Source: Glandiceps talaboti (taxonomy: Eukaryota > Hemichordata > Enteropneusta > Spengelidae). Taken from it: a DNA stretch of 64,000 nucleotides. The position numbers and the translations under genes were made by a program. The stretch is from NCBI RefSeq assembly GCF_964340395.1, contig NC_135551.1, positions 29,097,880-29,161,879 of the forward strand, given 5' to 3'. Under the pieces are notes generated by a model. That model was not told where the DNA came from. It searched no databases and saw only the letters and a list, made by a program, of their open reading frames with translations. Below, one piece after another: positions 1 to 64,000 of the stretch. Position 1 is the stretch's first letter; each line of letters begins with the position of its first letter.

Positions 1-2525
1 ATTCATAAGAAATTGACCTTTGACCTTGATGGGGGGGGGGTGCCAATAGTGTGCTTCTGAAGTACTTTGACTACTTTGTAAACTGATATTGTAACAATGA
101 ATGAATTACAGAATGTGTAATATGGTACACTTGTATATATCATAAACTTGCAAAATGATTCATAATTTTTTCTGACCAGGCAAGACATCTTTTAACCAGC
201 TATAGAAAATGGGTTGCTGTAGAATGTATGCAAATGTTGTTGAATGTTAGTTGACAACCTGTCAATTCTCTGAATCTACAAAACAACTTTTTTGAATTTG
301 ATTTGTAGGATACCGAGTTGTGCTTTTGTGAAATTGTGCTTTTGTATAAAGAAGTAAAGTGTATTTGATAGTCGAGTCGGTGTTCTTGGGGTGGGGGTGG
401 AGGGTTGAATAAATTATGCAAATGCACCACTTTGCTATCAAATCATTTGGTAAAGAACACTGCAAGTTGTGTAATTTAAATCTTCTGTATTTGGTAGTCG
501 TTACTAAGATCTAGTATATATATATGGGAGGGAGGGGGGTTAGTATCTGACTGCTGGTAATCTGTTGATTTGGCAAAACATTTATAATCACAAGTTAATC
601 ATATATTAATCATATACCTAAATCACAGTTCACTAAGTGTCACTTGGACATCTCTTAGACTACAAATAGGAAATTGAGAATACAGAGCCCTCACTCAAAT
701 TGGGGGTATCATCACCTTATAGTTGCAATTCTTACAGTCAGTTGAAGTTTGAAGTGGGCACCCTTGTTGTTTTATGACTAACTAAATCGATAGTCACACA
801 GTGAAATTACTTTCCATGTTTTATTTTATTTCACCGAGTCAACAATAATGTGAAATGCTAGACTTACAATGACTCCCTGACCAAAGGATATAACACTCAA
901 TGCACATGTGGCGCATACCATTACTAACAGGGACATGTTGTTCTAGGTACACAACAAATAGGTATACAAGAATAATTATTTCATTGTATAATCATTCAAA
1001 TATATCAAATAAAACATGTTATTTGCTATCACTCAGTCAGCGTTGAATGTATTATTGTGTTTATTCATAAAGGTTTTTCAAACAATTTGTAGTAGAAGCC
1101 TTTCATGAAATGAAGTTGTCCAAATGACACACAGACTTACTGTTTTTTCTCCAAAGTTGCTGAGAGTTTGTACACTTGGCAAGTAAATAGTATAATTGGT
1201 ACATTATTTTTTCAACCTGTTACTTCCATGATAGCAATCATTGACTGTCACCTTGGTTTTTCCAATGACTTAAAAGGGTGAACAATACCAGTCCTTTTGT
1301 CCCTGGGTATTCTGTAGAAGTGTAAATCAGGGATGTTTTTTGAACTTTTTTTGAGCAGATGAACTTTTTATCGTAAAGCAAATATTTTGATTGTTTTGTG
1401 CATTACAGTTAACTCAAATTACCTATGTCACTAAGTAAACATGTATACTGAGTGAAGTCAAAAAATTAATTTTAAAATGAACAGGCAAGATATATATTCC
1501 AGTGATCAATTACTGCAAAGTGGAGATCGACATGAAATGTAGTATAATCATAGTTTCTCAAATATGAGTGGTACCTTACTATTTTTAGAATGGTAGGTTC
1601 CTCTGATTTCTTTGAAAAAAAAGGAAATTGTTGAACATAAATAAAAGAAAATACAAAAGTTTAATTATATTATCTGTTTTAACTAATATTATGATAAAGT
1701 TTTGCAAGATTACTACAAGTTTGTTACATAATTACCTGGTTGCTTTAGTAACTATAGTTCCAAAACCCTGTGTTACTTTGAATGTGTAAGCAATTCTTCA
1801 ACCAAAGTCTATAGGTGCTGTACTTATTTTGCTTCTATGTATTATTAGCACTCAGTGGGCATTGGTGGGAGGGGTTGTTCGACCTGCATCTGTGTACACA
1901 CAGTCAACAATAACTTAATTTCAACCAAACTACAAATGCTATAAAGGGTCATCACTTGATTTTGTGACCGGTGACATCATGAAAATGACAGCCATGATTG
2001 TGAAAAAAATAGACATTTTACCTCTTGTCTCAAAAAGTTTGATACATATGGACACTGTTTATATGTCACACTATCAGGGGTAAGCTTTCTAATGAGACAT
2101 TGATCTTTGACTGCAGCTAATGTTTTATAGGTCAAATTGCCAGCATTTGTATTGTAACTTATGAAGTAGAAAATACAATCTGCTGCATTCAAGTGTCTAC
2201 TGAGTCTGTATTATCAGAGGTAAGCATTCTTTAACCTTGACCCCCCCCCCCCCCCCCCACCTTCAAGTCAAGTAGCAAATTGCTCAATAACATGAAGGTT
2301 TGTAATTTGTATCTAGAGACACCATTCAAGTGTCTGCACATTTATAGCGGTATGATTTCAAGGTAAACACTATCCTTTGAATGTTACCTTTCATCTTCAA
2401 AAGCAAATAGTACATTGACTGGGAGATTTATACCCAAGAGACACACCATTCAAATGTGTATACGGCACATTTGAAAGTGAGTCTACTATTTATATGCCGA
2501 ATTTTGACCTTGACAATCATCACTA

Positions 2526-2538
2526 AGGTCAAAGGTCA
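2526..2538 (+). promoter_or_regulatory. DR1 nuclear-receptor-like site
   Basis: AGGTCAAAGGTCA is a perfect direct repeat of AGGTCA spaced by one base, the HNF4/RXR-type DR1. It sits in an interspersed repeat. The same motif inverted is at 14-26 and 3249-3261; a variant AGGTCAGAGGTCA is at 60547-60559. Confidence 0.35.
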
Positions 2539-2680
2539 AATGTAAATTTCTATGGTAACTTTGTTAATCACGAGCAGTAACCTTTCTGACAAGACATTAT
2601 TAATTCATGAGATATGCATTCATATTCAAGGTCATTTTGCAATTTACATAAAATGTTTTGCACATGTAGTGTGGACATAT

Positions 2681-3190
2681 GATTGAATGTTTAGCGTGAC
2701 TGACCGGGAATCTGCAGGTTACAGGTTCCAGCCACATTGTTTCTGAATGGCTAAAACTCTTGGGCAAGATTTGAACCATTATCGTGCCTCAGTCAGCCAC
2801 TTTGTGTAATTGGGGACCTGGTAGGATAGAGGCAAGATTTGAACCCTGATTGTGGCTCAGTCAACCCAGCTGTATAATTGGGGACCTGGTAGGATAGAGG
2901 CAAGATTTGAACCCTGATTGTGCCTCAGTCAACCCAGTTGTATAATTGGGGACCTGGTAGGATAGAGGCAAGATTTGAACCCTGATTGTGCCTCAGTCAA
3001 CCCAGCTGTATAATTGGGGACCTGGTAGGATAGAGGTCGCTAATAAAGGCTACAATGATTGTATGCTCCCCAGGGAGTTGAGGAAAGGGCCATTGTGCTG
3101 CTATAGATCTGTACCAAGGGTAAAAGTTGTAAAGCGCTTTGAACACAGAGTGGGAAAGCAATATATAAAAAACAAAATTATTATCATTTA
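2681..3190 (+). mobile_element. tRNA-derived SINE with internal 68-bp tandem expansion
   Basis: The head (TTAGCGTGAC, then CAGGTTCCAGCC) resembles Pol III A and B boxes. The 3' part (GTAAAGCGCTTTGAACACAG, GGGAAAGCAATATATAA, then A/T-rich repeats) is the same tail seen at 42899-43056 and, inverted, at 62970-63334. In this copy the middle segment is repeated: the GCAAGATTTGAACC unit starts at 2764, 2832, 2900 and 2968, exactly 68 bp apart. The tail style (AAAGCGCTATATAAGAA plus ATT repeats) recalls SINEs mobilised by L2/CR1-clade LINEs; that assignment is inference. Confidence 0.7.
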
Positions 3191-4935
3191 TTTATGATAA
3201 TCCATGTGTATATATCTATACTTTCAGGTGAACTTTCTTTTCAATAACTGACCTTTGACCTTGACTATCAAATCTGTAGGCTCAAATTGTGATTTGCTAC
3301 AAAAAGTGTAAAAACCATATTTTTTATTTCATTTGGACGACATTCTCAGTGTATGTTAACATCCTTATCATCAGTGAAAGGCTTTCTAGTCCGTAACCTT
3401 TGTCTCCTTTATCAATGGCTTGTACTATGTGTAGTGATGTCCACTTATTCCTGTAGTGTATTTTGATCATTTGACATCACATTGTCATGAGTAGAAATTG
3501 CTATGCATGATGTTATGAACTTGAGTGGATTGTAAGACAATCTTTCAGACATCAATATAATCCTCTTTCTCCTTAAGAAGTATTTGTTTGTATACAACAA
3601 GTACAAATTGGGAGAAAGGATTAACGCCACAACATAATTTGGGAGGGAAGGGTGGGGATTCCCTGTCTTTCAGTGTGGAAGACTTGTTCCAATCAATATT
3701 GGTGAAAGCTATAAATTGCAGTAGTCTGTCTCCTCTTTATTGTAGTGCATGTTGTGTTAGTTCACTATTTTATGCCAGTGAGCAAGTCACTAGGAATTGG
3801 TGTTGTGATTTCAAATATTTTTCTGAAAACAGATTGACCCGTGCAGGTCATGTTGACCTTCCTAAGGAGGACATGTTACTAAACATGCTGATAACTCTAC
3901 TCTGAGAAATTGATATCTATTTTTCTGTCTTAGAGCTGGTCAAGATTTATAGCCTTGTCCAAATATCTAAGAAAGGGTCTTGATGTCAATTTGACGTATG
4001 TCAGAATTTTAAGGAACTTGAGAATGTGTCATATAAATAGTGCTTACTTTGTAGCCTGTAAGGTCCAGGCATTGTTTTTGTTGTTATATAATAGGTAGGG
4101 TGGTTAGTGGTTACATAAGTGGACCAATGGCTGGAACTTTCAGACTAACTACTTGAACCCTTTTAGGAAGTGTTCCATTGTCTCTTCCTCCATACCATAC
4201 CCCCCCCCCCCCCCCTCCCCATCTCACACACTTGAATGCCACATGCACTGCTCTGTTGGTGAACATGTTCAAGCTTGGTTTTCTTGTGCATCATCACATA
4301 CGAGATCGGTGAACACCAAATTACATGTAAAGTTCATGATCAGTGTTCTCCACGGATTGTTTTGAAAGCAAGCCTTGCAGTGTGGATCATTTACATATTT
4401 ATTCATACATGTAATAGCAATCACTTTTGTCAGGAAAGCTACAATTATTTCAAACTAAATGTACGGAGACGAGTAGACTTAAAAATCACTAATAAATTTG
4501 CATACATGTGTATATGGTGTCACATCTGGGCAAAATCTCATGATACGTGAGACGTACGCTACTTGACCAAAGGATGCAAATGTTCATGGAACAGTACGGG
4601 ATGTGGGAGACTATGACAACAGGGCTCATGACTGATATGCCAGGGCGCAAAACACTGCAGGGTGCACCCTGCTAAAACCCCTTGTGGAGAACACTGATGA
4701 TGATCACCACAATTAGGTATTACCAGAACTAAATACTTCAAATATCCTGTACTTCAGAGGCTTTTAATTTTGGAATTGGAAATTGATTTTACCAATAAAT
4801 TGTTGTCATGGAGTAGAGTTGTATTTATGTCCAGGAATTTCATTCATGTTCCAGTGATTTTGTAAAGTTATAACATACTCTGAACTCTGAGTTGTCCAAT
4901 GTATTGAATCTGTTGTATTTTTACTTAATTTACAG

Positions 4936-7900
4936 AAACACTCAGTCATGGAGAATTAGATGACAGGGCGCTTGAAGCTCTCAAAGAACTCAATGAAGAG
5001 GCAGCACTATCAGTTTTGAAACAGTTTGCAGGTAAGAATACAAACATTATACAGTGGTAGTCAATTTCTCCTCAGTCTAGTGCATGTAGTTGTGTTATTT
5101 CACTACTTTATGCCAGCGATGGTTGTCACCAGTAAGTAATGAAACCAGATATTGTTTTGAAAACACATTTAGCCAATACAGGTCATGTTGACCTTGCACA
5201 GTCGAACATGTTACTACTGATTACTTGGGAATTATATTCTATTGGTCTGTACCACTTAGCTGATCAAAACTGATATTATTGCATATTGATAAATTGTAAT
5301 AGTCACTTCACCTGAATGTCTCTTGATTTCTTTCTGTGAGCCTGGGACTGTATGTACATTTTGAGATATTTAGATATTTTTTCAGATATTGGTCACAAGA
5401 ATTGACCCCAATCTAGTTATTTGCAAACTATGATAGACACAAATTCAAACTATTATTGTTGCATTTTGTCAAAGTACCTTGATGTGTCCTGCAATCAAGA
5501 TAGTGTAAACACTGGAAGTCACGTAAACATGGCCAATGTACTAAGTTAGAAATAACGTTGAATGTGGGTACCACTTGAGAAAAAGTCTATTAGAAATGCC
5601 ACCCTACCCTAGCAACAAGACCACATCCATAGCAACAGCCAAATGATGGAATATCGCAAATATAACATCAGGGATTCATAGATAAGTGAAAGAACATTCA
5701 AAAAATGTATGTTATGTCTAGCAACATAACAACAGACAAATGATAGTGTATATTTCAAAGATAACAACAGGGTAGGATAGGCAACTGGATAATCATTCAG
5801 CAAATGAACACCTATACCTAGCATGGATCAACATGTTGGTAAACATTTTTAAAAACTGTACAGTTGTTCTAAAACTCAATTGGTGCGACTTTTATTGATT
5901 TTGTATTGCTCGTCATTCTCGATATTGGTTTGGTAAAACTCTGACCAGTTGACTGCTATGACAAGTCACTCACAATCTTCAAATTGTCTTTCAGAGAGTG
6001 ATTTGTCACATGTTAACAACAAGAGTGCCTTCCTTTGTGGAGTGATGAAAACATATAGACAAAGGACGAAACTCAAGCAAGCTGCAGCAGCTGATGCAAG
6101 GCCCGGCCCTGATGAAGCTAAACTAAAGGTATTGCAGTTATTTGAAGTCTAGAAATCATTATCGTCCTTACGTTAGTTTGCAGTTGCCTTTTTTTTTACT
6201 GAAAAAAGTGTGAAGTTTTCATATCCATTTGTATTTGGTCAGTCAGATTACATAGTGTGCCATCTTTTTTTCTTTGTTTGAAATGCAATATGTTACTTTC
6301 ACTGGTATTACTGTATACTGTGGTGTTATTATATGTACCTATATTAAATTTTTAGAATTGGAAATCAAATAGAGGGGTGGATTATAATTTGGATGGCACC
6401 ACCCCACTAGAAACTTGTGAGTAGCATGCTTTCTTTTGTTATTAGGAAATTTTGGACAGAACGGGTTATTCCCTTGACGTAACCACAGGACAGAGAAAAT
6501 ACGGCGGACCACCACCAGATTGGGATGGACAACCACCATCTGGAGAAGCAGAGGTGAGGAAAGGAAACCAAAGTGACAGAGTAAATAAATTAGCCTTTTC
6601 AGTAAATTGAGGAGATAATTTTGCTTTTATAATGGCAGAGGATGCATTTCTTATGGGTTTGATAAGACTCGTGAAGGATTTTGCAGATAGATATATTCGT
6701 TGAAGGTGAAATTTGCATATATGCTGCGAAAATAATGACAGCGTTCTAGTTGTGAGCAAGGTCATTATTTGTTAAAATGTCACCTTCCAGGTATATATCT
6801 CCAAGCAGAATTCCAAGCAGGTCTTATCAAACCCAATTATAATATGCTGAATTTGGAATATACAGAAATAAACAGTGCTGCGTCTTTCAATCTAAGCCCA
6901 TGCAGGGTAATGCATGTGAACACATCAGTTAGAATATTTTATCATAGCATGTGTGTCGTGACTTATTTTGTTTACAATTGAATTCAAATCGTCATATTAA
7001 TGATTGAAATATTAAACTATATTCTATATCAATAATTCAGAAAAAAAATGAGTATTTTTATTCCAAACCCATAAATGATATAGTTGCTCAACATTCTACC
7101 CAAAGGCAAATGGTTTATTCCGTATCTTGAAGTGTAGATTATTCAAGTTCAGGGATGTATCATGCAGTGCAAATGATGTAGTTCAAGGATGAAGTTTTGT
7201 ATCTAGAGACGCCATTCAAATTTTAAATTTAAAACTCAGTTACAAAGACAATAACAAAGATGACTTCATGCATGTTAGAGAGTTGCAATGCTACAATGTG
7301 ACTAATTTGTTTCATTTTCTTTACTATTGTTTCTTCAGCAAGTTTTTGTTGGCAAAATACCAAGAGATATGTTTGAAGATGAGATTGTCCCATTGTTTGA
7401 AAAGTGTGGCAAACTTTGGGATCTTAGGCTTATGATGGATCCAATGTCAGGTTTAAACCGTGGATATGCATTCGTCACTTACTGTACAAGAGAAGGAGCA
7501 CAAGAAGCTGTCAAACAGGTATGGTATCAATTTCTCATCACCTCTCACTTTGTTTACATTAGTCGAAAGATTTTGTGTGTTTGCTAATATTGTGTGTCGC
7601 AAAAAATGTCTTGGTCAATGATGCATCAGTTTTGGTTAGAGGGCACTTTTTTTTTTTTTTGATCCCAAAACTAGTAACTTAACCTTTTTATTGACATCTG
7701 TCTCATTTAGCTTGACCACCACGAAATCAGGAAAGGAAAACATTTGGGTGTGTGTATATCGGTAGCCAATCACAGGCTGTTTGTCGGATCCATTCCAAAG
7801 ACAAAGTCAAAGGAAGAGATTATGGACGAATTCAACAAACATGTTGGTAAGTGTTGCTGGTATTGTTAATTTGTTTAAAGGAAGGTTTCTTTGATAAAGA

Positions 7901-10211
7901 TTGTATTACCTGACAAATGACAAAAAGATCCAGTCTTCCAATGCTGGTGTTTCAGTGCTTGTCTTTGCTCTGTTGTGAGGCGAGAGAAACTTGTTGAAAA
8001 ATGGGTTTTCCTGTGTTCCTTAGGGATGTCTGCTCTAGTCGTAACCTAAAAGTTTGTTTGTACAAGGAAGAACTTGATTGGATCTGTCACCTTGACTCAC
8101 TGCCTGGTTTAGCATTAAAAAGTTATGTTTTCTCATCTCTAATGATTATTGAATTACCTTTTTTTCTACAGGTGGTCTGATCGATGTTATTATTTACCAT
8201 ATGCCAGAGGATAGAAAGAAAAACAGAGGTTTTGCATTCTTACATTTTGATTCACACAAGGCAGCTTCTCTTGCAAGGAGGCGGTTAATGAGTGGTAGAA
8301 TTGAAGTATGGGGTAACTCAAATGTCACAGTTGACTGGGCAGATCCACAAGAAGAACCCGATGAGGAGACCATGTCTAAGGTATAGTACTGTTTATTACA
8401 TGGTAATGTCCTCTCTGAATTCAAAGAATTGACAAATTACGTATTTGAACCCACTGGGTCCCACATGGTAATTTGTTATCCATAAAAATCACAGTTATAA
8501 AACAGAACGGTTCATGTGAGAATCACCAACAATGGTCACCATGGAACATTATGTGCATTTTTATTCTCAAATTTTACATGGCAAGGTATCAGAATAAATT
8601 TATCAGAAATGGATATTTGAAGGTGTTACATCTTCAAAGTGCAAGATTTGCACATGTGTGAAGCAGGAACAGACCAGTGTGAAATATTAGTGTACAGTTG
8701 CACTTCAAGAATAACCAGAATATCTGGATCAAACTAGTCCAAACCTTTTAGGTTGAGAAAGAAGAGCGTTGCTAGTGAAATTTGAAGTAAGGTTTCTGCA
8801 TTGGTCAGCAGTTTGTTTGAACTAATGAATTGTTTCCCCCTTGTTCTGCAGGTCAAGGTACTGTATGTGAGGAACCTGACACCCACTGTCTCTGAAGAGA
8901 AACTTAAACCAATGTTTGAAGCCTTCGGTCCAGTTGAGAGAATTAAGAAACTCAAAGACTACTGCTTTGTACATTTTGAAGAGCGAGATCATGCTGTTAA
9001 AGCTCTGGAGGAAATGAACGGAAAAGATGTTGATGGAGCCGCACTTGAGATTTCACTAGCCAAACCACCCTCTGAAAACAAGAAAAAGAAAGAAAGACAG
9101 CAAACTAGGCAAATGGGACGACCAAGGTGAGTCTGCTATAAATGCTTCTAACCTTATTGTGCCTGCATTGTTACAATGTGAGACCTTTCGCAAAGTTCAT
9201 TTTGATTGAATGTAAAATGATAGAAGAAATGACATTGCCTGTAGTGTTAACGATTGCCGATAGAGGAAGTACAGTATGTATGCGTTCCAAAAATTTGTTT
9301 GCTGGCTAAGATTATTTTCCCAGTTTTTGAGATTGAATGATTGCACTTGATGGCTAGTGACAAATTTTTCATTAACAGAAGGTATAACCTGTTGGCTCCT
9401 TTCCTTATGTTTGTAATTTGGTGGGCAGTGTGTGGATGGATGTGATTACCTTGTACGTCTGTGTGATTACCATTACAAGGAGATGGTTGTGTTGTGATGC
9501 CCAAGGCATAAAGGCTAACATAAATTTGTGTATGCTTTCAGGTGGGAAGATAATTACATGCCACCAGGCCCTAGAGGCAGAGGTGGAATGGGACCAATGC
9601 GTGGGGGCCGTGGTGGATATGATCGCGGTGGATATGACCGTGATTATTATGGATATGGAGGTGGCTATGATGATTATTATGGCTATGATGACTACCGTTC
9701 CTCCTATGAAGACCCCTACTATGACAACTACTATGGAGGTGGTGGTGGTGGTTATGGCGACAGACAAGATTATGGTGGTTATGGCGGCGGTTATGGTCGT
9801 GAAGCCAGGGGCCGTGGTGGTTTCCGTGGCAGTGGTCGTGGTGGTGCTCAGCAATCCCAGCGTGGTCGTAGTGGTTATCCAATGCGTGGTGGTGCTGGTG
9901 GTCAAGGAAGGGGAGGACGTGGTGGTGGTGGCGGATTCAGAGGTGGCCAGCAGGGAGGCAGAGGACGTGGTCGAGGAGCTCAAGGTGGTGGACGTGGTCG
10001 TGGTGGTGGCTTTGCTGGAAAGCGCAAGGCTGACTCACAAAATGCAGGTGACTCGAAACGCCGCTTTACCCAAAATCAAAACAGCCAGAATTGGGGAGCC
10101 CAACCAATAGCACAACAGCCTTTGGATCAGGATTACGGCAGTGGTTACGGGTATGGCTCTGGTGGTGACTCTCAATGGTATCAGGATTCCTTTAGCCAGC
10201 CTTGGAAGTAA
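4936..10211 (+). CDS. SYNCRIP: SYNCRIP/HNRNPR-family RNA-binding protein (3' eight coding exons)
   Basis: Exons seen: 4936-5031, 5995-6128, 6446-6553, 7339-7518, 7711-7846, 8172-8380, 8852-9126, 9542-10211 (stop TAA 10209-10211). All have AG acceptors and GT donors and the phases join without a break, giving about 601 residues. Order: N-terminal acidic/NURR region ([19 protein letters not shown], then the exon with [17 protein letters not shown]); a [19 protein letters not shown] linker; RRM1 ([14 protein letters not shown]); RRM2 ([14 protein letters not shown]); RRM3 (LYVRNL, DYCFVHF); and a Gly/Arg/Tyr-rich RGG tail ending in QDSFSQPWK. Family members are nuclear and cytoplasmic hnRNPs acting in splicing, mRNA transport, stability and translation. 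Human paralogues are about 620-635 residues, so roughly the first 70-90 residues are missing here; the first exon seen starts in mid-codon, so a 5' exon must exist. The tail matches both SYNCRIP (hnRNP Q) and HNRNPR, so this is probably the pre-duplication orthologue; the symbol is the family name. The donor after 6128 (GTATTG) is weak. Confidence 0.95.
6655..6834. mobile_element. Fold-back (MITE-like) element
   Basis: GGGTTTGATAAGAC (6655-6668) is perfectly inverted at 6821-6834, and inner parts also pair (GAAGGTGA near 6702, TCACCTTC near 6780). The element is about 180 bp and sits in a SYNCRIP intron. No clear target-site duplication was found. Confidence 0.5.
7339..7518 (+). CDS. SYNCRIP: SYNCRIP exon encoding RRM1
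   Basis: A phase-0 exon of exactly 60 codons carries nearly all of RRM1: RNP2 (VFVGKI), the [20 protein letters not shown] helix-strand segment and RNP1 (RGYAFVTY). The next exon (7711-7846) holds the end of RRM1 and the RNP2 of RRM2. RRM1 and RRM2 are therefore split across introns, as is usual in this family. Confidence 0.93.
9542..10211 (+). CDS. SYNCRIP: SYNCRIP terminal exon, RGG/YG-rich tail
   Basis: This 670-bp exon encodes the low-complexity C-terminus: an acidic Tyr/Gly stretch (DDYYGYDDY), many RGG/GRGG boxes, a GKRKAD basic nuclear-localisation-like segment, then the family-typical end with Asn/Gln and [11 protein letters not shown] boxes in hnRNP Q/R are arginine-methylated and bind RNA. 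The GGT/GGC richness of this exon also produces long open antisense frames, which are artefacts. The TAA stop is at 10209-10211. Confidence 0.95.
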
Positions 10212-12075
10212 ATCCTCCAAAAAACAAAATTATCTTATCATTCATGCCATCACTGATGCGGCCATTTATTCATTTTGGGAAATGTCTACACAAACACCAT
10301 AAAATAAAGCCATAGAGATGAAATGTTTTCACGTCATCACCATCAGAGAGAAATCTGCATCAAATTGACCTGCCACGCTATTTGATAATGCTGTCTCTAA
10401 CACCAAAGGGGAATGAATTCTAAATTGCTATCCTATCTGACTATGAGGCCCTAGCTGTGCTTTACTACTATTTGGAAAGTTCTCAGATTTCTACATATCT
10501 GACCAGTTTTGATGCCATTTTAGCCAAGATGTGAAGATTAACTTTCTGAAAGACACAGACATTACAGGCAAATTCCCTAACACCAGTTTCTACAGCGAAC
10601 TAATTAAACTCTCTATATTACTCTGCAACCTTAAAAACTCTAAAATAGAAAGACCCTGAACGTTGGCACTTTACTTTTGAAATCAAGATGCTTCTCTTTG
10701 AAAACAAAATAATGAGAAATATATATAAACATTATTTCAACTTCAGTGGAAAGTTTCATAGCTCTAAATCTGTTGATGTACATACGTGTTTAGTGGAGAA
10801 AATGTAGACGGCCTTTTGTAATAGATTTTGTTAGCTGTCATAGACACTTGTGTGAAGTTACAGGTAGTCTAAAAATTATCCTGGCATTTAGTAAAAAAAC
10901 ATTTATTCATTTAAAATTATCTAATTGTGGAATTCTTGGAATTTATTGATAATCTGTAGTTATTTAGTGGATCCAATGTGTATTAGTCATGTCTATAGGC
11001 TGACAGAACATTATGAACATCCTTGCATTATCCTTCAAATTTGAAATATGCCCAGTGACAGTAGACCTTTCAGTTTTAGTGCCGAAAAAAAGTAGTATTT
11101 TTAAAAAACAAACATTTATGAACAGTTTTAGCTTGTTACTGTGTGTCCTATATTTGATGTTCTTTGCAACAGTGTGATATTTTTTTGCGATATTTGTAGA
11201 CTTTGGAAACATATTCCTAGGTTGTTCTCTGTTTAGTATTTTACCAAAAAGAAAGTGAACCACGATATTTGACGTATGTCCAAAACAAGTGCAAGGGTCA
11301 AGATTTGTGATTGGCATTCTGAATTGTACGTTTCTTCTGTATTTCTCTATTCAATTGTTACGTAAACCAAATAAAATATCCTTATTAAATTTCGGTGTTA
11401 CCAAAAAAACATATGCTAAAAGAATCCCCATAATTCCACTCCATGTAGATAATGCACATAACATGTTAGTAATTTTAATGTTCCAATGTATCATTCCCTA
11501 TTGGTTGGTGAATGGATGCCCCTTCCCCGGCCCTGTATGCATTTTAAATGTTGTGATGTTTTAATGAATACCACTTCGTACATCTCTTGGAGGAAACAAC
11601 TATGAACTTTGACAGTTTTCTTAATGACTGCTTGATTTATGTTTTTTTCTTAGGAAAAGTTGTCCTAAGAATGAAATTATCAGATTCTCGATATACAAAA
11701 GATCTAGTTGAAGAATTTAGTTTTGCGTGCATACCTTCAAAAATGAAAAGATTAGTGATCAGAAGTGTGCATAAGGACTTGATCTCTTAGATGTTTGTAC
11801 CATTTGGAAGTTGAATAACTAAATAGAACATAGTCAAAGTGTAACGGTTGGATTCCTCCAGGTAGTTTAATTGCACAAGGCTTTCTGAATTCCACATGGC
11901 TTTCAGTTAGCTCTTGTTATTTTCATATTGTCATGTTTTACGTCCTAACTAACTTGAGTTCTTTCTTTTCTTTTCTTTCCTCCCGCTCTCTCATACAAAC
12001 CCAATATCTCCAAAGCACATGAAATAAAAGAAAAAACAGAAAAAGATTGATAAGGAAAAAAAAAAAATAAAGAAA
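10212..12075 (+). other. SYNCRIP 3' UTR and downstream flank
   Basis: No conserved coding sequence is seen after the TAA. Candidate poly(A) signals AATAAA occur at 10303-10308 and again near 11370, 12023 and 12066; the last is in a very A-rich tract (12022-12085). The true 3' end cannot be fixed from sequence alone. Vertebrate SYNCRIP/HNRNPR transcripts have long 3' UTRs, so the region up to about 12.1 kb could be transcribed. Confidence 0.4.
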
Positions 12076-13099
12076 AGGAAAAGACTGCAAACAGCTCAAA
12101 CAAACAGTGCAAATTTACAGCCGTCCAAGGTCCCTTTGGACATTATGTTGCACAAAATTGAAATATGCATTTACAGTTACAGGGATTTTAATGTCTTTAT
12201 TGAAAGCGTATGTTTGACTTGACACTGAAACAGAGACTGTAGTCTCACAAACATTGCAGAGTACACTTGGCTCCAACCAGAACTATCGTACAAAAAAATA
12301 TCAAGTGGAAGTGTTGGCCATTTGTCTGCATTCTGGTAGCAGAAACTTCATTTACATTTACATTTGCCGTTGTTCAAGTTTGCCAACTAGTGAAGTATTG
12401 AAATAGATTAGTTGCTCATCAAGTTTGCAGGTTTGGCAAATCGGAACATTGCCTGAGATCAAATCAGAATCTGAATCTCAATCTGAATCTGAACGTTGCC
12501 TGTGTGGCCAAGTTTGTGTTTCTGTTTGGCACTCGTGTAGAGAGCATAACTCAGCTATACAGGTGCCACCAATCCTCGAGCAAGGAGGCTGCGGCCGGCT
12601 GGAACCCTTTGGGGGCGTGGCCTGGAACTGCCTCAACACTGCCTGGACGAGAGAAGTGGAAGAGGCATATGTGCTGCAGGTGACTATCCCTTGTGCCTCG
12701 TGTGAAAGCTGATAAGAGCTGAAATTATGAATGCACAATATTTTCCTGTAAATTCTCACAAATGCCCTTGAACAACTTGGGGTAAAGTTTCTGTTGTGAA
12801 TCTAAATCTTTGTCAAATTTATAGAGAAAGTGAGAGTAATTTCTTGTGCAATAGTTCATTTTCGTTTATCACCATTTCGGAGAAATTTCCATTGAAATTT
12901 GTCTTTGAAACAGTCATAATTTCAGCTTTGTTGACTTCCATGCAATTATGAGACTAATCAAAAGGGGTCGTCAACAGCAATTTCTTAACATAGGCTTAAA
13001 TTCCTCAAAGGGAAAGGGGGACTTGTTTCATCAATTCAGTCCACAGTATTTTTTATATGGTTGAGAACCCTGGTCAATCTGGTATTTTGTAGTGGGGAA

Positions 13100-14060
13100 G
13101 CCAGGGTTGATACTTGCTGCATGTAACAAATTACCAGTTTGGTAACGACAAGACTACACTAAAAGTGCTGTTGTGGGGAACTTGGATACAGTTTACTTGC
13201 TTACCCATAACGTTTGGGTAATGGCAAAGATGATTGAAGTGAGGAAAGTAGACAGGTTTTACTTGATGCCCCTGAAAAATCAATGGTATGTGACTACATT
13301 GGAAGTGTTGGGGAAAGGCGGGTTGATTTTTCTGGCTGCTAATACCATTGAAGTTAGGACACAGCCCAAACTACACAAAAAAGCTGTAGTGGGGAATGGG
13401 AGTATATTTACTGCTGCCCATAAAAATTAACAGGTTGGTTAATACAAAGACCATAGATTTGGGTAGGTGGGGTAGATTTACTTACTGTCCACAACAAATT
13501 ACCAGTTTGGTAAAAGTACTGAAGTGTGGGAACGTAAACATATTTTACTTGCTGCCCCTTTTATTCATGGTGTGATGTTGAAGTGTTATAGTGCAGAAGG
13601 CAGCAGATTTTACCTGAAGTTAATGGTTTGTTATCTACAAAACTACTAAGAGTGCTGTTGTGGAGAATGTGGATTCAGTTTACTTGCTGCCTGTAACAAA
13701 TTAACAGTCTCAAAACTACCAGGACTACAGTAAAAGTGGGGAAGGCTCACAGATTTTACTTCTATACCCCTAAAAAATTAATGTGTGTGACTACATTAGC
13801 AGTATTACAGTGGGGATGATGGATAGATTTTACTCGCTAAGAACGGATTAACAGTATGTAACTACACAGACAACGCTAAAAATGTGGGAGTAAAGAAAGG
13901 TGTGAGATTTTACTTACTTCCCTTAAAAATTCAACAGTCTGGTAAACCACAAAGACCACACTAAAAGTTTTATTGTGGAGAATGCCTGGAGATTTTAGTT
14001 GTTGCCAGAAATAAATTAACAATTTGTTAACTACCTGACAACAGTAAAGGTACTTTTGAA
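13100..14060. repeat. Degenerate long-unit tandem repeat
   Basis: Motifs recur roughly every 80-130 bp in diverged form: GTGGGGAA, TTTACTTGCTGCC, AAATTAACAGTTTGG, ACTACAAAGACCACACTAAA. The copies vary too much to give one unit length by eye. A similar-looking but distinct array is at 46830-47130. Confidence 0.55.
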
Positions 14061-14819
14061 CTTGCATTTACAATGCAAATATGTTTTGTGATCATTCAAT
14101 TTGTAGCATTCAATGTTTAGCATACATCACAATGGAAATGAGTTATTGCCCAAATGCAATTCTTAAATGAACACATTTTAGCTGTTAACTCCTGAAAACA
14201 ACTTCTAAGCTATAATGAAATATGAAACTAGGGTTTTATGGTAAAGACCCAATTGGCATAGCGGTAAAAAAAAGTTAACCACGTCAATCCCAGCAATCTA
14301 AACATTTACATGACAATAGTTGTATGTTTGGTAAATAAATTGAGTCAACCAAATTGCAAGTCTGCTATCCATACACTCCCATGGCAACAATTGTGTCTAT
14401 GGAATTTTCTAAAAGAATCACTGGACCAGGTGTAAAAAGCAGAAACTAACGAACCAGCAGTTTCCACCTAACCCAATCCTGCCCACTGGGATTCCGATGC
14501 AACACCTGCACCTTTTACATCAAATATTTGTTAATAAGACAAAGTAATTTGTTCAGAAAGAGTATATTTATATTTGTGTGAATCACATATGACTTTTCCT
14601 AACTAACTCCAGCAGTAGTTCTATGTGCCAATAAAAGAGCTTTGAGTGCAGTGTGTCTGTAGGACTAAAGATTCCAACCTAGAAATGAGTGGGTTGAACC
14701 TAAAATGAATACAAAAAACTCAATACAGAAATGTATAGTTGGAGACTGACCATCTTTATATGAGAGGGTGGTTGTGGGATTAACTCTCGACAACATTAAT
14801 GTTTTTGTATTGCTTTCAG

Positions 14820-14937
14820 GATAGCCGTTATAGCCAAAGAGGTGGATATGAAAACGTTGCACAACATTATATTGTATATTTTAACGAACTAGTTGTTGTC
14901 AATACCATCTCGCAGGAAAAGGGAAAAAGCAGTTGAT
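14820..14937 (+). other. Possible alternative 3' exon of SYNCRIP
   Basis: A good acceptor (pyrimidine-rich, TTGCTTTCAG) at about 14810-14819 is followed by an open frame beginning DSRYSQRGGYENVAQHYIVY and ending in a stop about 115 bases on. The start resembles RGG/YS-rich hnRNP tail sequence, but no partner donor inside the 9542-10211 exon was established. It could equally be chance. Confidence 0.2.
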
Positions 14938-15639
14938 GTGCCATCTGCCCAGTAACATACACAAAACTTTGTTAACCAATTCTTCAGAAGATGTTGAGAA
15001 ACTAGTGCACATTATTAGCTTCAATCGTACAAGAATTACTCTTGATGTTAGGAAAATTGTTGCAGATGCTGTTTGAAGGATTTGTCCTTAATTAAAGCAA
15101 ATTTCCAACACAATAAATTCCGAGGGAAAGGCATCTTGCCATATACATATATACCAGTTACTTATGTATGTGCACATGCACTTCAAAGATTGATGACAAT
15201 AGTCGATTTTCCGGTTCCTATCCAAGATGCATTGCGCGGAAATGTTGCTTATGTTGTTACATTTAGTCTTGTTTTGTCTTTATTACGTTTGAAATAATAT
15301 TTTCGTCAGGAAATGATGGAAAGACATGTTGACCTCTGATTATGAGGGATTTTAGAGAACAAAGACTGAACATCATCAATAACATAGGGATTTTTTACGG
15401 GTGAACAGGTGACAACCATCCCCCTGAGTAGCACATGCAAACCCCTCTGCATACACAATGCATTGTATTGTATGGAGAAATACGCAGTGAATCTTTGAAC
15501 TGGCGACAGTTTTGTTGAAAGCTAATAACACAAATTTAGAGAGGTCATTGAAGTGGAAATGGTGACAGTGTTGAGAATTGGACTGTACAACAGCCATATT
15601 GTGAAAATTGTATTACACTTGTTATCAAATGCAAAACTT

Positions 15640-16690
15640 TCAAGATAGTGACCTTGGCATTGAAGGTCAACTAGGAATTTGCACTCCGACTATTTCCCTC
15701 AGGACACAATTAAAGTGTCTGGACCTATATTTATAGAAATAAGCTTGACTGACCCTTCAAGGTCAAATAGCAATGCTCAATAACTGGGGGGAAGTTTTGA
15801 ACCTAAGAGATCACCATCCAAGTGTCTGCACGTACATGTATACTGATTAAAGTCTCCTTTCAGGAAATACTCTGACCTTGACCCTTATTTTCAAGGGCAA
15901 TAGAAACATTCTGAATAATTTTTGAAATTTTGTTAACTTGGACACTTTTCGACTGGCTACAAGTTTATTCAATTTCTTTCCAGCGTGGCATAGATTCTGT
16001 GTACTAATGCCAGTAATGGTGGGCATATGCGTGTTCCGTATTTTCACAAACATGTCAAATTTGACTGACATGGCAATATCTGGTGTAAAAATCTAATATT
16101 TGTATGAACATTAGACCTATCTTAGACCGTAACCTTCGTGTTGAATGTCAATAGCAATCCATTTCTGATTTCTATCGAAGTTTGTACGGAGGTAAAACAT
16201 CCACGAATCAATTTGGTGCACACACTAGTATCACTTTGGACTGAAAAGCAGTCTCATTTGTCATAAAAATTCACACTGTAGATTTGTACTCTCTTCAGAA
16301 TATGTAAAATGAACTGTACTAGGCCCTAATTAACTCCCAATAGGAGGGGGCTATTCCATTGGATTCTGTCTGCACTCTTATTTCTCAGACATGCACTGGT
16401 CCATTCCAACCAAACTTGGCACAAAGGTAACAGTATCTGAAACAATATATATGTCATTTAAGTACTTGACCTTGACCATTATGCCAAAATGGCAGCCATA
16501 TTTGTAATAAAAAGGAACATTTTGCCTCTCTGATACATATAGACACCAATCAATTGTCTACCCCACAGTATGAATGGTAAGCTTACTATTGAGACCTCGA
16601 CCAACATTTTCAAGGTCAGATCGCCAAAATATAAAATAGAAACCAGTCTATGCAACCATGAGCCTTGATAAAAAGAAACTTCATGAAAGT
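15640..16690. repeat. Copies of an interspersed repeat family with TGACCTTGACC
   Basis: Two neighbouring copies (about 15640-15910 and 16380-16690) share with 1950-2560 the blocks AAGGTCAAATAGCAAT, CAAGTGTCTGCAC and AGAGACACCATTCAAGTG or GATACATATAGACAC-like text. Further fragments: 1-30, 3240-3300, 27655-27745, 61310-61380 with 61660-61705. Class unknown, old and diverged. Confidence 0.55.
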
Positions 16691-16726
16691 AACTAAATTT
16701 AAACAAGGAGTGGGTACTCCAAAATC

Positions 16727-17090
16727 CGTACTATGAAAGTGTACACAGGTGGTACTTCAAAATCTATACTATGGAAGTGTACGGAGGGGATACTTCAAAA
16801 TCAATGCTATGGAGGGGATACTTCCAAAATCCATGCTATAGAAGTGTATGGAGGGGGTACGTCAAAATCCATGCTATGGAAGTGTATGGAGGGGGTACTT
16901 CAAAATCCATGCTGTGGAGGGGGTACTTAAAATCCATGCTATGGGAGTGTATGGAGGGGGGGTACTTCAAAAATCCATGCTATGGAAGTGTACGGAGGGG
17001 TACTTCAAAAATCAATGCTATGGAAGTGTATGGAGGGGGTACTTCAAAAATCCATGTTATGGAAGTGTATGGAGGGGGACTTCAAAATTC
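16727..17090. repeat. G-rich minisatellite, about 40-bp unit
   Basis: About nine copies of a unit like CTATGGAAGTGTATGGAGGG followed by a GGTACTTCAAAATCCATG segment, with small indels between copies. An isolated partial unit lies at 17434-17451. The three open frames across it come from the periodicity and are not genes. Confidence 0.85.
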
Positions 17091-17619
17091 CGTACTGAGT
17101 TCCCTAACATCTACAACTACTGTTTTGGTCAAAATATTTACCATCAGTTGTCAAAGGATGTGATGATGTTTTCTATAGTAAGTATGGCCATACATATCCA
17201 AAGTGTAACTGAATTTATTTTCTGGCTGTGACATTAATAAATGCAGTTTGTCTTGAGATGTCCAAAGCAACTGTATAAAAAGGTACCAGTAGATTCAGTG
17301 GCTCTGGTAATTGTTCATGACGATGTCCATACTCAACGAAAAACCCTTTAAAAAAGCAAGTAAGGTCATATTTTCTAATTGATACTTTGGGCTGCAAAAC
17401 TAGTTAAAGCAAAAGTTCTTTTGGTCCCCTAGGAAGTGTATGGAGGGGGTAATGAACAAACCCCTTACATTTGGGGTACAATACAACCCATAACACCAAA
17501 GTAAAATGTTTTATGTATGTACCATGATTGTTTATAGCATCAATATCAAGTGTAAAAGTGTACTGTTTCATTTGCTAATTGACCACATTAGAAAGACCAC
17601 AGGGAAGGCTACTTAGCCG

Positions 17620-17745
17620 AAAGGGCTTCAGGGATTGAAAGCCGTTCATTTCACTACCAATTTTAACAACTCGGCGGTATATGGGTAGATGTTTGTAATT
17701 ATGATACAATCAGAATTGTTATTTGCCTTTGTTGTGATAAAACTT
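17620..17745 (+). repeat. Dispersed repeat, copy 1
   Basis: This segment (GGGATTGAAAGCCGTTCATT... to ...TTGCCTTTGTTGTGATAAA) matches 22275-22385 in the same orientation over about 110 bp with scattered changes, including the shared ATTATGATACAATCAGAATT. Family unknown. Confidence 0.7.
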
Positions 17746-20700
17746 ATGGGTGAGAGTCATATCTAAAAACTAAAACTGTCTGTACCAATATTTTCAGAGG
17801 TAGTGGGTGGTATTTTGTTGCCAAATCTTTGTATACAAAGACCATGATCAAAAAACCTGATAGCAGACTATTCATTTCCCATATCACTGACATTGTTGTG
17901 ATACTTTTTGGCTACGTAAAAGCATCATGTCTGCAAATGTGTCAAAACAACACTGCTTCACAACTTTATTCAATGTTGCAGAGTATTGTCACAATCAACC
18001 ACTCTTACAGCTACTGTATATCATTGGAGTGTGATTGTTGCGCAAAGAGCACAGAATGTATTGTTTTCATATGCTTGTATCCAGTATACTTTTATGGCAA
18101 TCAATTTAAACTACAGTTTAAAAGTTGAAATTATAACATTTTGTTCCATTTGTATTTGAATGGTGAATCTCATCGAAATGTTTGGTGCAACGATGATATA
18201 ATATGACGATCGTGAAACGTGAAGTAATTGTTTCAACTCTCTGAAACCGTCATCTAGTGTTCTGGAATGATGTATAAAACAAGAAGGGTTGGTTGTTTGT
18301 CAGGGTAAAATCCTCAGAATGTAAGTGAAAATATCTGTCTATCTCGGTAGTCGTCATGTAGTAAGTATGACCATAGTATACATGTAGTACACACAAATCC
18401 ACAGCATAACTGGCAAATGTGCATCTTTTCAAAATAGAATTTGACATGGATGACCCATGATAAAAAAAAGTGGCCATAAGACAATGTTTACCTGCTAACT
18501 AGAGACAAATCTATTTTACAAGGATGGGAACGTCATATATAATGAGGTAGACAGTGGGTGACAGTGATGGTTTCAGTATTCTAATGAAAATCAGATGAAG
18601 AAATGGGCAGGGTATCTGTTTTGTGGTCAGTGGATTTACATGTAGTAGGGGACTTGTAGACAAGTGATACAGTAAGTAGATAAAATACCTTAATTGATTC
18701 CCATCTTGGTTGGATTAGCCTACCTGCAGTCTTCGGGCGTGGATGATGTTATGATGTTATTTAGCAACTACAACATGACATTTTCGATTCGTACATCTTC
18801 CTCACCTTGTGTAGTTTGAATGTTGTAAAATAGAATGTCCATAGCTCATAGTATTGAGGAGCTGACATTTGGGAATACTCCCATCACCAGATTTTCATTA
18901 ACCTATGGACCATGGACATTTTGTAATTCCATATTTTGACGCTATTCTTATCCTAGCAGTGCCTACAGGTATTTTAATGTGTCTTGTCTAGAATCCATGC
19001 TGTTATGGAAAGATGAAGGTGTGAATATTTTGGTATTGACAAGATTTTTTGGTGGGTTTGAAATACACAGGCTTGACCTCTGTAGAAGACAAGCTCTCTC
19101 TCCACACAGCCTGTGAATTCTGTAATGAATACTCAGTAATTATGACCTCTGTACTTGTAGGCTGGAGCAAGTCTTCTCTCCATGCAGCCTGTGAACTTGG
19201 TAATAAAGATGCAGTAACTTTTGGTATAATCTCATCAGTAATTGTGAAGAAAAAATAATTAAACTTGCGAATCCCAGGTCAACCTTTTTGATCATTTGTA
19301 CCAAAGGTCACACATCCTGGTAATTTGTTACAAACTAAAATACTAGTAGGCATCTTGGATTTAATTCATCCAATCAGCTTCTACGCTGAAAATTTATTAC
19401 AGAGATTGCAGGCTGTGTGGAGAGAATGTTTGCTATGTTAATCATCAGGCTAGTTTCACTTTCCAAACTCTGTGACTATACTTCTTCAGTAAGTGTGAAC
19501 AAGCAGCAAAGCAGCAAGTGGTGGTGAATGTGACTTGTCACCTTCTCAAGGCTTTGCCGCTCTATGTTCTTCAGAATTAGGAAGACCTGTAGTCTGTAGC
19601 CTGGCAAGTGAAACTACAATCGTGCCTACTACAGAGCTAATACAGACTAAGAACACAACACAACACAACTTGATATATTCACTGATTGATAAATGAAATG
19701 TATTTGTACCTTTCAGAGAGAGACGAAGAGGACTTGACAGACATTACTTCATTGACCTACAGCTGAATACACACAAGAGACAAAGTTATATTTTTTTAAA
19801 TACTGGCAATTTTTTTACGGCAATAAACAATGCAAGTGTGATTACAAAACCAATGTATTAAGACTATGCCATGCTTAGCCAGCAGCATTCACATATTAAC
19901 ATCTACAGCTGAATTAACTTAAATTTGTATAGCATCTAAACGTCACACTGCAGCTAAGTTGAAGAATTCCTTGCAATGTAGCTCTATTTTGTCAGATCTA
20001 AGGTGCAAAAAGTAACATTTACTCTTTAAAGGTTCCTGTGTGATATCTTAGTAAACTTTGCTCATCAAGAGTTACCTACATACTACCCAATATTTTTATA
20101 CTGTAAGAAGGGAATGTATCACGACAAGAGGCTGCTGTCCTGGGGAACTGGACATGTGTATGAAGAAGGTTCCTTTATATCAAATGTATTTACTTTGGTT
20201 GAATAAGAAAAATAACTCAATGATATCTGATAATACATTGCCGAATAGCATTCACATTTTATTCAACTGCCAAAGTGGGCAATTTGCAACTTGAAAACTT
20301 GTACTGTGGTGATTTTGTGATGAGAAGCATGGCAATTGAAAAAGTCGATATATAGGTAAACTGTGAAATGCAGTAGGGGATAAAGTTCCATGTTTTCCAC
20401 TACACGCATAGTGTATTACAGACTTTGGACACTATCATAAAATGACCCTACACAGTATCGTACAGTTTATGTAGTAGGGAGTATGGAATGCATTTGACAA
20501 GACCATGGAACTCGATGCTCTCTTATCTAATGGACCAAGTCATAATTATCTTGACTTTGTAGTCTTAGAAAGAATGATGGTGTAGAAGCCACCTTTGTAT
20601 AGATTTCTTTGTACATGTTTAACAGTTCACTAGAATATCAACTCCCCACAATCAAGGCATACAGCTCTTCTCTGGCAATGCAATTCAAATTTTGATCTCG

Positions 20701-22274
20701 GTCCAAAGCTGCTTATCCCCCGAAAGGAAGTGTTTCATTCCATGGCATACCATACCATAGAGTAATTCAAATTGTGTGTATTTATAGCATGGATGTTTAT
20801 TAGAAAGTCTGTTAACACACATACACAGACTTAAATGACAGACTGATAATTCATAAAATTATGAACATAAGCAAATTTGGGTATTAGATCACCTCCCAAA
20901 CCATTCAATTCAATTCAATTGAATGACTTTATTGTGTATATAAATGCAGAAATTTGTCTTTAGGCTCAAAATAAACAAATGGCATTACATTACATTACAT
21001 TACATTACAGTACAAAGATTCCTAAGGTATGGTCCAATATCAAAAATAATGGCATGAAGGGTAACAGATCCTTGATGAGATAATCCACACTCCTTGCTTT
21101 CTGGTCCACACCAGTCCAAACAAAATGAAGCATGTCAATGGCCAATTACTACAGAAATAGAAGTAGATTTATTTGACAACAACACCCCCCCCCCCCCCTC
21201 CCCCTCCCCCAACAAGACTTTTGTAGCAGCCTGATTATATATGTGCATAGTGAACATAGTAGCCAGTATGTTAGATGCAGTTTGATTTACATAAAGTATT
21301 TTTAATATGTCAAGACTGCCGAGGTAGGTATGTAAGCTAACCCACCCATTGCCCTGGAATGGAAATCATTATTTTGTAAAATAAAAAGTGAAATACAAAT
21401 AGTTGTGTGTTTGTGTTTGTTCCCACCACACACTTGTGTCGCAGACTTTATTTGTTGGTTTGGTTTGTTGAATGGATGAGGTAGTGTCTGGAAAGTTCAC
21501 CTTGTTGCTTCAGTCAAATCACTCAAGAAAGTGGGAGAGTATATTGTGCTTAAATGATTGAAACTTATCTCTGAGATTAGCCTTATGTGTGAAAATGTGT
21601 GATTGCTTACTGACCATAATGCCTGTAAAGATGTCACCTGAGCACCACTTACAACATAGACAGTGGAGGGTCTATGCTTACAATAAGCTTTGCCTGTGAA
21701 GACGTCACCTGAGCACTGCTTTGCCAGTGGAGATGTCACCTGAATATGGCTTAAAATAAGCTTTGCCTGTCAGGATGTCATCTGAAACAAAAAGCTGTTC
21801 ATCTTGTGGCCTATTCTGAATGTACGGTATAGTGTCCGTGTGTGCGTGTGTGTGTAGCAATTATTGTCATTGAAAGAATGCATCAATAATTACATGGAAG
21901 AAATTTCACATTTAATCAAGTGAAATACAAAGTATTTTGACAGGGGTAGCCTGTCTACATTGGTGATAAAATAAGGGGAAAAGAGCCTTAACACCAACTA
22001 ATGAAAGTTAATGTCGAGGGTAGAAGTAGGGGAGTGGTTCAAGAGATGAAAATGTGATAGAGATGCTGAAAACCATGAAGTGTGGAAGACGGTCAACCAT
22101 GATTGCCAATGCATAATGGAGGCATGATAGTGAGAGAGAGTCTCTGGGGTAGGTAAAACAGTCAAGTATGCAAACAAACAAGCCTGCAAGACAATTGAAG
22201 ATCATGACTCCAAATAATAAGGATGTCAGGGAGGACAGGTTATTATACTAGTGGTTGCTTTACAATGTAATACT

Positions 22275-22385
22275 GTGTGGGATTGAAAGCTTTTCATTTC
22301 TCTACCAATTTTAACAACTCAATGTGGGTAGAGGTATATAATTATGATACAATCAGAATTGTTTTTCGCCTTTATTATGATAAAT
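22275..22385 (+). repeat. Dispersed repeat, copy 2
   Basis: The partner of 17620-17745, with shared blocks CTACCAATTTTAACAACTC and ATTATGATACAATCAGAATT. The ends of the element are not clear. Confidence 0.7.
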
Positions 22386-22639
22386 ACACTGTAGACGCAT
22401 GTATACAGGTGGGCATGTATAAATACATCATATCAATATAATGTGAATATACGGCTCAGTTTCTTTATTTACCTTGATTTCTCTTGTCATTATTGTCTTG
22501 TTATTGTCATTTGTTTGTTATTAATTGTTCCAAGAGTAATAACTCCTGGAACTACAAAATTGAAAACAATAAATTAAGGAAATACAGGTAAAGAAACCGA
22601 GCTGTTAATAATTCACAATATCAGATGTTAATTAGATTG

Positions 22640-22930
22640 ACTTGTATATATATGCATAAGTAAGCACATACATATACATCATATATACATAGTGATACAA
22701 TATAGTACACATACATACATACATACACACATACACATACATCATATAGACAGTGATAAAATATAGTATACATGCATACATACATACATACATACATACA
22801 TACACACACATACATCATATACACAGTGATACAATATAGTACACATACATACACACACAAACTTGGTATACATACATTATAAAATACAGTTTATATACAG
22901 TACATGTGTATGTGTTTATGTGCATGCATA
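22640..22930. repeat. TACA-rich satellite
   Basis: Runs of CATA/TACA/CACA are interleaved with about three copies of a longer unit containing CAGTGATACAATATAGTACA. It is non-coding. Confidence 0.8.
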
Positions 22931-23463
22931 CACACTTAGCATTTATATTAGCAATGTCATGAATGTAGACAGGCTAATAGTATGGCGATTGCCTGGAGGG
23001 TCAGTCAGTATTATTCCTACAAGTAGCAAGGTATGAATGTCAACATATGTTTTTAATAGTAGATGATGTACATAATAATTAGTCGTCAGTTGAAAACTAA
23101 CATTTGACTTATTTGCACTTTTGTTCAAAATTACCATTAATTACTTTTAATAATCACATATTCCCCCCCCCCCCTTGCCAAAATGAACCAAATGAATGCA
23201 TCAAATTAAATTAAATGTACAAATACTTTCTATCTTAAGGATGGAGGGTTTGGTGGAAAAACATTTTAAGTATTAAAATAGTTCCAGAAATATGATTATG
23301 AAAGATATTATGTAAACAAAATTATATGATAATTGATATTACATGTGATTGCCATAGAAGATTAACATCATGTAGTTCATACACACGTCATAGAAAATTA
23401 GTCTAAAGTACATAGAATATAGTATACTGGTAGGGAAAAGAAAGCAGTTCATGATAATCTTAG

Positions 23464-23468
23464 AAAAA
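23464..23468 (-). terminator. Possible Pol III terminator of tRNA-Trp
   Basis: TTTTT on the minus strand, 40 nt downstream of the tRNA 3' end, is the nearest run of five T. Shorter runs closer in may serve instead. Confidence 0.4.
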
Positions 23469-23507
23469 GACGCCAAATCTATAATTTCAGAGATGCAAAA
23501 GAGCTAC

Positions 23508-23579
23508 TGACCCCGACGTGATTTGAACACGCAACCTTCTGATCTGGAGTCAGACGCGCTGCCGTTGCGCCACGGAGTC
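23508..23579 (-). tRNA. tRNA-Trp (anticodon CCA)
   Basis: Read on the minus strand, the 72-nt gene starts GACTCCGTGGCGCAACGG. The acceptor stem GACTCCG pairs with CGGGGTC (one G-U). The anticodon loop is CTGACTCCAGATCAG with anticodon CCA, the T arm is GTTGCGTGTTCAAATCACGT, and the discriminator base is A. No intron is present. The A box (TGGCGCAACGG) and B box (GTTCAAATC) are intact. The first run of five T on the minus strand is at 23464-23468, about 40 nt past the gene, which is far for a Pol III terminator. The gene is divergent from SF3A3. Confidence 0.96.
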
Positions 23580-23768
23580 ATTGCTGGGTGAAGAGGTTGA
23601 TTACTTAAATATAAAGTATAGAATGTGTATAATTTAGCCTTTCTTGGGTGCGTGATTTCTGTTCATTGATCGAAATTTTGGGATATATTTTTAGACATGT
23701 CAAATAAGAAAAACTAAATTTATTCATGCAATGCTGATAATGTAAATTCATATCGATAGCACGTATTA

Positions 23769-23782
23769 CCACTAGAGGGCGT
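23769..23782 (+). promoter_or_regulatory. CTCF-like motif upstream of SF3A3
   Basis: CCACTAGAGGGCGT matches the bilaterian CTCF core CCASYAGRKGGCRS at 13 of 14 positions, on +. Without the inserted element at 23841-25027 it would lie about 130 bp before the SF3A3 start codon, i.e. in the ancestral promoter. Confidence 0.4.
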
Positions 23783-23840
23783 GAACTCGAGGAAATATAT
23801 TTCGAACACACAATGTATCCGACATTTTGATTCACGTTGT

Positions 23841-25027
23841 GACGAGTATAAAGTTGGCGTCAGATTCAGATTCAGATTCAGCTAGCGTCATATTGAGCGT
23901 CAGATTCAGCGTCAGATAGCGTCAGATCCGAAGACACCCGACGGACTCAATGAAACCTGAAATAATACTGTTGAGACTACAGGGAAAGATTCCGCTTCAC
24001 AGCCTATTGATGGAAGTTGGATTGTCTCTGCTTGCACAATTTTTATTTGGGAAAAATATGTGAAATAGAGTTGAAATACTTACAACCGAGACATTGATAG
24101 ACGAGTATAAAGTTGGCGTCAGATTCAGATTCAGATTCAGCTAGCGTCATATTGAGCGTCAGATTCAGCGTCAGATAGCGTCAGATCCGAAGACACCCGA
24201 CGGACTCAATCAAACCTGAAATAATACTGTTGAGACTACAGGGAAAGATTCCGCTTCACAGCCTTTTGATGGAAGTTGGAATGTCTCTGCTTGCACAATT
24301 TTTATTTGGGAAAAATATGTGAAATAGAGTTGAAATACTTACAACCGAGACATTGATAGCCCCAAGTTCAGTCACTGTATGTTCGTTGGTTGATACGTTT
24401 TGCCAATAATGTACATGGTGTCAGTAAAAGCTAAGTTTACGTATACTAATATGTTGTCATTTTTAAAAATTTGAATTTAAAATTTAAAAATTGTGCAAGC
24501 AGAGACATTCCATCTTCCATCAAAACGTTGTGAAGCAGAATCTTTCCCTGTAGTCTCAACGGTATTATTTCAGGTTTGATTGAGTTCGTCGGGTGTCTTC
24601 GGATCTGAGGCTATCTGACGCTGAATCTGACGCTCAATATGACGCTAGCTGAATCTGAATCTGAATCTGACGCCAACTTTATACTCGTCATTGATAGCCC
24701 CAAGTTCAGTCACTGTATGTTCGTTGGTTGATACGTTTTGCCAATAATGTACATGGTGTCAGTAAAAGCTAAGTTTACGTATACTAATATGTTGTCATTT
24801 TTAAAAATTTGAATTTAAAATTTAAAAATTGTGCAAGCAGAGACATTCCATCTTCCATCAAAAGGTTGTGAAGCAGAATCTTTCCCTGTAGTCTCAACGG
24901 TATTATTTCAGGTTTGATTGAGTCCGTCGGGTGTCTTCGGATCTGAGGCTATCTGACGCTGAATCTGACGCTCAATATGACGCTAGCTGAATCTGAATCT
25001 GAATCTGACGCCAACTTTATACTCGTC
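23841..25027. mobile_element. Long inverted-repeat DNA transposon (MULE- or hAT-like MITE) with duplicated arms
   Basis: The ends are inverted repeats starting GACGAGTATAAAGTTGGCG, extending about 200 bp into each arm. A direct repeat CACGTTGTG flanks it (23833-23841 and 25027-25035). This is a 7-9 bp target-site duplication, since its edge overlaps the terminal bases; 9 bp would fit Mutator-like elements, 8 bp hAT. Inside, the left arm is present twice in tandem (23841-24099, 24100-24358, period 259) and the right arm twice (24351-24688, 24689-25026, period 338), giving L-L-R-R. The copies differ at only a few bases. Subterminal CAGATT and GCGTCAG motifs are reiterated. No transposase is present, so it is non-autonomous. 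Confidence 0.85.
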
Positions 25028-25089
25028 ACGTTGTGTTGTCGTTGCCATTTCTACTGCTGTTGTATCACTGATATTACAATCTCAAAAAT

Positions 25090-34113
<9,024 letters not shown>

Positions 34114-35450
34114 AGTGTTTATGTCTTATTATTGCAAACCAAGTTGTTGATGTTCAAGTTTAAACTTTATTCAGTCTGTCACAACAGTGTGTCTACATCA
34201 TCTGCTCTTGAGTACTTAGTCAGAGAATGTGTCTACATCATCAGCTCTTGAGTACTTAGTCAGAGAATGTGTCTACATCATCAGCTCTTGAGTACTTAGA
34301 GAATGTATCTACACCATCAGCTCTTGAGTACTTAGAGAATGTAGCTACGTCATCAGTTTTTGTGTTCTATGTCACAACAACATATGTCTATGTCATCAAA
34401 TCTGCAGAGCAACATTTTAGAATGTTTATATTTCTTTCATTTTCAGCATATTTAAAAAAAAAAAGCTTACAGATATGTTTCTCAATCCCCAGTGTTTCCT
34501 TCATTGAGTAAGGGTTGTCACATGTAATAATTACTACTTTTGTTTTACATTTAATTCTCTCCTGATAAAGGAAGTAAATTTTGATATTATGTTAGCATTT
34601 TTCATGACATGTAATTCTTTGTGTGATAATACATGTTTATTAGTATTTGTAGATGTCAATTAGTATCTCTCTTAATACAGATTCTTTAACCAGATCGTAC
34701 ACACTTTGGACATTTTTCTTCCAAGTTACTGTGGGATGATTGACTATTGCTGTGAATTAGTGTATTTTAACATGAACAATTTTATATGAACCATCTCCCT
34801 TTTCAAATGTAAAATCAAACAAGGTCAGATTTGACCAGCCCCATCTTTGAATATTCATGAATTTAGTCAGCTGGCATTTGATAATTAAACTGTGTTTACA
34901 AGTGTTCCACACACTTCAGCCATTCCATGGTAGTCCCTGGAAGGAAGAGTAACTAATAAATGTTATGTAACAGTAATGCAGTAACTTGGTCACCTGGTTT
35001 TAGGTTTTGGACCAATCAGGTTTGAAGGGGTTGTACAATAAGTTGGTCACCTGGTTTTAGGCTTTGGACCAATCAGGTTTGAAGGGGGTTGTACAAATAA
35101 CGGAGACCAGTTGAACAAATCAGGTACAAAAAAGGATCATTTCTGAAGAGATCTGAGGAATTTATGATAAAAAATGTTTTACTTTATCATCTTGACCATG
35201 TTGAAAGGAAAGTTAGAATGAAAACTCCACTATACATGTATATGGAGGTAACTATTTCACTGTTTGAGAAATATATGTAAAATATACACTGCCACTCCAA
35301 AGCCTCCCTTATACAATTTCTTTGTCAAGTTTTAGTTTTGCCCCAAAGAAATACTTGCTTTATTGAGTAATTGATATGTTTTGATAATGTCGTGATGAAA
35401 ATAGTTATTAAAGTGTCTGTATTATTCTACAGAGAGAAATAAAATACTCC
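34114..35450 (+). other. SF3A3 3' UTR and intergenic flank
   Basis: Candidate poly(A) signals AATAAA lie at 34955-34960 and 35438-35443. A two-copy tandem repeat (period 57, TTGGTCACCTGGTTTTAGG at 34986 and 35043) is also here. No further coding sequence is seen before INPP5B. Confidence 0.5.
34187..34352 (+). repeat. 40-bp minisatellite in SF3A3 3' UTR
   Basis: Units beginning GTGTCTACATCATC start at 34189, 34229 and 34269 (period 40), followed by two shorter units lacking a GTCA segment. They contain CTCTTGAGTACTTAG. The array starts about 75 bp after the SF3A3 stop codon and is therefore probably in its 3' UTR. Confidence 0.85.
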
Positions 35451-36538
35451 AAACCTTAACATATAAATGTGTGTTTGTCTTAAACTTTTGTATAGAATGT
35501 TTCTCCCCTAATAGTCATTTTCAAGCAAGATGAGTGATTTCAGGATTAAACCTGTTGTGATATGTTAGCTAACCTGTCCCTAGCATGGATCTGCTACACT
35601 ATGCTACAAACTGTCATAGTAGAGCAGAGCTAATGTAGTTGTAGATCCAGCACTGTGGAGAGTCCATGAGTCCAGCTTACAGTTTTTGTACTGAACACTC
35701 CCATCATGCACCACCACCACCACCACCACCACCTGGTTATTGTACAGTCAAGGAAGGGTGATGATTGGGTGGGTGGAAAAGAGTACTTTGTTGACTGATA
35801 AAGTAACCAAACCTGAGTAATGAATGACTACACACTACTAATCATATTGTCAAACTTCTAAATGTACTGTATTAATTATAAAAATAGTACAAAATGCGGT
35901 CTGTATGGTTACTAACTTTGATAATACCATTCTGTGTTGCTATATTGGTTGAGGGCTTCTATGCTATATTTCTCTGGCCAGATCATATAAAAACATAACT
36001 CTACTGGTGATAAGATGGTGACAACAGAAGTATGTATATGGGCAAAAATTATTGCTTAATGCAGAAATTCAGGACCTTTAATATAATTTTTTGTTATATT
36101 ATTTCTGTCTCAGCTGACTTTGTAATTGCTAAGATGTTATCCATACTGTTGAAAGTATGATTATGAAGGTATCACAAACATGAACTGGTACACAGACATT
36201 GTACTTACTTATATGGTAACTTTTTCCAAGTGATCACCCTACCCATTGTTTCTATGATTTTACAATGAGAAATAACAATTTCAATCTAAAATATACAACA
36301 GCAATAACCACAATAGCAATGTGTGTATCGGTAATAGCAGAGTGACTCCTGCAACTGTTACCAAAACTTTTCAAAAGTATTACTATGTGAATCAATGCTA
36401 AAGTGATTTGTAGCCCCAAGGGAAGATATCAACAGGAAAAAGAAAATGAATTGTACTGCAAGTCATGTTGGTGATTCATGCAACTTGCACCTGTATTCAT
36501 ATCAAGCATTTATATATCGAACGCCTGTTGCTGTCACA

Positions 36539-36552
36539 TCGCCCTCTAGTGA
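36539..36552 (-). promoter_or_regulatory. CTCF-like motif upstream of INPP5B
   Basis: On the minus strand TCACTAGAGGGCGA matches 12 of 14 positions of the CTCF core, about 400 bp before the INPP5B start codon. It points toward the + oriented motif at 23769-23782, so the pair is convergent around SF3A3. Confidence 0.35.
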
Positions 36553-36953
36553 TTGCCATTGGAAATGTTTCAAGATGTCTGCCAACATGGACACTAAGTC
36601 AACTCGAGCTCCTCCCCATTTTTTGTTGATTTAGCTTACAAGGGAGGTGAGACTATATACAAAGACGATCGGACGATTGGACTGGTATTTATCAACGTAC
36701 ACGACAATAGAAGTGTGTGTGTACTGTCGGAGTATCACAGAAATTTCACTTTGGACCAACATAATCAGCTGTTTCCGATGTGGGATGGTCCGAGAACATA
36801 CGTGTATATCAGTAACAACATACTTGCCGGGTTGTAACATCATCGCACACTGAGACTCACTGTCTGCTTTGCTGTGATTTCCCAGAAATAATCTAATTGA
36901 TCTGTGTTTTTCCGTTGAAATCAGAAAACGTGTAACAGGAGACAGCCGGAAAA

Positions 36954-37010
36954 ATGGATGCGTCTTCGGCCGTCCAGGAAAACTTGAATCCCGGCGAAAG
37001 ATGTGTAGTT
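36954..37010 (+). CDS. INPP5B: INPP5B exon 1 (start codon, followed by AT-AC intron)
   Basis: Nineteen codons from ATG 36954 to GTT 37010, phase 0. The start is chosen because [19 protein letters not shown] aligns with the known INPP5B N-terminus. There is no usable GT donor at the right place; instead the next bases are ATATCCTTTT, the U12-type AT-AC donor. Reading through gives a stop within four codons. Confidence 0.93.
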
Positions 37011-40000
37011 ATATCCTTTTAAATACTCTTTATTCCCCATTCCAATATTTATAATTGTTCTATCAAGGAATATGTCCATAAATTTTTTGTATATTGTATT
37101 ATTGATAATAATAGTTTATCATATATTGTGGGTTTACCATTTTCACAATAGCCAAAGTAATTACCTTCCTGTGGTACTATTATTGTATATTTCATCCTTC
37201 CAGTTCGACAACATCATGAAAATAATTAATTGAAGGAATATAAAACTAAAATACCTGCTCTCTGACAATCCCCCCTTCTTTTCCTCCCCATTTTCAAATG
37301 AGCCATTCTGAACTAACACCTAACTAGACATTACATTACATTAAACTCGTAGTACAATATCATATAATAATTGTTGAGATTTGTGTAAATTAAGGTCTTT
37401 CCATATATTTCTTATAATAAACATAAGCCTTCATCAATATTTGATTATTTCAGAAATAAATCATAAGCAAATAATAACGTAATGATAATTTTAATGATAT
37501 TAGAAAATCAACACCATGATAACCGTTTATTGTAAAACACTACAGTTCAAAAGTGGTGCTCTAAATTTTAACCACGTCATTGTTTTGGTATCAATTTTCG
37601 TTGAACTGGGTTTTTTCATGGTTTATTTGTAGACCAATCAATACATTATGTATGCTCAGTTTGCTGATAGTTATGGACAATACTTTGATTCATAGGATTT
37701 GGTACACAGCATCAAAAGTGGAAAAAATCTGTTATGGTGTATAGCAAATAGTATACACATAAAACAGATACAGTAGTACCAGTAACATAGAAGCTCACTC
37801 ATTGTATAGACCATAATTAGTTTGTTGAACACATATGGTTCTACACATGTCATGGTTTCCAGGTGAACTAAAATATGTCATCACAAGATATTGACAAGTT
37901 TGGCCAGAATGTATAAATGCATGTAAGTTTGATTAGGAATTATCATATTTTATTGCCATTTATGTTCATTGGGAGTAATGAGAAATAGTTGGCTTTGCTC
38001 TGTGCATAACAAAAACACAAATGTATGGATGATTGGAGTAACCTGACCATGTACTGCCTTGCCATACCAACCCTACCCTAGTCTAGTTCTTCTACAGTAT
38101 CGTTATGATTTACACCCCATGGTTTAGTTAGAGACCATGCTGGTATCCAGAATATACTAACTCAGAATATTATATGTCAGCCTCCTGACTATGCATCATT
38201 TCATGGATCTGGAACTAAATCCATGATTATTTGTGTTACATGATATAAGTTTTTGATGAATATTTGCCAACTAATAGATGAATGATATGAAGGTGTGATC
38301 ATTTCTGTATCATCACTTCAAAATCATGATGGCCAAATCATTATTTATAGGCCACTAAAACTTAACAGTATTGTGAAATCAAAGTGCAATGTCAGTACCA
38401 TATGTAGGTCAATCATTTACCTGAGGACCCCAGATGTCACAATGGGGTCACAAACAAAATTATAATACACGTTTTTGGAAGTTCATATAAGTTGTTGTTT
38501 TTATTTCTCCCTCTATTACCAAACCTTAGCACAAACATCGAATGTGTAAAAAGACAAGTTTAGAAGACATACACACAAAAAAGAGAATGGTCTTTCCTAC
38601 CACTCCAGTTTTGAAAACTATAAATATTGGAACTGCTTGTGACACCTGCTTATCATAATGAGCATGTACTATCAATAACCATGCATAAAACAGTGTTAGT
38701 ATTGCCATGCAGTGATTCACATCAACAAATCTACATGTACATATACTTCATATAGCTACCATAACACTGTTAAGTTGAGATAAATAGTATTTTTAAAGAG
38801 TGTCAAGTGAAGTGGGTCATGAAAGTACTCCGCAGATTAGGAAGGAAGGCATCTTTGTTGTGTAAATAGTGTTTTATTTGAGACCTTTTATGCAAATTGA
38901 CAACAATACCATTGACAACAAAGACTTGAAGATCGTGTAAACTATTCACCCTACATGTACTATTGTAGGGTCTGTATGTAGACTATGAAAAATAATCCCT
39001 ATACTGTAAACCTGGACATTTCCGCTGAAGTAAACTTAGTAAAAGTTCACTTATTTTGCTGGAAAACAAAAACACCAAAATAAGTAGCGACTAAAATGCC
39101 TTCTTGTACATGAACACAATGTACCAGTCTGGCAATTAGTAAAAATTAGTCTTTGAGAACTTGCTGAAGACTGTAAAATTGCAACACTTTGTAGTGAAAA
39201 TATCTAGGTTTACAATATCTGATAGTCATGGTACAAGTAAATAGTCATAGACAGTAAAACCTATAAAACCTGACAATTCCAAGATATTTTGTATAACTAT
39301 GTCTATTTTCCTAAAACAAGACTATGATCTCCACTTTCTCAAGTGTGTGTACAGACACAGTTTTTCATCATTAATGACTTATTCCTAGTAACTCAGAAAT
39401 AGATCAATTACCAAGACCTGCCTTGTCTGTGAACAGTCTGCACTTTCTCTTACTGTGGTCAAGAACTTGGCACATGTATCAACATTTTTAGTTAAATCAG
39501 TCTCCAGGGTGTACTTACCTGTTGACAGTATTATTGATTTGACTTTGTTATAATTGATACTGATAGTGTCTTCTATTCATAGTTTTAATAGGATTACTTT
39601 ACACTCTATATTTATAGGTCTGTTTGATATCACCTCATTTAACACGTACAGTATCACTTTCTCCATAGAATGGAAATTGGATTGACAATTCATGGTAATT
39701 CTGAGACCCTATGAATAGTCAGAGTGAAAAGGAAAGTGCATAGACATTAAATTGGTCATTTTTTTTAATTTCAAAGTATATCTGAATAAATAATGTAACT
39801 TAAAACTATTGTGACATTTTTCTTTCAACATTGTTTTGGTAAGACGAAAGGTGGTAAAATTCACATGATAGATTCTTGTTACCATAGGTTTTTGTTTTCC
39901 TAGTGCATCCCCCCACCCCACCCCACCCCCACCCCCACCCCTAGTAGAACCTGACAGCAGAAATTAAATTGCAGATCAATCTTAATGTTCGTTGTCTTTG

Positions 40001-43000
40001 CCATTGTAACCAAAATGATAGAATCTGTACTGTTGCCAACTATATTCAGTGTACAGTCTTCAGACCCGTACTTGTCTGTGGTAACAGAAGTAAACATGAT
40101 AAAATGTGCAGTGACAGTGTAAAATAAACCATTCCATTGATTACTGTTTTTACATTGTAGTGACTAGAGATAGTGACCACAAGACAATGAACTTGATATA
40201 GGCTTTAAAGTGTTATAGTTTGACAACAATCAACATGACATAATTCTGTATCTAGTTCATGTTACCATGACTACTAACCTGTACTTTTGTTGGCAGCAGT
40301 AAAAGATCAAATCTACCTAAGTTCACCAACCATTGTAATGTTGTTCCATTCTATAGTTATGGAGGGATGTACTGGAAACTGTCAATTTTAGCAGATCATC
40401 CCCTCTCTGTCTGGATGTACCAAGCAAATAGAATTTTCTTTGTTTTATCTGTTTAATCATGTTAATTTTCTTATTCTTTACAGCTAAAAAGAAGTTTATA
40501 AAGATATTACTGCATTTTGCAATATACATGTATTACCCTATGAGGTTACCTGATTATTGAACAACCCCCAACCCCCCCCCCCCCCCCCCCCAACCCCAGC
40601 TGTTGCAAATGGAAATATTGTGGAGTGCATGGTGTGTACATGTCTGGGTATAAAATGAAGGTAGTTGACCTTAAAACACAGGGTGTATACTAGGAGTAAG
40701 TCACTGTATCTAAGTGAAACTGATAGTGGCAAGCTTTCATATCAGCATAGCATTCTAGTTCTATGGTATGCAATTTTTATGATTGTAGACAGTCTGTAGA
40801 GTAGTTGTGAGAAAGGAGTGGGTCATCAAAGCAAGATAAAATATATTAAGGTATAAAAATAATTTAGATTAAGGCCTTCAAGATATATATATATAAATAG
40901 ATGTATATAGTTTACTATTCCTGGAGTTGAACTAGAGGTGTTGTCTAGGAGACATTCTACATGTATCACTTACTTGAAAACATAATAAAATTCCAAGAGG
41001 AATTACTTAAATGTTACAAAAACTCAAATGAAATTAAACTAAGAGTGTTTGTCATGTGGCTGGTAGGCAAGCTTGGCAAGAGTATTGTACATTTTCCATG
41101 CTAATGGTTATAAAAATACACAGTAACAAGTGTATAGAAAATATGCAAATGAGAATGGTGATGTCACTATCTAGGGTCATCAACTAGATAACTGTTCCCA
41201 TGGAAACAGGACTGATCCTGACATGTCACACCACATGGATGAATTATGAACTTCACAATGGTGATGACATAGTATAGTTTATACCAGCAATAGGTGGAGG
41301 TTTACTCAGCAATTATTCATTCCATATTTATTTACACAGATCAAATACATATATAGTACTGCTACCAGTGTTAATTATAAACTAACTGATGTCAATAAAT
41401 TACTAATATTGTAATCTGTGGTAGTAAAAGGAATCTGTGATTTTGTATTTGTGGTAAATTTTCTATACTGAAATTACAAACATATCAAGTAGTAAATGTA
41501 CTATTTTGAGTTAAACCATAATAAGTAAACTTACATACCACACGCATGCCATTTTTTAAACAAAATTCTGATTCAAGATACATAAATTTTGTAAAAGTTT
41601 ATTTTTCTTATTTGATAGAGTATTGGTTGTTGGTGTGTAACGCTTAGATTATGTATTTATGATATAAATTACAACAGATAACAGCTGTTCAAAGGGAAAA
41701 TATAAATATTAGTAATAATCATAACCTTGGTACTTAGTTAAAATAGCTTGCATAACTTATACAATTAGATCTATTGTGCAATTGATAATTAATGTATGTC
41801 TTTTTGCTGGAAGACATAATTTTCTGAAATTATGGTGTCATATTTTGTCAATGGACATTACACATAGCACAGGAACGTAGCTCAATATACTGCTAGCTCA
41901 ACTTCAGATGACTGACATTGTCAAGCAAGATAACAAGGTCCCTGGGCTGTATTTCATACTAGTGTTACATGCTATAGAATAAAATTAGATACAAAATGGA
42001 TGTTTTTTTTATTACATTCCTTGACCGATAATGTTCACTCTGTGGAAGCCACTCTTGTACAGGATTGGTTGAGAAGTAGTCGACTTTTATCCATTGTGGA
42101 TTGTGCTGGTGAACAGGCGTAAGTAAACATAGATTCATTTGGAACCAGAATGTAAATTTGACCAGTTTATTATGTAGAACTTCGAAGATCTAAAAGATCT
42201 AAAAGATGACCCTAGAAACTAAAGTGTCATCACACTGTCTTTAGCCAAATATCCATAAAAATATCCATAATTATGTTCAAAGAATAATTTCCAATTTCTT
42301 TTCTTCAGATTATTTATTTACACCTGCAGTAAAACACCAGTGATATGTGCTGATGACATCACATTGGAGACAGCTCTACCAATAAAAGGAGACTTTGTTT
42401 GCAATGTTGGTGAGTATGACCTTACAATCTGACCTCTCAGGTCAAAGTTCAAACAAAGAATCAAATCCCAGTAGTATTAAGTTGTCAGTTAGGTGACATG
42501 ACGTGATGATTTGAAGGATTTACTGGTAACTCAACTATTTGGATTAATATAAAAATGAGAATCCTGCTATTATTGACACAATTGATGGACAATGTGGGTC
42601 ACAAAGTGAAATATATCATTTATGTAAATTAGCTACCATCCTTTGACTCTACATTGCAAAGATAGTAGCTAATTTGCACAATAATTTACATATCAGTATA
42701 TTAATTTGCATATTTGCATAAAGTCCATTTAGTAATCTTTTGCCATTTATTGAGATACTAACAAGAACTTCTTTGTTATTTGTACACAAAAACTACAAAT
42801 TGGGAAAAACAGAACTACTAATAAATTGTAACTATAAAATATCATAGGTACCCCTGGTTTATCACTGTGGACATTCAAGATACACTGTATATTGAATATC
42901 ATCCTTGTAAATAGATAGTATGTTCCCCAGGGAGTTGAGGAAAACTAAAGGGCCGTTGTGCCGTTCTGATCCGAGCCAGGGGTAATAATTGTAAAGCGCT

Positions 43001-46000
43001 TTGAGCACGGCGTGGGAAAGCGCTATATAAGAACCCAACATTATTATTATTAAATGAGTTTATATTCAAGAGTAAAAAGTGTATGAACTCGGCTGATGCC
43101 ACATTAACAATTCTCTTCGAGAATATGGAGAATCTGCTGTGAGTATAATTCAGCGTTATTTGAAGACACAATACCTGTGTTGTAGCCAAGACTCCAGAAA
43201 ATCTTGTCATGGAAACCAACCACATAATGACCAAAAGCATTCAATACACCAGCAGTAGTACGGTAACAGGAATCAACACCTATCAGCTGATCTTTCACAA
43301 CTTCCTGTCTTCCTAAATTACTCATAAGAAACGGTGATCTCTCAAAGCATTGGTTTCTATCTAAACATTCCGCTGTGATTTCTACATCACTATCATTGGT
43401 ACCTTTCACCATGGAAGGTGACTTCTGTAGCTCTAAAGGTATTTTGCTTGAAATACGGCTGTGTACTTCTTCATGTATGTTGCAGGCTAGTTGCCAAAAA
43501 TCTTGTGTTAGTAATGAGTTCGGCATTATTGATGTGCTGAGAGGAAGGTAGGATGGGTAATTCCCCAAGTTGTTTGTATTTGTATCTTCAAAATATCTTC
43601 TGAGAGACACCATTACCGTACAGTGTAAGACCTCCCTCGTGGTCACTTTACCATCTCGTATCATAGATATCATTGCCAATATTGCTGCAGCTGTCAGAAC
43701 ACCATTTAATCCAATACCATATTCCTTTGCTTTTTGTACCAATCGTGCTGTTAGATTTTTTTGAATAATGAAAGGATGGATTCGATCCTGTGCTTGTATG
43801 GAGCTGTCTGTCAAAGTTTCAGGTGGAAATCGCTCTAGAAAATGTGTTGTTGCTTCTTCTACATGTATGTCTTGGACTGCAGAAGGAACTACACTCATTG
43901 CATCCTTGTTTTGTTCTGAAATTAACTCTTTACATGATGGAGGGAATTGCTGACTTTTAATCACACTATGGTTTTCTCCCATGGCTATCAGGTTAAGGTT
44001 TTTGACCACTTGTTGGCACAGTTGCCATAGAGATATACCATCTAGAATTGAGTGATGAGATGTGAAAACAAAGCCTGTCCTGTAAACTCTAGTTTCACAG
44101 TCTTCGGTGTCCAAATCAGACCAGTTTCCTTGTAATAACCTACACCTCCATAATGGTCCGAGAGCCGAATCAACAGGTATTCCCAACTCACGTGAAATCA
44201 CAGCTCCCCAATCATCCACACTCTCAGACACCATGTGTAAATCTACAGTACCTTCATTGGGCATATCTTGGAAATATCTCTTGAACCCAACACCATGTGG
44301 CACTTTAGTAATTCGAGCTCTCAAAGAAGGGTGAAGTTGTCTCACCATATCCAGTGCTTTCTGCATATGTTTGACTGTTAGTGCAATCTTACACTTTAGT
44401 AAGATAGCTATGGAGGGACATCCTAAACCCCATCCATGGATTTTATCTAGGTATGCTTCGTAGTCATCCAGCCTACGATGGTACCCTTCTTCAGCCATTA
44501 CGCTGACAGTGACACCCTGTACTTAGGGTGCAATGTACAAAGTACAGTTACCAGTCTGTAGTGTTGCAGTACGTGACTCATATTTTCTGACTTGATACAC
44601 ATTTTGCAAGTGACCTTGTCATAGTTATATATGCAGTATGTTAACTTATGTGATCCTGTGTTATTGGATCCCTTGTGCGTATTATTGACCAAAGTATGTC
44701 AATATTATACAATTGCTCTAGAAAGTGTGTAGTTACTTCTTCAATGTGATGGACTGCAGAAGGAACTACACTAATAAGTCAGTTTGAACAGATAATTATA
44801 AGTACATGTACTAGAAGTAAGTATTTTGTGTCAGTCAAAGACACTCTTCTGTTATGACACTCAAAATTCCATGACTAATCATAATCAGTGTGAAAAGATG
44901 ATTTGTGTGGAGTTTGAAGACTTGGTGATGTTACTCAGACTTACCTCAGATAGCCATGACAACCACAAGTACAATGCAAGTAACTCACACTGTCACTATT
45001 TAGCACATAATTGACAACATTCTACTAAATACTGTATAGATATACAATGTATGGGTATATCATTTATGGGGGTTATATCAGTGTCAACTGAATGGTTGCC
45101 ATATTTGCCATGTAAACCCTCTATGGTCTACAGTACTAGTTGAGATGCTATCTATGGCATCTAAGAGGGGAAGAGAGATTTTGAAAATGGGGGGGGGGGG
45201 ATCTTGAGATTGGGGGGGGAAGAGAGATCTTGAGATTGAGGGGAAGAGAAATGTTGAGATTGAGGGGAAGAGAAATCTTGGGGGGAAGAGAGATCTTGAG
45301 ATTGAGGGGAAGAGAGATCTTGAGATGGGGGGGGGGGAGATCTTGAGATTGAGGGGAAGAGAGATCTTAAGATTGAGGGGAAGAGAGATCTTGAGATTTG
45401 ATGATGGCATCTAGAATACTATAATTACTGGGTCACGCATATCATCTACATGTATCGTTGTATGTTGTTTTCAGAATCAGAATCTTCAATGGTATTGCTC
45501 GTTCTTTTACCAAATATTACAGGGTCACACTTGTCATCTCTGTTGTTTTCAGAATCAGAATCTTCAATGGTATTACTCGTTCTTTTACCAAATATTACAG
45601 GGTCACACTTGTCATCTCTGTTGTTTTCAGAATCAGAATCTTCAATGGTATTACTCGTTCTTTTACCAAATATTACAGGGTCACACTTGTCATCTCTGTT
45701 GTTTTCAGAATCAGAATCTTCAATGGCATTACCAGGTGCCGATGTACCGGTCCGAATCACAACCAATGAAACAGACGTTGTATTTGAATTGCCGTTTGGA
45801 TCCAAAGCAACTATATTTTTAAATGAACTCAACAAGGCAATGGGCAGTAAGTCACATCATTACATTTATATATTACAAAACACTAGATGACAAGTATCAT
45901 CTTCCACGTGTGATTATGTTGGATATCCATAGATTCTATGAGTGAATAATTGTAAGAATAATAATCGCATGAATTATTTAACCAGATCAAACATCAGGAC

Positions 46001-49000
46001 AGCATGATCTGATCATGTTGTCATGCCAACTAATAAGGTCATGGTCCCCATATCTTGAGGTCATAAGTCAGAGGTCACCATCCTTATCTAAGGTCTTGAA
46101 AAATGTCATTTGAGTTGCAGTTTGAGCTGTAAGTGTTTCTTGGGCTGATATTCAGAAAACACGTGGCACCATACTCTCAATACAATCATCAGGTATTCAG
46201 TGTTTGCATACTAGGGACGTGTGAGGAAATGGAAATAAATATGAAATGTAAATAGTGAAATTTTAAAAACAAAAATACAGAGGAAATGTGAGAATCTAGG
46301 AAATGATTAATATCTGAATACTAGAAATTTGTGCTTATAATCTAACTACTGTTATATGGTTTAATCAATCAGTAGAAAGTGTCTAGAGTAAAGAGATATA
46401 TTTGTATCATTTCAGTTTACTATCTTGTTACTGCAAAATGTTGTAGATAGCTAAAATAGATTGTAACATACAGTATCTGATGTTAGTTGTTAATTTTGTG
46501 ATTTAGTATAGCAACTAGATTTCATAAATTGTGAATGATATTTGAGAAGAAAGTCAAGTAAATAATCCTTGCTAAGATATAATGTGTATTGCAGTACAAT
46601 GTTTTTGCTGAGGTTTTACAACCTCAATAATATGGTGGGTGGGGGGGGGGGTGTCTGGTAAAACTTTTATTGTATCTTTTACATAATAGATTTATACTCT
46701 GACTGTCAAGGGGGGTAGTAACTACTGTATAATGAATGGGGAACTAGGTAGATACAATACATAAAGCTGTACTGGCTGTAACTGATACTTACTACCCTTA
46801 ACAAAAATACTAGTAGGGAACTCTGGTAAAGTGATTGGTGAATCCAGGGAAATTTTACCTACTTTCATACTGAACAGCCTTAACAAAAGCACTGGTAGGG
46901 AACCCTGGTAAAATAACTAGTGAACACAGGTACATTTTACTTACTTATCACCCTTAACATAAACACTGGTAAGGGAACCCTGATAAAATGACTGTGGAAC
47001 TCTGGTAGAATTTACCTCCTTACCACTCTTAGCAAAAACACTGGTAGGGAACCCTGGTGAAATGACTGTGGAACTCTGACCAACTCAGGTACATTTTACC
47101 TCCTTACCACCCTTAACAAAAATGTTAACCCTTAAAAATAAAGAATTAGTCAGTACATATCAAAAGGGCATAGGCTAGGTATTTTCATCTTTGTTATTGT
47201 CATTGAGGCATAACTTGAAAAGCTACACAATTTGTCATTGTGATAGATGTTGTAAAGTGCATTGTTAGCCAGGGATGGAATTGCCAGTGTTCACTCAGAC
47301 ATATTGTACAATGAAATCAAATCATCAGATTATCTTAATTTCTATCATTTAGATCTCTAGAATGCATAATATGTACTACGTGTTTTGCATTACTGAGATC
47401 TAACCTACAGTATGTAGGCATTATTTGATAGAATAGTGTGAGTTGTAGTTGACTTACTATATTGATATTTCATGATAAGTTTACTGTACATAATTAAATC
47501 AAAATAACTCAAAGCAGTGTTTTGTTGTAATTATGTTGTTATTAATATTATATTAACAGAGTATTAGTAAATCAAGAAAGTTACTTTTATAAATTATAGT
47601 TGATTTTGTTTTCTTTGTTTTCTCTCTGCTATCATAGTTTATCATATGTCATGGGGGTAGGGGGGAGATATTTGTTTCAACAATTTTTCATCCAAGATAT
47701 GAACTATTATTTGTTGTTTCTAGGGGTCAGATGTGATTAGCAGAACTATTTTCTGATTTCTGTTTTCTCAGTTTGTTTTTTTCTTTTCAATGTGAATATC
47801 ATTCAATTCCATTCAATATAAAATTATGATGACAAATTTAAATCATGTGTATTGATTAATTTTAGGTAATGGTTTGATGTTGATTTCATTTGTCTTTCTT
47901 ATCACCAAGCTGTCCATTTCAAATTAAATAGATATGATAAAAATGTACGAGTCAATTAGTATATACTGTACTGCTGTTACCAATAAACAGAAATTGAAAA
48001 TGAGTGAAATATTATAAATTGTAAAAGGGATTTAAAATATATAAATGGAGCCAGTCGTGATAAATCACTTTATAACCCTTGCAGCGGCTGGTACGTTTGA
48101 ATATACAGTACAAACACACAAAAAATACACCAATGGTACATTGCCAGCTTTAGAAAGACATGCTTCAATGGCCAGCGACCTGCTTACATGCATGGGGCAA
48201 AGGTCATGACCTTAATTTACATATCTGTACGAGAGTGATGCACGGAATAACTAATGATGTTGATGAAACCTGAAACGTTTAGGTATAACATGAATGGTGG
48301 GAGAGGTATTGAGTTTGTTAATGTATTGTCAGCAAAATGCTGTGTTAACATTTCAACTCACAGCGTCAAACAGATTTTCTAAAAAACAAATCCCAAATTG
48401 TCAATGATGTCACTGAGCATTATCAGGGGTTTACAATGCTGATGAGTTGTCGCCAAAAACTGGGATTTGCTTCTAAATAATATTTAGATTCTTCTGAAAG
48501 TAGAACTTTTCATTTGATACTGTGAATCCAGAATCTATGACCATTCATTCTCATATTACATGTAGTTGAAAACAGTTTGTGTTTGCAGTTTTTGTATAGT
48601 ACAGTAAAAACTTTGAATATCAACTAATATAAACATTTTTATTTTGGTGCATTAAAATTTTGGTGGAATATTTTTGTAGGACATGTCAAGCACACTTTAT
48701 TTTGGCAGACAGTGCAAGGGGAAATTAGACACTACTTGTAAATAATTTATCCAACTAACCACTTTATACTAGTATGTGTATTTAGTGCAACGGGTGTTGA
48801 CATCTTTTACAAGAGGTGAATATAAAAATATGTCACAATTTGCCTACTGTACTGTAAGTTAGCAGGAGTTATTTCCATGGAAATCAACTTTTGTCAGTAC
48901 TCAGCTAAAATAACCCAGCCTAGAAATAAATACATGTATAGACGAACCATCAGAATAATTCACTTTTGTCTTGATTTGAATTTATCAATGTACTACTGTT

Positions 49001-52000
49001 CCTTAACTTTATAGTACCATATCATTTTATTGAAATCAGTAATTGGTTGTGTCTAAGGGGTCAAGTAACAGTTCCCTATCGTCTAGTCATTAACAATTAT
49101 TTGTATCTTACAAAATAATGCCATTACATATCACATATAGTCCCTGGTTGCAAAGACTTCCTGGAAGAAAAACAAGCATGAATGCTTATAGGAAACTATG
49201 AATTTCCTTGTAATAGAACATGATTTTCTGTAACATAGAATATCATATGTCAATTAGTACTACTGGGCAAACATCCCCTTCAGTTCAGCACCCAAATCAT
49301 CAACTTTACTAAAATATTGCCATGGTAACAGACATGAGATGAACAGAGTTCAGAAGTTTATGATTGGATTAGGCTTTAAGATGGTCTAAAATTGGGTATT
49401 GGGTTTTGGTCAAAATGGGTCTAAATTGGGGTCTGGGGTTGGCAGCATTGGCCTCACACCACTACCAGACCTGGCCAGTGGTACTCTAGCTCCCCCCCCC
49501 CCCACCCCACCTCCAATTCATTTTACTTTCCTTGTATGTAACAGATTTTGTTTGTCCACAGTCTGATGTCCATAGTAGTATATAGTTTTCAGTTATAAAA
49601 CACTTCCTTGTTTATACAGTGTTCTTACAGAGAGCCAGTCGTGGTGTTTCATTAACATTTAACTGGGTTGAGAGGTACAGACAACAAATCCAGGAAGCTT
49701 CTCATGACAGGATACACCAAGATTTCTTTGGTTTGAATGATCTCAACCCAACGACAACTGTTACTCACCAACCTACCATAGAACAACCACAAGACAACAA
49801 TCAACAACAACAACAACAACAAGGTATAGTAGTATTTTATTTCTGACATTTGTTTATGGTAATATAGTTTATACATGTAGTTTACAGTTTTTGACGCTAG
49901 TGTAGCTCAGCAGCCATGGGGAAGTATTTCTCATACAAACAAGTAAAGTGGACAGTATAACACTCACATCATAACTATACACATTCTTTGACCCAGTATG
50001 TAGACATCTTTCACAATAAATTAATTGTACTGTTAATTACCATGGTGTTTATTTTCCTTGTTTAATGTAATTAAAAAATAGTCAAAGAGTAATTACATGT
50101 ATATTTTTGATAAGACTGACATTTACATGTATGTTAACATTTACGTAAAATTTTTACAAAGGACTTCAGTCGTATCATGGTTAACCTTACTAATACTATG
50201 CCAAGTTCAAGTATATATTGTATCTTTTCAAGTACATGTACACTTTTTACATCAAAATGCCACCAGCTTGTGTTGAAATCACTTATTTCATAGCTAATAG
50301 TCACATATATGTGTTTCTAGTTTACATGAATATTAGCTGTCTGATACTTGGTATATGTGGTATGTGGTGATTGTCATGCAATGTATATTCATAATGTTGG
50401 TGTGGTTGTCAAAATTCAGTGAAATAAAAATACTAATACATGTCACTGTATTTGAAATAAACACAAGCTGAAATAAACACAGGGAATATTACTTCCAGGA
50501 TATGACTTTAGGACACAGGACTCAAACTAAGGCTGTTTTACTTGTCCTGGACAAGTGATTTGAAGCACTGGACAAGTGATTTTTAGAAAGTACTTGTCCC
50601 AGTGGACTAGTAGAATTTCTCATGGTTTTCAATTTAAAACCTCTGCTTTCTCATTCTTGTATAAGTAAAAACTTTCTTGTACCTGCAGAAACATTCAAAG
50701 TGATATTTTAATAATGAATAGATACATACAAATGATTAGTGTACTTAGATTTCCTGAGTTTACTCAAACTGGAAGTAACGTCGTGGCAACTCGCTTGGCG
50801 ACAAAAACTGATCGAAAGGGACATCTCAATCAAACATCTCAATAAAATTTATACAAAAAAATATTTACTTTGTGGACAAGTACTTTCTGATTTGGACAAA
50901 ATTTTTAAATTTTTAGTAAAATATAGTATTATGAGTAAAAACTTACAAACAATCAATAAATGTTTCCATTTCAGGTATATATATGTGAGGCATATAAACT
51001 GAATTAGTGGCCATGTGACACACCTGTCTACATCCATGTCATTCATTGTATATAAACTAGTGACAAGTGACTTGAATTCACCATTGTTGCTTCAACTCCA
51101 AAGTAGTGTAGCTACCATATGTAGCAAATATATGGTCTCTTCTTATCAACTGTAGGTGGCATGTTACTTGTAATCTACTACCACTAGTAGTAGTTGCTGC
51201 CAGCTTTATTCACTGACATTGTCACCCCTTGGCATTGCTTCCCTACAGACTGGCCATGGTCTAGTATAATAACTCCAAGTAGTGATGGTACAACACCTGT
51301 AGCATGTAAGTGGTTTATTCACCTGTTAGCTGTCCATCATAGAGGGCGTGCTTCATTGCTTGTCTAACTTTGCTACCCAGAGGGCGCCCTCTGCTGATAT
51401 CTCAGACAGCATGTTCTAGACACTCTCCCAAAGCACCTTCTGCTATTTATCTTGCAGGAAATCCCTATGCACATTTCTTTAAATTAATGCACCATGTATA
51501 CTTTCCCACTTTCTAACCAGTTTTCTTTCTTTTTTAAAAAGTAATGAATGGATTGAAGTGTGCAATAATTCTTAAAAAGTTTTTGCTTCAATTTAATCCT
51601 GTGCTTTGAGATTTTCTTTCATCCTACTTCCTGCACTTATTTCCATGTCCGTTGTATACAGTGGTAAAAATGTTGTTACGTAAAGATAATTGACAACTGA
51701 AAGCTCTGACATTTTGACTCGGTCGACTTTTTCTAACAACATTATGACGACCGCTCACATCAAGTTTGGATAGTTGTACACTTTAGTGTAGGCTGTAAGA
51801 TTACGTCATGACGTTCTGCCCTCACCGGCCTCCTCTCACGATGTGTGAGGGCGCCCTGTCACGGCATACCTTACAGACTAACTTTAGTGAAAATATGTTT
51901 GACCAAGCAAAGCACCGCAACAATTACCTCAATCAAAATATTATCACTCTTTCTGTTTGAAAGCATTAAAATATAGATTAGTTAGAATTAAAGTGTACAA

Positions 52001-55000
52001 CTTCTTCTGTTTAGAATATTGAGAATAACTGGCTATTGTAAAGGATATTGACTGACCCATAATGTCTGTACCTTTAGTAGACAAAATCAGCCATACTCCT
52101 GTCATTGCAGTTGTTGCTACACTAGAATCCAGTCATGTGGAGATTTTACTCTAATTTTTTCCCTACATGTACCACGTCTGGCATTTCCTTATATGGTCGT
52201 ATATTCAAACCTAAAATCAGATTATGATTAGAGACAGAGACATTAGCCCCATCTACACGACACTAAAAATCCTACCTCAGGTAGGATTCAGGATAGTTTG
52301 AAGCGCGTGTTGACGCAAACATGTCCTGAACCTGTCCTGAAACCGTCCTGACTTAGGACACCTTTCAACATCTATGCAACATCTATGCCGTAACCTTCCT
52401 ATGTGTAGACACAAACCTCTCCTACCTCAGGTAGCACTCGGAACTGCCTCAGGTAGGATGACCCATAGACGGGGCTACTGAATATGGTAATCATGTTTAC
52501 ATCGTACATCTCAGCCCTTCTAGTTGGGTTCTAATCACTTGGCGATACTATTGACACCATCTCATGGTGGGAAGAATAAGAATTTGCATCTGTTTTCTAG
52601 TCGTAGCTTCCATACATCAGTATGTCACTAATGAAATACCAGGTATGGTAAAAAAAACAAGATCAAAACCTCCACATGGCTGACCTCTAGGCTATTGATG
52701 CAACACAATTGAGAATTGAATGTTAATGTATGTGTAGATGTTGGTAAAGTACTGATACTGATTAGCATATCAAGTCAAAGGTTGAAGTGTTGATACTGAT
52801 TAGCATATCAGGTTGAAGTGCTGATACTTATTAGCATATTAGGTCAAAGGTTACAGATATTGCTCAAGTACAGCAAGATTTTTCTTGGTTCTTATCTTAC
52901 CTCTAGTAAATTAAATGATAACACCTACATGTAATATTTCACAGGAAAAGAGGAATTCATCAATGATACTAGTATGCAATATTTTGTGATGCAAATTTCC
53001 CCAAATTTTGTCAATTTTTTGTTTGATATCACCATTCTCTGATCTTTCTGTATAGTCTTAGTTATATATAATAGCATATTTCCAGTGAAGGCAATACTTG
53101 ACTGTTGTCATGGTTACAGTTATGAAATGTAGGGCAGTCTAGTAACAGTACAGGAGAGTTAAAGATTTCAGTTAAGAGGGTGATAACACAGCTGTACACT
53201 CCCACAATAAAGTGGATACTATCATGTAAGTCTATTAAACACAAGTGTGACTCCAGATTTAAATTTGTTAATTCCACCAGTATCTAAGTATACATTATGG
53301 GTCATTCAATTCTTGAAATCTTTGTAATCTTAAATGTAATATGAAATAATTTGCAATTTATCTTATTGAAATTATTGCTAAAAGTCAGCATCACATCACT
53401 GGAGAGTTTCTTTACAGTTCCAGAGACGGAAGGATTTGGATTCGACGACAACTTTGCCGATCTGAATTTGAAAGACATGCCATCAGACAACAGTAGTCAG
53501 AGACCGCTCAGTCATGCATCTAAAGATAGCAGGGGTTCAAGAGAGAGTTTCACAACATCGTAAGTAATATATATCATTCTGTAGAGGAAAATCTGTAGTC
53601 ACAACTATAATATAAGTATCTATTTGTAGAAGTTCAGCTACTTTTCATCTGGATATTATGTTGACCTGTATACTTGAAGTTTTCACATCTACAAAATTAC
53701 TTTGCACAGTGATATTAAAGTGCTTTTTGCTGAGTTTTTAGAAGTACAATAACAGAGGAGAAATCTGATAAAATTTTCATAGATTTTCAGTTCATTGTCT
53801 CTATCGGCATCAGTTGTCTATTTTTTCACTGTACAGAGTGATTTCTTTAAAACATCCATTCCATTACATTCATTCATATCTTCATCTATTGTTATGAAAA
53901 CATAGAAACAGTGTGTTTTGTTTTTTCAACAAATTGTAATTATTATAAAAATATAGAGGAAAAAGAGTTATGTTTCATAAACTTTATGTGATTACTGTTG
54001 TGTATACTGTCAGTTTGTGTGTGCCATATTATAAAATGAATGGTCTGAAAGGTTCAACTGCTTATGTAATCTCACTCTCCACCCCATTTCTGTGAGTGCA
54101 TTACAACTGTCTACATCAGACATCAGACCAGACCGTGGCCGAATGGAACCTGTTACAAACACAGAAAGTAAACAAATGAATTGGATTAATAACACTTGGC
54201 TCAGCATGTTTGAAGTACAGAGACTTGTATTACACATTATAGTTTGATAAGAACAGTTTTATGGCCTCTTTATGTGTACATAAAATGCCAGGGGAACTGG
54301 AAATTTGTTTTTGAATGTGAACTACAATGCAAAGTGGCCATAAAACTGTTCTTATCAAATGATGGAATGTAATACAAGTCTCTATATAAACATGCTATGG
54401 CAAGTGTTATTAATCCAATTCAGTTGTTTACATTCCCATATCTGTCAGGCCAATCAAACTGTTGATATGAGGCTGCAAATAGCGCCCTCTATATAAGGAA
54501 ATGCTCATTGTAGCATGTAACTGTGTACTACAGAGTCAAGTACCTCTCCATCTTCTATGGTTCTTGTTTACTACATATTTTAATAGAATTGTTCAGTTTG
54601 ACTTTTCTAGGAAATTGACATCATTTTCTGTGTCTCATTGCATCTGTTGTCTTTCAAAATTACCTTTCCCTCTCGAAGTGAAAACCTTCAATAGAAATTA
54701 CAAAATAATACAATGTACAGTGATGAAATGAATAAAATAATTGAAATTCTGTTCCACAGCACTACTACTTCATTATCAGACAGATTGTAATATGTCTTTA
54801 TTTTCCAATGTTGTCAATTTGACTTTATATCAATCATTGTTATTCTTGTTTTGTTAGTAACCATATGGTGTTGGGTTTTTGGTTTGAATAATTTTATGCA
54901 AATGACATGGTGCCAATGATTATAACCAGACATGACTTGGATGGCAAATATTTGGTCAAGACTCAATACAGAGACAATAATTTAAATTCATTTTACATAT

Positions 55001-58000
55001 AACTCAGTTGACATATGGATTAGTGTCATCACAATATTTGGATGATAATTATTTTGTGTGGAATTCAATTTATGTAACTGTCTGTACTGAGATGTATATG
55101 ATAATTTATCAGTGGAGTTTTTGTGGACTGAATACCGTTGGAAGTCCTGACACAATTGATAAGGTTTGAAATATGTTTACTTTTAAACTATAATGAAAAT
55201 TTTATTAGTTACAGTGTACAATATTTCCTGATTGACAGATATTGAAAGACATGTACCGGGTACTGTTTCAATGATTATACCATGCACAAGCCAGGTTCAA
55301 CAAACAATATGGAATATATACTCTGGTGATTCTATGTCACAACAACGTGTGTCTATGTCATTGGTTCTGCTGTGTGTGTAATATAAGTCAAAATGCTCAA
55401 AATTGCAATTATTTTCTGCAATTTTTTTCATATTACTGGCACTGGTATAATTATATTATTGCCCAATATTTTTCTTCATTCAACCAGAAAAAAACTTGTG
55501 TAGACCAATATCATTTATCAGTCTAGGAACCACAGTGTCACTTTAACTAGGCCAAAATTATGAATTGGAAAGAATGTGGTCTAGTTGTATTTGTCAGATT
55601 TTACATATACATGTACATTGATTCAGGATTAGAGTTCAGTCCCCCACCTTTGTCCAAAAATTCACTTTGCTGTATCTTCATTTTTGTTCTACTACAGAAT
55701 ACAAAATAAATTTTTGTATTTGTTTAATTTTGTGTTACAAGAATAATCAGCATTGTTGTGTTCAGAGTACAAATAGACTTCAATAACTTGTGTGTGTAGT
55801 TTACCATCACCCATGGTTACCATCACCCATGGTTACCATCACCCATGGTTACCAATGTTAGGGTTAGTCATTAAATTTAGTGTATTATCTGTACCATAGA
55901 TGTTTTGGTAATTATACCTCTCTCATTCATTCATTCATTCATTCATTCATTCATTCATTCATTCATTCATTCATTCATTCATTCATTCATCCATTCATTC
56001 ATTCATTCATTCATTCATTCATCCATCCATTTATTCATACCTTCACTTACAAATCCTACATGTAGACATCCTTGCTTGCCAGTTACAATTCCTAAAGCTG
56101 TTACAAACTAAGGCTCAGATTCAGATTGTGAATCTGTCATAGGTCAAGTCCCTGAATAAAATATGCAGACAGAAATAGTTGGTTTGACTATCATAATACA
56201 TTTTACCATGTTTGCCTGGTCAACTCCATTGTTGCCAACTGTGTCTGTTCGAACTAACTATATAAAGTTTTTTTTTTTTTTGATGATTGGTCATACTTCT
56301 GATCGAAATTTGAAGAAAATGGCAAAACTGGAAATGATAAAACTGACTTGTTAACTGATAATGTTTATTTTCCACAGGAGTACTGATGATTTGCCGTCTG
56401 AATCTACTGGAAGTGGTACAGTTAGTGATGTTATGAAGGGTATGGGTGTAACTACTCCTAGACCTGTTGGTGTCAGAGATGGTATCGTAAGACTACACAT
56501 GTCAAAACGAGACAGTGAATTTACAGTTATGAAGCCATTTAGGTGAGTGGGAATTTGTAGTTATGAAGCCCTTTAGGTGAGAGAGAATTTGTAGTTATGA
56601 AGCCCTGTAGGTGAGAGAGAATTTGTAGGTTTGAAGCCATTTAGGTGTGTGAGAATTTGTAGTTATGAAGCCCTTTAGGTGAGAGAGAATTTGTAGGTAT
56701 GAAGCCCTGTAGGTGAGTGAGAATTTGTAGGTTTGAAGCCCTTTAGGTGAGAGAGAATTTGTAGTTATGAAGCCCTTTAGGTATGTGAGAATTTGTAGTT
56801 ATGAAGCCCTTTAGTATTTTAAAACCATATAGATTCTAAAAAGACACAAAAAATGCATTAATTCATTTAATGATGAAAATTTTTATATCTGTATTAAAAA
56901 AACAATTTCCGTATTTTCTCCAGGTTATTTGTAGGAACATGGAATGTGAATGGACAGGTACCAACTGTACACATAGGTGCTTGGCTTTCATCAGATCCAG
57001 AACCACCAGATATCTATGCCGTTGGATTCCAGGAATTAGATTTGAGCAAAGAAGCATTCCTGTTCAACGACTCACCAAGGGAAGAAGAATGGTACAAACG
57101 AGTTGCAGAAGGAATACACCGGAAAGCCAAATACAAAAAGGTAAAGTTATTTTATAGTCAGACTAGTTACCAAGACAACTTATGGCAGTTGAATCTATGC
57201 ACAATTTTATTCTATATTCTTTCAGTGATATAAATGTGACTTTGTTACTAATTCTGTCTCTGTAGGGTACATCATAACAAAAATTGTAAACCATCAGAAC
57301 ATATGTGTCTATGTCATCAGTTTTGTTGTTCTACAGTATGAAAATATGTGTTCATGTCATCAGTTCTGCTGTTCTACATCATGACAATATGTGTACATGT
57401 CATCAGTTTTGTCCTACAGCTTGGTTTATGTGTACATGTCATGTTTTGATGTTCTGCACCATTGCACTATGTGTCGATGTCATAATTTCTGTCCTCTTAC
57501 AGTATTACAATATGTGTATATGTCATTAGTTATGGTGGTCTATGTAATGACAATTTGTGTACACATCATGATCTCTATTCTACATCATGACAATATGTGT
57601 ACATGTCATCAGTTCTGTTGTTTTACATCATGACAATATGTGTACGTGTCATCAGCTCTGTTGTTCTACATCATAACAATATGTGTACATGTCATCAGCT
57701 CTGTTGTTTTACATCATGACAATATGTGTACGTGTCATCAGCTCTGTTGTTCTACATCATAACAATATGTGTACGTGTCATCAGCTCTGTTGTTTTACAT
57801 CATAACAATATGTGTACATGTCATCAGCTCTGTTGTTCTACATCATGACAATATGTGTACATGTCATCAGCTCTGTTGTTTTATATCATGACAATATGTG
57901 TATATGTCATCAGCTCTTGTTTTACATCATGACAATATGTGTACGCGTCATCAGCTCTGTTGTTCTACATCATGACAATATGTGTACATGTCATCAGTTC

Positions 58001-61000
58001 AGTTGTTAAACCAGTTGTACTGTTGATATTTTACCAGGTAAAATTGATACGATTAGTTGGCATGATGTTGATAGTGTTTGCCAAGGAAGAACACATGGAA
58101 TATATTACTGAAGTGGCTGCTGAAACAGTAGGAACAGGTATCATGGGTAAAATGGTAAGTTGGACTTTAATCCTATTTATATCACTGGATAATGATGTAA
58201 TGTAGTATTCCAACTAGCTCCCAGAATATCTCAATGGAATAATATCTTATCCCATTGCTATCACTGGAATGTCACAGTGGAGCAATGTTGTGGTGTCAGC
58301 AAACATTTTAATATCAATAATATTGATATGGTTATTACTTTTCCAGGCCTCCAGCCCATATACAACAATAGAAAAGTACAAACACAAAAAAGTATCAAAA
58401 TCACACAAATAAGACTGATTTGTCATAGATTCATTATTGGTGGTACTCCTGTAAACTGCTACCTCAACATGACGTTGTTTTTAAAGGAATGCAAACAACA
58501 ACAAATCTTTCAGTCTACCTGTTTTGCTCAACTTATAGTTTTTGAGTACAAAGAAAAACCACGCTGATAGAGAGAGGGGATTAATATGATTTTATAAACC
58601 AAGTTCATGTTAAAAACGATTTTAATTATTTTTGTTTTGTACTCTGTAGGGTAACAAAGGAGGTGTTGGAATAAGACTTGTATTTCACAATACATCATTT
58701 ATCTTTGTCAACTCTCATCTCGCTGCACACGTTGAAGAATTTGAAAGAAGAAACCAAGATTATCATGATATCTGTTCTAGGATGTTGTTCAAAGACTTTG
58801 GTTCTCCATTACATATAACCCAGCATGAGTAAGTACTTGTACATGCACATTTAATATTCCTGAGTTGCCTTGCATTGTGTTTCCTTGTACCATGGAGGTG
58901 TCTCTCCTTATACCTCCATGCTAGTACATTTATTTATGACACCACAGGGTAAAGGACAAATAATCGTGATTTTCCAGATTTCTAATATTATTTTCTGTAT
59001 ATTTCAAATAAAGTTTTAAATACTGTTTCCTCTCGTTAATGTGTTAATTTGGGCAAATGGTGAGTTTGTTCTAGCAAGCTACAAATTAATGCAAAGCTGA
59101 TAAACTCAGATAAGACTTTGATATCAGGTAGGAAATAGAAAAAAAACAGTGAGAGGAAACAGCATTTAAAACTTTATTTGAAATATACAGAAAATAATAT
59201 TAGAAATCCGGAAAATCGCGAAAAAAATTGATTATTTGTCCTTTACCCTGTGATGACACTGATAATCCAGACTTCGGTTTACTAAGATAGGATTAAGACA
59301 CAAACTAAATCTACTGTTCTTCAATGAGGAAGATTACACAAGTGGGTGATCGCGGTTTCTCTGTTGTGCAAGCCTAATTACACTGTGATCAACATAGCAT
59401 AAATATTGGCAGTCCCAAAACAGCACTGTAAGTTAATGAAACTCTTAATATACAAATATTCAGAGATGCCTCCCAACTGAGATTATAATTAAACCAATGT
59501 CTGTTCAATAGCTTATCGTTGTTGTATCAACATGTTTCAACAATAGTTTTAGTTTGTGTCTATCTTAGAAAACTGAAGGCTTGACTACCAGGGTAATAAT
59601 TTCTACACATGACTTGAGTTGGCATTTGTTCCAAATTCATGAATATGCAGTGTTCAGCCATTTCATGTTTATGAAGCTAGCTCCATGAGACAATGCATGA
59701 CCACTAATAAGGGCTGCCAGTAAACAATGGATGGCCAATAAGTTTCATTTTGTATTTCTCAGCAATCGTTCGTAATGTAAGTGACGTAAAATGACAAAAT
59801 GACTTTCTGTAACCCAAAGTTTACAAAAATTCCTTTATTTCATGGAGTAGCATTCCCCTTTACTGGTGTATTAATCTAGGTGGTGTCTAACATTTCATTC
59901 TTTGTTTATTGTTTTTCAGTGTTGTATTTTGGCTGGGTGATCTTAATTACAGAATTAGTGACATTCCAGCAGACGAAGTCAAACAACTTATTACAAAGAA
60001 TGCCTTCGATAAACTCTATGAATTTGACCAAGTAAGATTTTATTTCTTGGTAATTAATGAGTATGTTTTTCTTTGTAAAGTAACAAGAAGGATAAACCAA
60101 GTAACTTTCTATACTATAGAACAGCTTTCTTACAACTACAAACTACTGACTATTTTCACTTTGTACAATAATCAGGCAGAACTCAATGCATGTTGTATTT
60201 CCCATGGTGGTGTGTTTTCTAATTTTGTATGTGAGTGCAAAACGTCCCTGATGCTACTTTTCTCTTGAATTAAAACAAATGAGTGATCTTATGTAAAAAG
60301 TAAAATGTAATTGTACAAGTCTTTTATTTTTGATGAATATAGCAAGTTTAACTTGATTTTGTATTTTTGCCATTAAAAATCAAGAAATCCTATTTACCGA
60401 CTTATTTCATATCTTTTTGTCTTATTTTTCCAGTTGAATAAACAAATGAGAATACACAAGGTGTTCACTAATTTCACTGAGGGTAAAATCACTTTTGTGC
60501 CAACCTATAAATATGACCCTGGTACAGATAGCTGGGACACAAGGTAAGGTCAGAGGTCAAAATGTATTTGAAATATACCACTGCATCACTCTATTAGAAA
60601 GACTTGTTGTCTTCTCAAGTTAATAAGGGATTTGACGTCTTGTTGCAGATTTCACAAGATATGCAAATATGCCTAGCAACAACGGTTGTCAAACGTGATC
60701 GCAGTCAAGCTTTCGCCTTGGCCATGTGTGATGATATTGAGAACAATAGTGTTGCTAAGTGTTTGACTCTTTCAGTTTGACCACCCTCACGTGGTTGCTA
60801 TGGACGAATTTGCTCATGCGGGATCTCATGAGATCTGCCGAGAGATGAAAAAACGACATTGTTGTACAGGTTTTATAGATATTTTACAACTTTTTTCCTG
60901 TTAATTATCAAGCAATGACAAATTTTTATTGCTTTTTCTATTTGTACTCTTAAACTGTTGTAGTATGTCATATATGGTTATTAAACACTCACCATCTTGC

Positions 61001-61561
61001 TGTCCTGACCAATTATCAAACAGGATTTTGTAGTAAATTACATACCCTTGCAAATATTATGAAGGGCTCATTTTTAGAAACATGATAGTTTAGAATCATG
61101 TTATTTCTCTACTGACAGTGAAAAGTGCAGAGCTCCAGCATGGTGTGATAGAATCCTGTACAAAGCTACTAATATTGAACAATTGGAGTACAGAAGTCAC
61201 ATGCAACTTAGGATTAGTGATCACAAACCAGTTAGCAGTATTTATGATGTGCAGGTAAGATTTGTCTTAAAGTTGGTAACTATGTAAATCATTTTCTCTC
61301 TGACAAGCAGATTCCATTGAAACAGTGCACAAAGGTGAACCACCATAATGACCCCAAATATATCAGCATTATATATTTCTCTCTGTTTCTCTGTCTGTCT
61401 CTCTGTCTCTCTGTCTCTCTCTCTGACTCTCTCTGTCTCTCTGTCTCTCTGTCTCTCTCTGACTCTCTCTGTCTCTGTCTGTCTGACTGTCTGTCTGTCT
61501 GTCTGTCTCTCTGTCTCTCTGTATCTCTGTCTCTCTGTCTCAGTATCTCTGTCTGTCTGTT

Positions 61562-61649
<88 letters not shown>

Positions 61650-64000
61650 AAACTGTTTCCATTCAAACTTGGCACAAATGTGAGATATATAGTAATCCAA
61701 AACATATCAATAGTTTAGAAAGGAATGTCAGGTCTATGACTACAAATACACAAACCAGCTAAGTACAGATGTATACACATCAAAAATATTGTAAAATAAA
61801 CAAATGTTGAATGATTTTTCAGGTGAAGACAACAGACCATAAGAGATACAAGAAAGTTTATGAAGATGTTATCCGGCAACTTGACAGGCTAGAGAATGAA
61901 TTCCTACCACAAGTTACTCTTACTAAGCTAGATGTAAGTTTCATAACACAGAATAGAGTGATGAGTGTCTGAGTTACTTTTGATACATCTATAAACCTAC
62001 ACATGTCATTTTCGATGTACATATATCAGTATACCAGTTTGGTCATTTCCTATGTTTTACATAATCAAACACATACACACTGTACCAGTTTGGTCATTTC
62101 CTATGTTTTACATAATCAAACACATACACACTGTACCAGTTTGGTCATTTCCTATGTTTTACATAATCAAACACATACACACTATACCAGTTTGGTAATT
62201 TCCTATGTTTTACATAATCAAACACATACACACTGTACCAGTTTAGTCATTTCCTATGTTTTACATAATCAAACACATACACACTGTACCAGTTTGGTCA
62301 TTTCCTATGTTTTACATAATCAAACACATACACACTGTACCAGTTTGGTCATTTCATATGTTTTACATAATCAAACACATACACACTATACCAGTTTGGT
62401 CATTTCCTATGTTTTACATAATCAAACACATACACACTATACCAGTTTGGTAATTTCCTATGTTTTACATAATCAAACACATACACACTGTACCAGTTTA
62501 GTCATTTCCTATGTTTTACATAATCAAACACATACACACTGTACCAGTTTGGTCATTTCCTATGTTTTACATAATCAAACACATACACACTGTACCAGTT
62601 TGGTCATTTCATATGTTTTACATAATCAAACACATACACACTATACCAGTTTGGTCATTTCCTATGTTTTACATAATCAAACACATACACACTATACCAG
62701 TTTGGTCATTTCCTATGTTTTACATAATCAAACACATACACACTATACCAGTTTGGTCATTTCCTATGTTTTACATAATCAAACACATACAAACTGTACC
62801 AGTTTGCACATTACAAGTAAACTAGGTGATAGCATCCAGTCTTCCTTATCTGTGTGTAGTATAGAGGACATACAAGAGTGACACCTACAGGGTGTTTTGT
62901 CATCTTGTTCTCTGTAATACAGTTTATTGTAAAATTATGGAATGTATGGTTAGTTTTGTATTTCACCTCATAATAATAATAATGTTGGGTTCTTATATAG
63001 CACTTTCCCACTCCGTGCTCAAAGCACTTTATAATTATTACCCCTGGCTCGGATCAGAACGGCACAACGGCCCTTTTAGTCTTCCTCAACTCCCGGGGAG
63101 CATACAATCCATTGCAGCCATTTAAGCGCATAGGATTAAAGCCTTCACATTGCAACCTACATCCTACCAGGTCCCTAATTATACAGCTGGGTTGACTGAG
63201 GCACAGTCGTGGATCAAATCTTACCCAAGGACTTTAGCCACTCAGAAACAAACAGCAGGCAGCGACGGAGCTCGAACCAGCAACCTGTAGATTCCAAGCC
63301 GTTCACGCTAACCATTCACCCATCATGACTCCACATGTACAAATGTAGCTACAAAGTGGCAATGTATTTGATAGTCTAGCTAGAAATAAAGCAGACAGAC
63401 AACATTTTGAAATTATAATTTGTTTTCTCTTCCAGTTTGTCTTTAATGATGTAATGTTTATGGAAGATCAGAGTCAGTCACTGGAAGTAATTAACACTGG
63501 TCAAGTACCAGTACAGTTTGAATTCATCAACAAACTAGAAGACAGATCATACTGTAAACCTTGGTTGAAAGTTGAACCATCAATGTGTTTTATTATGCCA
63601 GGTAAGAAATGTGCCCTACAGAACAGTTTGAGTCGGGAACATGTGGCTGTGAGAGAATGAAATTGAATTATCACAATTTGTAAATTGTTGTTGGGTGATA
63701 ATAGCTTATAGCACATATTGATAAGGGAAATTGACTCATCAAATATGAAATGTGTGTAGGGTGGGGATGGGGATGGGGGTGTTACTAGCCACTTACAGCT
63801 AATTGCATCCATGCACAGGAATTTGAATTTTTTGTGGCTGTTAGCAACTGATGATGAAGTCGAGGTTAAACTAATTGTATCATTTACTAGAAATATTAGA
63901 GAAAACGTTTAATTTTGGCTGATAAAAGTTCAAAATTTGTGTTTTCTTTTCACCAGGTGATAAAGTAGAAGTTCAACTTATTGCATCTGTTGACAAGGCA
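36954..64000 (+). CDS. INPP5B: Type II inositol polyphosphate 5-phosphatase INPP5B/OCRL, 3' end beyond window
   Basis: Exons: 36954-37010, 42039-42118, 42309-42409, 45709-45846, 49620-49823, 51249-51305, 53418-53559, 56378-56542, 56924-57140, 58038-58154, 58650-58828, 59920-60031, 60434-60543, 61119-61254, 61823-61933, 63436-63601, 63957 onward. All phases join, giving 712 residues so far. The N-terminus ([19 protein letters not shown], then [20 protein letters not shown] and [18 protein letters not shown]) matches the PH domain of INPP5[14 protein letters not shown] resembles the AP-2-binding FEDNF segment of OCRL. The 5-phosphatase domain (from about residue 315) has [58 protein letters not shown] and SDHKPVS. 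The ASH domain begins at 63436; ASH remainder and RhoGAP-like domain lie outside. These enzymes remove the 5-phosphate of PI(4,5)P2 and PI(3,4,5)P3 on endosomal and Golgi membranes with Rab partners. Probably the single pre-duplication orthologue. Confidence 0.97.
37011..42038 (+). other. INPP5B intron 1, U12-type AT-AC intron
   Basis: The 5' end is ATATCCTTTT (37011-37020), matching the U12 donor consensus ATATCCTTT. The 3' end carries TTCCTTGAC (42017-42025), matching the U12 branch site TTCCTTRAC, then ends AC at 42037-42038, 14 nt after the branch A. Joining here keeps the frame (phase 0) and gives [22 protein letters not shown], which fits INPP5B. The 5.0-kb intron holds a family 2 MITE (39003-39222) and poly(C) tracts (39907-39940, 40561-40597), with no other gene seen. 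Confidence 0.93.
39003..39222 (+). mobile_element. MITE family 2, best copy, INPP5B intron 1
   Basis: Terminal inverted repeats ACTGTAAACCTGGACATTT (39003 onward) and AAATATCTAGGTTTACAATA (to 39222) enclose about 180 bp without coding. Related copies are at 29817-30025 and 32419-32607. Confidence 0.7.
42899..43056 (+). mobile_element. SINE 3' fragment
   Basis: This is a 5'-truncated copy of the same SINE: CCCCAGGGAGTTGAGG, GTTCTGATCCGAGCCAGGGG, GTAAAGCGCTTTGAGCACGG, GCTATATAAGAACCCAAC and (ATT)n. It ends about 50 bp from the stop codon of the nested acyltransferase gene, so its A/T-rich tail may be part of that gene's 3' region. Confidence 0.75.
43104..44498 (-). CDS. Intronless stand-alone acyltransferase, condensation-domain/AATase superfamily
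   Basis: One uninterrupted 464-residue frame (start codon at 44498, stop 43104-43106), nested antisense in INPP5B intron 3. Motifs: HPSLRARI near residues 56-63; the catalytic HHSILDG at 148-154, matching the HHxxxDG signature of NRPS condensation domains, PapA-type and alcohol acetyltransferases; a later FLMSNLG, matching the SNLG block of these families; and [13 protein letters not shown] near the end, where the DFGWG motif of true condensation domains is absent. No adenylation or carrier domain is attached, so it probably transfers an acyl group from CoA or another thioester to an alcohol or amine; substrate unknown. A TATATAA-type box lies at about 44621-44633 on the minus strand, 125 bp upstream of the start. 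The lack of introns beside intron-rich neighbours suggests retroposition or transfer. Confidence 0.85.
   Translation of the reverse strand: MAEEGYHRRLDDYEAYLDKIHGWGLGCPSIAILLKCKIALTVKHMQKALDMVRQLHPSLRARITKVPHGVGFKRYFQDMPNEGTVDLHMVSESVDDWGAVISRELGIPVDSALGPLWRCRLLQGNWSDLDTEDCETRVYRTGFVFTSHHSILDGISLWQLCQQVVKNLNLIAMGENHSVIKSQQFPPSCKELISEQNKDAMSVVPSAVQDIHVEEATTHFLERFPPETLTDSSIQAQDRIHPFIIQKNLTARLVQKAKEYGIGLNGVLTAAAILAMISMIRDGKVTTREVLHCTVMVSLRRYFEDTNTNNLGNYPSYLPLSTSIMPNSLLTQDFWQLACNIHEEVHSRISSKIPLELQKSPSMVKGTNDSDVEITAECLDRNQCFERSPFLMSNLGRQEVVKDQLIGVDSCYRTTAGVLNAFGHYVVGFHDKIFWSLGYNTGIVSSNNAELYSQQILHILEENC
44621..44633 (-). promoter_or_regulatory. TATA-like box upstream of nested acyltransferase
   Basis: GCATATATAACTAT on the minus strand, about 125 bp before the start codon at 44498. 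In AT-rich DNA such a match is weak evidence by itself. Confidence 0.3.
44703..44800 (-). pseudogene. Relic fragment of the nested acyltransferase
   Basis: The sequence GCTCTAGAAAGTGTGTAGTT to GACTGCAGAAGGAACTACAC matches 43830-43905 inside the acyltransferase gene (the region encoding [20 protein letters not shown]), same orientation, with several substitutions and a small deletion. It lies about 200 bp upstream of the gene start, so it is a leftover of a tandem duplication. Confidence 0.75.
45160..45405. repeat. Purine-rich minisatellite, about 24-bp unit
   Basis: About ten copies of GATTGAGGGGAAGAGAGATC and variants, with G runs of up to 13, lie about 300 bp before INPP5B exon 4. The G-runs could form quadruplexes. 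The minus-strand frame across it is not a gene. Confidence 0.85.
45475..45735 (+). repeat. 78-bp minisatellite spanning an intron-exon junction
   Basis: Three full copies and one partial copy, exactly 78 bp apart (GTTTTCAGAATCAGAATC at 45467, 45545, 45623, 45701), with very few differences. The last copy diverges after TTCAATGGCATTACC into unique exon sequence. It also keeps the minus strand open, which is a shadow frame. Confidence 0.93.
45475..45846 (+). CDS. INPP5B: INPP5B exon 4 with four tandem acceptor sites
   Basis: The shortest form, 45709-45846, encodes [20 protein letters not shown] and on to LNKAMG, the end of the PH domain. A 78-bp unit, repeated from 45475, carries both the acceptor TTGTTTTCAG and the first 20 or so bases of the exon, so AG acceptors occur after 45474, 45552, 45630 and 45708. 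Since 78 is 26 codons and all copies are open, each upstream acceptor would add 26, 52 or 78 residues ([18 protein letters not shown] followed by SHLSSLLF per unit) in frame. Donor GTAAGT at 45847. Family comparison favours the shortest form. Confidence 0.85.
46640..47135. repeat. Degenerate tandem repeat in INPP5B intron 4
   Basis: Units of about 85-95 bp contain ACTGGTAGGGAACCCTGG, TAAAATGACTG and TTTTACCTCCTTACCACCC. Four to five copies with indels, preceded by a G-run at 46636-46650. Confidence 0.75.
51249..51305 (+). CDS. INPP5B: INPP5B exon 6, short linker exon
   Basis: A 57-bp exon between CTTCCCTACAG and GTAAGT in phase 1/1 encodes [19 protein letters not shown]. It lies in the variable linker between PH and phosphatase domains. 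Being a multiple of three in length with equal phases, it could be skipped without frame change. Confidence 0.75.
51384..51397 (-). promoter_or_regulatory. CTCF-like motif in INPP5B intron 6
   Basis: On the minus strand TCAGCAGAGGGCGC matches 13 of 14 core positions. It overlaps the perfect palindrome AGAGGGCGCCCTCT (51379-51392). Confidence 0.3.
52250..52482. mobile_element. Palindromic MITE in INPP5B intron 6
   Basis: TAGCCCCATCTACACGAC at the left and, inverted, AGCCCCGTCTATGGGTCATC at the right form imperfect terminal repeats. CCTACCTCAGGTAGGA and CTCCTACCTCAGGTAG recur inside, and TGTCCTGA is repeated in the middle. No coding. Confidence 0.65.
52735..52862. repeat. Three-copy tandem repeat in INPP5B intron 6
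   Basis: About three copies of GATACTGATTAGCATATCA followed by GGTTGAAGTG or a similar spacer, unit about 45 bp. Confidence 0.7.
53418..53559 (+). CDS. INPP5B: INPP5B exon 7 with adaptor-binding-like segment
   Basis: It encodes [20 protein letters not shown] and a Ser-rich tail. GFGFDDNF parallels GFEDNF of OCRL, an FxDxF-type peptide that binds the AP-2 alpha appendage. The conservation suggests clathrin-coat recruitment of this enzyme. The Ser-rich remainder ([12 protein letters not shown]) may be phosphorylated. Confidence 0.85.
54131..54475. mobile_element. Palindromic MITE, family 1, copy in INPP5B intron 7
   Basis: It shares with 32909-33272 the blocks GAATTGGATTAATAACACTT, GTACAGAGACTTGTATTAC, AACAGTTTTATGGCC and, inverted, CTGTTCTTATCAAA. 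The outermost inverted repeats are decayed here, so this is the older or truncated copy. Confidence 0.75.
55923..56036. repeat. (ATTC)n microsatellite
   Basis: About 28 tetranucleotide repeats with a few CATC variants in INPP5B intron 7. The Phe/Ile/His/Ser frames are artefacts. A 16-bp CATCACCCATGGTTAC triplet lies just upstream (about 55805-55853). Confidence 0.97.
56378..56542 (+). CDS. INPP5B: INPP5B exon 8, donor embedded in a minisatellite
   Basis: It encodes [20 protein letters not shown] and on to [10 protein letters not shown], the linker leading into the phosphatase domain. Its end (GAAGCCATTTAG before GTGAGT) is the first unit of a 34-bp tandem array. Reading past 56542 meets an in-frame TGA at once (56544-56546), so only the first donor gives a full-length product. 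Confidence 0.93.
56523..56816 (+). repeat. 34-bp minisatellite duplicating the exon 8 donor
   Basis: Each unit is AGTTATGAAGCCCTTTAG then GTGAGAGAGAATTTGT or close variants. AG-GT junctions fall at 56542 (the real donor), 56576, 56610, 56644, 56678, 56712, 56746 and 56780, all 34 bp apart; the ninth (56814) has lost the GT. The array fills most of the 381-bp intron 8. Confidence 0.95.
56924..57140 (+). CDS. INPP5B: INPP5B exon 9, start of 5-phosphatase domain
   Basis: Seventy-two codons after the split Arg: [11 protein letters not shown] (the first catalytic-domain motif, with the Asn of WNVNGQ), [15 protein letters not shown] (the Glu of QEL is a metal ligand in the family) and HRKAKYKK. 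All key residues are present. Confidence 0.97.
57300..58000 (+). repeat. 43-bp minisatellite filling INPP5B intron 9
   Basis: About 16 units such as ACATGTCATCAGCTCTGTTG then TTCTACATCATGACAATATGTGT in two parts. Starts at 57601, 57644 and 57687 give a period of 43. The array ends about 40 bp before exon 10, and the 897-bp intron is almost all repeat. Related single units occur at 34340-34400 and 55329-55375. Confidence 0.93.
58038..58828 (+). CDS. INPP5B: INPP5B exons 10-11, phosphatase core
   Basis: Exon 10 (58038-58154, 39 codons) encodes [20 protein letters not shown] and [11 protein letters not shown]. Exon 11 (58650-58828) encodes [40 protein letters not shown] and HITQH. The junction GKM-GNKGGV is the family's invariant block. 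The first base of exon 11 follows TCTGTAG. Confidence 0.96.
58943..59252. mobile_element. Palindromic MITE with 7-bp target duplication, INPP5B intron 11
   Basis: Terminal inverted repeats CACAGGGTAAAGGACAAATA (58943 onward) and TATTTGTCCTTTACCCTGTG (to 59252). ATGACAC flanks both sides (58936-58942 and 59253-59259). The two arms pair over more than 90 bp around a short centre. CAGGG ends recall hAT elements, though the duplication reads as 7 bp rather than 8. Confidence 0.85.
59920..61254 (+). CDS. INPP5B: INPP5B exons 12-14, catalytic motifs
   Basis: Exon 12 (59920-60031): WLGDLNYR with the catalytic Asp/Asn pair. Exon 13 (60434-60543): [20 protein letters not shown]. Exon 14 (61119-61254): [16 protein letters not shown] and [15 protein letters not shown] with the general-base Asp-His. 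All hallmarks of an active type II 5-phosphatase are intact. Confidence 0.96.
61377..61650. repeat. (CTGT)n/(CTCT)n microsatellite
   Basis: Mixed CTCTGT and CTGT repeats end in a pure (CTGT) run of about 85 bp (61563-61649), in INPP5B intron 14. It has grown inside a copy of the TGACCTTGACC-family interspersed repeat, whose CCATTCAAACTTGGCACAAA block follows it. Frames across it are artefacts. Confidence 0.97.
61823..64000 (+). CDS. INPP5B: INPP5B exons 15-17, start of ASH domain
   Basis: Exon 15 (61823-61933): [20 protein letters not shown], the linker helix. Exon 16 (63436-63601): [20 protein letters not shown] and [18 protein letters not shown]. Exon 17 (from 63957): [15 protein letters not shown], cut by the window end. 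These are the first strands of the ASH (ASPM-SPD2-Hydin) domain, which in OCRL/INPP5B binds Rab GTPases. Confidence 0.94.
62030..62815 (+). repeat. 51-bp minisatellite, about 15 units, INPP5B intron 15
   Basis: Unit CCAGTTTGGTCATTTCCTAT then GTTTTACATAATCAAACACA and TACACACTGTA, exactly 51 bp. Because 51 is 17 codons and the unit lacks a stop in one frame, a 292-residue frame (62003-62881) appears, but it has no homology-like features and lies between INPP5B exons. Variants (CTGTA or CTATA; GGTCATT, GGTAATT or AGTCATT) follow a pattern repeated every six units. Confidence 0.96.
62970..63334 (-). mobile_element. Full-length tRNA-derived SINE (same family)
   Basis: Read on the minus strand, this runs from a head with TGGTTAGCGTGAACGG (A-box-like) and GGTTCGAGCTCC (B box), through a middle with the segment tandemly repeated at 2764-3035 (one copy here), to a tail with GTGCTTTGAGCACGG... 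and CTATATAAGAACCCAAC followed by (ATT)n. At about 365 bp it looks like the reference copy of the family in this window. It lies in INPP5B intron 15, antisense to the gene. Confidence 0.75.

Follow-up and report, generated by a model that had tools for sequence, protein, structure and literature searches.

The window, the whole stretch of 64,000 nucleotides analysed here, presents a gene of the INPP5B/OCRL inositol 5-phosphatase type, as judged by homology. The INPP5B_PH domain (PF16776) matches exon 4 alone and also exons 3 and 4 joined (66.9 bits for the joined form). The best PDB match is 2kig, the solved PH domain of INPP5B. A tblastn search with human INPP5B (an approximate query) gave matches that are collinear over 36954 to 63735. 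Taken singly, three are weak (E 0.10 to 0.30), and the final match extends into an intron. The INPP5B_PH domain exons and the 5-phosphatase exons are ordered on one strand. These three lines of homology agree with an earlier note on this DNA, which had named a gene of the INPP5B type. We counted 57 junctions in the window from 30 exon cores, two of which (49630 and 53390) have no family match.

An SF3A3-like gene (25090-34110, by tblastn) lies directly upstream of INPP5B on the same strand, and we take the two genes to be neighbours in human too. An RRM gene at 7306-10211 is hnRNP R/Q-like by eye. Within INPP5B intron 3, an intronless reading frame of 472 residues is nested on the minus strand (43107-44522). 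It matches AATase (PF07247, E 1.2e-8) and, more weakly, condensation domains.

The exons and the tandem array treated below are these:

42309..42409, forward strand: INPP5B exon 3 (PH domain), with donor GTGAGT next to it, phase 1
45424..45474, forward strand: upstream intron flank with imperfect homology to the 78-bp unit (local alignment), ending in the first acceptor copy
45463..45732, forward strand: 78-bp minisatellite (acceptor mirage) of 3.5 copies, spanning the intron 3/exon 4 boundary
45709..45846, forward strand: INPP5B exon 4, conserved extent, with donor GTAAGT at 45847

The 78-bp array at the intron 3/exon 4 boundary

TRF reported the 78-bp minisatellite in the window with 98% matches and a score of 526. 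At all starts sampled between 45466 and 45574, a 78-mer agrees with its neighbour in 77 or all 78 bases. Copies 2 and 3 show no difference. Copies 1 and 2 differ by one base (TTG/TTA, both leucine), which is too small a change for a test. A DNA search of one assembly, in which very common words were skipped, found a single locus in the 590-Mb genome that matches the array. The earlier note had described a 78-bp unit that copies the exon 4 acceptor together with the first codons. The TRF result and the repeated TTTTCAG/AATCAG motif (the slash marks the splice boundary) confirm it. With the boundary placed by homology and splice signals, the unit spans exon and intron, and the splice signal is duplicated. 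On that placement, the array is a mirage, the name used for such boundary minisatellites in the relevant passages of an amphioxus globin paper (PMC3087553).

The unit consists of an exon part ending GG(C/T)ATTAC joined to an intron part starting ATTAC(T/A)GGGTCAC, with 17 nt between. For the source of this 17-nt stretch between the two ATTAC ends, the rest of the window offers no 12-mer match and one 11-mer. The flank at 45424-45474 aligns to the unit with a local score of 32, and 0 of 2000 shuffles scored as high. With the last 12 shared bases removed, 1 of 5000 shuffles reaches the score. The two-ended join and the imperfectly homologous flank fit a tandem duplication with filler, then expansion. 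We infer that the array arose by a local duplication across the acceptor, with some filler, and expanded afterwards.

The fit to the PH domain points to the oldest acceptor. When exon 3 is joined to 45708, 78 residues fall on 78 positions (47-124) of the PF16776 profile. Because this match has no net gap, 45708 (the 3'-most acceptor) is probably ancestral; the upstream copies are probably newcomers. Against the 66.9 bits of this form, one extra unit gives 60.0 and three extra units give 58.1, while the TTACAG site gives 61.3 and the second CAG 65.5. The lower score of the longer forms reflects a gap penalty. It bears on ancestry and not on present use. Likewise, the form without the insert matches 2kig in a single stretch that has one-residue gaps, and the form with it matches in two pieces. 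From the match ranges, the insertion point is at about positions 79/80 of the 145-position profile. It means that the insert falls inside the PH domain, not at its edge, where the earlier note had placed it.

Acceptor sites and reading frame

Judged by sequence, each copy is a possible acceptor of its own. The candidate sites are:

45473..45474, forward strand: acceptor AG copy 1, which would add 78 residues; score 5.3
45551..45552, forward strand: acceptor AG copy 2, which would add 52 residues; score 4.8
45629..45630, forward strand: acceptor AG copy 3, which would add 26 residues; score 4.8
45707..45708, forward strand: acceptor AG copy 4, the probable ancestral and working site from the PH profile fit; score 4.8
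45677..45678, with copies at 45521-45522 and 45599-45600, forward strand: second acceptor-strength AG of the unit, TTACAG/GG; score 6.2 each

The TTTTCAG/AATCAG copies end at 45474, 45552, 45630 and 45708. The four acceptors of the earlier note are present as sites of acceptor strength, and it missed the three TTACAG/GG sites (45522, 45600 and 45678), so the total is seven. Scores come from a weight matrix of the 26 SF3A3 and INPP5B acceptors in the window (leave-one-out median 3.4, range -2.8 to 11.0). The seven sites reach 4.8-6.2, and the last acceptor (45708) is not favoured. Each unit also has a CAG-AAT-CAG tandem acceptor, where the second CAG of CAGAATCAG scores 0.4-0.5. Two other AGs score 1.6 (45735) and -5.4 (45414).

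The branch points are guesses. A relaxed, branch-point-like TCAC occurs 25 nt upstream of each of copies 2 to 4, with no AG between, and 39 nt upstream of copy 1. None of the four TTTTCAG copies has a strict yTnAy motif in a clear position.

The 13 AGs located between 45413 and 45735 all share a single phase, and the end of exon 3 has the phase of the acceptor copies. The frame is open from every copy, which upholds the earlier claim of in-frame copies with 26 residues each. The frame is shared because the 78-bp unit has no stops, and it would make leaky use of an upstream acceptor harmless to the downstream frame. However, the array is free of stops in all three forward frames, so an open frame does not by itself argue for coding. 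With random 78-mers of the window taken as tandem, a given frame is open in 22% and all three in 1.5%. With shuffles of the unit, these values are 40% and 1.9%. Three open frames are uncommon in either control. A period divisible by three with an open frame thus has a chance of about 7% per array (0.22 x 1/3), and three AGs would fall in one phase by chance in 12%.

Two of the ten mirages seen in the genome are in frame and stop-free, compared with about 0.7 expected by chance. They are the 78-bp acceptor array of INPP5B and a 141-bp myosin donor mirage (L030). Mirages L027, L039 and L044 have a period divisible by three but present stops, and the remaining periods (34, 58, 31, 50 and 86 bp) are not divisible by three. 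We rejected the rule that a mirage period is a multiple of three, which holds for 5 of 10 (78, 34, 48, 105, 141, 60, 58, 31, 50 and 86 bp; P 0.21). Frame conservation was also rejected as evidence for coding, given three open forward frames and modest odds. The shared frame is compatible with chance, although it may have a meaning. It is probably a coincidence.

Use of the copied acceptors

We give a probability of about three in four to an acceptor mirage formed by tandem duplication across intron 3/exon 4, in which the last acceptor is mainly used and the array is near-neutral. More precisely, a segment of about 78 bp that crosses this boundary of the INPP5B-type gene would have been duplicated in tandem to give the minisatellite. 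Exon 3 would be spliced mainly to the 3'-most acceptor, which adjoins the intact exon. The extra copies would then be removed with the intron, leaving a near-neutral array. Each of copies 2 to 4 comes with a possible acceptor module, made up of an AG, a pyrimidine-rich tract and a TCAC at 25 nt upstream, so copies might be gained or lost without harm. The best reading of the array is an ordinary member of the known mirage class. Against this explanation, with a branch point located upstream of the array, choice of the first AG would point to 45474.

The amphioxus cases are the closest relatives of this arrangement. In the passages on mirages of PMC3087553, the 3' end of the intron and the 5' part of exon 2 are repeated in BflGb6, with haplotypes of 6 and 3 units. 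The Adh3 mirage shows somatic instability there (PMC3087553). In the same passages, Adh3 data and globin RT-PCR suggest that regular splicing is undisturbed, and cryptic sites in mirages could yet yield alternative transcripts (PMC3087553). One such passage speaks of donor sites, whereas its cited source has 3' splice site in the title. The corresponding part of the PGBD5 paper describes repeats of 60 and 108 bp located at splice sites, and refers to troponin C (PMC3902484). Like the INPP5B array, the amphioxus mirages as described there (Adh3, BflGb6, BflGb9 and troponin C, with which the authors compare PGBD5) have units that span the boundary and copy splice signals. According to these passages both boundaries can be copied, and the BflGb6 layout is that of the INPP5B array. 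In contrast, the gene is a different one, and the haplotype and somatic instability and the normal splicing are amphioxus reports. By analogy with BflGb6 as the precedent, copy-number polymorphism of the INPP5B array is plausible. A GFP-family search of this genome gave 0 matches at E<=0.001, a kind of result that does not show absence and that speaks only weakly against a lancelet host.

In human CBS, the 844_845ins68 allele duplicates the intron 7/exon 8 junction, and the relevant part of PMC2630376 reports that the distal site is strongly favoured. PMC1334203, in its corresponding part, describes mostly wild-type mRNA with traces of another transcript. Both this allele (c.844_845ins68, as outlined in that part of PMC2630376) and the INPP5B array are tandem duplications of an intron-end/exon-start junction. 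The allele differs in being one 68-bp duplication, in being polymorphic, and in a length that is not a multiple of three. Boundary tandem repeats in human duplicated genes can change the gene structure and activate cryptic splice sites, in the passages of PMC2812944 concerned. Those repeats belong to recent paralogues and are tied to novel introns, whereas INPP5B exon 4 still fits a conserved domain. The intronic minisatellites of C. elegans, as the relevant part of PMC4039745 presents them, are only loosely related.

An in-frame series of acceptors, close to the interpretation of the earlier note, is the first alternative. Several copies would be used, producing INPP5B with 0, 26, 52 or 78 extra residues in a PH loop, with a length that differs between individuals. 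All 13 AGs in one phase with no stop, the seven sites of acceptor strength and the relaxed branch-point-like motif for each of copies 2 to 4 agree with it. The boundary repeats of PMC2812944, often accompanied by alternative transcripts in the passages concerned, lean the same way. Nevertheless, two in-frame and open mirages of ten, where about 0.7 are expected by chance, and a 12% chance for three AGs in one phase weigh against it. So do the amphioxus mirages and human CBS 844_845ins68, which the passages cited above report as splicing normally, and the last acceptor alone already gives a PH domain of normal length. Such a set of proteins is possible, its positive support being the open frame and the equal site scores, and we consider it unlikely. 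The observation in the earlier note is right and slightly understated, while its interpretation is partly supported. A stronger form would make the array a working length dial, with 26n extra residues in the PH-domain loop and a mix set by germline or somatic copy number. On a wider scale, if a few per cent of junctions have mirages, splice-site copy number would be common standing variation in the genome. We regard this form as distinctly unlikely.

It is quite improbable that the most upstream acceptor is the sole one used, so that the repeat would be constitutively coding and the protein would gain 78 residues. Copy 1 scores slightly above the other TTTTCAG copies (5.3 vs 4.8) and, with an upstream branch point, would be the first AG of acceptor strength. 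However, this use would enlarge by 78 residues a domain that fits PF16776 without net gap in their absence, six further internal sites of acceptor strength would go ignored, and the CBS precedent, in the part of its report on site choice, favours the distal site. An assembly artefact, with copies multiplied by the assembler, would account for the identity of copies 2 and 3. It is very improbable: one substitution and its flank set copy 1 apart, the last copy diverges in the exon, the array lies within a 32 Mb contig, and other loci of the genome have similar arrays.

Mirages elsewhere in the genome

INPP5B has a second mirage, on the donor side:

56517..56814, forward strand: 34-bp unit in 8.8 copies, spanning the donor of the exon that ends at 56542

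It contains eight TAG/GT donors at a spacing of 34 bp, the first at 56543 and the last at 56781. An in-frame TGA follows the first donor, so only this donor gives a continuous protein. The human CBS 31-bp VNTR is a minisatellite at the exon 13/intron 13 boundary, across the splice donor, and is comparable to this donor array. Unlike the INPP5B acceptor array, that VNTR is on the donor side, is human and has more copies. A further array at 57301-58007 (43 bp, 16.7 copies) ends about 30 bp before the next INPP5B acceptor (58037), and the acceptor is not copied.

We estimated how often mirages occur at exon edges, taken as the ends of profile matches and not as mapped junctions. The sample covers 62 of 78 listed myosin matches and 40 of 57 listed TCP1 matches, the lists holding the best-scored candidates only. 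Mirages were confirmed by eye solely among edges flagged by TRF (score 50 or more). Seven of 124 myosin edges (L027, L030, L039, L044, L048, L058 and L074) and one of 80 TCP1 edges (L118) have a mirage. Both sets together give 8/204 (95% CI 1.7-7.6%), a figure that leaves out the two window mirages, one of which was the starting observation. At L043, L053, L097 and L116, arrays adjoin the junction with no copying by eye, and these candidates were rejected.

Coverage by tandem arrays (period 20 or more) differs between exon and intron. In the myosin set, it is 0.7% deep in the exon, 2.7% at 20-60 bp inside and 5.1% in the last 20 bp, then 7.3% in the first 20 bp of intron and 8.1-8.8% beyond. 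The TCP1 set shows 1.0%, 1.3% and 1.3% in the same exon zones, with 3.2% in the first 20 bp of intron and 3.8-5.8% beyond. Overall, the intron beside the sampled exons is about 4-9% covered. Random genome coverage is 8.3% (17 loci of 10 kb), with 7673 bases coming from a single locus, L004.

At intron density, 14.3 edges are expected compared with the 8 observed (Poisson P(<=8) 0.053). The junction rate is about 0.6 of the intron-density rate, with a wide interval, and exon interiors are far lower. This deficit, together with the TCP1 coverage in the last 20 bp of exon (1.3%) compared with intron (3.8-5.8%), means that junctions may be partly protected. Copying of splice sites seems widely tolerated. 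Selection probably acts against it to some degree, most of all in the TCP1 set, and near-neutrality of splice-site arrays is tentative.

The INPP5B array alone is one more mirage, and the useful part is the rate of 8/204 edges. None of the literature matches listed was a genome-wide survey of mirages. If the rate holds genome-wide, mirages would be natural replicates for the choice of the spliceosome among near-identical tandem splice sites. They would also allow a test of the route to new introns that the globin paper (PMC3087553) puts forward. Should the host lie outside the lancelets, mirages would not be confined to the group in which they were named.

The first 7000 bases of a small contig (L141 on C46, 1-7000) have NPVNTGQNLS-like repeats in several frames, apparently satellite DNA, and no tRNA genes in these 7 kb. 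The myosin donor mirage L030 (sense 418-701, 141 bp x 2), in frame and open, is a second candidate for an alternative in-frame product.
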